Source: Verrucomicrobiota bacterium (GTDB taxonomy: Bacteria; Verrucomicrobiota; Verrucomicrobiia; Opitutales; UBA2995). Taken from it: 59,372 nucleotides of DNA. The notes beneath the pieces were generated by a model, which ran no database searches, was not told where the DNA came from, and saw nothing but the letters and a program-made list of their open reading frames with translations. The stretch lies in NCBI GenBank assembly GCA_027622555.1, contig JAQBYJ010000027.1, positions 1 to 59,372 on the forward strand, read 5' to 3'. A program made the position numbers and the translations under genes. Of this stretch, positions 1 to 59,372 are shown in pieces (the first letter of the stretch is position 1; every line of letters begins with the position of its first letter).

Positions 1-1
1 C

Positions 2-595
2 ATGACTCAAACATGGCGCAATCTCAGAAGCCTGTCTATACGAAACTTTATGTGTTACATGGTACTAGTGTCCCTTTTAAATAAATATTCATGCATGGGA
101 TGCCACATCATTGATGGGAAAGGGATTGGAATAACTGGTCCGGCGATAAACCGATTTGAACTAGGAAATCATCTATTGAAACGACTCGGATCGAAGGAGT
201 ATGCCGAACAATTAGACAAAGTGGATCAACTCACAATCGAACCGTTCATAAGCCAATCGCAGTCAAGAAACACTATTCGTAACGCCTCAGGAAAAGTAAA
301 AGTCAGGCAATGGCTAATTCACCGTTTAAAGGAACCACGCTTTGATCAGAAAGAAAGTCTCATGCCCAATATGAGCATCACGGACAAGGATGCCGAAATC
401 CTGGCGGATTGGTTATTACCAGACTTGTCCCATCGATTTTCCCATAAGCTCAAAGAAAACGTGAAAGAAATGTTACCTCGACCAGGTAAAAAATATTTTC
501 TTATCTCCTTCGTTCTTGGATGCATCGCCGGAGCGATTTTGCTCACTCTTTTCTCACGAATATTCAGAAAACGAAAACTCAGGCGATCCGAATAA
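2..595 (+). CDS. Membrane-anchored c-type cytochrome, 5' end probably incomplete
   Basis: The protein carries one covalent haem site, CMGCH (Cys31, Cys34, His35), and a likely axial methionine in the LMPNMS segment about 90 residues later, followed by the acidic helix that usually closes a cytochrome c domain. A single hydrophobic helix near residues 162-183, followed by an Arg/Lys-rich tail, should anchor it in the membrane with the haem domain outside the cytoplasm. It is probably an electron carrier. The frame is open to the window edge and the first 25 residues do not look like a clean signal peptide, so the true start may lie upstream. It converges on the dehydrogenase/azurin gene with an 18-base gap; a redox link between the two is only inferred from proximity. 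Confidence 0.7.
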   Translation: MTQTWRNLRSLSIRNFMCYMVLVSLLNKYSCMGCHIIDGKGIGITGPAINRFELGNHLLKRLGSKEYAEQLDKVDQLTIEPFISQSQSRNTIRNASGKVKVRQWLIHRLKEPRFDQKESLMPNMSITDKDAEILADWLLPDLSHRFSHKLKENVKEMLPRPGKKYFLISFVLGCIAGAILLTLFSRIFRKRKLRRSE

Positions 596-613
596 ACAAG
601 TAGAGGATCCAAA

Positions 614-3559
614 CTATTTAGTAACAACCATGATGCCTCGCATGAGCAAATGGTGACCAGGAAAGGTACAAACAAACTCATAAGTTCCTCGTTTCTTGGG
701 CGCGGAAAAAACGAGGGTTTCCTCCTCACCGTAATTAACCAACCCGCTGGCGATAATAATCCGGTCATCCTCAGGTACAAAGTTCCTGGCGAAACTTTCG
801 GTACCCAAATCGAGTGCGGCAGTCGCAATAGCATCCGCGGATTCAGGCTCAACAAAAACGATATTATGAGGCATAAAATCAGGGTTGGAGAATGTTAGCT
901 CGATCTTTTTCCCCGCTTTTACGCTAAATTCCGTAAAGTCGTATTGCATCTTTTCGACCACTGTTGCGATGCGGATTCTGAGTAATGAATCCGTCTCCGA
1001 AATAATACCGGATTTCTGCATAACCGCCTCTGGATTTTCAACGACGACCGCCTGCATACTTCCGGTCGGGCTCATATGGTACCAAAAGTGATAAACCGTC
1101 TTGGCCGCATTGCGAGCGTGTGCTTCGGGCGATTGGAGTAAGCTCGTCAGCAATGAATGATCGCGAACATCGTGGCGCTGGTGCAACCAAAGTGCCTCCA
1201 GCAAATGGTGAGCATCTTCCCCTTTGGTTGGATCAAATTTCTTCATCCATTGTTTGCAAGCTGCCACGACCGCTTCAGAATTGCGGGAACTGAGTTCTAT
1301 GCGCGTGCGGTAGCGGATTCCATTGACGGGATGTTCAAGGTTTTGCATCAGTTGCTCCAAAGAGGCTCCCACAATATCAACCGGCTCCTGTAATGGACGG
1401 TCCTTGACAGTCATGCGGTAAATGCGACCCCGTTCATGGTCGCGATTGGGGTCGCGCACATTGTGCTGCATATGCCCGATTATAACGTTGTGCCAGTCCG
1501 CAATATAGAGCGCGCCATCAGCGCCAAACTCAATATCGGAAGGACGGAAATTTTTATCGGAACTAACAAGCAGGTCTTCCGCTTCGTTTCCCCAAACCTC
1601 GCCGTGGTTAAGCATCAAGGTAACTTCCTTAGCCTTGTCACGTTTTCCTTGAATCGTAGTAACCGTGGCACCGATACGATCCAGATTGTAGCGTTTGATC
1701 CCGAGAAATCCGATAGCATTGCATATTAAAAAATCGTTTTGCATATCCTCTGGAAAATGCGTGCTCGAAAGAATGCCACTTGCCGGAACGGGCCGAACAG
1801 TATTAGTCAATAGTTGCTGCATTTTGAAACCCTGCACGTCAGGAACAACCTGAAATGCCCGACCGCCCGTGCCATCCGTTGCATAATGGTAGCCCCAATA
1901 ATCGAAACTGATGCCATGCGGATTTGGACGGTTGGGAGCATGGAAATTGACCGTGAATCGACGAGGATCAAAACGAAACATACCGGCCTCGCCAGTATAC
2001 AACGCATTCCCGTAAGGGTTCTCAATATTGTTCACCAGGAAAATACCGCTCTGCCAATAGAGCCCCCCGTCCGGTCCAAAAACAAATGCATTCGCCGCGT
2101 GGTGAGTATCTGCAGAACCGATACCGTGCAGCATAACGATGCGGACATCCGCCACGTCGTCTCCATCGGTATCTTTCAGAAACAGAATATCCGGTTGCGA
2201 GGCAACGAGCACACCTCCGTTCCAAAATTCAAACCCGGTTGGATTCTGTACCTTCGCAAAAGTAATCGCCTTATCGGCGACTCCATCACCATCCTCGTCG
2301 GGAAATATGAGCAAAGCGTCGTCCATGGAGGTAAGTGGCTCCCACTTCGGATAATTTTTCCAAACGGCAGCCCAGAGTCTTCCTCTGGGATCGACCGCCA
2401 TTTGCACAGGATTCACCAACTCTGGAAACATCTTTTCATCCGCAAAAAGATTCACTTCAAAACCATCAGGAACCGTAAGTTTCTCCAGGCCTTCTGCCCC
2501 GCTGAGGTATCCCAAAGAACCTTCTTTTGCGGCATTGGAACTTTTGCTCCCGCCACCCACGTTGGAGATAACGCTCACAGGAGAAGGGACGTTGCTATCG
2601 TCTACCTTAATATCATGACCTTTGGCTCGTGCCCAAATCTGCTTGTCCCGGTTTGCTGTCATTACATCAAACATGACCAATTCATTTTGAAGAACCTCAC
2701 GATTAGTCTGATTGTTCACAAAGGTGAGGGTTGACCTTCCGCCCCAAACGTCGTTGCCATCGGTGGCACGATAGCGGTTAAACCAGTGATGGCTCTTATC
2801 CAGAACGGACTCACGCAGTGTTTCCAAATCCGCATTTGCATTTACGTTCTTTCCCGTCAGCTCCTTGACAATGACCTCCGCAACAAGCCGGTTACCCTCT
2901 TCGGTCAGATGGATTCCGTTAATGGTAAGCGCTTCATCGGTTTTCTTATACAATTCCTCAGAAGCTGAAAATAGATCGATATAAACCACATTCTTTAGTG
3001 TCGCGACTTTCTCGATGGATTTGGAATACAATGAGAGTCGACGGTTGTTCTCCTTCCCGTCAGGTAAATTACGATCTTCTAAATCCTCATGCGCAATGGG
3101 CGAAAACAACACCAGACGAGGTTCAGATCGGCCATTGGGCTTGAGATTGCGATACCGATCGATCGCTTCAGTGAGGTCCTTTTCAAACGCTGCCAGCCCA
3201 TCGTTTCCAGCAAACGACTCATTGTATCCGAACAGGATGAACAGTACATCCGTTTCGCACAATTTAAGGTATTCTTCCTCCGGAGTAAATCCCTTGCTGC
3301 GAGGACGCTTTTTAATCGTATCGCCAGGAAAGGCCATATTACGAAACACGAGTTCATGGTCCGCAAACTCACTGTGAAGCAGTGTTTCCATCCACCCGTC
3401 GTGCTGCATGCGTTCAGCCAGGGAATTGCCGACAATACTTATATGGTCACCTTTCCCGAATTGAAAATTAGCACCTATCGCATTTCCAGATAGACCGACA
3501 ACGGCGAGCAGGAGACCTAGCCTCACTATTTTTGGAACATAAGAATTCATCATAGTCAT
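614..3559 (-). CDS. Secreted SGNH hydrolase / PVC-type dehydrogenase / azurin-like copper protein fusion
   Basis: The 981-residue protein begins with a signal peptide ending near NAIGA. Residues about 32-240 form an SGNH (GDSL-like) domain with GNSL as the nucleophile block and a GYNES Gly-Asn block; the last block reads NGIH, so the usual Asp of DxxH is Asn. Residues about 350-720 match the PVC 'putative membrane-bound dehydrogenase' beta-propeller (DPRGRLWAAVW, DTHHAANAF, PNPHGISFD, IADWHN). An alpha-helical HEAT-like stretch follows. The final 100 residues form a type-1 copper domain with MPHN and Cys964, His969 and Met973, exactly the C-x4-H-x3-M spacing of azurin. Substrates are unknown; the copper domain could accept electrons from the propeller. 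ATG codons at 3553 and 3550 are alternative starts. Confidence 0.8.
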   Translation of the reverse strand: MTMMNSYVPKIVRLGLLLAVVGLSGNAIGANFQFGKGDHISIVGNSLAERMQHDGWMETLLHSEFADHELVFRNMAFPGDTIKKRPRSKGFTPEEEYLKLCETDVLFILFGYNESFAGNDGLAAFEKDLTEAIDRYRNLKPNGRSEPRLVLFSPIAHEDLEDRNLPDGKENNRRLSLYSKSIEKVATLKNVVYIDLFSASEELYKKTDEALTINGIHLTEEGNRLVAEVIVKELTGKNVNANADLETLRESVLDKSHHWFNRYRATDGNDVWGGRSTLTFVNNQTNREVLQNELVMFDVMTANRDKQIWARAKGHDIKVDDSNVPSPVSVISNVGGGSKSSNAAKEGSLGYLSGAEGLEKLTVPDGFEVNLFADEKMFPELVNPVQMAVDPRGRLWAAVWKNYPKWEPLTSMDDALLIFPDEDGDGVADKAITFAKVQNPTGFEFWNGGVLVASQPDILFLKDTDGDDVADVRIVMLHGIGSADTHHAANAFVFGPDGGLYWQSGIFLVNNIENPYGNALYTGEAGMFRFDPRRFTVNFHAPNRPNPHGISFDYWGYHYATDGTGGRAFQVVPDVQGFKMQQLLTNTVRPVPASGILSSTHFPEDMQNDFLICNAIGFLGIKRYNLDRIGATVTTIQGKRDKAKEVTLMLNHGEVWGNEAEDLLVSSDKNFRPSDIEFGADGALYIADWHNVIIGHMQHNVRDPNRDHERGRIYRMTVKDRPLQEPVDIVGASLEQLMQNLEHPVNGIRYRTRIELSSRNSEAVVAACKQWMKKFDPTKGEDAHHLLEALWLHQRHDVRDHSLLTSLLQSPEAHARNAAKTVYHFWYHMSPTGSMQAVVVENPEAVMQKSGIISETDSLLRIRIATVVEKMQYDFTEFSVKAGKKIELTFSNPDFMPHNIVFVEPESADAIATAALDLGTESFARNFVPEDDRIIIASGLVNYGEEETLVFSAPKKRGTYEFVCTFPGHHLLMRGIMVVTK

Positions 3560-3630
3560 GAGTAATGGTTGAGCTTGATAGTTCAGTCAGTGTATTAGCT
3601 CTGCAAGGAAGATTGAAAATCAGTCCTGAT

Positions 3631-3898
3631 TCAATTGAGAACTTTGGAAACTTTCCGGAAACTCAAAGTGGCTATAAGTCCCATGGCGGCAAATATGACA
3701 ACATGGCAACAACCCCGATAACGGCAAAGGCCGAGCCTAGCTGCAGATTGGTTAACTCAAACACATCGAGAAAGGTGGGTCTAAAAATACGGGTTAGAAC
3801 AAACGGTAGAATAAAAATGCATTCACCGGATATGACCAAGCCAACATCACGACAGACCGTTTGAAAGTAATGCCGGTCGTTTTTGACTCTTCCGTCAT
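3631..3898 (-). pseudogene. Remnant of an MFS transporter with large internal deletion
   Basis: An ATG at 3898 overlaps the stop of the upstream PQQ-propeller gene as ATGA and opens MTEESK. One base missing from a run of five A's then shifts the frame. With six A's it would read MTEESKNDRHYF and continue into a first transmembrane helix (VGLVISGECIFILPFVL), a loop (RIFRPTFLDVF) and a second helix start (LTNLQLGSAF), typical of an MFS N-terminus. At about 3680 the frame dies, while the overlapping frame reads FAAMGLIATLSFRK and ends in TGA at 3631-3633, resembling the last MFS helix and cytoplasmic tail. The simplest reading is a gene whose helices 2-11 were deleted and whose ends were joined out of frame. 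Family assignment rests on pattern recognition, not a search. Confidence 0.5.
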
Positions 3899-5241
3899 TC
3901 ACCAATGGCAAGCAGGGAGTGCTGAGTTCTGAAATATAATGTTCCTTGTGCGATAGCGGGTGTCGCCAGGCAATTGTCACCCAGATCATTGATGGAGATT
4001 TCATCGTAAGCATCTCCCACCTTCAACACCCAGACTTTTCCAAATTCGCTGGTAACATAAATATGATTTCCATCAGACACGGGAGACGCGGTGAAGCCAT
4101 TATCCTTTAGCCGCTCACTGAACAGAATCTCGCCGTCAATTGGATTAAAGCAGGTCAATGCTCCTCGATCATCGCAGCCATACAAATGGTCACCGATCAA
4201 AATAGGTGTCTGCATGTAATTGCCTCTACGATGATGTACCCAGGAAATGGCTTCGTTCGTGTCTTCGATGGTAGGTGGCGTGATATCTCCTTTCGCAGTT
4301 AGCTGGATTCCTCGCATGGGTCTAAAAACTCCATGAGCACTGGTGAAGTAGGCCATACCATCTCCAAGGATAGGAGTCGGGACCGGAATATCCCCTCCTC
4401 CATCCAATTTCCAAATCTCGTCGCCGGATTCAAAATCATACGCACCGGTATGGTGCCAGCCATTGACCAGGATTTGCATCCGTCCTTGGACTTCAACTAC
4501 TGTCGGCGTGCTCCAAGTCGGCACATCACTTCGAGGCGTACGCCATACTTCCTCTCCCGATTCCAAATCGAATACCGCCAAAAAAGCCCCTTCCTGTACA
4601 TCGCATTGAACAACCACTTTTCCGTCATGAATAACAGGAGAACTGGCAAATCCCCACTGGGCGGTTTTCACCTTAAAGTAACCGGCATCCATAGAGCCCA
4701 GGTCTTTTTTCCAAACCAGATCCCCGTCCATATCGAAACAGAAGAGTCCTTCGGAACCCAAATAAGCAACAATGTGTTCGCCATCCGTCGCGGGCGTGGA
4801 ATTGCAGTGTGTTCCTTTGGTATGTCGTACACTTCTCGGAATACCTTCATGCCCCAACTTATCGAAAATGACCTGTCCCGTTTTCCGGTCGATTGCAAGC
4901 AAGCGCCATTGGTGTAATCCCTGATCTTCAGCCGCAGCAATATCTCCATACAATCCGATCTTCAACTCTGCTTCTCCAGGGCCCACCGCTGTAGTTACAT
5001 AGATGCGTTCTCCCCAGATAATCGGCGCAGAATGAGCAAGCCCTGAAACCGGTGTTTGCCACAAAACATTCTGGCCGGATTCAACATTCCATTCAGTGGG
5101 CGTCGGTTTGCGCAAATCCAACCCATTGGCCTGATATCCCCGAAATTGTGGCCAATTGTTTTCCGACGTTTGTTGAGCATTTCCGCATCCCCAAAAAATA
5201 AGGATAACTAGAGGAAAAATAAAAAATAATAAGTGTTTCAT
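3895..5241 (-). CDS. Secreted PQQ-like beta-propeller lipoprotein
   Basis: A 448-residue protein starting at MKHLLFF (a longer start lies at 5259). A hydrophobic leader ends in FWGC, a likely lipoprotein attachment cysteine. The body is a repeated propeller of the PQQ-like (BamB/quinoprotein) fold, with blades such as PATDGEHIVAYLGSEGLFCF, SPVIHDGKVVVQCD and SPVSDGNHIYVTSEFG, each pairing an outer-strand 'tPa..dg.vyv' with an inner 'l.aid..tG...W'. No residues point to real PQQ catalysis, so a scaffold or binding role is as likely as a dehydrogenase. It formerly headed a two-gene unit with the MFS transporter now decayed at its 3' end. Confidence 0.75.
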   Translation of the reverse strand: MKHLLFFIFPLVILIFWGCGNAQQTSENNWPQFRGYQANGLDLRKPTPTEWNVESGQNVLWQTPVSGLAHSAPIIWGERIYVTTAVGPGEAELKIGLYGDIAAAEDQGLHQWRLLAIDRKTGQVIFDKLGHEGIPRSVRHTKGTHCNSTPATDGEHIVAYLGSEGLFCFDMDGDLVWKKDLGSMDAGYFKVKTAQWGFASSPVIHDGKVVVQCDVQEGAFLAVFDLESGEEVWRTPRSDVPTWSTPTVVEVQGRMQILVNGWHHTGAYDFESGDEIWKLDGGGDIPVPTPILGDGMAYFTSAHGVFRPMRGIQLTAKGDITPPTIEDTNEAISWVHHRRGNYMQTPILIGDHLYGCDDRGALTCFNPIDGEILFSERLKDNGFTASPVSDGNHIYVTSEFGKVWVLKVGDAYDEISINDLGDNCLATPAIAQGTLYFRTQHSLLAIGE

Positions 5242-5297
5242 CCTTTCAATCGATATCACTACAAATTCGAACGTTACGAGTGAAATTTAAGGTATAT

Positions 5298-5362
5298 CGG
5301 CGCTTTCGGCGAAATCGCCCTACCCAAAACAGACAGGTAGGGACCGATCGCCGAGCGGTTCG
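5298..5362. repeat. Type-A palindromic intergenic repeat, divergent arm order
   Basis: This intergenic segment contains a CGCCCTACC end and a GGTAGGGACCGATCGCCGAG end facing each other across an 11-base spacer. The same building blocks form the repeats at 38455-38525 and 41220-41289, where the GGTAGGG ends lie on the outside. Here they lie on the inside, so it may be two adjacent half-elements. It sits in the gap between two leftward genes and could form a stable stem. Confidence 0.6.
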
Positions 5363-5386
5363 AAGAACAAATGAAAAAGCAGAAAA

Positions 5387-6334
5387 TCACTGTGGCATCC
5401 CTTCCAAGTCACTTAGCCAATGCATGATATTAAGCGCCATTTGAAAATTTTGTGGGGCATCTGGGGATGCCATGCCCATTGGCCGGCGTTGTGGTCCCGC
5501 CCGCTGTGCAGTGAACGAGGCGGCTTCACCAAATACTGCGATACGCCCCTCTCCGACTTTCATTATGGCCCCTTGCGACCAGCCTGATATATCTACCTCT
5601 TTGGTACCACTAACAAACTTCCAGGCTTCCTTCGGTTCTTTTGAAACTGATTTCTTGGGGAAAACAAGGACCTCAATGGCTTCCTCTGGAGCTTGAAAAG
5701 CAGAACCAGTAAAAGTAACCATCTTAGTTATGCGTTCACTTTTGCTTCTTCCTTGGGTAACAGCGCAATCTATCAATCCCGAACCCGGTTTGTATTCATC
5801 TGGCTTAGAACCAAGACTATTTCCCAGATAAGCAAATCCGTTGCTGAATTTAAACCCAAACGCTTCAGCCAACTTTCCAGCTCCGCCGGGAAAGGGCATG
5901 TGGTCGGCAATAAGAAACAACGACCCTCCTTCTTTCACCCATTTTTCAACCGCAGCAATTTCATCTTCCGTATAAGCCGACGGCGTGGGAAGCTTCCAGT
6001 TTCGGTCGTTACTTTGGTGAATGGGATTCGCGATTACAAGTATATCGAGATTCTTAAGCTCGGCATCTGAAAAAGCCTTTTTAACCCGAGCCACTCGATA
6101 CCCGTCACGCATGATTAGATTCGCAAAGGGTGCGTACCGACCTGTTGCTGTGTGAAAATTGGTATGCGCTTCATCAATCCCCACCAGCGGACCCTTTCCT
6201 TTTTCATAAGCAGGGCTTTTTATTTCCGGATTGTAATTCAGATCCGGCACTTGTTGAGCAAAAGCGAGACCAGCGCCAAAAAGAATACTAACAAGCATAA
6301 TTGCTGTCGGCCGGGAGAAACTAATTAGAGACAC
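5387..6334 (-). CDS. Secreted DUF4350-like protein
   Basis: A 315-residue protein with a signal peptide ending AGLAFA-QQ. The body resembles the DUF4350 / glutamine-amidotransferase-like fold: VGIDEAHTNFH, then ILVIANP, an AVEKWVKEGGSLFLIADH segment, and GWSQGAIMKVGEGRIAVFGEA near the end. Such proteins often sense or bind ligands outside the cytoplasm without known catalysis; no catalytic triad is evident. The gene follows the BNR/sialidase-like gene with a 4-base gap, so the two are probably co-transcribed. Confidence 0.65.
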   Translation of the reverse strand: MSLISFSRPTAIMLVSILFGAGLAFAQQVPDLNYNPEIKSPAYEKGKGPLVGIDEAHTNFHTATGRYAPFANLIMRDGYRVARVKKAFSDAELKNLDILVIANPIHQSNDRNWKLPTPSAYTEDEIAAVEKWVKEGGSLFLIADHMPFPGGAGKLAEAFGFKFSNGFAYLGNSLGSKPDEYKPGSGLIDCAVTQGRSKSERITKMVTFTGSAFQAPEEAIEVLVFPKKSVSKEPKEAWKFVSGTKEVDISGWSQGAIMKVGEGRIAVFGEAASFTAQRAGPQRRPMGMASPDAPQNFQMALNIMHWLSDLEGMPQ

Positions 6335-6338
6335 AACG

Positions 6339-7571
6339 CTATGGATTAAGGGTTTTAAAATTGGAGCTCAATTGAACTTCAGTGGAATGACTCACCTTGG
6401 CATCAAGCTCATTTAGCTTAAAACGCACACACATAATGTACGGTTCTTCATGTTCAGTCCAGTGACCATAGGTCACAATAACAAAAGTTCCATCGGGCAA
6501 TACTTCGACTCCCGGATAGGTGGTGTCGTAGCCTTTCTTATTGTCCATAAGGCGAACCACGTACTGACCGGGTGTTCCGTTGACGAGATCGTCCCAGGTA
6601 CCGACCCAACCGGCCCAGTCACCATTCGTCGGCATCTTTCCAGCTTCTTCCTGACTGTCCTGAAATTTAAAGCCCTTGGTGGGTGTTACGCCGCGGAAAG
6701 AAATAAAGAGCCGACCATCGGGACCATATTTCCCGGTGTGCCGATCCCCAGTCAGCGTGATCGGTAACTCCCGAGGTTCGGACCAGGTCTTGCCTTCGTC
6801 GTTGGAGAAGATGATGTGCGAGTTCTTTACCCGTCGATTCTCACGCAGCAAAACAGCTAATTGTTTGCTATCGGGCGACCGAATCACCCCAGGTTCACAA
6901 AGATGAATCTCGGCAGAGCTAAAAATAGTTTCCGGCTGCCCCCAGGTCAGGCCACCATCGGTGGAAGACGTTTTATACAAAGTCATAACTGCAGGGTCCT
7001 GCCGCTTGCTATTCTCGCGGATGAAACGACCATCGTCGTGGAACAGGCAGGTGTAGTGGCCGGGCTTATTCCTGATCGAAAAATAACAACCCATCGTTAC
7101 GATGCCGCCGAAATCACCAATCGGGTTTAACTCCGACCAGTTTTCCCCATCATCCTCAGTCACCGCCATCCGAATCGGATACAACCCGGAAAACAGGATA
7201 ATGCGTTTTTTGCCGGCCGCATCGGTCACTCGATGAAGCGTCGGAACTTCCCGAGAAGTAGCCCAGGACTCAGGGGTCGCCAAGCGCTCCGACCAAGTTA
7301 ATCCACCATCGATCGAACGTTTATAAACAAGACCACCTTTACCATGCCCTTTGGGGTAAACGGTGAGAATCGTTCTACCATCGTCAAGCAGGCAAGTACT
7401 CGGATGCCCAAGATATTGTCCCTCTTCACGATCAACCAGTACCTGGCGATAATAGTCCGACGCCAGATCGATGAAGGGAATTTGGGGAGAAGAACCCGAG
7501 ATTGTTCCCCAAATCGAAACGAAAAGAGTACAGATGAAGACAAACCGAAGATGTTGATTGGGGAAGAACAC
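6339..7571 (-). CDS. Secreted BNR-repeat sialidase-like glycosidase
   Basis: A 410-residue exported protein with a hydrophobic leader over the first 26 or so residues. It has four Asp-box motifs of the S/T-x-D-x-G-x-T-W type (SIDGGLTWSE, TEDDGENWSE, STDGGLTWGQ, SNDEGKTWSE), diagnostic of the six-bladed BNR/sialidase propeller. The canonical sialidase YRIP motif at the N-terminus is not seen, so exo-sialidase activity is not assured; a related glycosidase or sugar-binding role is possible. It leads a two-gene leftward unit with the DUF4350-like gene. Confidence 0.7.
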   Translation of the reverse strand: MFFPNQHLRFVFICTLFVSIWGTISGSSPQIPFIDLASDYYRQVLVDREEGQYLGHPSTCLLDDGRTILTVYPKGHGKGGLVYKRSIDGGLTWSERLATPESWATSREVPTLHRVTDAAGKKRIILFSGLYPIRMAVTEDDGENWSELNPIGDFGGIVTMGCYFSIRNKPGHYTCLFHDDGRFIRENSKRQDPAVMTLYKTSSTDGGLTWGQPETIFSSAEIHLCEPGVIRSPDSKQLAVLLRENRRVKNSHIIFSNDEGKTWSEPRELPITLTGDRHTGKYGPDGRLFISFRGVTPTKGFKFQDSQEEAGKMPTNGDWAGWVGTWDDLVNGTPGQYVVRLMDNKKGYDTTYPGVEVLPDGTFVIVTYGHWTEHEEPYIMCVRFKLNELDAKVSHSTEVQLSSNFKTLNP

Positions 7572-7677
7572 AGAGAAGGAATCTTACAGTACGAACGGAT
7601 ACAGGAAAGAGAAATCCGCGGGCCAAAAGGGCTATTGCGTCCCCGCAATGCCGTTTCACACTTTCCTAAAAATACAC

Positions 7678-7770
7678 GGCGCAGCGGGACGCTGCTGCCC
7701 TACCTTTTCAAGATCGGTGCTGTCCCGTGGATTTGGAATCTGAACTGTAGGAGGGGCTTTACGCCCCGAG
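7678..7770. repeat. Type-B hairpin repeats in an intergenic gap
   Basis: The gap between divergent genes (7572-7841) holds two small hairpins. One is GCAGC-GGGAC-GCTGC followed by CCTACC (7681-7704). The other is CTGTAGGAG followed by GGGGC-TTTAC-GCCCC (7745-7767). The TGTAGGAG-plus-GC-hairpin form recurs at 58509-58590, so these belong to a dispersed REP-like family. No protein-coding signal is convincing in this gap. Confidence 0.55.
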
Positions 7771-7841
7771 CCGTTGACGTTCCATCGCCTAAATGGTACC
7801 ACTATTGCAAATCAACCGACAGTACTCCTACCTTGAACATC

Positions 7842-9587
7842 ATGCCATCCGCTCGCCTAGCCATATTTTTAGTACTGCAAATTAGTTTCTCATTTTCTAT
7901 CTGCACAGCACACCCCGGAGTCCACGGAACTCAGAGAATAGCTCCCAATAATCAAACCGTTCCGCTTGATGTTGGTACGGTACCCGTAATCCCCGAGGAT
8001 CAACGGGTGATACTGAAAGCTCGGGTTGTAAATGCCCATTCCGGGGTGCCGGTTCCCCACCGGGTTCGCATCACAGATTCGCAAGACAGGTATTATCCGC
8101 CTATGGGCCACACGGAACTCGGCGAGCTTGAAGGACATGTAGACAATGCCACTCTGGAGCCAGATTTGGTAAATCGCGGCAACCGATCCTGGGCCATGAT
8201 CGAAGATGGAACATTCACGGTTCACCTTCGTGCGATCGACGGCTACTCATTACGTTTCTTTCATGGATTTGAGTATGAACAGCCAACCATTGCACTGAAT
8301 TTGAGCGGCCAGGCTGGCCAAACGATTGTCCGCACTTTCAAGCTCAAACAAGGTATCGACATGCAAGCTCGCGGTTGGATGAACGCCGATTCGCATGTGC
8401 ACTCGCTTTCCCCGGAAGGAGCACTTCGGCAAATGGAAATCGAAGATGTGGATTACACCAATCTCATGTTTATTGGGCCAGAACATCCGCTTTATACTCG
8501 AGGATTGGTAACGGGAAAGCCGAACCCCGTTTCGACCAAGGATCGCATCGTCTATGTGTCCCAGGAAGTCCGCGACATGGAACAAGGGCACATGACCTTG
8601 ATGGGGATGAAAGATCCAATCGAACCCGTCCTTGTTTATACCGGCACAGGAAAAACGGAACCTACTCCTCTACCGAATGAACCACTCAACTGGCAGGTCA
8701 CGCAGCGCATGCACGATCAAGACGGCCTCGCCTTCCATGCCCACTTTTTATTCTGGCCAGGTCATGGATCCGCCGTTGGCGGGGCGCTCAACTTGCTCGA
8801 CGGACTCGAGTGGACCAGCACAGACATCGTGAACAACAATCGACGTACTCGACAAGGGCTCGTCATTCCCGGTTACGAAACAAAACCTACCGGCACTGAC
8901 TCAGGAAAATTGTATTACCGTATGCTTAACTGCGGGGTTCGCCTTCCTCTCATTGGAGGGACCGATAAAATGTCGGCCGCACGTCCTATTGGATCGGTTG
9001 CAAGAACCTACGCCAGCGTGGACGAATGGTCGCACGACGGATTAATGAATGCCATCCGCGAAGGGAACACCTTTGTAACCAACGGTCCCCTACTCTCGCT
9101 TTCAGCAAACCGAAAACCCATCGGCGGCGACCTGCAGTTTTCAGGTGATGGCCCTTTTACCGTCGAAGTGACAGGCAGCTGTTTTACTCAACGCCCCATC
9201 AACTACCTCCAAATCATTCAAGACGGAGAAGTGGTTTATGAAGTTCGCAACGAAGACTTTCAACAACGCACACGAATCGAATATCCACTTCGCTTTGAAA
9301 AATCCGGCTGGGTTGCTCTACGAGCCGGTCACGATACACCCGACCCCGAGGATTGGTGGGGCTATACCATGGCTGCCCATACCAGTCCGATTTATGTGAC
9401 CGTGAATAGCCAACCACCAGCAAACAAAGACGACGCATCCTACCTGTTAGCCCGATTGGACACCACGCTCAGGTGGGCCGAAACGGAAGCTATTTGGTCC
9501 AATCCAGAGACCAGGAAAACGGCAATCGACTCCTTCCAAAAAGCCCGCTCCTTTTATAGGAAGGCCCAGGACCGGACAAATAATTGA
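7842..9587 (+). CDS. Secreted CehA/McbA-family metallohydrolase
   Basis: The chosen ATG begins MPSARLAIFLVLQ, a clean signal peptide cleaved near ICTA-HPG. An open frame continues upstream but runs through intergenic repeats and antisense to the neighbour. The 581-residue protein has a metal-binding ADSHVHS motif, then FHAHFLFWPGHG and GGTDKMSAAR, characteristic of the PHP-like CehA/McbA hydrolases, with a beta-rich N-terminal domain (RVVNAHSGVPVPHRVRI). Family members hydrolyse esters or phosphoesters such as carbaryl; the substrate here is unknown. Confidence 0.8.
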   Translation: MPSARLAIFLVLQISFSFSICTAHPGVHGTQRIAPNNQTVPLDVGTVPVIPEDQRVILKARVVNAHSGVPVPHRVRITDSQDRYYPPMGHTELGELEGHVDNATLEPDLVNRGNRSWAMIEDGTFTVHLRAIDGYSLRFFHGFEYEQPTIALNLSGQAGQTIVRTFKLKQGIDMQARGWMNADSHVHSLSPEGALRQMEIEDVDYTNLMFIGPEHPLYTRGLVTGKPNPVSTKDRIVYVSQEVRDMEQGHMTLMGMKDPIEPVLVYTGTGKTEPTPLPNEPLNWQVTQRMHDQDGLAFHAHFLFWPGHGSAVGGALNLLDGLEWTSTDIVNNNRRTRQGLVIPGYETKPTGTDSGKLYYRMLNCGVRLPLIGGTDKMSAARPIGSVARTYASVDEWSHDGLMNAIREGNTFVTNGPLLSLSANRKPIGGDLQFSGDGPFTVEVTGSCFTQRPINYLQIIQDGEVVYEVRNEDFQQRTRIEYPLRFEKSGWVALRAGHDTPDPEDWWGYTMAAHTSPIYVTVNSQPPANKDDASYLLARLDTTLRWAETEAIWSNPETRKTAIDSFQKARSFYRKAQDRTNN

Positions 9588-9671
9588 AGCCAAGATAAAT
9601 CTACCATAGGTACAGCCTATCAATTATTTTTCTTTTAACTTCTTACTTCTATATTCAAACTTTTTCTATCA

Positions 9672-10106
9672 ATGGCACTCACTCCTTTCCACATCGCCGT
9701 TGCCGTGCGCGACATTGCTGAAACCCGTGACTTTTACGGAAACAAACTTGGATTCTCCGAAGGACGCAGCGCAGAGAACTGGGTAGACTTCAACATGTTC
9801 GGTCACCAGTTTGTTACACACCTGAATCCAGATCTTGGACCAGAAGGGAAAGTCCCGGCTCTCTACAATCCGGTCGACAATCATGGAGTACCGATTCCCC
9901 ATTGTGGAGTCATCATGCAGTTCGACGATTGGGAGCGTTTCGCCAAGAAACTTGAAGGGGTAATAACTGAATACATCATCGAGCCCTACATTCGGTTCAA
10001 AGGATTGCCAGGTGAACAAGGTACCCTTTTCTTCGCCGATCCTTCTGGCAACGCGCTCGAGTTTAAAGGTTTCCGCGATATCGAGTCAGAGTTGTTTAAA
10101 GCCTGA
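9672..10106 (+). CDS. VOC-family (glyoxalase/extradiol dioxygenase-like) protein
   Basis: A 144-residue cytoplasmic protein with two beta-alpha-beta-beta-beta modules. It opens PFHIAVAVRDIAETRDFYGNKLGF and closes FFADPSGNALEFKGF, the standard signature of vicinal-oxygen-chelate proteins. His7, a histidine in the FGHQFVTH segment and the Glu of ALEFK are probable metal ligands. The N-terminal helix and strand match dioxygenase-like VOC proteins, but the reaction cannot be deduced. It appears to be a single-gene unit downstream of the CehA gene. Confidence 0.8.
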   Translation: MALTPFHIAVAVRDIAETRDFYGNKLGFSEGRSAENWVDFNMFGHQFVTHLNPDLGPEGKVPALYNPVDNHGVPIPHCGVIMQFDDWERFAKKLEGVITEYIIEPYIRFKGLPGEQGTLFFADPSGNALEFKGFRDIESELFKA

Positions 10107-10248
10107 AAACCATTCGCTTCCATGGAGGCGTCGCCGGATCCAAGAAAAAGAGAATGCGGATCTTTTAATAAAAGACAGTGACAGAATCAAAGGGTCGGTT
10201 TAACATGTGTATTCTCTGCGATAGATGTAGCAAAGAACCCCGAATTAA

Positions 10249-13200
10249 ATGCATTATTCTGGCTCCCAGTTTTTCCTTCGAAATTTCCTCCTGATCGGTT
10301 ACATCCTTTCAATGCCAATAGTAGCCCAGGATCAGGAATTCCGGGTCCAATCCATCGAGTTAAATGAAAACGGTGTCCTGGCATTGGAATTTCCTTCAGA
10401 GGCAGAATCCTATTACTTACTGAAGCGCGGCCAAACGGTCGACGTTCTGGATTCTGCGGTGGCGGCTCAACTCGGGATCAACGGTACGGGTTTCTTATCT
10501 GATAGTGAATTTGCGAGTCCCGGAAAGACGTTCTATGTGGTTCAAAAAATTCCGATCAGCGACCCTCTGGATACGGATGGAGACGGCATCGACGACGTGT
10601 TCGAGCTGGGATTTCCAAATTTCCTCAGTCCGGTGAATCCTTTCGATGCGCCTTTGGATTTTGATCAGGATACGGTCAGCAACCTCAAGGAATATCAGGA
10701 TGGCACAAATCCCTCACTGCCACCCGCTCGTATTTTCGAAATGACCCCCACTGAGGGTGAAGAGATGGTCAATGTAACTCGAAATGCGGTATTGCGGTTC
10801 AACCAGGAAATGGATCCTGAATCCATTGATGAAAACTCCTTTTATTTGCAACAAAACCAGACGCGTATTGAGGGAACTGTCGAGGTAAGCAGCACCAAAC
10901 GATTTGCTACTTTTTTTCCAAAAAACCCCTTCCCTTCATCCACCCAAATTAAAGTCATTGTGGATGGTAATCTGATCCATGGTCTCAGCGGCGATTCATT
11001 GGATGCAGATGGAAACGGAACTCCAGGCGGCATCAATCAAACCGTGTTCCGTACGCTCCCTTCAACACGTATTCCAGGAACGAATGTATGGGGATACGTT
11101 AAAGATTCCTTTACCGAAGAACCCATTAAAGGAGTAACCATCTTTGTGAACGCTTTTCCTGCTGCGTCAGCCACCACCGATAGTAACGGTCGATTCGAGT
11201 TGGTTGATATGCCCATCCCGGAATTCTTTGTCCACATCGTAGGAGGAACGGCCGACAATACGCCTAACGGATTCACTTATCCCAATGTAGGAAAATCTTT
11301 CCACAGCTTTCCGGGGCAATCGATTCAAATCTCCATGGACGGAGATCCGTTCGATATTTACCTGCCCCTCATGTCTCTGGGCGACGTTGAAACTCTGTCG
11401 GAAACTGAGACGACCGAAGTGGGTTTTGGTACTGAGGGCAAAAGTGTGCTCACCAACCTTTTCCCAGGGATCGATCCATCCATGTGGGACGGGGTCTGTG
11501 TGGAAATCGCCCCTGGCTCCGCCCGGGATGACATCGGTAACACCTTCACCCAGGCCTCCATCATTCCTGTACCGCCTGACAGGATACCAGCTCCCTTGCC
11601 TCAAGAGTTAGCAATGCCTCTAGTAATCTCTATACAGACATTTGGTGCAACCCGATTTGATGTTCCAGCTGCCGTGCGGTTTCCTAACTTACCCGACCCG
11701 TTGACCGGTGAAGTGCTGCTACCAGGTGCCAAAAGTGGACTGTGGAGTTTCAACCACGATGCAGGCCGCTGGGAGCTTCAAGGTAGCATGACAGTTTCCG
11801 AAGATGGTATGCACTTAATCAGTGATCCAGGAGTCGGCATTCTCGCGCCTGGCTGGCACGGCATCAACAATGGCAATTCGGGTGATGACGGAGGGGCGAG
11901 CGATGACGATGGTCCGTGTGAAACCGAAGAGAAACAAATGCAGCAAGCTGCCCTACAATGTATGAGAGGTGCCGCAATCAACCTCTTGAAGCTGAGTCCA
12001 GGTATTGGTTGCGCCGTCAGCGTTGCTACATCTGCGGCCGACTTTGCTGTGGGATGCGACATCGATCCTAGCGGGTGTAATGCCAAAGGTGCTACGAAGG
12101 CCGCCGTAGGAGCTGCCATCGGATGCATCCCAGGCATTGGACTAGTAAAAAACCTACTCAAGTCCAACGGCATTGCTGAAAATCTGGCCAAACTGGCAGT
12201 GTGCAAAAGCGGTGGGGCATCATCCGGTTTTCCTACAAATTTATCCGACCCCGGTTATCAACTTTTCGAGGATTCCTACATTCAGCTGTTTCAAGACCAA
12301 ATCGATCTGATGGAAAGAACCCAAGACCTCAATATGGCCGTCACTGGTGATCTAGAATGGTGGGCAGTACCAGTTGAGGAGCTTGACACCCTGGAATCAT
12401 GGATGGTGTCAATCGATGAGGCCATGTTCACGGAGAGCCCCGGTGGCGCTGTAATCACTGGCGCAGAAGCGACTGCGTTGAAAGCGCTACCTCGTCCATC
12501 CAATTTAACCGAAGCTCATTTAGACGCATTCATTGACCGCTTGAATCGATTTTCCACTGGAGGAATGACGGATCAAGAACAGTCAACATTAGTACAAGCT
12601 GCTACCTCTCTCCAAGACCTTACGGAACTGCTAGAAGCCAGTGGATGGGAAACCACCTATGATGGTTTTGTTCGTGGCATGGCTGCTCTCAGCGGAGAAA
12701 TCAGTGTTCAAATATCACCGAACAGTGCTAATGGCGGACTGGGAACTCTTAGTACACACAACGGGGAGCACATGCCACAAATAAAAGCATCTCCGCTCTA
12801 TTTCAAACTGACGGATGTGTATTCCGGCTTCACTCGGCGCGGACGATTGAATGGCCAAGGAAAATTTGATGGTGTAATACTTGCCGCCAATACTTTCTAT
12901 GTCGTCGAATACGCGGATCCTGACACACTGGAAGTCGGCACGGCTGCCTTTGAATCACCAGAGGCCGGAAGCTCCGTAAAAATCCCAGCAGTGTTCCTGA
13001 CCGAGTCGGACGAACCGGACTCCGACCTGGATGGCCTGCCGAACGACGTTGAAGAGACAGTCGGAACCGACCCACTCGATCCGGACACCGATGGAGACGG
13101 TATCAACGATGGAGAGGAATTGCAGCAAGGCCAGAACCCGCTTAACGGACTTTCCCTTCCGGTAGGAACGTTGGCTACCATCCCCTTATCCGACAATCCA

Positions 13201-13872
13201 TTTGGAATCGATACCGATTCAGAGCATGCATACGTGGCGACGAATAGATCCGGTCTGGCGATCATCGATATCAGTGATCCGCTTCTACCAATTCTTGAAA
13301 GCGAATTGGATCTTCCCGGTGTTAATTTAAATGTTGCAATAAGCCCATCTGCTCAGGTTGCTGCAGTGACCGCCGATCGACACTTTCTATTCGACGAACC
13401 AGGGGCCATTCATTTTGTGGACATTTCGGATACCACAAATCCGAACCTTCTGAGAAGCCTGCATATTGAAGCACAATCCGTTATCCATGAGGATGGGATC
13501 TTTTATGTCTTGGTGGGAGCGCAAACCACAAACGAGATTCATATGTTCGATGCTTCTTCACTCGACCCAATCGGTCTTATTTCAACTGAAGGCAATATAT
13601 CGGGAATGCTCACATACAAAAATATGATATTTGCGGCAGTGGACGATAACCTGGTAATATACGATTTGAACGACCCCACGTTCCCAACGATTTCTTCAAC
13701 TCCATTTCCCGGGAACAAGGTCACGATCAGTGGCATCGGCTGGCAAATCCTCGCAGAAAATGATGTTTTGTATGTCGGAACGAATGACGGTTACGAAACA
13801 ATGGATATCACAGACCCCGCGTTTCCACAATTGATTACAGCAGCCGCCGGCACCCACCCATTCAGGGCTTGA
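10249..13872 (+). CDS. Giant secreted multidomain protein, upstream part of frameshifted gene
   Basis: A 1207-residue frame with an N-terminal signal peptide (ending near PIVA-QDQ). In order it shows a calcium-binding DTDGDGIDDVFE stretch (about residue 105), a Big_5/SbsA-type Ig-like domain (MTPTEGEEMVNV...), a carboxypeptidase-regulatory-like module (VWGYVKDSFTEEPIKGV), a Cys-rich Gly/Ala segment (about 560-660), thrombospondin-3-like repeats (DLDGLPNDVEETVG, DTDGDGINDGEE; about 925-965) and LVIVD-type blades (YVATNRSGLAIIDISDP). The last blade is cut by TGA at 13870-13872, and the next frame continues the same blade. Restoring one base near 13862 (TTC-CAG-GGC) would join both frames. An adhesive or surface role is inferred from architecture. 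Confidence 0.75.
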   Translation: MHYSGSQFFLRNFLLIGYILSMPIVAQDQEFRVQSIELNENGVLALEFPSEAESYYLLKRGQTVDVLDSAVAAQLGINGTGFLSDSEFASPGKTFYVVQKIPISDPLDTDGDGIDDVFELGFPNFLSPVNPFDAPLDFDQDTVSNLKEYQDGTNPSLPPARIFEMTPTEGEEMVNVTRNAVLRFNQEMDPESIDENSFYLQQNQTRIEGTVEVSSTKRFATFFPKNPFPSSTQIKVIVDGNLIHGLSGDSLDADGNGTPGGINQTVFRTLPSTRIPGTNVWGYVKDSFTEEPIKGVTIFVNAFPAASATTDSNGRFELVDMPIPEFFVHIVGGTADNTPNGFTYPNVGKSFHSFPGQSIQISMDGDPFDIYLPLMSLGDVETLSETETTEVGFGTEGKSVLTNLFPGIDPSMWDGVCVEIAPGSARDDIGNTFTQASIIPVPPDRIPAPLPQELAMPLVISIQTFGATRFDVPAAVRFPNLPDPLTGEVLLPGAKSGLWSFNHDAGRWELQGSMTVSEDGMHLISDPGVGILAPGWHGINNGNSGDDGGASDDDGPCETEEKQMQQAALQCMRGAAINLLKLSPGIGCAVSVATSAADFAVGCDIDPSGCNAKGATKAAVGAAIGCIPGIGLVKNLLKSNGIAENLAKLAVCKSGGASSGFPTNLSDPGYQLFEDSYIQLFQDQIDLMERTQDLNMAVTGDLEWWAVPVEELDTLESWMVSIDEAMFTESPGGAVITGAEATALKALPRPSNLTEAHLDAFIDRLNRFSTGGMTDQEQSTLVQAATSLQDLTELLEASGWETTYDGFVRGMAALSGEISVQISPNSANGGLGTLSTHNGEHMPQIKASPLYFKLTDVYSGFTRRGRLNGQGKFDGVILAANTFYVVEYADPDTLEVGTAAFESPEAGSSVKIPAVFLTESDEPDSDLDGLPNDVEETVGTDPLDPDTDGDGINDGEELQQGQNPLNGLSLPVGTLATIPLSDNPFGIDTDSEHAYVATNRSGLAIIDISDPLLPILESELDLPGVNLNVAISPSAQVAAVTADRHFLFDEPGAIHFVDISDTTNPNLLRSLHIEAQSVIHEDGIFYVLVGAQTTNEIHMFDASSLDPIGLISTEGNISGMLTYKNMIFAAVDDNLVIYDLNDPTFPTISSTPFPGNKVTISGIGWQILAENDVLYVGTNDGYETMDITDPAFPQLITAAAGTHPFRA

Positions 13873-16490
13873 TCTCGAATGGGTCAGGATTGCTGATAAC
13901 TTTTTCTGGCGTTTCGACCCCGGGCGTAGATATTTTTAGATCGGATGATCCCACTATTGTCGACCAGCTGTTTACCTCCATCGTTGTTAGCGGACGTGCA
14001 CAAAATCTCTCGCTACAAAACGGATTTGCATTTATCAGCGATCTGTTCGATGGATTTACAGTATATAACTATCTGGACCTCGACAGAAATGAAACACCGC
14101 CGGTTGTTTCACTGGATCTGACAAGTATGGATATCGATCCGGCGAAGGAAGGCATCCAAGCGGTGGAAGGAAGCCGAATATTCCTCGATGCAAGTATTTT
14201 CGATGACGAGCAAATCAGGGAGAGCGGATGGTTGATGAATGGCCAACTAATGGCAACCAATCAAACCGGACATACCGTGTTTCCTGCTTATTTGCCATCA
14301 ATTGCATCTTCCGGAACAGAGATCGAAATTCAAGCCCGCGCAACCGATACGGGCGGAAATACGGGCTTGTCGAATATTGAGATCCTGGAACTTGTACCAG
14401 ACATTACACCGCCGGAACTATTTTCGGCTTTGTCTCTAGAAGGAGGATACGGATTCAACTTAGCAGGTATCCCCCTTTGGTTTAAGGAGCCGATAGATTC
14501 CGCTTCGATCGACTTGGGTCAGATCATACTAAAGCATAAGGTGAGCGGGGAAATTGTCAGCATTCTGGATTTTTCATTAACCAATCCTCATTTGGTCGTC
14601 CTGTGGCAAGACGGTCTATTGGATTTTGACGACTACGAATTGACCATCCCAGCCAATGCCATCAAAGATATCAGAGGAAACCCATTAGGTGGTCCCCTCG
14701 ATTTTCAATTCACTAGCTATCCTGTGGATCCTAATACGGCGGTTTGGACTTCCGATGAAGATGGAAGTTACAGCGATCCCTCCAATTGGATATTTGGACG
14801 ATTGCCGCTATCGAGACAAAACGTTTTTATCGACCGACCAAATTCGAACCCGGTTGTCTTGTTCGACACTGGTCCTGAAGTTGGAAATCTCACGATCAAC
14901 GAAACGTTTATTTTGAACCGCGAGATCGGCTCATTTTTAATAAACGGAAACTTGAATTCAACTGAGAGTGGTGAGTTGATCGATGGTGAATTTAGAATGT
15001 CAAAGGATGCAGTGTTCTCCGGACCTATCACCCTAAACGGAGGTGGTATTATTATGTCTGAAACAACGAAGTTTGAATCGGATCTAACTATCATCAGTGG
15101 ATCTATCACTTTAGAAAAACAAAGCGCACAACTCATCATTAATGGGATCCTCACTCCCGGAGATCTCAATATAGAATGTCGTGGAGGAGCCATTATAGAA
15201 ATTCCCTGGATCACCAGCCTGGGCGAAACGAACCCAGCGTTAAATCTAACAGCGAGCGGAAATGGTAGCAGACTCTCCCTTCCGAATTTGCATACAATAA
15301 CAACGCCGGATCCTGATGGACCCTTTGGCAGCAGAATGATGAGGCTTGAAGCATCAAACGGCGGCGTTCTGGACCTTCCTCAACTTGAAAGCATCATGCC
15401 AGGACGCTTTAGATTACAGGTCAATGGAGAAGGTAGTGAATTACACATCCCTGGTATTTCCAGCCTTTCAGGTCCTGGAGAAGGAGACACGTCGGACATC
15501 AATGTAGAGAGATCTGCTAAATTGGTGGCAGGACCCATTACACAGCTGGATCATATGGAACTGACGATAGATGAAACAGGCCAAATTCCCATCACCGCCA
15601 TTACTGAAATAACGAACGGCGAATTAGAAATACTTGGTTTCAAACCCGACCTGACAAATTTACAAACACTGGACAACTTAAGCTTACGGGCCAGGTCAGG
15701 GGGCGTAATCGAAATTCCCGGTTTAACCGCACTAACCTTGAGTAACAATGAGCTCGTAGCGATCAATGAAAACAGTCTGATTCGACTCCCTGACCTTTTG
15801 GAAATAACTGGCTCACAATCACTGATTGGAACTACATCCATCAGAAGCCAACAAGGAGGACGAATCGAATTGCCCTTACTCAGCATCCTTACCGGCAGGG
15901 TCAGAATCGATTCCACCGGAGAAAACAGCACGAGTTCTCTTCCAGCCTTAACCGAGTTGACCCACCTAGAAAATTCAAAAGCCGTCATCACAGCATCAAG
16001 TGGCGGAACGATCGAATTTACTAGTCCGAATCTCATCCGTGGCGACATCCGAACGACGCCAACTGGAACTATAACCGCCGAGACAATTACAGCGGCAAGC
16101 GAAACTTTTTTAAGTGGTCCTGGCACCCTAAGTGCAAACTTCGAAAATCAAGCCGTCATCCGTTCGAATAATGATTCTGGACCGCTCGTCATTGATGGGA
16201 ATGTGATTCTGGAAGAAACCAGTCAGGTTGAAATCACCATCGGCCTGGGAGCGGAGGGAACCGGGACGGGTAAATTGGAAATGACGGGAGACGTCACTTT
16301 GGGAGGAACGCTCAAGATCACTCAATCAGGGCTCTATGATCCACAAATTGGAGACCAATTCGAAATCATTTCCTTCGATTCCAAAACATCTGACTTTCAA
16401 CAAATCGATGGCCTCAACCTCAGAAATAATTTAGTCGGACAATTGGAAATCTCCGATCAATCTATCCTGTTAAAAGTCATAGCACCTTAA
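13869..16490 (+). CDS. Continuation of the giant secreted protein after a frameshift
   Basis: This 873-codon frame has no signal peptide and starts only at a TTG overlapping the previous stop. It first completes the LVIVD-like propeller (LISNGSGLLITFSG, VDIFRSDDP), then shows an Ig-like region, a second Big_5-like region (KEPIDSASIDLGQ) and, from about residue 280, a beta-helical passenger with recurring GG-x-(I/L)-x-(I/L)-P-x-L motifs (NGGVLDLPQLESI, SGGVIEIPGLTAL, QGGRIELPLLSIL). It ends like a PVC autotransporter-type repeat (YDPQIGDQFEIISF). No C-terminal sorting signal or membrane anchor is visible. Separate translation is unlikely to give an exported product. Confidence 0.6.
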   Translation: MISNGSGLLITFSGVSTPGVDIFRSDDPTIVDQLFTSIVVSGRAQNLSLQNGFAFISDLFDGFTVYNYLDLDRNETPPVVSLDLTSMDIDPAKEGIQAVEGSRIFLDASIFDDEQIRESGWLMNGQLMATNQTGHTVFPAYLPSIASSGTEIEIQARATDTGGNTGLSNIEILELVPDITPPELFSALSLEGGYGFNLAGIPLWFKEPIDSASIDLGQIILKHKVSGEIVSILDFSLTNPHLVVLWQDGLLDFDDYELTIPANAIKDIRGNPLGGPLDFQFTSYPVDPNTAVWTSDEDGSYSDPSNWIFGRLPLSRQNVFIDRPNSNPVVLFDTGPEVGNLTINETFILNREIGSFLINGNLNSTESGELIDGEFRMSKDAVFSGPITLNGGGIIMSETTKFESDLTIISGSITLEKQSAQLIINGILTPGDLNIECRGGAIIEIPWITSLGETNPALNLTASGNGSRLSLPNLHTITTPDPDGPFGSRMMRLEASNGGVLDLPQLESIMPGRFRLQVNGEGSELHIPGISSLSGPGEGDTSDINVERSAKLVAGPITQLDHMELTIDETGQIPITAITEITNGELEILGFKPDLTNLQTLDNLSLRARSGGVIEIPGLTALTLSNNELVAINENSLIRLPDLLEITGSQSLIGTTSIRSQQGGRIELPLLSILTGRVRIDSTGENSTSSLPALTELTHLENSKAVITASSGGTIEFTSPNLIRGDIRTTPTGTITAETITAASETFLSGPGTLSANFENQAVIRSNNDSGPLVIDGNVILEETSQVEITIGLGAEGTGTGKLEMTGDVTLGGTLKITQSGLYDPQIGDQFEIISFDSKTSDFQQIDGLNLRNNLVGQLEISDQSILLKVIAP

Positions 16491-16607
16491 CCAGGTCGTC
16501 AACCGCGCAAATTTCCGATAGAAAACCCGAAAGTAGCGTTCATGATCTTATGACCATGCCTACATTTTTCCTGAACACCGAAACCTGACACCTTTTATAA
16601 CTAACGG

Positions 16608-17945
16608 CTACGGTCGAACAGCAGTCCCGTCCGGTCGGCGAATGATTGGGCGATACCAGGGTTCGTCGGGCAGTGGGTATTTGGCGGCGGCTTTTTCGTC
16701 GATGTCGATACCGAAGCCTGGGGCTTCGTTCACAAACATGTAACCATTTTCCATCGTTGGACATCCGGGAAAGACTTCCAGGGTTTCTGGCCTCCAATGG
16801 GTTTGCTCCTGGATCCCAAAGTTCCAAATGGCGAGATCGATATGGGCGTTACCGGCGTGTCCAACGGGAGATGTGTTTCCAGGACCATGCCAGGCGGTTC
16901 GCACATTAAACCATTCCGCCAGACGAGCTACTTTTAATGCGGGCGTAATTCCTCCAATCTGGGAAATATGAATACGCACAAAATCGATCAGACGATCGGT
17001 AATCAGCCCTACCCATTCGTGGGAATTATTGAACAACTCGCCCATGGCCAAAGCACAGGAAGTTTGTTCACGCAATATTTTGAAGTAACCAATGTCTTCA
17101 GGAGCAAACGGATCTTCGATGAAGAAGGGTCGATACTGTTCCAACTCCTTGACAAGGTTAATGGCTTCGATTGGAGGAATCATTTCGTGGATATCGTGCA
17201 AGAATTCAAGCTCATCTCCAAACTCGTTTCGGACAAATTCAAACATTTTGGGCAAGATTTTCATGTAGGGCCGAATCTCCATCACTTGATCCGTGGCAAC
17301 GCCAAAACCACCTTTTCTAAAATCCGGCTCCCCCTTGGACAGATGGGTTGCTCCATAGCCTCCGAACTGTATGCGAATGTGCCGAAATCCTTTTTCTTTG
17401 TATTCCTGCACACTGTCCTTCAACTCGGCCAGATCTCGTCCAGAGGCGTGTCCATAAGTGTCAACTGCGAAGCGACATTTTCCTCCTAACAATTGATACA
17501 CCGGGAGACCGGCCCGCTTGCCCTTAATGTCCCAAAGCGCCTGGTCCAAACCAGCAATAATAGTATTGAGGATTGGGCCGTTCCGCCAATAGGAGCTTAA
17601 ATTAACGGTCTGCCAGATATCCTCTATATTGTCCGGATCTTTTCCTTTGAGTAACGGATCCAAATATTCCTCAACGGCGGTAGTCAGTGTCTTGTAACGG
17701 CGAATCCCTGTCGCACAACCGATACCGTATAATCCCGGTTCACTTGTCTCAACCTTGACGATGCCAAAACCGGTTCCATTGGGATAGGTATTAATCATTT
17801 TCACTTTCGTGATTTTGATCGGTGACATCGCCGGCGTGGGATCAGAGAAACTTTGGGCGCTTGCAGTACTGCTTCCCAAAGTTGAAGACAGTAAGCCAGC
17901 CGCTGAACCGCTGGTGAGAAGGGAGAGAGCTTGTCGTCTGTTCAT
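16608..17945 (-). CDS. Tat-exported enolase-superfamily dehydratase (ManD-like)
   Basis: A 445-residue protein with a twin-arginine leader (MNRRQALSLLTSG...ASA). The mature part is a mandelate racemase/muconate lactonizing-type enzyme closest in pattern to the D-mannonate dehydratase/RspA group: DTYGHASGRD, FLHDIHEMIPPIEAINLVKELE, FFIEDPFAPED and AMGELFNNSHEW supply the metal-binding Asp/Glu/Glu set, and TAWHGPGNTSPVGH carries a catalytic histidine. The likely reaction is dehydration of an aldonic or uronic acid, with the exact sugar unknown. Export of a ManD-like enzyme is unusual against the family norm. The gene is divergent from idi across 195 bases. Confidence 0.75.
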   Translation of the reverse strand: MNRRQALSLLTSGSAAGLLSSTLGSSTASAQSFSDPTPAMSPIKITKVKMINTYPNGTGFGIVKVETSEPGLYGIGCATGIRRYKTLTTAVEEYLDPLLKGKDPDNIEDIWQTVNLSSYWRNGPILNTIIAGLDQALWDIKGKRAGLPVYQLLGGKCRFAVDTYGHASGRDLAELKDSVQEYKEKGFRHIRIQFGGYGATHLSKGEPDFRKGGFGVATDQVMEIRPYMKILPKMFEFVRNEFGDELEFLHDIHEMIPPIEAINLVKELEQYRPFFIEDPFAPEDIGYFKILREQTSCALAMGELFNNSHEWVGLITDRLIDFVRIHISQIGGITPALKVARLAEWFNVRTAWHGPGNTSPVGHAGNAHIDLAIWNFGIQEQTHWRPETLEVFPGCPTMENGYMFVNEAPGFGIDIDEKAAAKYPLPDEPWYRPIIRRPDGTAVRP

Positions 17946-18140
17946 AGGTATTTGAGGTAAAAATTTAAAACTTCCTATACTATGGCCGTGTTACTAAAAC
18001 AAGTAAACTGAGATAACAACCCAAAGCGTTGCTGTGACAAAAGGAGTTTGATTATTTTTGGAGTTAAATGCTAAAGCATGACGGATTAGTGAATGGAGGT
18101 TAAATTTCAACTAAAGGACGTGCTTCAGAAATAATAATTT

Positions 18141-18728
18141 ATGGATTCAATTTCACCTGCGCATCCAATCGAGAAAGTAGTCCTACTCGATTCCCTGGGA
18201 AAACCCTGTGGCACCATTGAAAAATCGAGGGTCCACACGATGAATACTCCGCTTCATAGCGCGTTCTCGGTTTTCCTCTTTGACCGCAAGGGTAATATGC
18301 TAACTCAACAACGCGCGTTAACCAAAAATACCTGGCCCGGAATCTGGTCAAATACTTGTTGCGGTCACCCCGCCCCGGACGAACTTCATACTCAAGCCGC
18401 GAATCGAAGATTAAAAGAGGAGCTTGGACTCGAAGGAGTAGATCTGACCCTGGCCTTACCGAATTTCAGATACCAGGCAATTCATCAAGGTGTGATGGAA
18501 AATGAAATTTGCCCGGTCTTTATCGGTTTTATTCAACCGGAAATAATTATAATCCCCAACCCTCTGGAGGTGGAAGCAGTAAAATGGGTATCATGGATCG
18601 ATTTTTTTCAGGCCTGTGAAAATCCAATCAACACTCCATTCGAAGCATTTTCTCCCTGGTCGTTAATGGAAGGGAAACTACTACAAGCAACTCCATGGAT
18701 TACTCAATTGCTGAAAAAGTCGGCATAG
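18141..18728 (+). CDS. idi: Isopentenyl-diphosphate delta-isomerase, type I
   Basis: A 195-residue Nudix-fold enzyme interconverting IPP and DMAPP for isoprenoid synthesis in the cytoplasm. The active-site cysteine lies in NTCCGHP and the catalytic glutamate in MENEICPVF; the Nudix-like helix is ANRRLKEELGL. HSAFSVFLFDRKGNML and WPGIWSN are also family signatures. Length is normal for bacterial type I enzymes. The next gene starts 31 bases downstream and may be co-transcribed. Confidence 0.9.
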   Translation: MDSISPAHPIEKVVLLDSLGKPCGTIEKSRVHTMNTPLHSAFSVFLFDRKGNMLTQQRALTKNTWPGIWSNTCCGHPAPDELHTQAANRRLKEELGLEGVDLTLALPNFRYQAIHQGVMENEICPVFIGFIQPEIIIIPNPLEVEAVKWVSWIDFFQACENPINTPFEAFSPWSLMEGKLLQATPWITQLLKKSA

Positions 18729-18759
18729 CAATAAGAGAATCGATCGCAAAAGAATTTTC

Positions 18760-19299
18760 ATGCTTGAGATCATTTACCATGTCGCCTCTAGCCTGGATGG
18801 CTTCATTGCAGACAAGGATCTTCGAGTCGATTGGCTAAACGATTTTCATAGTTTCGATGACTCAGAAGTTTCAAAAGACTTCAATGCATTTCAAAAATCT
18901 TTCGACGCTATTATCCTGGGTGGTCACACCTATGACTTTGCTTTGGACTATGGTCAGTGGATGTCACCTAATACTCCAAGTTGGGTGTTCACAAGCCGGA
19001 ACCTCAAAGTGCTACATCCCTCAATTCAATTGACTCAGGAAACTCCTGAATTGGTTTGTAAGAAAATGGACGGGAAAGGCATCAAACGAGCCTGGCTTAT
19101 GGGCGGAGGAAAACTGGCAGCTTCCTTTTTCGACGCTGGTCTGATAAACATTTTACAAGTATCCATAGTACCCATTCTCCTGGGACAAGGAGTACCACTA
19201 CTTTCCAAGACAGAGAAAGAACCGATACTTACCCTCACTGAGAATAAACAATACGTTAATGGAATTATTAGAGTAACCTACCAGGTCAGATTTCGATAG
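18760..19299 (+). CDS. RibD C-terminal/DHFR-like reductase
   Basis: A 179-residue protein with the dihydrofolate-reductase-like fold of the RibD C-terminal family: IYHVASSLDGFIAD at the start, ILGGHTYDFAL in the middle, KRAWLMGGGKLAASFF and the closing ILLGQGVPLL. Such proteins are NADPH-dependent reductases of unknown specificity (YwjB/YyaP type) and do not replace true DHFR. Its last 22 bases overlap the 3' end of the convergent serine-hydrolase gene. Confidence 0.8.
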   Translation: MLEIIYHVASSLDGFIADKDLRVDWLNDFHSFDDSEVSKDFNAFQKSFDAIILGGHTYDFALDYGQWMSPNTPSWVFTSRNLKVLHPSIQLTQETPELVCKKMDGKGIKRAWLMGGGKLAASFFDAGLINILQVSIVPILLGQGVPLLSKTEKEPILTLTENKQYVNGIIRVTYQVRFR

Positions 19300-20447
19300 A
19301 TTGCCTGTTCGAATCCGAGCAAGATCGCAATACATGCCGCATCTGCGTAGGGGTCCACCTGCATAAGAAGTACAGCCGCGATCTCGTTTTTAGGATCGAT
19401 CCAGAAAAAGGTGTTTTGGATGCCGGACCAGCTTAAGCAGCCCTTCGGCCTCAAATCTGGCACCTCATCCACTGAGATTTGAAATCCGAGCCCGAACTTA
19501 TCGTTTCTTCCTCCTGCAGGAAACGGGCGCGACCGGTAGTTCATCGCACCGGGATCTTGAGGAAGGTTAATTTCACCGATTTGGTTTTGGGCCATGAGGC
19601 CGAAGGTAGCAGGTTTTATCAGTTGTGAATCATCTCCGGCAGTCACTTGCAAAAGCATCTGAAGGAACCTGGCGTAGTCACCCGCCCTTGAGATCAGGCC
19701 ATAATCGCCTCGAAGAATTACAGGAAGTTTTTCAGGGTTGGGCAGCTCTACTAAAGAAGCTTCTCTTCTTTCATGCGTAGTAACCAGCCGCTCGTATGCA
19801 CAATCAGGAAGCTCATAAAATGTGTTCTCCATTCCGAGAGGCTCAAAGATCCTTTCTTTAAAAAATCCATCTAAGCTTTTCCCTGAAATGGATTCGATTA
19901 CGCGGCCCAGGACATGCGTACTCGGACCGTAAAGAAATTCACTTCCAGGTTCGAACATCAAAGGCAGTTTGTGCTCACCTTTTCCGGTAAGCTCTTTTAA
20001 CAGTTCAACTGTTTCACTTTTAAATCCATAGCCGAATCCAGACCGATGACTAAGCAGATGACGGATGGTTATCTCTTTCTCTGCCGGCTTTGTTAAGAAG
20101 CTGGAACCTGAATCATTGAAGCTATCGAAAATCGGCCGATTTCCGTATACCGGAACATACCGGGATACAGGATCGTCCAGCCTCAACAAGCCCTCTTCGA
20201 AAAGCATCATCACAGCCACCGAAGTGACCGCCTTCGTCATCGAAAAGATTCGAAAAAAGCTATCCGGATCCATATCGATGTCCTTTGCTACGTTCTGCTT
20301 TCCGAATCCTTTGTGATAGAGGATGTCCCTCTTGTTACTGACTAGCGCAACCAGTCCTGGCGGTTCACCGTCTTCGGTGACTATATTAAAAAAAACATCC
20401 AGCTCACGGATTCCGTTTTTTGAAAACTCAGGAAGATTTGCGTGCAT
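19278..20447 (-). CDS. Serine hydrolase of the beta-lactamase (class C/EstB) family
   Basis: A 389-residue protein with the S-x-x-K nucleophile motif SMTK (Ser69, Lys72) following FRIF, the adjacent VAVMMLFEEGLLRLDDPVSRYVP helix, and a YGPSTHVLG segment in the position of the Tyr-x-Asn motif. The late LSWSGIQNTFFWIDP matches the third active-site region. There is no obvious signal peptide, so it is probably cytoplasmic. Family members are esterases or D-amino-peptidases; true beta-lactamase activity is not implied. Confidence 0.8.
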   Translation of the reverse strand: MHANLPEFSKNGIRELDVFFNIVTEDGEPPGLVALVSNKRDILYHKGFGKQNVAKDIDMDPDSFFRIFSMTKAVTSVAVMMLFEEGLLRLDDPVSRYVPVYGNRPIFDSFNDSGSSFLTKPAEKEITIRHLLSHRSGFGYGFKSETVELLKELTGKGEHKLPLMFEPGSEFLYGPSTHVLGRVIESISGKSLDGFFKERIFEPLGMENTFYELPDCAYERLVTTHERREASLVELPNPEKLPVILRGDYGLISRAGDYARFLQMLLQVTAGDDSQLIKPATFGLMAQNQIGEINLPQDPGAMNYRSRPFPAGGRNDKFGLGFQISVDEVPDLRPKGCLSWSGIQNTFFWIDPKNEIAAVLLMQVDPYADAACIAILLGFEQAIYRNLTW

Positions 20448-20554
20448 AGAAATTTTGTTAACAAAAATAATTGTGGATTAATCCAAAACAGTTGGAGCGA
20501 GAAATAACCAGGGCCAGTAAGGCCATCGCATCCAAGACCGGGTAACCTTTGATT

Positions 20555-21154
20555 TCAGAAAGTAATTAACAACCCAAAGAAGGTGATGGTTCCGGCCCCA
20601 ATCGCTACCCAACCCCAATTGCGGGTGTGTGAAATTTTCCACCAAAGATATAGCCCGGTTATTATCCAGATGAGAAATGCGATACAAACGATATCCACAA
20701 TAAATCCCCAGATCCATTGCATGGGATCGCCTTGCCCATACCCATGCCTGAAGTGGAGACGAAGCATAGCCTCAAAAAAAGAACCTTCGCGTTGTTCTGC
20801 AATGAGCATTTGGTCGGAGAAGCGGTAGGTCACTCGAACAGGTTTTAAAAAACGTTGACTGGTAATGAGCACACGTTGCGGATTTCTATTAACGCCCCAC
20901 TGAGCTGTAGAAATTCCTTCGTCCTTAAGTAACTCTTGAGCCCAGGAACGAAGTGCTTCCTGAGAATCTGGTATACTTGCCTGGTAATCCTTTTCCAACA
21001 ACTGAGTCCAGGCATCGGGTGGCGGACGCAGCTCACGAAAGGTTGGACCATGATTTAACATGAAGGTAGAGAACGCGTAGATAAAGATCCAGGGGACCAA
21101 AAACATGCCCAGATAAAGGTGGGTCCGACGAAAAATGAGGTTCATGCTTTTCAT
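20555..21154 (-). CDS. PepSY-associated membrane protein, second of a tandem pair
   Basis: A 199-residue protein starting at MKSMNLIFRRTHLYLG, 11 bases after the stop of its paralogue; an open frame upstream overlaps that neighbour and is not used. Three or four transmembrane helices are visible: residues about 14-32 (LGMFLVPWIFIYAFSTFML), then IWGFIVDIVCIAFLIWIITGLYLWW and a final GWVAIGAGTITFFGLLI. The paired RRxHLYL start and GLYLWWKI motif define PepSY-associated TM proteins, often linked to iron or flavin-based reduction at the membrane. The role here is unknown. Confidence 0.7.
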   Translation of the reverse strand: MKSMNLIFRRTHLYLGMFLVPWIFIYAFSTFMLNHGPTFRELRPPPDAWTQLLEKDYQASIPDSQEALRSWAQELLKDEGISTAQWGVNRNPQRVLITSQRFLKPVRVTYRFSDQMLIAEQREGSFFEAMLRLHFRHGYGQGDPMQWIWGFIVDIVCIAFLIWIITGLYLWWKISHTRNWGWVAIGAGTITFFGLLITF

Positions 21155-21165
21155 GGTTTCGTCAC

Positions 21166-21768
21166 CTACATGCCAAATATTAAAACACCAAACAGACCAA
21201 GACCACACAGAGCAGACACCGCGCCCCACATTCGCGAAGGCTTTATCGTCCACCACAACCAGACTCCAGAGGCGATCCAGAAAAGCATCGCCAAAGCGGT
21301 GACCTCAACTCCAAGTCCCCATAATTTCATCGATGCGTATTTTTGCTGAAACCCATGCCGAATGTGCATGCGCGTGAGCATGCTTGGCATATTAGCAACT
21401 TGTTTTTCAACCGTCACCCTTCCCTCCTTGGGATAATAAACCACCCGTTTCATCGCGTAGGTCGACTGCCGCATGATCGTAAACTCATCTCCTAGATTCC
21501 CACGAACAAAGTGTGAACCATCCATATCGAGATCCTGAAGGATTTGCTTGGATGCCTCCAGCGGAGTCACTTCGTCTCCAAAGGTAGACTTGTATTCAAA
21601 TTCTGCTTCCAGTTCGTATACGTTTAAATCCCCACCATACCAATCTCGAATCGTTCCAAAGTGATTAAAAACGAGCGAGCTGAGCGTATACATCAAGATC
21701 CAAGGCGTTAAAAACAACGCCAGGTACATGTGAATCCTCCGCACATAGCGGGTGAAATTGGAGGCCAT
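21166..21768 (-). CDS. PepSY-associated membrane protein, first of a tandem pair
   Basis: A 200-residue membrane protein with the same layout as its downstream paralogue: YVRRIHMYLALFLTPWILMYTLSSLVFNH, a periplasmic domain of about 100 residues, MHIRHGF before helix 2 (VEVTALAMLFWIASGVWLWWTI) and a last helix GAVSALCGLGLFGVLIFGM. Sequence similarity points to a local duplication with divergence. Conserved histidines in the first helix (IHMYL) and in RMHIRHGF could bind haem or metal. It is 41 bases downstream of the DUF5069 gene and likely in the same transcript. Confidence 0.7.
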   Translation of the reverse strand: MASNFTRYVRRIHMYLALFLTPWILMYTLSSLVFNHFGTIRDWYGGDLNVYELEAEFEYKSTFGDEVTPLEASKQILQDLDMDGSHFVRGNLGDEFTIMRQSTYAMKRVVYYPKEGRVTVEKQVANMPSMLTRMHIRHGFQQKYASMKLWGLGVEVTALAMLFWIASGVWLWWTIKPSRMWGAVSALCGLGLFGVLIFGM

Positions 21769-21809
21769 TAAATGAATTAGAAAGAAAAGACCCCGAGGAC
21801 CTGAATCAA

Positions 21810-22247
21810 CTAACCAGCAATCTCCTCTTTATGAAAGATGGCCCAATCGTCTAAATTGTTTAGATTCACAGCATCGCGGGCAGCGCAAGAATCGTCATTC
21901 AGGCCGGCACCGCCAAATATTTCAGCACGCGTTTCGTCGCTATGGATGTAGCCTTCAACTCCTGCATTGTGACCAGCGATGTTCGCGTCAGCTTTCATGT
22001 TTTCTTTCACCCACGCTTCGAATTGAACATAAGATGGTTTCTCAGAAGCAATATAAGCCAAAGTGGTTTCCTTATCCAGCCCAAGTGCATCCAAGGTCAT
22101 TTGATCATATCCTGCACCACAGGCAGGATACTCGGCGTGCAATTTTCCGGCAGCGCCCAATGAGGCTTTTTGCCAAAAACGAGGAAGGTGAAGAACTCCG
22201 AGTGGACCGGCTACTCCGGAACTGATGGTTGGAACGATATTGCTCAT
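21810..22247 (-). CDS. DUF5069 family protein
   Basis: A 145-residue soluble protein matching the pattern of DUF5069 proteins of Verrucomicrobiota (TISSGVAGPLGVLHLPRFWQK, CGAGYDQMTLDALGL, KPSYVQFEAWV). Function is unknown. It starts at an ATG facing the aromatic-degradation operon and probably heads a leftward unit with the two PepSY genes. Confidence 0.7.
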   Translation of the reverse strand: MSNIVPTISSGVAGPLGVLHLPRFWQKASLGAAGKLHAEYPACGAGYDQMTLDALGLDKETTLAYIASEKPSYVQFEAWVKENMKADANIAGHNAGVEGYIHSDETRAEIFGGAGLNDDSCAARDAVNLNNLDDWAIFHKEEIAG

Positions 22248-22569
22248 TTATTAATTTTATTGAGATTCTTGATTGAGTATCTCCAAGAACAAAAACCCAC
22301 CAAGTTCGGTAGGAATATTTATGTTTCGCCTGGGAGAAAATTAATTGATTCCTAATATATACTGAAATCTGAAGGCACCAAGAAAAATATTGGACAATCT
22401 CAGAGAAAATACACGTTTTCATTATTTTGTACATCAAAGGTGAGCCAGCGTTGACCTCAGACCTTAAGGAATTAAGAACAGACCCTTAAATCAGTCTCAC
22501 GCATAATTTTTGATTCTTAGGACCAAAGACCAAAAGCTCACATCGGCCGTCTAACAAGCGAGCTCTGGC
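22248..22569. other. Divergent intergenic region without a gene
   Basis: This AT-rich spacer separates the DUF5069 gene from the aromatic operon. No coding signal, tRNA or stable hairpin was recognised. It presumably holds the promoter of the DUF5069/PepSY unit; the only clear regulatory signal is the operator at its right border. Confidence 0.5.
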
Positions 22570-22593
22570 TTGACAATTAGTAACACGCGTTAC
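22570..22593 (+). promoter_or_regulatory. Promoter -35 box with MarR-type operator, rightward pca operon
   Basis: TTGACA at 22570-22575 is followed by ATTA and the palindrome GTAACACGCGTTAC (22580-22593), 12 bases before the esterase ATG. The identical TTGACAATTAGTAAC plus GTTAC arrangement occurs on the opposite strand upstream of marR (30013-30036). A repressor bound here would cover the -35/-10 spacer. The -10 box is poor (T-rich, near 22593-22600), so a transcript would have a very short or no leader. Confidence 0.7.
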
Positions 22594-22605
22594 CTTTTTA
22601 TTCTC

Positions 22606-23511
22606 ATGAAGACACCATCATTTGCCCTAGTGCTTTTAGTTGTTCTCCATATTTCATTAGCTGGCCAACGAAACAACGGTCCGGTCCTTCCAGAAGGCAC
22701 CCAAATTGATAAGGACATAGTATACGAAAGCGTGGGCGACCGGGAGCTACCGCTCGACCTTTACCGGCCAGCTGGATCAACCGGGCCATTGCCATTAGTT
22801 ATTTGGATCCATGGAGGCGGATGGAGAAATGGAAGCAAAAATGGAATCCAGGCTTGCAGTACTGTTTTAAAACACGGTTACGCATTGGCCTCAGTAGAAT
22901 ATCGTCTTAGTGGAGAGGCCATATTTCCTGCAGCCATTGAAGACTGCAAAGCCGCTGTAAGCTACCTCAGGCTCAACGCAAAAAAATATGGATTGGATCC
23001 AGATCGATTTGGCGTTTGGGGATCTTCCGCTGGAGGCCATCTTGTAGCGCTTCTCGGAGTCACTAACGATGTGAGCGATTTCGATACTCACTCGGTTACG
23101 AAAAAGGCCTCTCCAAAAGTTCAAGCGGTTTGCAACTGGTTTGGTCCTACCGACTTTTTACGAATGAACGATTTTGAAGGACGGATGAATCATAACGCTG
23201 CGGATAGTCCAGAATCTCTGTTTATAGGAGCATCCATACAAGATCATCCCGAAAAAACTCAAAAAGCGAATCCGATAACCTATGTGTCTCCAACCGATCC
23301 ACCCATGCTTTTGATGCATGGAAGTAAAGATGGATTGGTTGTCTATAATCAGAGCGAGCTTTTATATGCCGCGCTTCAAAAGGCTGGAGTCAAGTCGAGC
23401 CTCTACAAGGTCGTCAATGGCGACCATGGGTTTCGAGGATCGGACGAAAGTATGGAATCCCTGATTCAGCGTTCTATAGATTTCTTTGATAAAGAATTGA
23501 AAGGACTCTAA
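22606..23511 (+). CDS. Secreted BD-FAE-like alpha/beta-hydrolase heading the protocatechuate operon
   Basis: A 301-residue protein from the ATG at 22606 (a frame open from 22570 would include the operator and is rejected). A signal peptide ends near SLAG-QRN. The alpha/beta-hydrolase core has the oxyanion motif HGGGW, the nucleophile elbow GSSAGG, an acid in HGSKDGLV and the histidine in NGDHGF. This is the pattern of BD-FAE/feruloyl-esterase-like enzymes. As the first gene under the shared operator it may release hydroxybenzoate-type acids from esters outside the cytoplasm; that role is inferred from context. No clear Shine-Dalgarno sequence precedes it. Confidence 0.75.
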   Translation: MKTPSFALVLLVVLHISLAGQRNNGPVLPEGTQIDKDIVYESVGDRELPLDLYRPAGSTGPLPLVIWIHGGGWRNGSKNGIQACSTVLKHGYALASVEYRLSGEAIFPAAIEDCKAAVSYLRLNAKKYGLDPDRFGVWGSSAGGHLVALLGVTNDVSDFDTHSVTKKASPKVQAVCNWFGPTDFLRMNDFEGRMNHNAADSPESLFIGASIQDHPEKTQKANPITYVSPTDPPMLLMHGSKDGLVVYNQSELLYAALQKAGVKSSLYKVVNGDHGFRGSDESMESLIQRSIDFFDKELKGL

Positions 23512-23557
23512 ATCCAACCGCTGACGAGAGAAATTTTTAGTTAGTAACCAGTCCATA

Positions 23558-24901
23558 ATGTCGCAGTCCAATAAATATAAATACTCGTCCGAACATGTGA
23601 CTGAAATTTTCTCACCCCAGAATAAAGTCAGGGCGATGCTGAATTTCGAAGCGGCATTGGCCAAAGCTGAAGCGACTGCAGGCGTAATTCCTGAAGATGC
23701 AGCAGCAATCATTAGCAAATCCTGTGAGGAAGCGGTTTTCGACGCCGCAGACCTTGAAGCCAGAGGATCCCGCGCTGGAACCATGGTGATTCCCTTGGTT
23801 AAAGATTTAATTTCACACGTTCACGATAAATCACCAGAGGCGGCACGCTTTGTTCACTTCGGATCTACCAGTCAGGATGTTTTGGATACCGCTTTGGTCT
23901 TAAACCTCAAGGAAGCCATTTTCTATATAAACGCAGATCTTGAGCGTATGGAAAAGGCGTTCGCAAAACTGGCCCGAGAACATGCGGGAACACTACTTCT
24001 TGGCCGAACCTTACTTCAACCGGGATCACCCATTAGCTTTGGACTGAAGGCAGCCGGTTGGGCCTCAGCAGTACGACGTGGTCGGGAGCGCATAAACCAA
24101 TCTGGAGAAAACGCTTTGGTTCTACAATTTGGTGGGGCAGTAGGAACGTTGTCCACCCTTCACTCAAATGGATTGAAAGTCGGTAAAGCCTTATCAGCCG
24201 AATTAGGACTTCCTCTGCCCGACGCACCCTGGCACACGCACCGCGACCGTCTTGTCGGGTTTGCTTCCGCTTTAGCCATTCTTGTGGGGACCTTGGGGAA
24301 AATTGCCCGCGATATTTCACTCCATATGCAACGAGAAATTGGAGAACTTTCCGAGCCCATTGAAGAGGGACGAGGTGGATCATCTGCCATGCCGCATAAA
24401 CGAAACCCGGTAGGATGTATGCATGTGCTGTCTGCAGCAAATCGAGTCCCGGGATTATTGTCGTCCCTATTATCGGGCATGGTTCAGGAGCATGAACGCA
24501 GTATCGGAAACTGGTCGGCCGAATGGTCCACGTATCCGGATCTTATAAAGGAAGTGGCAAAAGCAAGCTCAGCGATATTGGAAGTCTCCGAAGGTTTGGA
24601 GGTAAATACCAAACAAATGCGGAAGAACCTGGATGAAACCCTGGAGATCGTTTTTTCCGAAGCACTCGCGGCAGCCCTCATTCCACACTTGGGTCGAAAA
24701 GAAGCGCAGCGACTGGTCGCGAATCTGTTGGATGAGGTAATCACTTCGAATAAACCATTATCACTCGTTGCTTCTGCAAATCCTTTCGTCTCCCAGGCAA
24801 TTAACTCGAAAGACTTGAAAAACGTATTTGATCCTAACAACGCTCTCGGTTCGACCAATGATTGGATCGAAAGACTTTTAGCTGGAGAAGCTAAGGATTA
24901 A
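23558..24901 (+). CDS. pcaB: 3-carboxy-cis,cis-muconate cycloisomerase
   Basis: A 447-residue fumarase/aspartase-superfamily enzyme. GSSAMPHKRNPVGC is the superfamily signature loop, FGSTSQDVLDTAL the first conserved region and LLLGRTLLQPGSPISFGLKAAGW the second, matching PcaB rather than adenylosuccinate lyase. It lactonises 3-carboxymuconate from protocatechuate cleavage to 4-carboxymuconolactone. It lies 46 bases after the esterase and 2 bases before the pcaD remnant. A TTAGTAACC half-operator lies at 23541-23549. Confidence 0.88.
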   Translation: MSQSNKYKYSSEHVTEIFSPQNKVRAMLNFEAALAKAEATAGVIPEDAAAIISKSCEEAVFDAADLEARGSRAGTMVIPLVKDLISHVHDKSPEAARFVHFGSTSQDVLDTALVLNLKEAIFYINADLERMEKAFAKLAREHAGTLLLGRTLLQPGSPISFGLKAAGWASAVRRGRERINQSGENALVLQFGGAVGTLSTLHSNGLKVGKALSAELGLPLPDAPWHTHRDRLVGFASALAILVGTLGKIARDISLHMQREIGELSEPIEEGRGGSSAMPHKRNPVGCMHVLSAANRVPGLLSSLLSGMVQEHERSIGNWSAEWSTYPDLIKEVAKASSAILEVSEGLEVNTKQMRKNLDETLEIVFSEALAAALIPHLGRKEAQRLVANLLDEVITSNKPLSLVASANPFVSQAINSKDLKNVFDPNNALGSTNDWIERLLAGEAKD

Positions 24902-24903
24902 TC

Positions 24904-25215
24904 ATGCCCTGTGCTACAGTATGCGATGGGACAAAATTCTACTACGAGCTGGAGGGCAACCCTTCGAATCCTGTTTTGATGTTTTCGAATTCTCTAGGGA
25001 CAACCCTCAACATGTGGGACAGACAATCGTCGACATTCCCAACTACTTTTCAGCTGCATCGCTATGACAGTCGTGGTCATGGAAAGTTAATAGTCAGCAA
25101 AATCTTGACCGCCGAATACGTGGAAATTGCCAATGCAGCTCATTTGTCGAATATCGAGCAGCCGGAACAGTTCAATGCTGCTCTCTCTGATTTCTTGGAA
25201 AGGAATACCCTATGA
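24904..25215 (+). pseudogene. pcaD: 3-oxoadipate enol-lactonase remnant with in-frame core deletion
   Basis: The 103-codon frame begins like PcaD (FYYELEGNPSNPVLMFSNSLGTTLNMWD, then HRYDSRGHG to residue 60) and then jumps to the PcaD C-terminus (AEYVEIANAAHLSNIEQPEQF). About 150 residues present in ordinary PcaD (around 260 residues) are missing, including the nucleophile serine elbow and the acid; only the catalytic histidine (His80) remains. The joint falls near 25084-25102 and keeps the frame, so the overlap with pcaC (ATGA) and translational coupling survive. The product should be inactive as a lactonase. An assembly collapse is an alternative. Confidence 0.75.
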
Positions 25216-25607
25216 ATAATGATGAAAATAAAACCGAGGCTTACATAAAAGGTGAAGCAATTCGCCGAAACGTTTTGGGTGATGAGCACGTCGACCGTGC
25301 TATCACAGGAACGAAGGAATTCAAAGGAGCATTCCAGGAATTCATCACCCGCTATGCCTGGGGCGAGATCTGGGATAGACCCGGGCTCGATAAAAAAACT
25401 CGCAGCCTTCTCACCCTTTCGATGCTGATCGCCTTAGGTCATGATTCGGAGTTTGAAATGCATATTCGAGCGGCGATTAACAACGGAGTAACCGTGGAGG
25501 AAATCAAAGAACTCCTTATGCATTCCGCCCTTTATTGCGGTCTACCTGCGGCCAATCATGGGTTCAAATTAGCCGAAGGAATTCTAAAAGAATTGGGGAA
25601 GCTTTAA
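25212..25607 (+). CDS. pcaC: 4-carboxymuconolactone decarboxylase
   Basis: A 131-residue protein of normal length for PcaC. It contains the FITRYAWGEIWDRPGLDKKTRSLLTLSMLIALG signature and EFEMHIRAAINNGVTVEEIKELLMHSALYCGLPAANH, holding the conserved Glu, Cys and His of the AhpD-like fold. It decarboxylates 4-carboxymuconolactone to 3-oxoadipate enol-lactone, the substrate of the damaged pcaD next door. The start overlaps the pcaD stop as ATGA. Confidence 0.9.
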   Translation: MNNDENKTEAYIKGEAIRRNVLGDEHVDRAITGTKEFKGAFQEFITRYAWGEIWDRPGLDKKTRSLLTLSMLIALGHDSEFEMHIRAAINNGVTVEEIKELLMHSALYCGLPAANHGFKLAEGILKELGKL

Positions 25608-25628
25608 CCCTAGGTCTGACCTGAAAGA

Positions 25629-25640
25629 GTAACTTGTTAC
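25629..25640 (+). promoter_or_regulatory. Possible degenerate MarR operator before pcaIJ
   Basis: GTAACTTGTTAC is a 12-base palindrome made of the same GTAAC/GTTAC half-sites as the two main operators, but with 2 instead of 4 central bases. It ends 5 bases before the pcaIJ ATG. No TTGACA is attached, and the half-site spacing differs, so binding is uncertain. Confidence 0.3.
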
Positions 25641-25645
25641 AGTAA

Positions 25646-26992
25646 ATGAAAACAGTACCTATAATAACGGCCGAACATGCCGCTTCACTTGTTCACGACG
25701 GTGACACACTTCTTGGAGGAGGATTCGGAATGACCGGAAACCCAGTCCGTCTTCTGCATGCACTTGCACGGACTGAGGTTAAAGACCTGACATTCGTTGC
25801 CAACAATGTTGGTGAAATCAATCTCGGAGGCGGTAGGCTACTTCGTAATGGTCAGCTCCGTAAAATGGTTGGGTCCTATTTCACCAGCAATCATGAGGCG
25901 ACAAAAGCCATTCAGACCGGCGAGGTAGACCATGAACTTCTCCCACAAGGGACTTTGGCTGAAGCGATTCGCGCAGGTGGCGCCGGGCTAGGTGGATTTT
26001 TTACACCCACTTCGGCAGGAACCCTGCTCGCCGAAGGCTGTGAGACAAAAGTAATAGACGGAGTTGAACAGGTTTTGGTGAAGAGTATTCGTGGAAATGT
26101 AGCTTTCATACGTGCCTGGAAAGCTGATACTGCAGGAAACCTGGTCTATCGGATGACCGAACAAAATTTCAATAAAGCCATGGCTACCGCTGCGGATATA
26201 GTGATCGCCGAGGTTCAGGAAATCGTACCGGTCGGAGAAATCGTACCAGAATCTATTCATACGCCTGGCTGTTTTGTAGACTATCTCGTCGAGTCAAAAT
26301 TGTCCCTCGAGGACTTGGGAAGTTCTTCCCACGTAAGTTCGGATAGGAAAATTGAATCCTGGAGATTGAACATGGCAAAACGAGCCTATCAGGAATTGAA
26401 AAGAGGCGATGTGGTGAATCTTGGCATAGGCATTCCAACGTTGGTCTCAGATTATATTTCAGAAGAGGATGGTATCCTGCTCCACAGCGAAAATGGCATG
26501 CTAGGCGTCGGCCCCACTCCGACAGATGGAGGCGGAGCGATGCACTATCCAGTTAACGCTGGAAAAGTACCGGTCACTCCTTTGAAGGGTTGTAGCTATT
26601 TCGATAGTGCCGATTCGTTTGCCATGATTCGTGGAGGCCACGTTGATGTAGCGATCATTGGTGGTCTCGAAGTCGATGAATCAGGAAACCTGGCCAATTG
26701 GGCCGTCCCGGGGAAACCGGTACTGGGCGTTGGTGGCGCCATGGATCTAGCATCTGGAGCTAAACGCCTGATTGTTACCTTAAAGCATACCGGAAAAAAC
26801 GGGGAATCAAAGGTGGTGCCTCAATGCACCTTGCCCCTTACGGCGAAACATGCTGTTTCAATGATCATTACCGACCTGGCTGTTTTCAACTTTGAGAATG
26901 ATGTTTTGACCTTGATTGAAATGATGCCAGGAGCCTCGTTAGAAGATGTTAGAAATAACACAGAGGCAAAATTTATTGAAAAGCTTTCCTGA
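25646..26992 (+). CDS. pcaIJ: Fused 3-oxoadipate CoA-transferase (A and B subunits in one chain)
   Basis: A 448-residue protein joining the usually separate subunits. Residues 1-218 match PcaI ([31 protein letters not shown]), a 19-residue linker follows, and residues about 238-448 match PcaJ ([25 protein letters not shown] with Glu282 as the CoA-thioester nucleophile, and [12 protein letters not shown]). It transfers CoA from succinyl-CoA to 3-oxoadipate, the last activation step before thiolysis; no pcaF thiolase is in the window. It is the last gene of the rightward operon and ends 3 bases from the convergent pobA. Confidence 0.85.
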
Positions 26993-26995
26993 AAC

Positions 26996-28180
26996 TCAGA
27001 ACGGAAGCCCAACGTAATTTTCAGTCAGACTTGCCATGGCAGCTTGCGAGTTTACCAGGTAACCCAGCTCAGCAAGCTGAAGTTTTTGCGAGAAACCACC
27101 CGTTTCATGATCAGGAAAGCGATGTGTAAGGTGAGTGAACCACCAGGAAAAACGAATGGCTTTCCAAACGCGGTCGAGTGCTTTGTCCGAATAACAATCC
27201 AGCCCAGTCGTTTGCCCGGTTTTGTAGTACTCAATTAACCCGTCAGAAAGGTAATGAACGTCCGAAGCAGCCAGATTAAGTCCTTTCGCTCCCGTGGGAG
27301 GCACGATGTGAGCGGCATCACCCGCAATGAAAAGTGATTTATAACGCATCGGCTCCGCCACAAAACTTCTCAAGGGAGCTATGCTTTTTTCAATCGAAGG
27401 GCCCGTATCAATGTGCTTCCCCACTCTATTTCCAAACCGGTGAATTAAGGTTGCCCAAAACCGGTCATCCGACCAGGCATCCAATTTCTCATTCAAATCA
27501 CACTGAATATAATACCGGCTTCTCGTTTTCGAACGCTGACTAGCCAAGGCAAAGCCATCCGGGTGATTGTTATAAATGAGTTCGTCCGATACGGGCTTCA
27601 CATCGGCAAGAACTCCCAGCCAACCAAAAGGATACGCCCTTTCATAGATTTCAAGGAATGATTCAGGAAAGTGTTTTCTGGATACGCCATGATAACCGTC
27701 ACAGCCTACAACAAAATCACAATCAATCTTGTAGGATTTTTCGTCGTGCGTGTAGCTTAGGGAGGGAGCCCCAGACTCAATTCCCTCTATCTGAACGTCT
27801 TTTGCTCTATACACCGGTTCCTGCCCGCGTTCGGCATGTGCATCCATAAGGTCTTTGGTAATCTCGGTCTGCCCATAAACCGTTACACTTTTGCCGGTTG
27901 ACTGAGCATTAAAATCAATACGGTGAAGGGTGTCATTAAATAGAAGTCCAATTCCCGTATGGATGAGTGCTTCCTTATGTAGCCTTTTTGCCACCTTCGC
28001 CGCCTCCAGCATGTTGACGGTTCCCTGTTCCAATATGCCTGCCCGGATGCGCCCTTCCACGTGGGCACGGGAGTATTTTTCCAGGATGATGGATTCGATG
28101 CCATTGACATGCAGGATCTGAGAAAGCAGAAGTCCCGCTGGCCCTGACCCGATTATCCCCACCTGCGTCTTGTGCGTCAT
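26996..28180 (-). CDS. pobA: 4-hydroxybenzoate 3-monooxygenase
   Basis: A 394-residue flavoprotein that hydroxylates 4-hydroxybenzoate to protocatechuate with NADPH and oxygen. It shows the FAD-binding GSGPAGLLLSQIL, the CDFVVGCDG motif, the second flavin motif FIAGDAAHIVPPTGAKGLN and the PobA-typical C-terminus ENYVGLPF. Length equals the Pseudomonas enzyme. It is the last gene of the marR-pcaH-pcaG-pobA leftward unit, 16 bases after pcaG. Confidence 0.9.
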   Translation of the reverse strand: MTHKTQVGIIGSGPAGLLLSQILHVNGIESIILEKYSRAHVEGRIRAGILEQGTVNMLEAAKVAKRLHKEALIHTGIGLLFNDTLHRIDFNAQSTGKSVTVYGQTEITKDLMDAHAERGQEPVYRAKDVQIEGIESGAPSLSYTHDEKSYKIDCDFVVGCDGYHGVSRKHFPESFLEIYERAYPFGWLGVLADVKPVSDELIYNNHPDGFALASQRSKTRSRYYIQCDLNEKLDAWSDDRFWATLIHRFGNRVGKHIDTGPSIEKSIAPLRSFVAEPMRYKSLFIAGDAAHIVPPTGAKGLNLAASDVHYLSDGLIEYYKTGQTTGLDCYSDKALDRVWKAIRFSWWFTHLTHRFPDHETGGFSQKLQLAELGYLVNSQAAMASLTENYVGLPF

Positions 28181-28196
28181 AAAACTGCGGATACAA

Positions 28197-28778
28197 CTAA
28201 AACTCTAAAAACACAGTCGCCTGATCGCCCTGCATATGAATATCAAATTGGTAGACCACATCCTGCTCATCCTGAACTTTTTGAGCAATGAGTGTATTGC
28301 GACGGTTAGCGGGAATCAGTCGAAGCAAGGGATCCTGTTCATTTGCTTCGACTTCATCCGAAAAGTACAGACGCGTATAAACATGATGCATCAATCCTCT
28401 GGAGAAAATGGTGAGAGCTATGTGAGGCGCTTGTTGCTCATCTACTTTTCCAGGTTTAACCGTCCGAATTATATATCGGTTTTCCTCATCAGTACCGGTA
28501 CCAAATCGCCCAAAACCAGAAAATTTATCTGCGCAAATTGTCCGGGAGTATTTTCCTTCCCCATCCGCTTGCCAGCTCTCAACGATTACGTTTTTCATCA
28601 GATCGCCTGATCCACTAAAGACTTTTCCAACAATAGTGATGGGTTCTCCAGCTTCGTAATCGCGAGCCACATTACCAGATGCCAATTCCCGGAAATCGTA
28701 ACCATATTGTTCTGGAGCAAGTCCATAGGAGAAAAATGGACCCACAGTTTGGGAAGGTGTTTGTTTGAACGAGCTCAT
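28197..28778 (-). CDS. pcaG: Protocatechuate 3,4-dioxygenase alpha subunit
   Basis: A 193-residue protein starting at MSSFKQTPSQTVGPFFSYGL; a TTG 12 bases upstream is a worse start. GEPITIVGKVFSGSGD, VIVESWQADGEGKY and PHIALTIFSRGLMHHVYTRLYF are typical of the alpha chain, which forms the active-site pocket but does not bind iron. A GAGG sequence inside the end of pcaH can serve as ribosome-binding site. The ATG lies one base past the pcaH stop, which suggests translational coupling. Confidence 0.9.
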   Translation of the reverse strand: MSSFKQTPSQTVGPFFSYGLAPEQYGYDFRELASGNVARDYEAGEPITIVGKVFSGSGDLMKNVIVESWQADGEGKYSRTICADKFSGFGRFGTGTDEENRYIIRTVKPGKVDEQQAPHIALTIFSRGLMHHVYTRLYFSDEVEANEQDPLLRLIPANRRNTLIAQKVQDEQDVVYQFDIHMQGDQATVFLEF

Positions 28779-28779
28779 A

Positions 28780-29478
28780 TCAATCCTCAAACGGAGTAGC
28801 GTTGGGTCCTCGCAAAATAATATCCCATCGGTAACCGAGCGCGAATCCTTCCTCAGTTAGGTCCAGGGAAAAATCAGCGATCATGCGTTTGCGTGCTTCA
28901 TCGGGTGGTCCTTTGTAAATCGGATCATAGGCAAGCAACGGGTCGCCTTCAAAATACATCTGAGTAACCAGGCGCGTCATGATGTTGGGACCAAAAATCG
29001 AAAAATGAATATGTTGAGGTCGCCAGGCATTGGGATGGTTACCCCAAGGGTATGCACCGGGTCGTATGGTGGTGAATTTATACCAGCCATCTTTGTCGGT
29101 GAGCGTTCTTCCCGCTCCGAGGAAGTTAGGATCCAAGGGTGCACCATGCTGATCCTGTTTATCAATGTATCTTCCAGTTGAGTTTGCTTGCCAAATCTCA
29201 ACCATAGTCATCGGCAAAGGAGAACCATTTTCATCTAACACTCTTCCAGAAACGATGATACGCTCGCCGATTGGGTCTCCCGTCTTTATAGCATTTTTCG
29301 TTAAGTCATTGTCGAATTCTCGCAACACAGACCCATCAAACCGGGGCCCGCTTGTCTCAGTTATAGTCTGCGGAACAATGACCGGTTCCTCGGTAGGAGC
29401 TCGTGTCGTACCCGACTTGTAGGGTGGATAATAATTCGGAGAATGACTTTCCTTGTCCTTGGATTTGTATGGCTGCAT
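28780..29478 (-). CDS. pcaH: Protocatechuate 3,4-dioxygenase beta subunit
   Basis: A 232-residue intradiol dioxygenase chain that binds the catalytic Fe(III). The four ligands are visible in order: Tyr in STGRYIDK, Tyr in RPGAYPWG, and the two His of RPQHIHFS. The MVEIWQANSTGRY and MYFEGDPLLAYDPIY segments match PcaH. With PcaG it opens the ring of protocatechuate to 3-carboxy-cis,cis-muconate. It starts 45 bases downstream of marR. Confidence 0.92.
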   Translation of the reverse strand: MQPYKSKDKESHSPNYYPPYKSGTTRAPTEEPVIVPQTITETSGPRFDGSVLREFDNDLTKNAIKTGDPIGERIIVSGRVLDENGSPLPMTMVEIWQANSTGRYIDKQDQHGAPLDPNFLGAGRTLTDKDGWYKFTTIRPGAYPWGNHPNAWRPQHIHFSIFGPNIMTRLVTQMYFEGDPLLAYDPIYKGPPDEARKRMIADFSLDLTEEGFALGYRWDIILRGPNATPFED

Positions 29479-29523
29479 TTCCGGGTTAATCAGTTTCTTA
29501 ATTTCTGTTGAGCGGGTTAGAGT

Positions 29524-29994
29524 TCAGATTAATTCATCGTCCAAAGACTGAAGCAAAATCTTAAGGTGGCCGCGAAATTCGGATAACTGTTCGGAGGTGA
29601 ATCGACTGGATATTCGCTCCTCCAAGTTTAGTGCCAATTGGCGATATTCTTTTTCCACTTCTTTCGCCAAAGGAGATAAATGCACGCGATTTGCCCGGGC
29701 GTCGTTTTTGTCGGTGGTTATCTTAACCAGGCCATGTTTTTCAACTCCACGAACAAGACGGGTGATAGTCATTTTCGATAGGAGAAGTTTTCCCGCCAGC
29801 TCCGTCTTTGTTTGGCCATCCTTTTCATACAGGGCAAACATCAGGTTACCCATGCCAGGTTTGATGTGATCACTCAGACTCGATTCTGAAAGGGATTTTT
29901 TTAAAAGAGCGCGAAATACAATCGTCGCTCTACTGAGATAGAACCCAAGTGATTCGGTCCCTACCGGGGCATTTATAATTTTATTCGCTGGCAT
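29524..29994 (-). CDS. MarR-family regulator of the aromatic gene block
   Basis: A 156-residue winged-helix protein starting at MPANKIINAPVG; a longer start at 30042 would run through the operator. The DNA-binding part reads KTELAGKLLLSKMTITRLVRGVEKHGLVKITTDKNDARANRVHLSPLAKEV, the canonical MarR helix-turn-helix and wing with the DxRAxRV turn. The C-terminal helix supports dimerisation. It is first in the leftward operon and has an operator just upstream, so autoregulation is likely. The ligand is probably an aromatic acid such as 4-hydroxybenzoate or protocatechuate, by analogy. Confidence 0.85.
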   Translation of the reverse strand: MPANKIINAPVGTESLGFYLSRATIVFRALLKKSLSESSLSDHIKPGMGNLMFALYEKDGQTKTELAGKLLLSKMTITRLVRGVEKHGLVKITTDKNDARANRVHLSPLAKEVEKEYRQLALNLEERISSRFTSEQLSEFRGHLKILLQSLDDELI

Positions 29995-30012
29995 TGAAAC
30001 TTGAAAATAAAA

Positions 30013-30036
30013 GTAACATACGTTACTAATTGTCAA
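30013..30036 (-). promoter_or_regulatory. Promoter -35 box with MarR-type operator, leftward marR-pcaHG-pobA operon
   Basis: Read on the minus strand, TTGACA (30036-30031) is followed by ATTA and the near-palindrome GTAACGTATGTTAC (30026-30013), ending 18 bases before the marR ATG. The first 15 bases are identical to the site before the esterase gene, and only the four central bases of the palindrome differ. The geometry places the operator in the -35/-10 spacer. Confidence 0.7.
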
Positions 30037-30250
30037 ATACAAACACCTAACTCCTATTAAACAATTCGAAGGAAAATTAGACTAAACCCAGAGACACATG
30101 CGCCAGGATTCCTTTCTATTGACTCTACCAAATCCAATGGATTAATTAATAGCCTCATTGAGAAGTAATGTGCAGTATAAATAGTTAGCTTAGTCATATC
30201 AAACTGACCTCAAACCATCCCAAATCTTTCGCGCTTCTTTAAATCATTTA

Positions 30251-32797
30251 ATGACTTCTGTTCTACCCCGGATCGTTTCGCTTCTTTCAATTGCAGCTTC
30301 CACATTCTTCTTTGAATCAAACACAGGGGCAGCCGAGAGCGCTTATCTGGAATGGACCCATTTCTCCAACCTTCCACCTGTGGGTGTGCAACCCGATGCG
30401 TTAGGAGTTGCCGGTCCGTATGTAGGAGTTCACAACGATGCTCTTATCGTCGCAGGTGGTGCCAATTTCCCGAAACCCTACTGGGGCGAAGACAAAATCT
30501 GGCACGATGACATCTGGGTTCTTGAGAGAACAGGTGAATGGACACTCGGCGGAAAACTACCCCGACTACTTGGCTACGGAGCCTCCGTATCGACCGAATG
30601 GGGAGTACTTTGTTTGGGTGGCAACGACGCGGATCGAACCTTCAACGACACCATTCTACTTAAATGGAATACTTTGACTAAACAAATTGAACAGGAATCG
30701 CTTCCCAGCCTCCCAAAAACCATAGCCTTTACTGCAGCGACTAAACTTGGCACCAAAGTCTACCTTGCCGGCGGGATCGAAACCAATGCCTTGTCGTCTG
30801 CCATGAATAACTTTTGGGTGCTCGACCTGGAAGACCTAAGTGCAGGCTGGGTGGAGTTGCCCTCATGGCCTGGCCTGGAACGAGGGTTCAATGTGATGGT
30901 TAACCAACACAATGGTAAGGAAAACCAGATTTTCGTCTTCAGTGGCAGACGCGAAGGAACCGACGGAGTCCTTCAATTCCTAACCGACGCATACGCATAC
31001 AGCCCCAGTAACAACACTTGGAAACGCTTAGCCGATTCACCCGTTTGCTTTATGGCAGGCACAGCGATCCCCGCCGGTGAAAACCACATTCTTGTTCTCG
31101 GTGGTGCAGACGGATCACTATTCCACCAGGCGGATGAGTTAAAAGATAAACACCCCGGTTTTCCAAAGCAGATATGGGGTTACAACGCTTTGACAGATAC
31201 CTGGCAGAAGACAGGAGAAATGCCATTGAACCATGTGACTACTCAGGTGGCCAAATGGGGAAAGCATTATTTCATCGCTTCGGGCGAGGTGCGCCCGCGT
31301 GTTCGAACACCTATCATCTGGAAGGTGTCAACCTTGCCAAGCTCATCCTCCTTCGGCACTCTAAATTGGATAACTCTACTCACCTACTTGGGAGCTTTAC
31401 TGGTCGTCGGTTTTGTCTGCGCACGAAACACTCATACAACAGATGACTTCTATCTGGGAGGTCGCTCGATTCCCTGGTGGGCAGCAGGTATGAGTATTTT
31501 TGGTACGACCCTAAGCGCCATAACCTACCTCTCGCTACCTGCTCGCGTCTATGGAACCAGTTGGGCGGCCATCTTGTTGAACGCGGGAATTCTGATTGTA
31601 GCGCCATTGATCGTTTACGCTTACATTCCACGTCTGCGAAGAATCAATGCGGTCACGGCCTACCAATTTCTTGAGGACCGGTTTGACGTGGGCCTGCGAC
31701 TCTTCGGAAGTGCGTCATTTATTATTTTCCAGCTATTCCGCATGGGAATTGTTGTATTCTTGCCGGCGTTGGCACTGGCAGCAGTAACAGGTTTCAACCT
31801 CACGCTTTGTATTCTGATGATGGGAATTATTGCCACCGTTTATACGGCCTTCGGAGGAATCAAAGCCGTTATCTGGACGGACGTAATACAAGTGATTGTG
31901 TTAATCGGTGGTGCCCTTCTCGCCTTGGGCATCATCGCATCAAACCTGGACGGAGGTTTCTCCACTTTGGTTTCTGTGGGCAAAGACGCCGGTAAATTTG
32001 AGATGCCACCCATCGAATGGTCCTGGGCCACTGACTCATTTATGGTTCTCATTCTTGGAGCTATATTTTCCAATGCCTTGGTGCCTTACACCTCCGATCA
32101 AGCAGTTGTGCAACGTTACTTGACAACCAGCTCGGAGAAGGAAGCACAAAAAGCGGTTTGGACTAACGCACTGCTAGCCATTCCGGCCACGTTGATTTTC
32201 GCAGTAATGGGAATCGCCCTGTTTGTTTTCTACAAATCCAATCCGGAGTTGCTGGGGCCTCTTCAAAAAAACGACCAGATCCTTCCCTGGTTTGTTGCTC
32301 ATCAGATGCCTGCAGGATTAGCAGGACTTGTCATTGCCGGTGTCTTCGCTGCCGCCATGTCGAGCTTGGATAGTAGTATGCATTCCATCTGCACCGCTGT
32401 ATCCAACGATTTCGTTTTAAGATTCAAATCCGACTGGAGCGAAAAAGACCAACTTAGCTTTGCTCGAAAGCTGGTAAGTGGTCTCGGAATTTTGGGTACT
32501 GCCTTTGCCATTATCCTTTCGACCATGGAGGTCGGTCACATCTTTGATCTTCTGATCGGCTTATTGGGTTTAATCGGCAGCCCACTTGCAGGTCTTTTCC
32601 TTCTTGGCCTGTTTGTCAAACGGGCAGGAAGCATGCATGCCTGGATTGGAGTAAGCAGTAGCGTAATCGCCTTGGCCTACGCAAAATATTTTACCAATCT
32701 AAATGGCCTTCTCTATGGTCTGGTCGGAATCGGAGTCTGCGTTGGTGTAGGTTTGCTTTCATCACTATTAATTTCGAAACAAGCCGCGGAAACTTGA
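30251..32797 (+). CDS. Kelch (NanM-like mutarotase) domain fused to sodium:solute symporter
   Basis: The 848-residue protein has a signal peptide (about 1-28), then a Kelch propeller of about 340 residues resembling cyclically permuted sialic acid mutarotase: GVHNDALIVAGGANFP, GYGASVSTEWGVLCLGG, KVYLAGGIETN and ENHILVLGGADG. From about residue 376 it becomes a sodium:solute symporter (DDFYLGGRSIPWWAAGMSIFGTTLSA, AYIPRLRRINAVTAYQFLEDRF, FAAAMSSLDSSMHSICTAVSNDF) with about 13 helices. The propeller would face the periplasm and could convert released sialic acid to the transported anomer. Sialidase and ROK kinase genes nearby support sialic acid, but no nanA or nanE is in the window. Confidence 0.85.
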   Translation: MTSVLPRIVSLLSIAASTFFFESNTGAAESAYLEWTHFSNLPPVGVQPDALGVAGPYVGVHNDALIVAGGANFPKPYWGEDKIWHDDIWVLERTGEWTLGGKLPRLLGYGASVSTEWGVLCLGGNDADRTFNDTILLKWNTLTKQIEQESLPSLPKTIAFTAATKLGTKVYLAGGIETNALSSAMNNFWVLDLEDLSAGWVELPSWPGLERGFNVMVNQHNGKENQIFVFSGRREGTDGVLQFLTDAYAYSPSNNTWKRLADSPVCFMAGTAIPAGENHILVLGGADGSLFHQADELKDKHPGFPKQIWGYNALTDTWQKTGEMPLNHVTTQVAKWGKHYFIASGEVRPRVRTPIIWKVSTLPSSSSFGTLNWITLLTYLGALLVVGFVCARNTHTTDDFYLGGRSIPWWAAGMSIFGTTLSAITYLSLPARVYGTSWAAILLNAGILIVAPLIVYAYIPRLRRINAVTAYQFLEDRFDVGLRLFGSASFIIFQLFRMGIVVFLPALALAAVTGFNLTLCILMMGIIATVYTAFGGIKAVIWTDVIQVIVLIGGALLALGIIASNLDGGFSTLVSVGKDAGKFEMPPIEWSWATDSFMVLILGAIFSNALVPYTSDQAVVQRYLTTSSEKEAQKAVWTNALLAIPATLIFAVMGIALFVFYKSNPELLGPLQKNDQILPWFVAHQMPAGLAGLVIAGVFAAAMSSLDSSMHSICTAVSNDFVLRFKSDWSEKDQLSFARKLVSGLGILGTAFAIILSTMEVGHIFDLLIGLLGLIGSPLAGLFLLGLFVKRAGSMHAWIGVSSSVIALAYAKYFTNLNGLLYGLVGIGVCVGVGLLSSLLISKQAAET

Positions 32798-32805
32798 AAA
32801 TTGAC

Positions 32806-32834
32806 ATCTGATGCACTTTAAAATTGCATCAGAT
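32806..32834. promoter_or_regulatory. Inverted-repeat operator of the first toxin-antitoxin pair
   Basis: ATCTGATGCA (32806-32815) and TGCATCAGAT (32825-32834) are perfect 10-base inverted arms around a 9-base AT-rich spacer, ending 3 bases before the antitoxin ATG. A TTGACA at 32801-32806 abuts the left arm as a possible -35 box. This is the expected place for autoregulation by a ribbon-helix-helix antitoxin. Confidence 0.65.
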
Positions 32835-32837
32835 ACT

Positions 32838-33080
32838 ATGAGAACAACCTTGGATATTGATAAACCCATTTTGAATGAACTGAAACGCTTAGGTAAAAAG
32901 CAAAAGAAAACGGTTGGGAAACTTGTCAGCGAACTACTTGCCACTTCTTTAAAGGATTTGGAGAAGATGCAGACTATCCAGTCAAAGGCTGCATTTAACT
33001 GGAACTCCAAATCAATGGGAGCCCAGGTAGATATAGAGGATAAGGAAGCTCTTCACGCCGCAATGGATAAAGCCCCATGA
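32838..33080 (+). CDS. Ribbon-helix-helix antitoxin (VapB-like)
   Basis: An 80-residue protein starting at MRTTLDIDKPILNELKRLGKK; the more upstream ATG lies inside the operator. The N-terminal strand RTTLDID and following two helices fit a ribbon-helix-helix DNA-binding domain, and the C-terminal 35 residues should wrap the toxin. The stop overlaps the toxin start as ATGA, giving translational coupling. The pair sits between the symporter and a sulfatase. Confidence 0.75.
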   Translation: MRTTLDIDKPILNELKRLGKKQKKTVGKLVSELLATSLKDLEKMQTIQSKAAFNWNSKSMGAQVDIEDKEALHAAMDKAP

Positions 33081-33511
33081 GCTACTCTATCGACGCCAAT
33101 ATTCTAATCTATGCGTCCAATCAGGAGTCAGATTTTCACAACAAAGCCAAAGCCTTTATGTCAGCTTGCATCGAAAATTCGGAGCCAATCTATCTCTGCT
33201 GGCCTACCGTGTTCGCCTATCTTAGAATAAGCACTCATCCCCATATTTTCACATTTCCACTCACTCCTAAAGAAGCTATCCAAAATATTGAAACCCTAAA
33301 GTCCTTACCCCAAGTTCGCCTTATCAACGAAGGCGATCATTTTTGGGAACATTATTCAGAAGCATGCAAAGGGCAAATTGTTCGCGGCAACCTCGTTCCT
33401 GATGCTCATGTTGCAGCTCTATTGCGCGAAAATGGCATCCGTCGCCTCTTTTCCCGTGACCGCGACTTCTTTAAATTTACTTTTCTTGATGTCAGAGACC
33501 CGTTTGCCTGA
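33077..33511 (+). CDS. PIN-domain toxin (VapC-like ribonuclease)
   Basis: A 144-residue PIN-domain protein. Acidic metal ligands are visible as Asp in SIDANILIYA, Asp in LVPDAHVAALLRENG and the Asp pair in FSRDRDFFKF, as expected for VapC-type endoribonucleases that cleave tRNA or other RNA. WPTVFAYLRISTHPHIF is typical of the TA-linked VapC subgroup. Activity is presumably blocked by the preceding antitoxin. Confidence 0.8.
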   Translation: MSYSIDANILIYASNQESDFHNKAKAFMSACIENSEPIYLCWPTVFAYLRISTHPHIFTFPLTPKEAIQNIETLKSLPQVRLINEGDHFWEHYSEACKGQIVRGNLVPDAHVAALLRENGIRRLFSRDRDFFKFTFLDVRDPFA

Positions 33512-33556
33512 ATCCAGGAATTGATAGAGACCTCAATCAGGATCAAGACCAAGACA

Positions 33557-35005
33557 ATGAAGTTTTTCATTTTAGTATTTCTAAATTTAGCCTTTTGCAT
33601 CATGCCTTTGTCGGCAGCAGAAAAAGTGGATGGAACGTCACGTTCCCCCAACGTCCTCTTCATCGCCATTGACGACATGAACGATTTGACGACGCTGTTC
33701 GACAAATCCAATCCCATAAAAACCCCGAACCTCAAGCGGCTTGCCGATCAAGGGACCTTCTTTGCCAGAGCCTATTGTAACTCTCCGGCCTGCAATCCTT
33801 CTCGTGCATCGGTTCTCAGCGGAGTCCGGCCGTCTACCAGTGGTGTCTATAACAACAGCAGCAATTGGAACAAAGCGATGCCGGAGATCACCATTCTCCC
33901 CCAGCATTTTAAGGATCATGGCTATCGCACCTATGCGTCAGGAAAGATCTTTCATCACCACGGCACTGCCTTTTTTCGTTACGAAGCATTTGATGAATAT
34001 CTTGAGTTTCCGACCAGCCAGCCGGATCGCCCGATGCCTCCAAACGGCAACTTGAACGGGATTGATCAATGGACTCGTCCGAATGGTGGAAAAGGAAAAG
34101 TAAGTCGCAATTTCGATTGGGGAGTATACCCGGATGATCCAGAATTTCACATCGACAATCGAACGGTCGATTGGGCCATTGATAAAATAGGGAAAGCCGA
34201 AGGTCCGTTCTTTATCGCTACCGGAATTTTTCGTCCACACATGCCGTTCTTTGCACCTCAAGAATGGTATGATGCTTACTCGATGAAGGATTTGGAATTG
34301 CCTGCCATTAATCAAAACGATCTCGAAGACGTACCCGAAGAAGCTCGGCAAATGCTCCACCCTCCCTCTCGGAGTTTCATGAGCACCTTTAAAGCAGAAA
34401 AGGCTAGCGACCCGGAAATCTTCGAGAAAGCGGTTCGTGGTTATCAAGCGTCAGCGAGTTTCGCCGATTACAATGTAGGCCGATTGATGGAAGCCTTAAA
34501 TGAAAGCGGTAAGGCGGACAACACCATCATTGTTCTCTGGTCCGACCACGGGTTTCATTTAGGCGAAAAAGAACACTGGGAGAAGTTCGTTCTCTACGAA
34601 AAGGCGACACACATTCCCTTCATCATAGTAGCACCCGGATTCAAGAAAGGACAGGTCAGCTATCGTCCAGTTACTTTAATTGACCTTTACCCTACCCTGA
34701 CCGAACTCTGCGGACTACCGACACCGGAGCACCTCGAAGGCGAGAGCCTGATTCCTCTATTAAAAAACCCGAAAGCCAAAAAGGATCCCGCGATAATTAC
34801 CTACGGACAAGACAACCATGCCATACGTGACGACCGGTACCGGTATATCCGGTACGCCGGCGGCGATGAAGAACTCTACGACACGGAAAACGATCCGCAC
34901 GAATGGACCAACCTGGCCACTCAAAAGAGTAGTCGCAAAATCATGGACGAGCTGGCCAAGTGGCTACCTGACCACAACTCGGCTCCCATCGAAGCGGCCA
35001 AGTAA
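33557..35005 (+). CDS. Secreted S1 sulfatase, iduronate-2-sulfatase-like
   Basis: A 482-residue protein starting at MKFFILVFLNLAF, which gives a signal peptide ending near PLSA; the earlier start adds a polar extension. NVLFIAIDDMND provides the calcium-binding Asp pair, and Cys79 in CNPSRASVLSG is the residue converted to formylglycine. FRPHMPFFAP and LWSDHGFHLGEKEHWEK supply the remaining sulfate and metal contacts. The overall pattern is that of subfamily S1_7, acting on sulfated glycans. Residues 26-30 are encoded by the palindrome GGAACGTCACGTTCC. Confidence 0.85.
   Translation: MKFFILVFLNLAFCIMPLSAAEKVDGTSRSPNVLFIAIDDMNDLTTLFDKSNPIKTPNLKRLADQGTFFARAYCNSPACNPSRASVLSGVRPSTSGVYNNSSNWNKAMPEITILPQHFKDHGYRTYASGKIFHHHGTAFFRYEAFDEYLEFPTSQPDRPMPPNGNLNGIDQWTRPNGGKGKVSRNFDWGVYPDDPEFHIDNRTVDWAIDKIGKAEGPFFIATGIFRPHMPFFAPQEWYDAYSMKDLELPAINQNDLEDVPEEARQMLHPPSRSFMSTFKAEKASDPEIFEKAVRGYQASASFADYNVGRLMEALNESGKADNTIIVLWSDHGFHLGEKEHWEKFVLYEKATHIPFIIVAPGFKKGQVSYRPVTLIDLYPTLTELCGLPTPEHLEGESLIPLLKNPKAKKDPAIITYGQDNHAIRDDRYRYIRYAGGDEELYDTENDPHEWTNLATQKSSRKIMDELAKWLPDHNSAPIEAAK
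33632..33646. repeat. 15-base palindrome inside sulfatase coding sequence
   Basis: GGAACGTCACGTTCC is a perfect palindrome around a central C. It lies between the signal-peptide region and the first sulfatase motif and encodes part of DGTSRSPN. The same palindrome with identical flanks occurs at 41375-41389 in another sulfatase. Confidence 0.6.
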
Positions 35006-35105
35006 TAATTCCGATGATTATTAAATCAATTTCCTGTTCGCCAACAAAACAACTTCTGAAGTTACACTTCCAATCTTCACAAAATAACATAGGACAACTG
35101 TTTGT

Positions 35106-36008
35106 ATGAACTGGAGTATTGGAATCGATGTCGGCGGCACTGCCATCAAAGCCGTAGCAGTAGATGAAGAAGGTACCATTCTCAATAGGATTTCACTTCC
35201 TACAAATGATGGGGCAGATTCAGTAGCTGAGTGGACGGAAAATGCCCGTCAAACAATTCGTGACTTCGAAAAGGAAATAGCTTCGCCCGCACTTTCAATT
35301 GGCATTTCTGCTCCAGGTCTCGCTGCGGCTGACGACCGGAGTATTGCATATCTGCCAGGGAAAATGGAAGACATTCAAGGATTCGACTGGACGGATGCTC
35401 TGGACAGAAAGTCGCTTGTTCCTGTTCTCAACGACGCTCACGCCGCCTTGCTCGGAGAAGCCTGGATAGGAGCCGCTAAAGGCAGACAAAACGTGGTTCT
35501 CCTAACCCTTGGAACGGGAGTTGGTGGAGCGATCACTTCAAGTGGCAGGCTTTTAAAAGGAGTTATTGGTCGAGCCGGTCACCTCGGACATATGAGTCTT
35601 GATATCGATGGTCCAATCAGCAATTGCGGTACGCCGGGAGCAATTGAGGTGATGATTGGTAATTACACCATTAAGGAACGATCCAAAGGCAGGTTCTCAT
35701 CAACCCGTGAGCTTGTGGATGCACACGAGGCGAACGATCCTGTTGCTACAGAAATCTGGCTTCGATCCATTCGTGCACTTGGTTGTGCCATTGCCTCTTA
35801 TATTAACATAATCGATCCAGAAGTTGTCGTCCTCACAGGAGGAATTTCGATTGTCGGAAAAACCCTCATGGATCCCCTGAAATCTGTTCTCGATGAAGTA
35901 GAGTGGCGACCGGGCGGACACCAAGTCCCGATAGTTTTTGGAAAACTGGACATGTGGGCCGGAGCGGTAGGCGCAGCTTACGCGGCTTTAAATCCGGATG
36001 CATTCTAA
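35106..36008 (+). CDS. ROK-family sugar kinase
   Basis: A 300-residue cytoplasmic protein with the ATP-binding GIDVGGTAIKAVAVD, a catalytic Asp in LNDAHAALLGE, the LGTGVGG loop and a second phosphate motif VVLTGGISIVG. The usual ROK zinc motif CxCGxxGCxE is degenerate (SNCGTPGAIEVM): only one cysteine remains and zinc binding is doubtful. In this locus N-acetylmannosamine or another released amino sugar is a plausible substrate; glucokinase is equally possible from sequence. Confidence 0.8.
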   Translation: MNWSIGIDVGGTAIKAVAVDEEGTILNRISLPTNDGADSVAEWTENARQTIRDFEKEIASPALSIGISAPGLAAADDRSIAYLPGKMEDIQGFDWTDALDRKSLVPVLNDAHAALLGEAWIGAAKGRQNVVLLTLGTGVGGAITSSGRLLKGVIGRAGHLGHMSLDIDGPISNCGTPGAIEVMIGNYTIKERSKGRFSSTRELVDAHEANDPVATEIWLRSIRALGCAIASYINIIDPEVVVLTGGISIVGKTLMDPLKSVLDEVEWRPGGHQVPIVFGKLDMWAGAVGAAYAALNPDAF

Positions 36009-36122
36009 ATAGTGAGAGTTTCGTTCTTCGCTGTGCCTGATTTAAAGTTGATCCAAAGTACCACCAAATGCGCAAAAATCGTCTTTGGAACAATAGACAA
36101 TTCCACCTCATGAATCAGGCAG

Positions 36123-36524
36123 TTAACCTGATTCCAAATTTTTATACGTCTCAACTTGTAATCCCTGAATTCGTTTAAAATGCTGATCATTGCGGGTCAC
36201 CAATTGGAAATTACCCACTAGCGCAGTCGCGGCTATCAAGATATCGAAGTCGCCTATCAGCTTTCCTTGCAACCGGAGTTGCCTGCGAATTCTGGAGGCC
36301 TCTTTAGCTACAATAGGACTCACCGATAACCACTGAAATGATCGAAGAAACTTCTCCCCATCTTCAATCGCTTCAAATCCCTCAAGAAATTCCGTTAGGG
36401 AAATTACTGACAACGCAAAATTGTCCTGAGAGTGCTCTTTTAAGTAACTGCTCGCTCCGAGTGTTTTCCCTCCATGAAACTCTCGCTGAAGGTCGATTAG
36501 AAAACAGGTGTCCAGCAGTTTCAT
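36123..36524 (-). CDS. PIN-domain toxin of the second toxin-antitoxin pair
   Basis: A 133-residue PIN protein starting at MKLLDTCFLIDLQRE, overlapping the antitoxin stop as ATGA. Metal-binding acids are Asp5, Glu in SLTEFLEGF, Asp in IGDFDILIAATAL and Asp in TRNDQHFKRI, the full VapC set. It is unrelated in detail to the first toxin in the window. Confidence 0.8.
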   Translation of the reverse strand: MKLLDTCFLIDLQREFHGGKTLGASSYLKEHSQDNFALSVISLTEFLEGFEAIEDGEKFLRSFQWLSVSPIVAKEASRIRRQLRLQGKLIGDFDILIAATALVGNFQLVTRNDQHFKRIQGLQVETYKNLESG

Positions 36525-36787
36525 TCGTCCCATTTGGAGGGTGACGTGCGCTGTTGGATCGAGTCTTCCTTTTCCGCTTTGTCCCAATAATCAAGTGTCG
36601 CTTTTGCAACAGGTTTGCGTTTGGCACCATAAATCGACTTCAATTCTCGAAGTATACTCTCGCCAGTATTCTCCCCACCATCAAAACGGGCACGCCGAAC
36701 CACCGCAGAAAATGATTCCTTTCCACGCTTGGCTCGTTTGAGCTTTTCATAGGCATCCAATTCCAAACTGATCGTCTTAATAGCCAT
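36521..36787 (-). CDS. Antitoxin of the second toxin-antitoxin pair
   Basis: An 88-residue protein starting at MAIKTISLELDAYEKLKRAKRGKESFSAVVRRA. The strand-helix-helix start (IKTISLELDAYEKLKRAK) fits the ribbon-helix-helix/VapB antitoxin class often annotated DUF217. The charged C-terminal half would neutralise the PIN toxin. The start codon is part of a palindrome that may be its operator. Confidence 0.75.
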   Translation of the reverse strand: MAIKTISLELDAYEKLKRAKRGKESFSAVVRRARFDGGENTGESILRELKSIYGAKRKPVAKATLDYWDKAEKEDSIQQRTSPSKWDE

Positions 36788-36804
36788 GCATGAGTAGATG
36801 CATG
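36785..36804. promoter_or_regulatory. Palindromic operator overlapping the second antitoxin start
   Basis: CATGCAT (36785-36791) and ATGCATG (36798-36804) are inverted arms around GAGTAG. On the minus strand the element ends in the antitoxin ATG, and a TTGACA box lies about 17 bases upstream of it. Antitoxin binding would block both transcription and the start site region. Confidence 0.5.
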
Positions 36805-36976
36805 AAAATGAAACAATTGTCAAGACGTTGAAATTCTGAAAATTGGTAGAATCCCGGTCGCTCACGCGTTTCAAAGCTCTCACCTTTAGAAAGAAAACTC
36901 ACATATCAAAATTACGGACTTTCCTCCGTGTATTCAGAGGTGTAGGTATCAATAAGTTCAAAAACAGACACTCGAA

Positions 36977-38446
36977 ATGGCAAATGACACAACCCGGGTA
37001 GCAATAAAGATCGTCCTTGCGCTTCTTTGTTTAAACCAAATCGCATTCACCAATACTCAACCCAACATTCTCCTCATCGTGTCCGAGGACAATGGACAAG
37101 AGCTTGGCTGTTACGGCGAACCCTATGTGCAAACACCGAATCTTGATCAACTCGCAAGCGAAGGGGTCTTGTTTAAGAACGCCTATGTAGCTCAGGCGGG
37201 TTGCAGCCAATCGCGCGCTTCTTTTTTAACAGGATTGTATCCTCATCAGAACGGACAGATCGGTTTGGCCACCTGGAAGTTTCGGATGTATGACGAGAAT
37301 ACGCCGAACATAGTTCGAAGTCTGAAAGCCGCCGGTTACCGGACCGGCATCATAGGCAAGTTGCATGTCAATCCTGAGCCTGCCTTCCCATTCGATTTTA
37401 AAGCAATTCCTTCCGCAAATTTTAATCGAAAGGATCAGGATAATTACGCCACCGAAGCAAAACGTTTTATGACCGCGGATGAGGAACCGTTTTTTCTGAG
37501 CGTTAATTACCCGGACGCACACCGTCCATTTATCACCCAAGTAGATGGACTTCCGAAAAAGCCTTTGACGGGCAAGGACGTAAAGCCCCTCGCCTACTTT
37601 GGCATCGATAACGCAGAACTGAGACAACAGACAGCCGACTATTACAACTGCATGAGTCGCTTGGATTCCTTGATCGGAAATCTGTTATCGAAACTTCAAG
37701 AAACAGGGAAAACCGACAATACCATCATCGCCTATATCGGGGACCACGGCGCAGACATGCTTCGCGGGAAACGTACTTCCTACGAAGGTGGCACGCGTGT
37801 CCCATTTATCATGAAATGGCCAGAACATGCGAAGGCAAATCTCGTCTCCACTGAACTGGTTTCCCTCATCGACCTGGCACCCACTTTACTGGAAGCAGCA
37901 GGCGCAGAACCGATTCCAAATTTACCCGGTCGATCCCTTTTACCTTTGCTCAAAGGCGAATCCAAGGACTGGCGTCAGTATTTGTTTACTGAGTTTCACA
38001 TTCATTCGGCCCACAACTATTACCCTCAACGGACGGTACAGGATGATCGTTACAAACTCATCGTGAACCTGATGCCCGGTGTGAAGAACCCGGGTTACGA
38101 GTTTACAAACAATCGGTTTTTTGAAAACTTGAACGACACTATTCGTTCGGCAGAAGAACCTATAAAAAGCGCCTACCTCAATATGGAAAGGCCGGTTCGA
38201 TTCGAACTCTACGATCTGAAAGAAGATCCCTACGAGTTCACCAATCTGGCCGCAAATCCCGCGGTCTCAGGCCATTTGGCTCGTTTGCAAAAAACACTCC
38301 AATCTTGGCGCATGGAAACAGATGACCCAATGCTCAATCACAATAATGTTCTTCGTCTGAAAGCCGAGGTGGATGCCTGCTTCGTAAACGGCGAACCCGA
38401 CAAAACAAAACTAACCTTAACTTACCCCGATTACTTTTTTGAATGA
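36977..38446 (+). CDS. Secreted S1 sulfatase, heparan N-sulfatase-like, variant CSQSR site
   Basis: A 489-residue protein with a signal peptide (ALLCLNQIAF...). NILLIVSEDNGQELGCYGE gives the metal-binding acids, and GDHGADMLRGKRTSYEGGTRVPFIMKWP is typical of sulfamidase-like subfamily S1_8. The modification site is Cys76-Ser-Gln-Ser-Arg; the usual proline of CxPSR is glutamine, which may affect formylglycine formation. It begins a run of rightward sulfatase/sialidase genes and its stop overlaps the next start as ATGA. Confidence 0.82.
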   Translation: MANDTTRVAIKIVLALLCLNQIAFTNTQPNILLIVSEDNGQELGCYGEPYVQTPNLDQLASEGVLFKNAYVAQAGCSQSRASFLTGLYPHQNGQIGLATWKFRMYDENTPNIVRSLKAAGYRTGIIGKLHVNPEPAFPFDFKAIPSANFNRKDQDNYATEAKRFMTADEEPFFLSVNYPDAHRPFITQVDGLPKKPLTGKDVKPLAYFGIDNAELRQQTADYYNCMSRLDSLIGNLLSKLQETGKTDNTIIAYIGDHGADMLRGKRTSYEGGTRVPFIMKWPEHAKANLVSTELVSLIDLAPTLLEAAGAEPIPNLPGRSLLPLLKGESKDWRQYLFTEFHIHSAHNYYPQRTVQDDRYKLIVNLMPGVKNPGYEFTNNRFFENLNDTIRSAEEPIKSAYLNMERPVRFELYDLKEDPYEFTNLAANPAVSGHLARLQKTLQSWRMETDDPMLNHNNVLRLKAEVDACFVNGEPDKTKLTLTYPDYFFE

Positions 38447-39990
38447 ACGCAATTGGTAGGGACGGATCGCCGAGCCGTCCGGAATCCCCAAACATACGGC
38501 CCGCTCGGCGATCGGGCCCTACCCCAAGGCAAAGAATTGTTGTCTGTATTTTAATACTTCTACCTGCAACCTTCGGCCTTCTTCCTTTGTCCGCGAGTTC
38601 AGCACCCAACGTCCTCTTCATCGGCATAGACGATCTTCGTCCCGACCTCGGGTGCTACGGAGATGAATTTGCCATCACACCCAACTTTGATCGCCTGGCT
38701 GCCCAGGGCACGGTGTTTAACCGAGCCTATTGCCAACTAGCTGTGTGTGGACCTTCAAGGTTGTCACTGCTTTCGGGCCGACGGCCGGACACTATTCAGG
38801 TCTGGGACCTCAATTCTCATTTCCGCGAAACCATTCCGGACTTGATAACCTTGCCCCAGCATTTTAAAAACAAAGGTTACTATACTCGTTCGATCGGAAA
38901 GATTTATCACGGAAGTGGAGCACCTGCCAAAGATACTCCGTCCTGGTCGGAGGATCCGCTTTACGACGACACAAGAAAACACGAATGGCGTTATGCGTCT
39001 GCGGAGAATCGGGCGGTCGACACACTTAAGCGCGAAGCAACTGAAGGCGAGGATGTACCCGAAAATACCTTCGTTGATGGACTGGTTTGCGACGCGGCGG
39101 AAGAAGCACTCGCTACCCTAAAAGATAAACAGCAACCGTTCTTTCTTGGGGTCGGGTTCAGGAAACCCCACCTACCCTTTGTGGCACCCAAGAAATACTG
39201 GGATTTATACAAGCGATCAGAGATCCCAGGACGAGTAACTCAAACTCATCCGAAAGGTGCCCCCGAATTTGCCACACGAACTTGGAACGAAATAGAAGGA
39301 TATACAGACATTCCAAAAGACCTTAATGCTATTTCCGCCGATAAGATTCAAGAACTTCGCCATGGCTACTACGCCTGTATCAGCTATATTGATGTTTTGA
39401 TCGGGCGCTTGCTCGACCGATTGGATGAACTGGATTTGACAGATAACACGGTCATTTGCCTTTGGGGCGACCATGGGTTTCATTTAGGCGAACAAGGTCT
39501 CTGGACGAAGGCCAACAACTATGAATTAGCAGCCCGAGTTCCCTTGATCATTTCTATTCCTGGGCAAAAAGAAAAAGGCGTAACTTCCAATGCCTTTGTC
39601 GAACTGGTGGATATTTACCCTACACTATCTGATTTGTGTGGTCTTGACCTTTCTTCAGAGCTCGAAGGACTAAGCATGAAACCCCTTTTAGATCAACCCG
39701 ACCTTCCCTGGAAATCCGCAACTTTCAATCAATACCCGAGAGATTACACCGCCATAAAACACAAACGCCACGGCGATGTCATGGGCTATGCCGTTCGTAC
39801 AGACCGCTACCGCTATGTTCAATGGAAAGATTGGAAGAGCGGCGAGATTCTTGAGGAAGAACTTTATGATCAGCAAACTGACCCGAATGAAATGATAAAC
39901 ATTGCGAAGGACATCAAACAAGCAGCCACTCTATTTCAACATCAACGAATTTTGGAAGCGGGCTGGAAAGGTGCGTTACCACTCAAATAA
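38443..39990 (+). CDS. S1 sulfatase with repeat-derived N-terminus
   Basis: A 515-residue frame with NVLFIGIDDLRPDLGCYGD, Cys102 in CGPSRLSLLSGRRPDT, FRKPHLPFVAP and LWGDHGFHLGEQGLWTK, placing it with iduronate-2-sulfatase-like S1_7 enzymes. A signal-peptide-like stretch (IVVCILILLPATFGLLPLSASS) begins only at residue 32. Residues about 5-28 are encoded by the palindromic repeat at 38455-38525 and are Arg/Pro/Ser-rich. No ATG, GTG or TTG in frame lies between the repeat and the hydrophobic core, so the protein either starts with the repeat-encoded segment or uses a rare start. Confidence 0.8.
   Translation: MNAIGRDGSPSRPESPNIRPARRSGPTPRQRIVVCILILLPATFGLLPLSASSAPNVLFIGIDDLRPDLGCYGDEFAITPNFDRLAAQGTVFNRAYCQLAVCGPSRLSLLSGRRPDTIQVWDLNSHFRETIPDLITLPQHFKNKGYYTRSIGKIYHGSGAPAKDTPSWSEDPLYDDTRKHEWRYASAENRAVDTLKREATEGEDVPENTFVDGLVCDAAEEALATLKDKQQPFFLGVGFRKPHLPFVAPKKYWDLYKRSEIPGRVTQTHPKGAPEFATRTWNEIEGYTDIPKDLNAISADKIQELRHGYYACISYIDVLIGRLLDRLDELDLTDNTVICLWGDHGFHLGEQGLWTKANNYELAARVPLIISIPGQKEKGVTSNAFVELVDIYPTLSDLCGLDLSSELEGLSMKPLLDQPDLPWKSATFNQYPRDYTAIKHKRHGDVMGYAVRTDRYRYVQWKDWKSGEILEEELYDQQTDPNEMINIAKDIKQAATLFQHQRILEAGWKGALPLK
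38455..38525. repeat. Type-A palindromic repeat at a sulfatase-sulfatase junction
   Basis: The left arm GGTAGGGACGGATCGCCGAG...CCGTCC and the right arm CTCGGCGATCGG...CCCTACC are inverted around a short spacer and could form a long stem. The copy at 41220-41289 shares both arms. It begins 8 bases after the upstream sulfatase stop and is read through by the following sulfatase frame. Confidence 0.8.
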
Positions 39991-40097
39991 CTGAATATTT
40001 TGAAACCACAAGAAGCGCAAAATGCACAAATTGCTGATTCAACGTAATAAGTAAGTTTTGCGTTTTCTGTGCTTTCTGTGATTCCTAAAAACTAAAA

Positions 40098-41216
40098 ATG
40101 AATATTCTTCTCAAAACTATTATTGTCCCATTCTTTTTCTTAGCTGGATCAGTTTCAGCCTACGCGTTCGACGAATACATGATCTTCAAGTCCGGCGACG
40201 AAGGTTATTCCAACTACCGTATCCCCTCCCTGATTACAACGAAGGATGGATCCCTATTAGCCTTCTGCGAAGCTCGCAAAGATAATCGTGGCGATAGCGG
40301 AAACATTGATCTGATTGCCAAGCGCTCGACAGACCATGGGAAGACCTGGTCCGCTCCGATCGTGGTTTGGGATGCCGGAGACGAGACAGCGGGTAATCCC
40401 TGTCCCGTCGTTGACCAAAGAACCGGGCGCATTATAAATATCCTATGCTGGAACCTGGCGAGTGATCACGGAAGCGATTTGCACGCAGGCACCAGTAAAA
40501 ACACTCGTCGCGTTTTCCAAACACACTCCGACGACGATGGCATCACTTGGTCAGAACCAAAGGAAATAACTGCCAATGTTAAAGATCCATCTTGGTGGTG
40601 GTACGCAACTGGCCCCGGTATAGGTATTCAGTTGGAGAACGGACCACACAAGGGTCGCTTAGTCATTCCCGCTAATCATACAGCCCCCGGTTACTATGGA
40701 GCACATACCCTGTACAGTGATGACGGCGGAGACACTTGGTCTATAAGCAACATCATCAAACCAACGGTTAATGAAAGTCAGGTCGTCGAACTATCAGATG
40801 GCCGATTGATGATGAATATGAGATCACAAGGTTTTCCAGAAACAGCTCGCCCAAGAAATGGTTATCGATCCATCGCTTTTAGCACCAATGCTGGTGAGTC
40901 CTGGACAAAGCCCAGATTTGACAAAACCCTCGGCGATCCACGCTGTCAGGGAAGTATCATTCGCTTCGACGAAGAGACGCTACTTTTCTCTAACCCAAAT
41001 CCACCCATCAAAGCAGAGAGAGGTGAACGCATTCGTATGACGGTTCGTGCCAGTAACGATGATGGAAAAACCTGGCCACACGAATTACTCGTTTATGAAG
41101 GTCCTTCCGCCTACTCGTCGCTTGTCAGGATGGCAGACGGACAGGTCGGGCTACTCTATGAAAAGGACAAAGATATCGTGTTTGCGACTTTCGCATTGGA
41201 TAAAATAGTCAGGTAA
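40098..41216 (+). CDS. Secreted exo-alpha-sialidase (GH33-type)
   Basis: A 372-residue protein with signal peptide (FFFLAGSVSAYA). YRIP at residues 40-43 supplies the first arginine of the sialidase triad, CEARK and RGDSGNIDL follow as in GH33 enzymes, and five Asp boxes (STDHGKTW, HSDDDGITW, YSDDGGDTW, STNAGESW, SNDDGKTW) define the propeller. It should release terminal sialic acid outside the cytoplasm for uptake by the Kelch-symporter protein. It lies between two sulfatase genes in the same direction. Confidence 0.88.
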   Translation: MNILLKTIIVPFFFLAGSVSAYAFDEYMIFKSGDEGYSNYRIPSLITTKDGSLLAFCEARKDNRGDSGNIDLIAKRSTDHGKTWSAPIVVWDAGDETAGNPCPVVDQRTGRIINILCWNLASDHGSDLHAGTSKNTRRVFQTHSDDDGITWSEPKEITANVKDPSWWWYATGPGIGIQLENGPHKGRLVIPANHTAPGYYGAHTLYSDDGGDTWSISNIIKPTVNESQVVELSDGRLMMNMRSQGFPETARPRNGYRSIAFSTNAGESWTKPRFDKTLGDPRCQGSIIRFDEETLLFSNPNPPIKAERGERIRMTVRASNDDGKTWPHELLVYEGPSAYSSLVRMADGQVGLLYEKDKDIVFATFALDKIVR

Positions 41217-41219
41217 ACT

Positions 41220-41289
41220 GGTAGGGACGGATCGCCGAGCCGTCCGAAACGAAACCACAGAACGGTCCGCTCGGCGATCGGACCCTACC
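41220..41289. repeat. Type-A palindromic repeat between sialidase and sulfatase genes
   Basis: Same element as 38455-38525: GGTAGGGACGGATCGCCGAG with CCGTCC on the left and CTCGGCGATCGG with CCCTACC on the right. It begins 3 bases after the sialidase stop and ends 4 bases before the next sulfatase ATG, so it occupies the entire junction including the normal ribosome-binding region. Confidence 0.8.
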
Positions 41290-41293
41290 CCAT

Positions 41294-42766
41294 ATGAAAG
41301 GATTTCAGAACAATTTCATTCTTCTTTTCTCTCTGATTTCTCCGCTCTTTGTTTCAGCCACAGATAAAATGGATGGAACGTCACGTTCCCCCAACGTGCT
41401 CTTCATTTCAGTTGACGACATGAACGACTGGGTAGGTTGCCTCGGCTCTGACCGCGTTCCAACGCCCAACATCGATGCACTTGCCGCTCGGGGCTTGCTG
41501 TTCACCAACGCGCACGCCGCAAGTCCGGTCTGTGCGCCAAGCAGAGCTGCAATCCTCACCGGGAAACGAGCCTCGACTACCGGCCTATACAACAACGGCC
41601 ACTGGTGGCGTCCCGCCTATCCGGATCTGGTGACGCTTCCTCAGTATTTTAAAAGCCACGGCTACACATCCGCAGGCGGAGGAAAAGTTCATCACCACAC
41701 GGATGGTTTTAATCCACCCGACCAATGGGATGAATATTTTAATCTCATTCGGGACCAGGATCTGATTGTCGATTACTTTAAAAAACGTGGAGAGGATCGC
41801 CGCTTTCTGACAACCATGCCCCGACACCCAAACAACTCACTCGACTGGGGACCAATGGAAGTGGATGACATGGAGATGGGCGACGGTCAAACCGTGAAAT
41901 GGGCGAGCGAATTCCTGTCCCTAAAACACCAAAAACCCTTTTTCCTCGCGGTTGGTCTGTTTCAACCACATCTCCCTTTTTACGCTCCCAAAAAGTATTT
42001 CGATCAGTTGCCCAAAGATAAAGTGGAAGTACCCATTAATAAAGAGGGCGACCTCGACGACATTCCGGAAGGAGGCCAAAAGATGGCTGAGTATCGTCGC
42101 GGCGGTCTTCGAATGATCGAAGAACACGACGATCTACAACACACGGTGCAATCCTACCTGGCAGGTATTGCTCATGCGGATGCATTGATAGGAAACCTTA
42201 TGGCAGCCTTTGACAGGAGCGATTACCGGGACAACACCATCGTCGTTTTCTGGTCGGATCACGGATACGCGTTTGGAGAAAAAGATCATCTCGCAAAAAG
42301 CACGCTTTGGGAAAGATCAACCCATGTGCCATTCATCATGATTGTTCCGGATGTCACTCAAGCTGGCTCAAAAACCGAAACACCAGTCGACCTCACTTGC
42401 CTCTACCCCACCCTCACAAGCCTATGCGGTTTGCCTGTTCCAAAAGATTTAGACGGTATCGATATAACGCCTGTGCTCAAAGATCCGCAAATCGCTTGGA
42501 CGCACCCGGCGATCTCTGATTTTTTAAAAGGAAATACAACCATCCGAACAAAAGACTGGCGTTACATCCGTTACGCCGAGGGACGTGAAGGCGAAGAACT
42601 CTACGACCGCATAAGCGACCCCAACGAATGGACCAACCTGATCGCTTCACATAGAGAGCTGACTAAAAACTTTACATCCTGGTTGCCGAACAGTTATGCG
42701 GAGGAAGTGCCGTCAAAAGGAGCTTACCATTTCGACCAGGTAAATTACTCCTGGACCCGGAAATAG
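41294..42766 (+). CDS. Secreted S1 sulfatase, iduronate-2-sulfatase-like
   Basis: A 490-residue protein with a signal peptide (NNFILLFSLISPLFVSA). NVLFISVDDMNDWVGCLG holds the metal acids, Cys80 in CAPSRAAILTG is the formylglycine site, and FQPHLPFYAP plus FWSDHGYAFGEKDHLAKSTLWE complete the active site. It is closely similar to the sulfatase at 33557, including the palindrome-encoded DGTSRSPN segment. Since the repeat directly precedes the ATG there is no Shine-Dalgarno sequence; initiation may depend on the repeat structure or on coupling. Confidence 0.87.
   Translation: MKGFQNNFILLFSLISPLFVSATDKMDGTSRSPNVLFISVDDMNDWVGCLGSDRVPTPNIDALAARGLLFTNAHAASPVCAPSRAAILTGKRASTTGLYNNGHWWRPAYPDLVTLPQYFKSHGYTSAGGGKVHHHTDGFNPPDQWDEYFNLIRDQDLIVDYFKKRGEDRRFLTTMPRHPNNSLDWGPMEVDDMEMGDGQTVKWASEFLSLKHQKPFFLAVGLFQPHLPFYAPKKYFDQLPKDKVEVPINKEGDLDDIPEGGQKMAEYRRGGLRMIEEHDDLQHTVQSYLAGIAHADALIGNLMAAFDRSDYRDNTIVVFWSDHGYAFGEKDHLAKSTLWERSTHVPFIMIVPDVTQAGSKTETPVDLTCLYPTLTSLCGLPVPKDLDGIDITPVLKDPQIAWTHPAISDFLKGNTTIRTKDWRYIRYAEGREGEELYDRISDPNEWTNLIASHRELTKNFTSWLPNSYAEEVPSKGAYHFDQVNYSWTRK
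41375..41389. repeat. Second copy of the 15-base palindrome in a sulfatase gene
   Basis: GGAACGTCACGTTCC is identical to 33632-33646, with the same GGAT before and CCCAACGT after. It encodes part of DGTSRSPN just after the signal peptide. Confidence 0.6.
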
Positions 42767-42843
42767 TTTTCTAATGGCTGTTAGGTCCTAAACCAAATTC
42801 GAAAGATAATCATTTTAATTAAAAACTGCCTAACTCCAAACAG

Positions 42844-43821
42844 ATGCCCATTACCAAAATCGCGTTCATCGGAGCAGGAGACATCTCCCTCCTCCATGCT
42901 GAAGCCATCGATAAATGTGCGTCAGCAGAGCTGGCCGGTATTTGGTCGATCGATTCCGAATTGAACGCTGATAAAGCGAAGCGATTCGGCTGTACAGTTT
43001 ATGAATCGGTCGAAGCACTGGTTGCCGACAAGAGCGTAGATGCCGTTTTTATTCTGACGAACCTGGAAAGCCACACCCAATATGCAACGCTCGCTATGGA
43101 GGCGGGAAAACACGTGTTGATAGAAAAACCCGTGGCACCAACCATTAGTGAGCTGGAAAAGCTCAAAGCCTGTGCGGAAGAGAATCACCTCATTCTGTGC
43201 CCAGGCCATAATTACATTCATGAGCCATCGCTTCATCGAACAAAGGAACTGCTCGATTCTGGAAAAATAGGGAAGTTGGTAGCCATTTACATTCACTATC
43301 ACATTCATCATCCGGAAATCGTTGCCTGCCGTTATCCAGGTGTGATTCGACACATCCTCACTCATCACAGTTATATTCTTTTATTTCTTGGGGGTGAAAT
43401 GCATGCCCCCGAATCGGTATCAGCCATGAAATCGATCGTGCATTACAACGAATTCAAAGGCGAGGACCTGGCCCTGGTAAACCTCCGACTGAAGTCAGGA
43501 GCGTTGGCTCATTTCTGTGCCGATTTCGCAGCCGATGATAACTCGAGCGAACCGTGGACATTTTCAGTAAAGGTAATCGGCACAGATGGGGCAACGAGCT
43601 TTAGCTATCGTGACTGGGTTGAAAATAAACCAGGTGTGGTCCACTCTCATACCTACTCCGTATACGAATGGCACATCCGCGAAGAAGTTCGGCATTTCGT
43701 AGAAGAATGCGTTCAAAAAGGTTCGAAACCTTTATCGACCATATACGATGCAATCACAGCTCAAAAGATAATCGAAGGCTGTGAAGCTTCGATCACCGAG
43801 CGACGGGAAGTTTCGATTTGA
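42844..43821 (+). CDS. Gfo/Idh/MocA-family oxidoreductase
   Basis: A 325-residue cytoplasmic protein with an N-terminal Rossmann motif IAFIGAGDISLLHAEAI, the EKPVAPTISE motif typical of the family at the catalytic lysine, and a C-terminal alpha/beta domain (GVIRHILTHHSYILL). It should oxidise or epimerise a sugar or inositol-like substrate with NAD(P). As the last gene of the sulfatase/sialidase run it may process a released monosaccharide. Confidence 0.85.
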   Translation: MPITKIAFIGAGDISLLHAEAIDKCASAELAGIWSIDSELNADKAKRFGCTVYESVEALVADKSVDAVFILTNLESHTQYATLAMEAGKHVLIEKPVAPTISELEKLKACAEENHLILCPGHNYIHEPSLHRTKELLDSGKIGKLVAIYIHYHIHHPEIVACRYPGVIRHILTHHSYILLFLGGEMHAPESVSAMKSIVHYNEFKGEDLALVNLRLKSGALAHFCADFAADDNSSEPWTFSVKVIGTDGATSFSYRDWVENKPGVVHSHTYSVYEWHIREEVRHFVEECVQKGSKPLSTIYDAITAQKIIEGCEASITERREVSI

Positions 43822-43866
43822 GGCCATAAACTTTAAATTGGCACTCTCAAATAAGGCACGAAATCT

Positions 43867-44376
43867 TCAACTTTCGTTGGCCTCATACTTTGAGACAAAA
43901 TCCATAATTCGCAATCCGGTATCAATCGTCAGTTTGATTGTCCCGGATTGTTTACCGTCTTCACCTGGAAAAACTTCACAGATAATGATCCGTGACATGT
44001 CTTTTTCCTTGCAGTAGCCATGCCCTTTCAAAGTGCCACCTTTAGCCATCAATTCCGAAAACGAACTAAAGCAGGGTAAAGTAATTTGACCCATTTCATT
44101 CTTAGCTTCAGCAATGAATCTAAGCGGCGCAGGCACTGCGCTAGCATCAACATTTACACGGTAAGTGCCCTGAAAGGAGCCTTCGGTTAAAGTAAGTTCA
44201 CCAATATCCAAATTAACTCGAGTTGAAATGGATCCCAGAAGTACCTTGTTTTCAATCTTTGTAAAAGTTGAGGCTATGATAACCGATGGCTCTTTATCAG
44301 AAACATTCTCAAGTTCAGCTTGAGCGAGTCCTTGCGACAGAAGGAGAGTAAGTAGGAACTGAAGTAAGTATTTCAC
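43867..44376 (-). CDS. Secreted protein of unknown function
   Basis: A 169-residue protein with a clear signal peptide (MKYLLQFLLTLLLSQGLAQA). The mature part is beta-rich with two cysteines (LPCFSS and GYCKEK, about 25 residues apart) that could form a disulfide, plus another in IICEVF. No family was recognised. It points against its neighbours and ends 45 bases from the oxidoreductase stop. Confidence 0.55.
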   Translation of the reverse strand: MKYLLQFLLTLLLSQGLAQAELENVSDKEPSVIIASTFTKIENKVLLGSISTRVNLDIGELTLTEGSFQGTYRVNVDASAVPAPLRFIAEAKNEMGQITLPCFSSFSELMAKGGTLKGHGYCKEKDMSRIIICEVFPGEDGKQSGTIKLTIDTGLRIMDFVSKYEANES

Positions 44377-44593
44377 AGGTTTTCATGATCAGCAATCCTG
44401 GATCAGAAAACTGAGGGCGATAAACATCAGTACTTGGGTTCGAAAAAGCAAGCTCTAGTCTCTCAGATGTAGATTTCCGGAAATCCTGCATGGACCGGGG
44501 ATTCGATCACAAAAGAACGATCCATCTCTACCCGGGGTACTACTGAATATGGATATTGACGAATTTAAATATCCCGGATCAGCTATCCAAATT

Positions 44594-44911
44594 ATGAAAA
44601 AATCATCACTTATCGTTGCGGTTACAGCCTTTATATTAACTGCCTCGGTTGGCTTTTCAGCCACCAAAGCTCAAGAAAAGCAGTTCGCCACAGGCGACCA
44701 GAACAGAGACAAGATCCTTTCAAAAGAAGAGTGGGTTTCAATCAAGCTCGTAAACGGGAAAAAAACTGCTGAGAAAAATAAAAAGGAATTCGACGAAGCA
44801 AAATTTAGCAAGCAAGCGACAAAATCGTTCTCCAAGGCCGACACGGATAGTAACGGAGAATTGAGTGCGGACGAGTTCTTCGCTTCCTTTCCTGTCAGGA
44901 AAAAGAAATAA
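44594..44911 (+). CDS. Small secreted EF-hand protein
   Basis: A 105-residue protein from MKKSSLIVAVTAFILTASVGFSA, a signal peptide. Two EF-hand loops are visible, DQNRDKILSKEE and DTDSNGELSADE, each with Asp/Asn at calcium positions and a closing acidic residue. A calcium-binding secreted role is likely. An earlier start adds a polar stretch before the signal peptide and was rejected. A strong terminator follows. Confidence 0.75.
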   Translation: MKKSSLIVAVTAFILTASVGFSATKAQEKQFATGDQNRDKILSKEEWVSIKLVNGKKTAEKNKKEFDEAKFSKQATKSFSKADTDSNGELSADEFFASFPVRKKK

Positions 44912-44934
44912 GCTCATTGATTAAAAGTATTTCC

Positions 44935-44968
44935 AAGGCTCAGATCCAAGATCTGGGCCTTTTTTTTT
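44935..44968 (+). terminator. Rho-independent terminator after the EF-hand gene
   Basis: AAGGCTCAGATC pairs with GATCTGGGCCTT across a CAA loop, with one G-T pair in a 12-base stem, and the stem runs directly into a stretch of nine T's. It lies 24 bases after the EF-hand stop. Confidence 0.9.
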
Positions 44969-44996
44969 ACCATTCAATCAAAAATCAAAAGCGATA

Positions 44997-46073
44997 ATGC
45001 CTACACTTCCCGCATCAGCGTCACCTTGTTTGATCCGCATCTCGAAAAACTTCGAGCACCTTGCAGATGAAATTATCGTTGACCTGGGAGCGAAGCTGAC
45101 AAAGCGACTCGGAGAAGAATACTTTCTGATTCAGATTCCTGAAAATAAACCCTCATCGGTCGAGAACGCTGCGAGCTATATTCGATGGAAATTACCCATT
45201 CATCACGCGTGGCCTTGCAATCCGGAGAAGATGGATGGATTTATCGAAAAGGCCGCACAATCCTTGTCGAAAAAGTTCGGCGATCGGGATTTTCAAGGCG
45301 TTTATATAGGGCGACTGAATCCCAGTTCAGCAAGCAACTACTACAAATCTTTGGCAACTAACCTTCGAGGTCGGACACTATCGCTGTTAGCCAACGAGCA
45401 GGCAGGAATAAGTGATCCGGAGGATCAGGACCCGGTTCGTGCCAGCCTGTTTTGTTTGCTTGGTAAAGAAGGACTCTATTGCGGGATGATTAGTCCTCGG
45501 GACGCCAACGGATTCTATCCAGGTGGAACCAAATTTATAAGCCAGAGAACACCGCATACGATTAGCCGGGCAGGAGCCAAGATTGCCGAAGCATTGCATT
45601 ACCTCAAACTGCATCAGGAGCTTCCGGAGAAAGGATGCCGTTGGCTGGAATTAGGAGCTTGTCCAGGAGGCATGACTTCGGAGTTACTTGAGCGAGGGTA
45701 TCGAGTGACCGCAGTCGATCGCGCACCGCTTGATCCTAGACTCGACGGCCGGGACAGTCTAAGTTTTATCAAAAAAGATGTGGCAAAATATCAACCTCTT
45801 GGCCGGGTGAATTTCGATGCCATACTTTGTGATATGAATGGCGAGGTGCAGAAAGCCTTGGATCAGGTAATTCGCTTATCCAAGCGCCTTCGGGCGAAAG
45901 GCCTGGTCGTCTTTACTTTGAAAACTCCCGGGGCCACGAGTTATGGCGAAACAAACGATTTGTTTCGCTCGACTATCGCAAGTGCAAATTCCGCGGGTTT
46001 AAAATTAGTCGCCAGCACCCACCTCACCTACAACAGGCATGAATTCACCCTGTTTTTTGAACGTGAAGCCTAA
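44997..46073 (+). CDS. RlmM/FtsJ-like 2'-O-methyltransferase
   Basis: A 358-residue protein with an N-terminal THUMP-like region and a C-terminal Rossmann methyltransferase domain. WLELGACPGGMTSELLERGYRVTAVDRAPLD is the SAM-binding motif, and the Lys (TKFISQRTP), Asp (ILCDMNGE), Lys (VFTLKTPG) and Glu (NRHEFTLFF) reproduce the K-D-K-E tetrad of RrmJ-type enzymes. RlmM methylates C2498 of 23S rRNA; this protein resembles it in size and layout, but the target is inferred. Confidence 0.8.
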   Translation: MPTLPASASPCLIRISKNFEHLADEIIVDLGAKLTKRLGEEYFLIQIPENKPSSVENAASYIRWKLPIHHAWPCNPEKMDGFIEKAAQSLSKKFGDRDFQGVYIGRLNPSSASNYYKSLATNLRGRTLSLLANEQAGISDPEDQDPVRASLFCLLGKEGLYCGMISPRDANGFYPGGTKFISQRTPHTISRAGAKIAEALHYLKLHQELPEKGCRWLELGACPGGMTSELLERGYRVTAVDRAPLDPRLDGRDSLSFIKKDVAKYQPLGRVNFDAILCDMNGEVQKALDQVIRLSKRLRAKGLVVFTLKTPGATSYGETNDLFRSTIASANSAGLKLVASTHLTYNRHEFTLFFEREA

Positions 46074-46145
46074 GGCCGAATCATTTATTTAAAAACGAAG
46101 GTTTTTTGCTTTCCTGTGTGAATGGAGTTCGGTTTGCTAAAAACC

Positions 46146-47270
46146 ATGTCAAATCTACCCCAATTCCCAGATCGCCGTCAGTTTCTTAAAACCATCGCAG
46201 CTAGTGGAATAGCCGCTGCAGCCAGTCCGTTGACCGGATTTGCAGCCCACCACAAAAACGCCGGAGTCAAGCTTGGTTACGACAACTTTGCGGTTCGGGC
46301 AATGAATTGGATGGTCGAAGATCATCTGAAATATTCAGAGAAGCTGGGAATCGATTCCTTATTCATGTCGGACCTCGATCACTTTAAGAGCCTCGATATG
46401 CCATACCTTCGCGATGTCCGGAAGAAAGCCGCAGACAAAGGACTCGATATCCATGTCGGCACCTGGAGCATTTGCCCGACCTCAACCACCTTCAAAGACA
46501 AATGGGGAACTGCGGAAGAACATTTGCGTCTTTCGATTCGCGTCGCCGAGGCAACCGGTTCCCCCGTTATCCGTGTTATTCTTGGAAACAGGGACGACCG
46601 TATGACGAAAGGTGGAATTATGGCACGCATCAAAGACACCGCCAAAGTTTGCCGTGCCTGTCGTACCCAAGCCCTGGATGCGGGAATAAAAATTGCCATC
46701 GAAAATCACGCCGGCGATATGCAGGCGGGCGAAGTGGTAACATTGATAGAGGAAGCTGGCGGCTCCGATTACATGGGTGCCAATCTAGATGCGGGTAACG
46801 CTTCCTGGACACTGGAAGATCCACTTGAAAACCTGGAAATTATGGGACCTTATGCGGTAACAACCAGTCTGCGAGATTCTGCCATTTGGACATCGGAGAA
46901 AGGTACCACCGTTCAATGGACAGCAATGGGAAAAGGAGATGTGGATTGGGTAGCTTACTTTAAACGCTTCAAAGAACTCTGCCCGAATGTACCTGTTCAC
47001 ATTGAAACTATCTCTGGTTTCAACAGAGAGATTCCATTTCTGGAAGATGACTTTATGGGAATGTTTCCCGACATGAAAGCAACCACCCTGGCCCGCTATC
47101 TCAAATGGGCAGGGAAAGGAACATACCGCGATCCCTGGAAAGCACCCGAAGGCCCCAATGCCGATAGAGCCGATCACAATATAGATAAAGCAACCCAGGA
47201 TTTCCAAAAGGCCGAAATCGAGGAGAGCATTCGCTACTGCAAGTCCATCGGTCTGGGATTGAAGTCGTAA
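46146..47270 (+). CDS. Tat-exported sugar isomerase/epimerase-like TIM-barrel protein
   Basis: A 374-residue protein from MSNLPQFPDRRQFLKTIAASGIAAAASP, a twin-arginine signal. The barrel shows IAIENHAGDMQ (metal-binding Glu), GANLDAGNASWTL and VPVHIETISGF, as in the xylose-isomerase-like AP-endonuclease-2 family. It probably isomerises or epimerises a keto-sugar. It heads a rightward group with an SDR and a lactonase-like gene. Confidence 0.75.
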   Translation: MSNLPQFPDRRQFLKTIAASGIAAAASPLTGFAAHHKNAGVKLGYDNFAVRAMNWMVEDHLKYSEKLGIDSLFMSDLDHFKSLDMPYLRDVRKKAADKGLDIHVGTWSICPTSTTFKDKWGTAEEHLRLSIRVAEATGSPVIRVILGNRDDRMTKGGIMARIKDTAKVCRACRTQALDAGIKIAIENHAGDMQAGEVVTLIEEAGGSDYMGANLDAGNASWTLEDPLENLEIMGPYAVTTSLRDSAIWTSEKGTTVQWTAMGKGDVDWVAYFKRFKELCPNVPVHIETISGFNREIPFLEDDFMGMFPDMKATTLARYLKWAGKGTYRDPWKAPEGPNADRADHNIDKATQDFQKAEIEESIRYCKSIGLGLKS

Positions 47271-47349
47271 TCCGGGCTATACCTCCTTCATTCGGAGAGA
47301 GTCTCTTTCAATAACCACAAAGGATTAAATCCTAACTCAGATAATATTT

Positions 47350-48111
47350 ATGTCCCTGGCAGTAATCACAGGAGGAGCAACAGGGATTGGAGCAGCGGCC
47401 GTACGAAGGTTTGCCGATGAAGGGTATGATGTTGCGATCTTGGATATTAATAAAGAGGCGAGCATCGAACTCACTAAAGAGTCACATCCTGGAAAGGTCG
47501 CATTTTTCAAGACCGATGTAAGTAATAGAAAATCGATTGACGAAGCGGTAGATCAGGCGGTCAAACAATTCGGCACACCATCCGTACTTTTTGCCAACGC
47601 AGGGATTCAAAGACTTTCAAGTCTTTTTGATCTTAAAGAAGAAGATGTGGATGCCATCATAAACATAAATTTGAAAGGAGCTCTTTACACGGTGGCAGCG
47701 GTGGCCAAACCCATGAAGGATGCTCGCGTAGGAAGTATTATTCTTATGGCATCTGACCAGGTGTTTGCTGGTAAAGAAGGCTCAATTGTTTATGGAGCTA
47801 CAAAAGGTGGAGTTGCACAACTGGCCAAGTCGCTGTCCGTCGAGCTTAGTCCACTGGGTATTCGCGTGAATGCCGTCTGCCCGGCAACGGTGAAGACACC
47901 CATGACGGATAAGATATTTACGGATTTAGGTGAAACGCGCTTTGGTGGCGATACTGCTGCCGCGTGGAAGGCCGAAGCAGACACCATTCCGCTTGGTCGC
48001 ATAGCTGCGCCGGAGGAGATCGCAAATGTAGTTTACTTTTTGAGTCAGCCAGATTCGTCGTTTATGACCGGTGCCCTCATTCCAGTTGATGGAGGATACA
48101 CCGCGCAGTAA
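47350..48111 (+). CDS. Short-chain dehydrogenase/reductase
   Basis: A 253-residue classical SDR with TGGATGIGAAAVRRF for cofactor, NAGIQ, the catalytic Ser in SIILMASDQ, and YGATKGG (YxxxK). The ending FLSQPDSSFMTGALIPVDGGYTAQ is typical. An Asp after the second strand (ILDIN) suggests NAD rather than NADP. Context with a lactonase suggests oxidation of an aldose, possibly L-fucose-like, to a lactone. Confidence 0.88.
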   Translation: MSLAVITGGATGIGAAAVRRFADEGYDVAILDINKEASIELTKESHPGKVAFFKTDVSNRKSIDEAVDQAVKQFGTPSVLFANAGIQRLSSLFDLKEEDVDAIININLKGALYTVAAVAKPMKDARVGSIILMASDQVFAGKEGSIVYGATKGGVAQLAKSLSVELSPLGIRVNAVCPATVKTPMTDKIFTDLGETRFGGDTAAAWKAEADTIPLGRIAAPEEIANVVYFLSQPDSSFMTGALIPVDGGYTAQ

Positions 48112-48176
48112 CGGCAGTTAGTTTTTACTTATGGAGCAGTCGTCCAGTATTTCAATAATCCTAACACTAACACGAA

Positions 48177-49070
48177 ATGAAGATAATTGATGCACACCAT
48201 CACTTTTGGAGTGTAAAAAGCGGCAACTACACTTGGCTGGAAAATCGAGATCAGGAAATGTTGTGGGGGGTTCCGCCTGACCTACCAAGGGAATATCTTC
48301 CAGCGAATTTAATCACGGACACCGAACAACTCGAGCTTGTGAAATCTGTACACGTTCAGTGTGGATACGATCCTGCCCACTCAGCGAATGAATCGAAGTG
48401 GCTTCAGAGTTTGGCGGATACGCCTGGTTCACAAGGATATCCACATGCAATTGTCGGCTTTGCAGATTTTTCATCCCCGGACATAGATGAAATATTATCT
48501 CAGCACTGCGCATACGAAAACGTCCGCGGAATCCGACAAATCCTAAATAGACATAAGAACGCAAATTGGAATATGGCGGAGCATGATTATTTGAAGGATG
48601 ACACCTGGCGTAAGAACTTCAGTCTGCTTCGAAAATATAATCTATCGTTCGACCTGCAAATCTACTATCAGCAGGTGGATGACGCAATATCACTCACTCA
48701 AGACAACCCGGATATTTTATTCATTTTGAACCATGCCGGAATGCCAGCCGATAGAGATACTGAAAACATCAATGGGTGGTACTCGGCACTTCAACGATTG
48801 GCAGCATGCACCAATGTTGTCGCAAAAATTTCCGGACTTGGCATGTGTGATAAGCATTGGACCGTCGATAGCATCCGTCCGTTTGTGCTCAAGGTCATCG
48901 AATCTTTTGGGGCAGACCGTTGCATGTTTGCCAGTAACTTTCCGGTCGATATACTCTTCAGTGACTACCAAACAGTTTGGAATGCCTACGATCAGGTTAC
49001 GGCTGAATTTTCGAATGAGGAACGTGATAAGCTTTTCCATGACAATGCGGAAAAGTACTATCGGATATGA
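48177..49070 (+). CDS. Amidohydrolase-superfamily lactonase (L-fuconolactonase-like)
   Basis: A 297-residue protein with the metal-binding DAHHHFW start, GIRQILNRH, ILNHAGMP and CMFASNFPVD motifs of the COG3618 group, which includes L-fucono- and L-rhamnono-lactonases. It would open the sugar lactone formed by the preceding SDR. It lies 65 bases after the SDR and faces the convergent sulfatase. Confidence 0.8.
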   Translation: MKIIDAHHHFWSVKSGNYTWLENRDQEMLWGVPPDLPREYLPANLITDTEQLELVKSVHVQCGYDPAHSANESKWLQSLADTPGSQGYPHAIVGFADFSSPDIDEILSQHCAYENVRGIRQILNRHKNANWNMAEHDYLKDDTWRKNFSLLRKYNLSFDLQIYYQQVDDAISLTQDNPDILFILNHAGMPADRDTENINGWYSALQRLAACTNVVAKISGLGMCDKHWTVDSIRPFVLKVIESFGADRCMFASNFPVDILFSDYQTVWNAYDQVTAEFSNEERDKLFHDNAEKYYRI

Positions 49071-49093
49071 TCCGACTACTAAAAGGTTTATAG

Positions 49094-50503
49094 TTAATCA
49101 CCTTCCTCAAACAGGTTCTGGATTCCTGGATAGACCGGGCGTTGCTTGGTTCTCACATCTCCTTTGCCCTCTTCAACCGGAGGAATTAGTTCCAATAGAC
49201 TCTGCAATTTTTCTTTTGCTGTAACAACTGCTGGTTTAGTCGAATTTGAAATATCGGTTTCCTCAAAAAGATCCTCGGTCACATGAATGAGTCGGCCGTC
49301 TCGATAGAGCTTGTAGTCTCTGGTGCGCACATACTGCCCCGGCATAGGTCCCCAGTATGGCTGGTAATGATTTAGCTGCCACTCCCTGATCTTTCCTTTT
49401 TTTCCATTGAGCTGAGGAAAGAAACTTATCCCGTCAATGGGATCGTCGACTCCCAACTCAACTCCAGCTGCATCGGCCAGGGTCGCATAAAAATCCGTAA
49501 ACTCGATCAGGTCTTTGCTTACGCTACCCTTGGGCGTGTGCCCTTTCCAATAGGCAATAAAAGGAACGTGCGTACCAAAGTCAGTCGTACCGCCCTTGCC
49601 TCCCTTAAACTCCAAATTGTTCCATCTGGAAGTGATACCAGTGCTAGTTCCGTTATCGCCCGTAAATAAAATCATAGTGTCTTCGGCAAGTCCGAGCTTT
49701 TCCACCTTCGCTACGATTTTCCCAACCAGTTTATCCATGTAATTTACCATGGCCACGAAGTTCTTCTTTTTCACCTCGGGCTCCTTAGGGTTTTTCATGG
49801 CATCTTCCAACGACATGTCCCCAATAGAATCCGGTGTTGGGATAAAAATGTCATGAACCAGCACCATAGGGTAATACACAAAAAACGGATCGTCTTTGTT
49901 TCGTTCCATGAAATCGCAGATAAAATCAGTAAACAGGTCGGGTGCATATTTCCCGTGATTGGTTTCGCTGGTTATAGTCACCCCATTGTGCTCGAGAGGT
50001 GCATTCCAATAACGCTCCCCTCCTCCGTCATTTTTCGATTTTCCGGTGGTCACTTGCCAAAGCAGTGACTCGTCGAATCCGGCTTTGATGGGTCGCATCT
50101 TATCAAGAGAATTAGGTGCTCCATGATAGAGACCGTTCAACTGCCACTTACCGGCAATCGCCGTTTTATAACCCGCTTCCTGCATCATATGTCCGAAGGT
50201 TTTTTCTTTAGGATTTAGATAACCGAAATGGGTGTAATTCCTGAAGTTGTATTGCCCCGTCATCAACTTCACCCGGGAAGTTGTACAAATAGGCGTCGAG
50301 TAACAGTGGTCAAACTGAAGACCCACACTGGCTAGCTTGTCGAGATGGGGCGTTTTGTAATCCACCGCGCCATAACTTCCGAAACACTCCCAACTTGCAT
50401 CGTCCGCCATAATCAAAACGACATTGGGCTTTCGATCTGCTCCATTCAGCCAAACGCTGATCAGCATTCCACACACACAGATAACGCGTTTACAAATGTT
50501 CAT
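49094..50503 (-). CDS. Secreted S1 sulfatase with variant CTTSR site
   Basis: A 469-residue protein from MNICKRVICVCGMLISVWLNG, giving a short signal peptide; the longer frame adds a non-exported extension. NVVLIMADDASWECFGSYG gives metal acids, FTGDNGTSTGITS the second metal site, and Cys73 in CTTSRVKLMTG the formylglycine position with Thr in place of Pro. GGTTDFGTHVPFIAYW and the long C-terminus fit an arylsulfatase-A-like subfamily. Its convergence on the SDR-lactonase group suggests desulfation of the same sugar. Confidence 0.82.
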   Translation of the reverse strand: MNICKRVICVCGMLISVWLNGADRKPNVVLIMADDASWECFGSYGAVDYKTPHLDKLASVGLQFDHCYSTPICTTSRVKLMTGQYNFRNYTHFGYLNPKEKTFGHMMQEAGYKTAIAGKWQLNGLYHGAPNSLDKMRPIKAGFDESLLWQVTTGKSKNDGGGERYWNAPLEHNGVTITSETNHGKYAPDLFTDFICDFMERNKDDPFFVYYPMVLVHDIFIPTPDSIGDMSLEDAMKNPKEPEVKKKNFVAMVNYMDKLVGKIVAKVEKLGLAEDTMILFTGDNGTSTGITSRWNNLEFKGGKGGTTDFGTHVPFIAYWKGHTPKGSVSKDLIEFTDFYATLADAAGVELGVDDPIDGISFFPQLNGKKGKIREWQLNHYQPYWGPMPGQYVRTRDYKLYRDGRLIHVTEDLFEETDISNSTKPAVVTAKEKLQSLLELIPPVEEGKGDVRTKQRPVYPGIQNLFEEGD

Positions 50504-50748
50504 AGGAACCACATTGACACACCCGATTGCCTGGAGCCAATGAAAATGTGTACTGTTACCGAGGAGCCAATCTAAACCCGATAAATCTTCGGTTTTATTT
50601 TGCATACAGCCCAAGCATTACTCACTTTGAGCATCCACAAAACAGCGCAAAACCATTTACCCGATCATTGGTAATTCAGTTAGTTCTGAAAAGTGCGGTT
50701 AATGAAAGTAGATAGCCATTTTTTCAAACACTCACATTCAATTGAATC

Positions 50749-51198
50749 ATGAAAACCATAGTACTCATTTCTTTGCTCAATCTTACTTTGGCTTCACTTC
50801 TGGTAGCCGAAAAGACAAAGGCCATTCAAAAGCAGGAAAATCAGATCCATACGCTTATTGACCAGTACAGTCAGGCGCGAGAAACGAAGGACGGAGAACT
50901 GCTGAAAAACATTTTAGTCGACGACATTGATCAACTGGTATCCTCGGGCACATGGAGACGAGGCTTTGATGAAGCACTCGCTGGAATGATGCAAAGTTCA
51001 ACCAGCAGACCAGGAAGCAGAACGCTTACGATAGAACACATACGCTTTCTCGATAAGAAAAATGCTATCGCGGATGCAAGGTATGAAATAACAAACGAGG
51101 ACGGTAGTATGAGAAAAATGTGGAGCACATTTATCGTAAAGCTGGAAGACAAACACTGGAAAATAGCAGCTATCAGAAACATGCTGCCTGCTCAATAA
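50749..51198 (+). CDS. Secreted SnoaL/NTF2-like protein
   Basis: A 149-residue protein with a signal peptide (MKTIVLISLLNLTLASLLVA). The mature part has the helix-then-sheet layout of DUF4440/SnoaL-like folds: LIDQYSQARETKDGELLKNILVDDIDQL, IEHIRFLDKKNAIADARYEI and WSTFIVKLEDKHWKIAAIRNM. No catalytic residues are evident; such proteins are often small-molecule binders. It lies 21 bases upstream of asnB. Confidence 0.65.
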   Translation: MKTIVLISLLNLTLASLLVAEKTKAIQKQENQIHTLIDQYSQARETKDGELLKNILVDDIDQLVSSGTWRRGFDEALAGMMQSSTSRPGSRTLTIEHIRFLDKKNAIADARYEITNEDGSMRKMWSTFIVKLEDKHWKIAAIRNMLPAQ

Positions 51199-51219
51199 GG
51201 GTTAGACTATTAACGAATC

Positions 51220-53121
51220 ATGTGCGGCGTTGTTGGATATTGGAATAAGAACGGAGAAGAAGCAGACGAAAATATTCTCAAAAAAATGTCGCACCGGCTC
51301 ACCCATCGTGGGCCAGATGATAGTGGAACCTTCAAAAAGGGTTCTCTCGGCCTAGGTCATACGCGTTTGACTATTCTCGATTTGTCAAAGAACGGACATC
51401 AACCATTTGTGACGAGCGATGGTAATGCCGTCCTCTCTTATAACGGTGAAATCTACAATTTCCGTGAACTGAGACATCAGCTTAAAAAAGAGAACGTCAC
51501 TTTTAAGAGCACCACAGACACCGAGGTCCTGCTATATGCACTGTACCATTGGGGACCTGAAAAAGCGGTTCTAAAACTGGATGGGATGTTTGCTTTTGCC
51601 TATTTTGATTTCAGGGATAATAGCCTCTGGTTGGTCAGAGACAGAGCAGGAATAAAGTCACTCTATTGGGTCGAAAAAGGAAATTTAAATGTATTCGCAT
51701 CGGAGATGAAGGCTCTTTTCGATCATCCAGAAATTGTCTGCCGACCAGATATGCATGCATTATCAACTCAGGTACTGATGGGACGGCTCGATGGTGATTG
51801 GACGCCTTTTGAAAATATTAAGTCCGTACTCCCCGGAACTATAATTAAAATTACCCGGAGTCAAAATCGCGTCATCACCTACTTCGATATACTCCGAGAT
51901 GTAAACGTCGACCGAATCCTGGACTCTGCCAGTACTCCGTTTGAAGATAAGCTACGTTCGTTCGAACAAATATTTGAGCAGAGTGTTCAGAGTCATCTCG
52001 TTTCCGACGCACCTCTGGCAACCATGTGTAGCGGTGGATTGGATTCAAGTTTGATAGCAGCTATTGGAAAGGAGTTGAAACCCGACATGGAAGGCTATGT
52101 TGCCGATGTGGAAAACGCCCCTTTCCCGGAGGTTCAAAGAGCCGAGACCGTTTGCAAGCATATCGGTATGCATTTGAACAAGATTAAGGTTAGCCAGGAA
52201 ACTTTCCTGCGATCCTGGCCTAAAGCTGTCTACCACAATGATCAGCCCAATTATTATCCACAGAATATTATCTACAAATCTGTCTGTAGCGCGGCTCATA
52301 AAGATGGATTCAAAGTTTTACTTGCTGGAGATGGGTCTGATGAACTTTTTGGAGGTTATGATTGGCATGTATCAGCCTACCACATGTGGAAAAAACGACG
52401 AATACATTCTAAGTTTATTCCGAATAACCGATTGTTTAAAAAACTCGGCGATTATCTCCGTCTACTAGCTCCGATCGACCTTGCCCTATTAGCCGAAAAA
52501 CCATTCACACCTTTGTCCAGAACGAACATTAAAGAGAGCTTCAGCTCACAAGCCAGGATGTCTGTAATCGACGGACTCCAGAGAAGTGTACGAGCTGAGA
52601 ATCTGTTTAAGAAACTCGAAAAAGTCGCGCCCGTAGAGGACAGGGCATTCTTGGCGAGAGGCTTGGATGACTTTTACATCCACCTCAGAACATTACTTCG
52701 TTCAAATGATAAAATGGCAATGTCGGTTTCCGTCGAAGCAAGGGTACCCTTTTTATCAAACCAATTAATCGATTTTGCGTTTCATCTAAATCCTCAGTCG
52801 AAATTTAATCAAAACAAGACAAAGTATATCGTTAAAAAGGCTGCTGAAAAAAAGCTCCCTCATGCGATCGTCCATGCCAAAAAAGTAGGGTTTGGATTTT
52901 CGGCTGCCATGTGGGGAAAAGGTGTTGATTTCTTGCGCGGAGGGATGGTCCCGGAACTGTTTAAGTGGGGAGAAAAAGAAGCAGAAAACATTTATGAAGA
53001 TCTGAGATCAGACAGAAGTATTATTTTTTCATTACTAAGCATAGAGCTGTGGGCTCAATTATTCCTAAACCATCAATCCCCAGAAGACCTGTCAGAAATT
53101 CTCCTTGCGAAACTCCGGTGA
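51220..53121 (+). CDS. asnB: Asparagine synthase (glutamine-hydrolysing)
   Basis: A 633-residue protein. Cys2 of MCGVVGYW is the glutaminase nucleophile (class II amidotransferase), with HRGPDDSG and LSYNGEIYN completing the glutamine site. CSGGLDSSLIA (about residues 270-280) is the ATP-pyrophosphatase loop, and DGSDELFGGYDWH and SVEARVPFLSNQLIDFAF match the synthase domain. It makes asparagine from aspartate, or may amidate another substrate; AsnB paralogues are often linked with surface polysaccharide loci. Confidence 0.88.
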   Translation: MCGVVGYWNKNGEEADENILKKMSHRLTHRGPDDSGTFKKGSLGLGHTRLTILDLSKNGHQPFVTSDGNAVLSYNGEIYNFRELRHQLKKENVTFKSTTDTEVLLYALYHWGPEKAVLKLDGMFAFAYFDFRDNSLWLVRDRAGIKSLYWVEKGNLNVFASEMKALFDHPEIVCRPDMHALSTQVLMGRLDGDWTPFENIKSVLPGTIIKITRSQNRVITYFDILRDVNVDRILDSASTPFEDKLRSFEQIFEQSVQSHLVSDAPLATMCSGGLDSSLIAAIGKELKPDMEGYVADVENAPFPEVQRAETVCKHIGMHLNKIKVSQETFLRSWPKAVYHNDQPNYYPQNIIYKSVCSAAHKDGFKVLLAGDGSDELFGGYDWHVSAYHMWKKRRIHSKFIPNNRLFKKLGDYLRLLAPIDLALLAEKPFTPLSRTNIKESFSSQARMSVIDGLQRSVRAENLFKKLEKVAPVEDRAFLARGLDDFYIHLRTLLRSNDKMAMSVSVEARVPFLSNQLIDFAFHLNPQSKFNQNKTKYIVKKAAEKKLPHAIVHAKKVGFGFSAAMWGKGVDFLRGGMVPELFKWGEKEAENIYEDLRSDRSIIFSLLSIELWAQLFLNHQSPEDLSEILLAKLR

Positions 53122-53205
53122 GAAGTGGAACTGTTCCTGGCATTACAAATCCACGTTTTGATTTTTAATTCAGTAAAATAAAGAAGTTCACAAAGTAACA
53201 ATCCG

Positions 53206-53937
53206 ATGCCCACACCATCCGCCCCAATCCTTTCAGAAGAAACACGTCGCCGACTTCTTTCTGCAAGTACTCCCACCATAGCAACCCTGCTGTATAAACA
53301 CGGTTTTAAGAACGCCTATATCCAAGGTGTCTCCTGTCTTAATACAAAAGCGACAAAACTCGTGGGACCAGCCTTTACGCTGCGCTATATAGCCGCTCGC
53401 GAAGATACTGATCAACTGAGTGCATTTCGCGAACCTGATCACCCTCAACGTGTCGCAGTTGAGACCTGTCCAGAAGGGCATGTTCTCATAATGGATTGCC
53501 GACAAGATGCATCGGCCGCATCAGCTGGTTCGATACTACTCACCCGTCTGGAAGTCCGAGGTGCTGCCGGATGCGTTAGCGATGGAGGGATACGCGATGC
53601 CTATGGGGCATCTCAGCTACAGATGCCCGTTTATGCAGCCAAACCTTCTGCGCCAACTAATCTCACTAAACACCACGCCGTAGACTTGAACGTACCAATC
53701 AGTTGCGGAGGTGTTCCCGTTTACCCGGGGGACGTTCTCGTTGGAGACACAGATGGGGTCATGGTAATTCCCCACCATTTCGTAGACCAGATTGCTGCCG
53801 AGGCGGAACCCATGGAAGAATTTGAGGAGTTTGTGTTGGAAGAAGTCCGTCGAGGCGTTCCCATAATTGGACTGTATCCTGCCACCGATCCAGATACACT
53901 CAAACGATTCGAGGCCTGGAAAACTGGCCGCAGTTAG
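53206..53937 (+). CDS. RraA-family protein (HMG/CHA aldolase-like)
   Basis: A 243-residue protein of the RraA/demethylmenaquinone-methyltransferase-like fold. VGPAFTLRYIAAREDTD, GSILLTRLEVRGAAGCVSDGGIRDAYG and VYPGDVLVGDTDGVMVIPHHFVDQIA carry the conserved Arg/Asp metal site of 4-hydroxy-4-methyl-2-oxoglutarate aldolases. It may act as an aldolase or oxaloacetate decarboxylase. The RNase-regulating role named for E. coli RraA is less likely here. An HMG aldolase would fit aromatic or lactone catabolism but lies far from the pca block. Confidence 0.75.
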   Translation: MPTPSAPILSEETRRRLLSASTPTIATLLYKHGFKNAYIQGVSCLNTKATKLVGPAFTLRYIAAREDTDQLSAFREPDHPQRVAVETCPEGHVLIMDCRQDASAASAGSILLTRLEVRGAAGCVSDGGIRDAYGASQLQMPVYAAKPSAPTNLTKHHAVDLNVPISCGGVPVYPGDVLVGDTDGVMVIPHHFVDQIAAEAEPMEEFEEFVLEEVRRGVPIIGLYPATDPDTLKRFEAWKTGRS

Positions 53938-54081
53938 CGGTTCAATTTTACCGGGGACAGCCAATCAATAAGGTGTTATTTATTTACATCATTCCTCCAC
54001 CCTCGTTACAAATTTTGAAACTCCAATACATCCCCGTTTTCAATCACCACATCCAAAACTCCATAATTAGAAAGAAACACA

Positions 54082-54413
54082 ATGGCTGAATTCCGGAAAG
54101 ACTATCCTGTATCGTGGGAAGAGCTACACCGCGATGCCCGTGCACTGGCCTGGCGTTTGATGAATCAAAAATGGGAAGGCGTAATCGCAATAACCTGAGG
54201 AGGATTAATCCCGGCCGCCATTGTGGCACGAGAACTTGAACTACGTTTGGTCGAAACCATTTGCGTCGCCAGTTACGACCATCAAACACAGGGAGAAGCG
54301 AAAGTAATCAAGGGTCTCGATATCGATAGCAAAGGCTGGCTTGTCATCGACGACCTTGTGGACACAGGGCAGACGGCGAAAGCGGTTCGTAAAATGCTAC
54401 CCGATACCCAAGC
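54082..54413 (+). pseudogene. gpt: Xanthine/guanine phosphoribosyltransferase remnant
   Basis: From the ATG at 54082 the frame reads like Gpt (FRKDYPVSWEELHRDARALAWRLM, then VIAIT), hits TGA at 54196-54198 in place of the arginine of ITRGG, and continues in frame as GGLIPAAIVARELELRLVETICVASYD and VIDDLVDTGQTAKAVRKMLPD, including the PRPP loop. A single C-to-T change (CGA to TGA) explains the stop. The last third of Gpt is missing; the frame passes directly into an SGNH-hydrolase-like sequence. The gene is therefore broken twice: by a nonsense codon and by a truncating fusion. Confidence 0.75.
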
Positions 54414-55464
54414 CCTACATTGGGTCTGCCACAACAATCTGGGACTGCGACAACATCGGAACTTCTCCGAAAAAGAGTTGGAAGCTTCAACGACCCTTGC
54501 TTTTTCCGGAGACTCTTTCACTGAAAATCTGAGAATTCCTGCCGTCTATTCTTTCACTGAACCCCTCGACTATCTCCTAAATATTAAATCCAACAGTCCC
54601 TATACTACTCTAAACTATGGGGTCGATGGTTACGGAACGGATCAGTCGTATATCTACTATCAAGAAGCAGCTGCAAAAACCCGGCTAGACCATGTCTTCT
54701 ACCTTTTTACGGCCAACGACTTTCGTAACATCTTTGAAAACAAACTCTTTACTCTGGAAGACAAAAAACAGCTTAAGCAAAATCCGCCTCAGGAAAGCTC
54801 ATGGATCATTCGTTTTATCTCAAAGCTTCACCTTACTTATTTGGCAATAGAGACTGTCGATCATTTTTTCTATAATTCGACCGACCTCAATAAACGGATA
54901 CACCTCCAGACATTTATTAATCATAGCAAGACTTACCACTCAGAAGAGGCGGATGCAATTGAAGCAGCTTTGAGAGCGAATTCAGAATCAGCTCAATTGC
55001 AAAAAAAATATCGCCCTGTTCAACAGTATCCTAAAACGCCGGAAGATCGATGTCCAAAAAGCTGGTGGAGAATTTCACATAATCATTTTACCGCGTACAA
55101 TAGAAGACAATGCATCAGAGTTAACCGATTTAGGTACCAACAATGTCATCAACCTGTACGAGCGCTTCGCCACCAAAATGGCGGACAACAACTATGCGAA
55201 ATTCATTTTTGAGGAGGATCCTCATTGGAATGAAACCGGGAATGCCTGGGCAGCCCGCGAGATCTTCGAATATCTGAACGAGTATACGAATCATCAATCA
55301 TCCATGAGTCAGGTGAACTGCGAGCAAGGACTTTACCATTATTACAGGCCTTGGGTTCGTCACTGACATTATCTGAATGGAAATCGGCAGATCTTCGACA
55401 AACGGCGATACCCGAAACCATCCTTCAAAAATATTCTTCTATTGAAATCGCCCTTGAAGAGTAA
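54414..55464 (+). pseudogene. SGNH-hydrolase-like gene remnant fused to gpt
   Basis: Following the gpt part the frame shows a partial SGNH hydrolase: NNLGLRQHRNF, then block I as FSGDSFTENLRIPAVYSF, the NYGVDGYGTDQSYIYY block and VFYLFTANDFRNI. A run of eight A's at 55001-55008 shifts the frame; with seven A's it continues as IALFNSILKRRK, AGGEFHIIILP and the DPHWNETGNAWAAREIFEYL block with the catalytic Asp and His. Another shift near 55295-55310 leads to a tail (LPLLQALGSSLTLSEW) that ends with TAA at 55462-55464. The 5' portion of this gene was lost in the fusion. Family identity is by motif only. Confidence 0.65.
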
Positions 55465-55724
55465 GCGTCCAATCGACAGGACAACCATCCAAAGCCGAAA
55501 TTTTTGAAAAAGAAAATTGACGCTTCCATTTTCCAAAAACGTTACAACGGCCCCACGTTTTCAGTACCACCATTAAACCCTGCGATAAGACGGTTTAGGA
55601 CGATCATAGTCTTATTCCCTGCAAGTAATCCTTGTATCCATGAGCCGTTGGCTGAAAATTAAATGAACTATTTCTTGTCTATGTGTAAGAAAACCTTCGT
55701 TCCAACTCACAAGTGGGGTTAAGA
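55465..55724. other. Intergenic region before the sigma factor gene
   Basis: No coding frame, repeat or terminator was recognised. It presumably contains the promoter of the ECF sigma operon, which in many ECF systems is autoregulated, but no box can be assigned from one copy. Confidence 0.4.
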
Positions 55725-56249
55725 ATGATTCAAAAGATGAAGGAAACGGACCAGCAACAACTATTCGATGAATGGCTGAGAGATTATCGAGGGCTGTTTT
55801 TCAAAGTAGTGCGAGCCTATGCCTTCAATTCACACGACCAGGAGGATTTGTTTCAGGAAATCACCACTCAAGTTTGGAATTCAGTTCCAAAATACCGCGG
55901 TGAATCCAAGGCATCCACCTGGATCTACCGGGTAGCACTCTACTCTGCAATCGCTTGGTCGAAAAAAGAACGGAAACACCGGGACCATCATCAAGTAATG
56001 GGAGAACAAGAGCATACCTTGAAGGAAGTTTCTGTGGTTAGAAATCAACGACTCGACTGGCTGTATGAGCAAATAAGTCAGCTGGATGAGATCGACCGTT
56101 CCCTGACCCTGATGATGCTGGACGGGTACAGTTATAAGGAGATCTCATCCACTTTGGGGATAAGCGAAAGCAACGTAGGTGTGAAATTGAATCGTATCAA
56201 AAAAAGTTTAACTGAAAAATCGAACGAGGAAACCAACCATGGAATTTGA
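55725..56249 (+). CDS. ECF-type RNA polymerase sigma factor
   Basis: A 174-residue protein; the ATG at 55725 follows a GGGG-rich sequence, while GTG at 55713 and ATG at 55737 are alternatives. Region 2 reads RAYAFNSHDQEDLFQEITTQVWNSVPKYRGESKASTWIYRVALYSAI and region 4 RSLTLMMLDGYSYKEISSTLGISESNVGVKLNRIKKSL, typical of ECF sigma factors. The 3' end overlaps the next gene by 11 bases, so the two are translationally coupled, as ECF factors and their membrane partners usually are. Confidence 0.88.
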   Translation: MIQKMKETDQQQLFDEWLRDYRGLFFKVVRAYAFNSHDQEDLFQEITTQVWNSVPKYRGESKASTWIYRVALYSAIAWSKKERKHRDHHQVMGEQEHTLKEVSVVRNQRLDWLYEQISQLDEIDRSLTLMMLDGYSYKEISSTLGISESNVGVKLNRIKKSLTEKSNEETNHGI

Positions 56250-56886
56250 AGATATGAAAATAATCTGGGACTCACAGAACGAAGCACCTCTTTACGCCCT
56301 AAACGAGGAAGGACTGCATAACATCCTCAGGACCAAAACCCGTAAGTTCAAACGTGTGATCTGGTGGCAAGAATGGTTATCGTACGGCAGCACCCTTTTC
56401 GTATTAGCTGTAATCGTATTTTTTCTTACCTTCGGTTTCCTTTCACACCTTGGACTAGTCAACGAAATACCCAATGTTGGATTATGGGATGCATTAGCCC
56501 TTCTGTGTGCCGCTGCCTGTTGGGTGAAGTTTGCATTTAACATTTACTCCGGAAAGAAACAGCAGCTTGAACGAGAACAAAAATATTCAAGCAGCCTTTT
56601 GGACGATCTGGACCGCGATATTGATCAGGCCAACTATCAGATCGATAAGCGAAAACATATGATAAAAGTGTTTATGCCACCCTACGTAGGAGCCTTACTC
56701 TTCTTGCTCGTTATGTTCAGAGTAAGCGGTGATTCAGAATGGCTTATCGTGCCTGCTATCGGAGTAATGATCGTGGCAATGGCCTTCGAAATCTGGACAC
56801 AGAAACGTTTAATCAGACGCAAGATTCAACCGCACAAGCAGGAATTGGAAATCCTTCGCAACAAGCTGACAAATCCGGAGAATTAA
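56239..56886 (+). CDS. Membrane protein, candidate partner of the ECF sigma factor
   Basis: A 215-residue protein with a 50-residue cytoplasmic N-terminus (MKIIWDSQNEAPLYALNEEGL), four predicted helices in two pairs (about 53-72, 84-99, 147-164, 167-184) and a charged central segment (QQLEREQKYSSSLLDDLDRDIDQ) that may be coiled coil. No zinc anti-sigma HxxxCxxC motif is present, so it is not a standard ZAS anti-sigma factor. Its position and the 11-base overlap make a sigma-controlling role likely but unproven. Confidence 0.6.
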   Translation: MEFEDMKIIWDSQNEAPLYALNEEGLHNILRTKTRKFKRVIWWQEWLSYGSTLFVLAVIVFFLTFGFLSHLGLVNEIPNVGLWDALALLCAAACWVKFAFNIYSGKKQQLEREQKYSSSLLDDLDRDIDQANYQIDKRKHMIKVFMPPYVGALLFLLVMFRVSGDSEWLIVPAIGVMIVAMAFEIWTQKRLIRRKIQPHKQELEILRNKLTNPEN

Positions 56887-57064
56887 GAACTGGGCGAGTT
56901 GTTTATAGATCTCAGAATTAGTTCACAGATCGCTTCTTCTGCCCGGTGCTTAAGCTTGAAAAAAGAGAGGAGCAGGTGCTGAACTTTGCAGAAAGTGAAA
57001 AGTCAGTCATCCAAATTTACGACTTGTTCAAGTCCTCAAACTAGCACGTAATAACCCCATCGAT

Positions 57065-57919
57065 ATGAAAAAACATACTTCTACCCTATTCGTCTCAGCG
57101 ATTTCCTTGATCACAGTTCTAGTCCTTGCTGCCGCTCCTTTGCAGGCTCAGAAAAAGGAGGTTAAACCTCTAAAAGTTCTTTTGATTACGGGCGGATGCT
57201 GCCACGCCTATGCCACCCAGCAACACATCCTCAAAAAGGGCATCGAAGCCCGTGCCCATGCGATTGTAGATCAGGTTCACACCGACGATTCAACCAACAC
57301 CCCTCCGTTAGCCATCTACGGAAATCCAAACTATGCCAAGGGTTACGATGTGGTTATTCATGACGAGTGCGCTGCGGGAATGAACGATGTGGCTACCTTG
57401 AAAAATATCCTCGCTCCCCATCAAAATGGTATTCCCGGAGTAAATCTCCATTGCGCGATGCACAGTTACCGTGTTGGAGACCATAAAGTCCCGTCAACAG
57501 CTGGAACGGATGACAGTCTCTGGTTCGATTACCTGGGTATTCAATCCAGCGGACATGGCCCGAAAGAACCAATCATCATCGATTTCACAAACTCAAAAAA
57601 TGTGATCACCAAGGACATGAGTGGTTGGGCAACCGGGCCTGAGGAGCTTTACAACAATGTGCAAGTTTTCCCCAACGCCAAAGGACTGGCAACCGGATCC
57701 CAACATCAGCCAGAACGTAAGCTTAAAAACGGAACAGTGACCTCTGCCCAGGACACTGAAGCAGTCGTCGTATGGACGAACGACTATAACGGTACCCGCG
57801 TATTTAGTACCACCATCGGCCATTACGACGAGACCGTTGCGGACGATCGCTATCTGGACCTCGTTACCCGTGGCCTCCTCTGGTCCTGTAAAAAGCTCAA
57901 CAAGAGTTATTTGAAATAA
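57065..57919 (+). CDS. Secreted ThuA-like protein
   Basis: A 284-residue protein with signal peptide (LITVLVLAAAPLQA). It has the glutamine-amidotransferase-like ThuA fold: LKVLLITGGCCHAYATQQHILKKGI, GYDVVIHDECAAGMND, GVNLHCAMHSYRVGD and FSTTIGHYDETVADDRYLDLVTRGLLWS. No amidotransferase triad is preserved in standard form. ThuA proteins are linked to disaccharide use, but function in PVC bacteria is mostly unknown. It stands alone between the sigma operon and a repeat-rich stretch. Confidence 0.8.
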   Translation: MKKHTSTLFVSAISLITVLVLAAAPLQAQKKEVKPLKVLLITGGCCHAYATQQHILKKGIEARAHAIVDQVHTDDSTNTPPLAIYGNPNYAKGYDVVIHDECAAGMNDVATLKNILAPHQNGIPGVNLHCAMHSYRVGDHKVPSTAGTDDSLWFDYLGIQSSGHGPKEPIIIDFTNSKNVITKDMSGWATGPEELYNNVQVFPNAKGLATGSQHQPERKLKNGTVTSAQDTEAVVVWTNDYNGTRVFSTTIGHYDETVADDRYLDLVTRGLLWSCKKLNKSYLK

Positions 57920-58072
57920 AATACCTCTTTGAGAGTTCGAGTCCTATCTGTGTTTTTTAGGTGCGGTATACAGAACGCATAACCACTTCTGGTTAAATAA
58001 ATTTCCGCGAGCTTGATTCATACAAACGAATAAAATGTACAAGCTGCCCGTCCTGAGCTTGTCGAAGTGGAA

Positions 58073-58137
58073 TTAGCTGCGATTCGAATCTAAAAATGCC
58101 AAGCTGGGGCTTGGCGTTCCCAAGGAATCGCAGCTAA
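58073..58137. repeat. Nested inverted repeat in the repeat-rich spacer
   Basis: TTAGCTGCGATTC (58073-58085) is a perfect inverse of GAATCGCAGCTAA (58125-58137). Inside lies a second hairpin, GCCAAGC-TGGG-GCTTGGC (58098-58115). Just upstream is CCTGAGCTTGTCGAAG, a phrase common in bacterial dispersed repeats. It lies downstream of the ThuA gene and could also act as a transcription barrier, although no T-run follows. Confidence 0.65.
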
Positions 58138-58183
58138 AGCAGCTCCTACCTGTTACCGTTTTCCACACACAAAGAATCAAACC

Positions 58184-58400
58184 CTATTCCGCAAGAAACG
58201 AAAGAATATCGGCCAGATCCTGAGCGGACAAGCCGAGTGCACCATCTGGAGGCATGATGGATAGGTCGAGCTTACTACGACTTCGGATGTTGCTTTTGGG
58301 AATTGAGTGCTGCTGACCAGCGATATCTTTCAGGATTAAAGTTTCACCCTCCCCTACTACGAATCCGGACAGCGTTAGCCCATCGTTGCCTGCTTAACAA
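58184..58400 (-). pseudogene. C-terminal remnant of a PVC haem-binding dehydrogenase
   Basis: On the minus strand the frame ending in TAG at 58186-58184 reads LTLSGFVVGEGETLILKD, then IAGQQHSIPKSNIRSRSKLDLSIMPP and LGLSAQDLADILSFLAE. This is the end of the PVC 'putative haem-binding' module found at the C-terminus of large membrane-bound dehydrogenases: the beta-domain followed by the cytochrome helix with its MPP methionine. A stop codon in frame lies upstream near 58400, and repeats follow, so only about 70 codons survive. Confidence 0.6.
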
Positions 58401-58508
58401 TAATCTATCTCGTAAATTTCGATATCCGATTTTCCCATCTAAAACAAAGTTGAACTTGTTATTCACCGATGCCTGCGTCGGGGTCGGTGACTGAAGGGAA
58501 AGTTTGAA

Positions 58509-58590
58509 ATCGCGGAGATCGCCAGCAAGCTGGCTCCTACATTTTGACACGCGAAAGTAGCTGTAGGAGTGACCTTGGTCGCGAATCGAA
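58509..58590. repeat. Type-B hairpin repeats (paired TGTAGGAG elements)
   Basis: GCCAGCAAGCTGGC (58521-58534) is followed by CTCCTACA. TGTAGGAG (58562-58569) with GACCTTGGTC and GCGAATCG follows in inverted orientation. The same TGTAGGAG-plus-hairpin type occurs at 7745-7767. These resemble dispersed REP-like elements, here as a facing pair. Confidence 0.65.
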
Positions 58591-58649
58591 TACCAACGAT
58601 GTTTGCTGGATTCTTGAGAGCAAAAGAGAAAAGAGCTTGTTCTTGTATT

Positions 58650-59027
58650 TCAGATACCCCGATCCTTGAGTCGGGGAGTTTCATTGAGGGAATCCGGCTT
58701 GTCTGAATTCCGTGAAGTGGCTTGCTCAACCTTCCTCGGAATCTTGATCCTAATTGGATTCTTAAACGAATGCTTGCTACCACTAAACTCAACCATCCCG
58801 TCTCTAAGAGCATTTTTAATTTCTTTGGATGCAGTCCGGCCCAAGATCAACTTGAAGGCAAAAAGTATAAAAATCGAAATCCCTCCTAAGTGCAGTATGA
58901 TCTCTTGCTTAGAGAAGTATCCAACCAATGCTAATCCTAAGGATCCGTACAAAATCAAAGTGTAGATTGTTCTGTATTCATATGTTACCGTGTGCTCAGT
59001 CGCTTCTATGATTTTGTAAGGATTCAT
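58650..59027 (-). CDS. Small membrane protein of unknown function
   Basis: A 125-residue protein with two hydrophobic helices (about residues 21-38 and 44-63: IYTLILYGSLGLALVGYF, IILHLGGISIFILFAFKLIL), a short N-terminal segment and a basic C-terminal tail (HSFKNPIRIKIPRK). No family is recognised. The end of the reading frame runs towards the repeat region, so the C-terminus may be partly non-native. It lies 19 bases downstream of the sulfatase fragment on the same strand. Confidence 0.45.
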   Translation of the reverse strand: MNPYKIIEATEHTVTYEYRTIYTLILYGSLGLALVGYFSKQEIILHLGGISIFILFAFKLILGRTASKEIKNALRDGMVEFSGSKHSFKNPIRIKIPRKVEQATSRNSDKPDSLNETPRLKDRGI

Positions 59028-59046
59028 ATATTTCGTAGATCAGGTT

Positions 59047-59372
59047 TTAATCGTGCGGGTGAGGCATCCAATCCGTGAAAATGCCTTTGGCATTCCGCTC
59101 GGCTTCGAGTTGCTGCCATTCGATAACTCCAACGCGATTGGCCCAAGACGTATATTTTGCCAGGAGTTCATCGCGTTTGTTTGGAAATTCAGCCGATAAG
59201 TCATTCAGCTCACAGCGATCTTCCTCCATATCGTACAGCTCCCATTCGCTCCGATCCCATCGTTTGACCAACTTCCACTTCCGCTCCCGGTAAGCACAAT
59301 TCCCTTCATGCTCCCAAGCTAATGGTGGTCGGACCGTCTCCTTCGATTGAAAGCTATCCTTCAAACTGTTTC
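59047..59372 (-). CDS. Arylsulfatase, C-terminal part only (cut by the window edge)
   Basis: The visible frame runs off the right edge. WEHEGNCAYRERKWKLVKRWDRSEWELYDMEEDRCELNDLSAEFPNKRDEL is the characteristic C-terminal segment of secreted arylsulfatases (the substrate-pocket strand followed by 'ELYD..DP.E..nLa'). The modification site and metal ligands lie outside the window. It is counted as the sixth sulfatase. Confidence 0.8.
   Translation of the reverse strand, partial: NSLKDSFQSKETVRPPLAWEHEGNCAYRERKWKLVKRWDRSEWELYDMEEDRCELNDLSAEFPNKRDELLAKYTSWANRVGVIEWQQLEAERNAKGIFTDWMPHPHD

Follow-up and report, generated by a model that had tools for sequence, protein, structure and literature searches.

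A pcaD gene without its core in a conserved pca cluster

The window, a stretch of 59,372 nucleotides, is contig C27 of a 6.0-Mb draft genome (238 contigs, 95.8% complete; hereafter G000) from an Opitutales genus of the Verrucomicrobiota, and it carries a protocatechuate gene cluster. On the forward strand, pcaB (23558–24901; TIGR02426 over cut-off) is followed by a short frame (24904–25215), by an intact pcaC for 4-carboxymuconolactone decarboxylase (25212–25607; TIGR02425, 172.6 bits against a cut-off of 155.7), and by an intact gene for a fused PcaI-PcaJ CoA-transferase (25646–26992; TIGR02428 and TIGR02429 over cut-off). The reverse strand carries pobA for 4-hydroxybenzoate 3-monooxygenase (26996–28180; TIGR02360) and the genes for the alpha and beta subunits of protocatechuate 3,4-dioxygenase, pcaG (28197–28790; TIGR02423) and pcaH (28780–29478; TIGR02422), all over cut-off. 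These neighbors form a normal protocatechuate set, each exceeding the curated cut-off of at least one family, and the short frame sits between pcaB and pcaC, at the expected pcaD locus. Elsewhere in the window, inspection by eye revealed a small gene pair with a VapBC-type toxin-antitoxin look (32811–33511) and, downstream of the pca cluster, several sulfatase-like genes in a run (33521–42766); a lone PIN-like frame lies at 36123–36587 on the reverse strand.

The short frame is an internally deleted pcaD, the gene for 3-oxoadipate enol-lactonase. It runs for 103 codons (103 amino acids) from ATG to TGA with no stops or frameshifts inside, and it is covered by the PcaD profile (TIGR02427, NCBIfam) solely at positions 2–52 and 215–251 of 251, scoring 78.1 bits, i.e., below the PcaD threshold of 255.85. 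In an alignment with five full-length PcaD proteins from the same order, numbered after the 264-residue protein of G005 from the same genus, residues 1–60 are fused to residues 222–264, with 47–58% identity to the full-length relatives over the N-terminal 60 residues and 50–61% over the C-terminal ones. The missing residues 61–221 (161 codons) contain the GLSLGG nucleophile elbow with Ser96 as well as the GxxD acid, while the catalytic His is still present, leaving the Ser-Asp-His triad incomplete. The product is almost certainly not an enol-lactonase. A preliminary description of this DNA had reported an in-frame deletion of pcaD within an intact operon, the loss of the nucleophile elbow and acid, and the preservation of the frame and of the ATGA overlap with pcaC. 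All of this was borne out: the pcaB-pcaD-pcaC-pcaIJ block is conserved, only the profile ends are matched, and pcaC starts at 25212. Its dimensions needed correction, as the first 60 residues are indeed retained but are joined to the last 43 rather than the last 40, and the gap is in frame but measures 483 bp rather than about 450.

The deletion joint falls at 25083/25084, within the HG codons of CAT GGA AAG (H-G/K; 25078–25086, forward strand). Codon comparison with the full-length relatives placed an HG dipeptide of codon type CAYGGN at both deletion ends (RGHG/Q at one; D/E/K-HG/K in four of five at the other, where G037 is the exception with NG in place of HG). The repeat at the joint, deduced from these relatives, is ~6 bp long, and a deletion between short repeats would be its simplest origin. 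An AlphaFold model of the remnant, based on a shallow alignment of 7 sequences, had low confidence (mean pLDDT of 49) and lends no support to a stable small domain, which is a weak indication.

The preliminary description had also proposed a search for a complete pcaD or pcaL elsewhere in the genome. Our profile search found no second PcaD, CatD, or PcaL over cut-off in the 95.8%-complete G000, whose absent 4% could hold one; the best PcaD paralogue (C38, 25897–26655) reached 113 bits against the cut-off of 255.85.

pcaD was lost at least twice within the genus

The loss of pcaD recurs within the genus, which is the new element here, and the frame was preserved in both remnants. Our genus sample consisted of six genomes, G000 included (G000 to G005). 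G001 and G005 carry a full pcaD between pcaB and pcaC, and no PcaC or PcaH match was detected in G004. In G002, a fragmented metagenome-assembled genome (MAG; 850 contigs, 75% complete) whose contig is also found in GTDB 220 as the MAG Verrucomicrobia bacterium KW1-S08_24, the place of pcaD is taken by a 79-residue frame whose core deletion is also in frame but differs from that of G000: 185 codons are missing, about residues 1–67 and the last 12 are retained, and the ATGA with pcaC is kept. In G003, pcaB leads directly to pcaC, the ATG of which lies within the end of pcaB, with no pcaD in between and no PcaD over cut-off elsewhere in that genome. All three PcaD-less genomes (G000, G002, and G003) nevertheless encode PcaC and PcaH over the cut-offs.

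The G000 remnant lacks residues 61–67, which are kept in G002, and contains residues 222–252, which are gone in G002. Because each remnant retains residues that the other lacks, the two deletions are separate and neither can be ancestral to the other, and pcaD was therefore lost at least twice. The loss in G003 may represent a third event or may have started from an already deleted pcaD, as the tree, built from pca genes only and with a long outgroup branch, does not fix the order of losses. In these bacteria, the enol-lactonase step must either be done another way or have been lost.

Outside the genus, full-length pcaD neighbors were present in G037, G211, and the related MAG UBA7389, and a PcaD alignment of at least 200 residues was obtained in 75 of 76 other loci surveyed, nearly all of them from Streptomyces. 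Matches to the CMD family in G183 and G176 were set aside since they had no pca context. In another Opitutales MAG (L093, 3049–5004; OX638348.1), apparent frameshifts interrupt both pcaB and pcaD, as a result of either sequencing error or real decay.

The overlap with pcaC is kept at all altered loci

The 3′ end of the remnant (25199–25215, forward strand) combines a Shine-Dalgarno-like AAAGGA with the ATGA stop/start overlap with pcaC, and the G002 remnant has retained a similar GAAAGGAA tail. In both genomes, the final pcaD codons include the AAAGGA ahead of the pcaC ATG, and the G002 deletion ends a few codons short of this site. We found pcaC to overlap the upstream stop in G000, G002, G005, G001, and G037, and the overlap was kept in three of three altered loci, as ATGA in G000 and G002 and as a pcaB/pcaC overlap in G003. 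A frame-breaking deletion would stop upstream translation ahead of pcaC. Frame-keeping deletions would have been retained owing to a proposed reliance of pcaC on the frame ahead of it, given its overlapping start and the Shine-Dalgarno–like site in the last pcaD codons. It is on this anatomy that we favor retention of the remnant for translational coupling. A stub of catI elsewhere in G000 did not keep its frame, and no coupled gene follows it; this fits the coupling argument, albeit as one case.

Measured relative to pcaB, the nonsynonymous divergence (dN) of the N-terminal 60 codons was 0.67–1.18 in remnant pairs versus 0.80–1.04 in full-length pairs, while the C-terminal 38 codons of the G000 remnant showed a slightly raised divergence. 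Synonymous sites were saturated in most pairs, rendering dN/dS itself uninformative. As the N-terminal codons are not more diverged, either the deletions happened recently relative to the diversification of the genus or the remnant is under constraint.

Candidates for lactone opening and changes in the lower pathway

A triad-bearing PcaD-like alpha/beta hydrolase, 25–27% identical to PcaD, is encoded in all three PcaD-less genomes; in G000, it is the C38 paralogue (25897–26655), the first candidate for a replacement activity. It is 79–90% identical among the five genomes that have it, which include G001, where PcaD is present, and G004; it was not seen in G005. Because it is conserved in G004, where pcaC and pcaH were not detected, this hydrolase did not arise as a replacement, and it is a candidate moonlighter rather than a dedicated substitute. 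Uncatalyzed opening of the enol-lactone in the PcaD-less genomes is possible, and our literature search returned no usable paper and no rate for that reaction.

A BD-FAE family esterase gene (22570–23511) lies 47 bp upstream of pcaB and has a second copy, 73% identical, on C23 of the same genome. We rejected it as a PcaD replacement, given its apparent signal peptide, its membership in a large family within the genus, and the fact that its closest copies in relatives do not adjoin pca genes; it is more likely a substrate supplier.

In the lower pathway, exchange or loss also affects the CoA-transferase and thiolase steps. G001, G005, and UBA7389 have pcaF in the cluster, whereas the pca loci of G000, G002, and G003 lack it; these three genomes encode a 43–44% identical thiolase elsewhere, among genes that by eye suggest a beta-oxidation cluster (ETF- and acyl-CoA dehydrogenase–like). 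A replacement lactonase beside this stand-in thiolase was considered and rejected on account of that gene content, so the thiolase is uninformative on the lactone step. G002 lacks the fused pcaIJ and carries an IclR-catI-catJ–like set on C572, and no pcaIJ was found in G003. G000 retains the matching IclR gene, divergent to the catI stub (L223, 4329–5463; contig C150), which encodes no more than the first 37 residues of a CoA-transferase subunit before running into unrelated sequence; catJ was not found.

Weighing the explanations

The account that we consider probable as a whole, though well short of secure, treats 24904–25215 as a noncatalytic pcaD remnant. The enol-lactonase step would have become dispensable in the genus, through another hydrolase or nonenzymatic opening; deletions between short repeats would then have removed the pcaD core independently in different lineages; and the survivors would be deletions that disturbed neither the reading frame nor the end needed for pcaC. 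The full pcaD of G001 and G005 next to the different deletion in G002 and the clean loss in G003, the persistence of pcaC and pcaH, the G000 joint on matching HG codons, the triad-bearing paralogue in every PcaD-less genome, and the exchange of other lower-pathway steps all agree with this sequence of events. Some observations pull the other way: In both remnants, divergence of the N-terminal 60 codons relative to pcaB does not exceed that in full-length genes, the Shine-Dalgarno–like site for pcaC in both G000 and G002 suggests that dependence on coupling may not be strict, and the paralogue also occurs in G004. Two in-frame deletions would, moreover, arise without selection with a chance of 1 in 9, which leaves room for luck. 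That figure is equally a point for a distinctly less probable alternative, to which we still give some weight, namely decay of the protocatechuate pathway, with the remnant as an ordinary pseudogene that is in frame by luck and with PcaD unreplaced. Decay would also account for the gaps in pcaD and pcaIJ in G003, where the pathway may simply be failing, in fused pcaIJ in G002, and in cluster pcaF in G000, and for the catI stub; pcaB, pcaC, and pcaGH are, however, still intact open frames, as is pobA in G000 and G002, the fused pcaIJ of G000 is intact, and the pcaC overlap survives at every altered locus.

Under an improbable reading, selection has retained the remnant as a small protein with a new role, e.g., in PcaC binding. 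The N-terminal 60 residues of both independent remnants are conserved at the full-length rate and neither frame is interrupted by stops or frameshifts, but a recent deletion accounts equally well for this conservation, G003 manages without any remnant, the two remnants share no more than the N-terminal part and some 12 residues of the tail, and the low-confidence structural model speaks against it as well. Least probable is an assembly or strain-mixture artefact hiding a full-length gene, an option that the preliminary description had raised as reads collapsed in assembly. Both G000, as a draft, and G002, as a fragmented MAG, invite such a suspicion, yet the joint repeat is far under an assembly k-mer, and collapse is unlikely because an independent, different in-frame deletion affects the same gene in G002 and a clean loss occurred in G003.

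Discussion

In gene remnants that are kept in frame for operon continuity, read-through keeps the downstream start coupled. The present case differs in that the same gene was reduced to a remnant in two species independently and cleanly excised in a third, and our literature search found no close precedent for an in-frame remnant of this kind. PcaD and PcaC are likewise encoded back to back in PcaL/PcaDC fusions (NF051488), and two Streptomyces loci viewed in full carry long fused frames of the PcaL/PcaDC type; in G000, by contrast, PcaC has a frame of its own and the core of PcaD is missing. A 3-oxoadipate pathway without a stand-alone PcaD is found in the fungal protocatechuate branch, where one bifunctional enzyme, 3-carboxymuconolactone hydrolase/decarboxylase, acts on a different lactone (PMC10406623), whereas the G000 operon has the bacterial pcaB and pcaC.

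PcaD is regarded as an obligatory step of the textbook pathway. We put forward, as a tentative idea that may well prove wrong, that this Opitutales genus runs the 3-oxoadipate pathway without PcaD, through an unrecognized opening enzyme or uncatalyzed, and repeatedly excises pcaD while pcaC stays coupled to the upstream gene. Gene loss is ordinary, but it is less usual for a single step of a textbook pathway to be lost repeatedly with the frame preserved. Repeated loss of PcaD with the flanking steps kept points to either an unknown enol-lactonase or an enzyme-free step, and the matched full, gutted, and excised loci also form a natural experiment on the limits that overlapping starts place on gene loss in operons.
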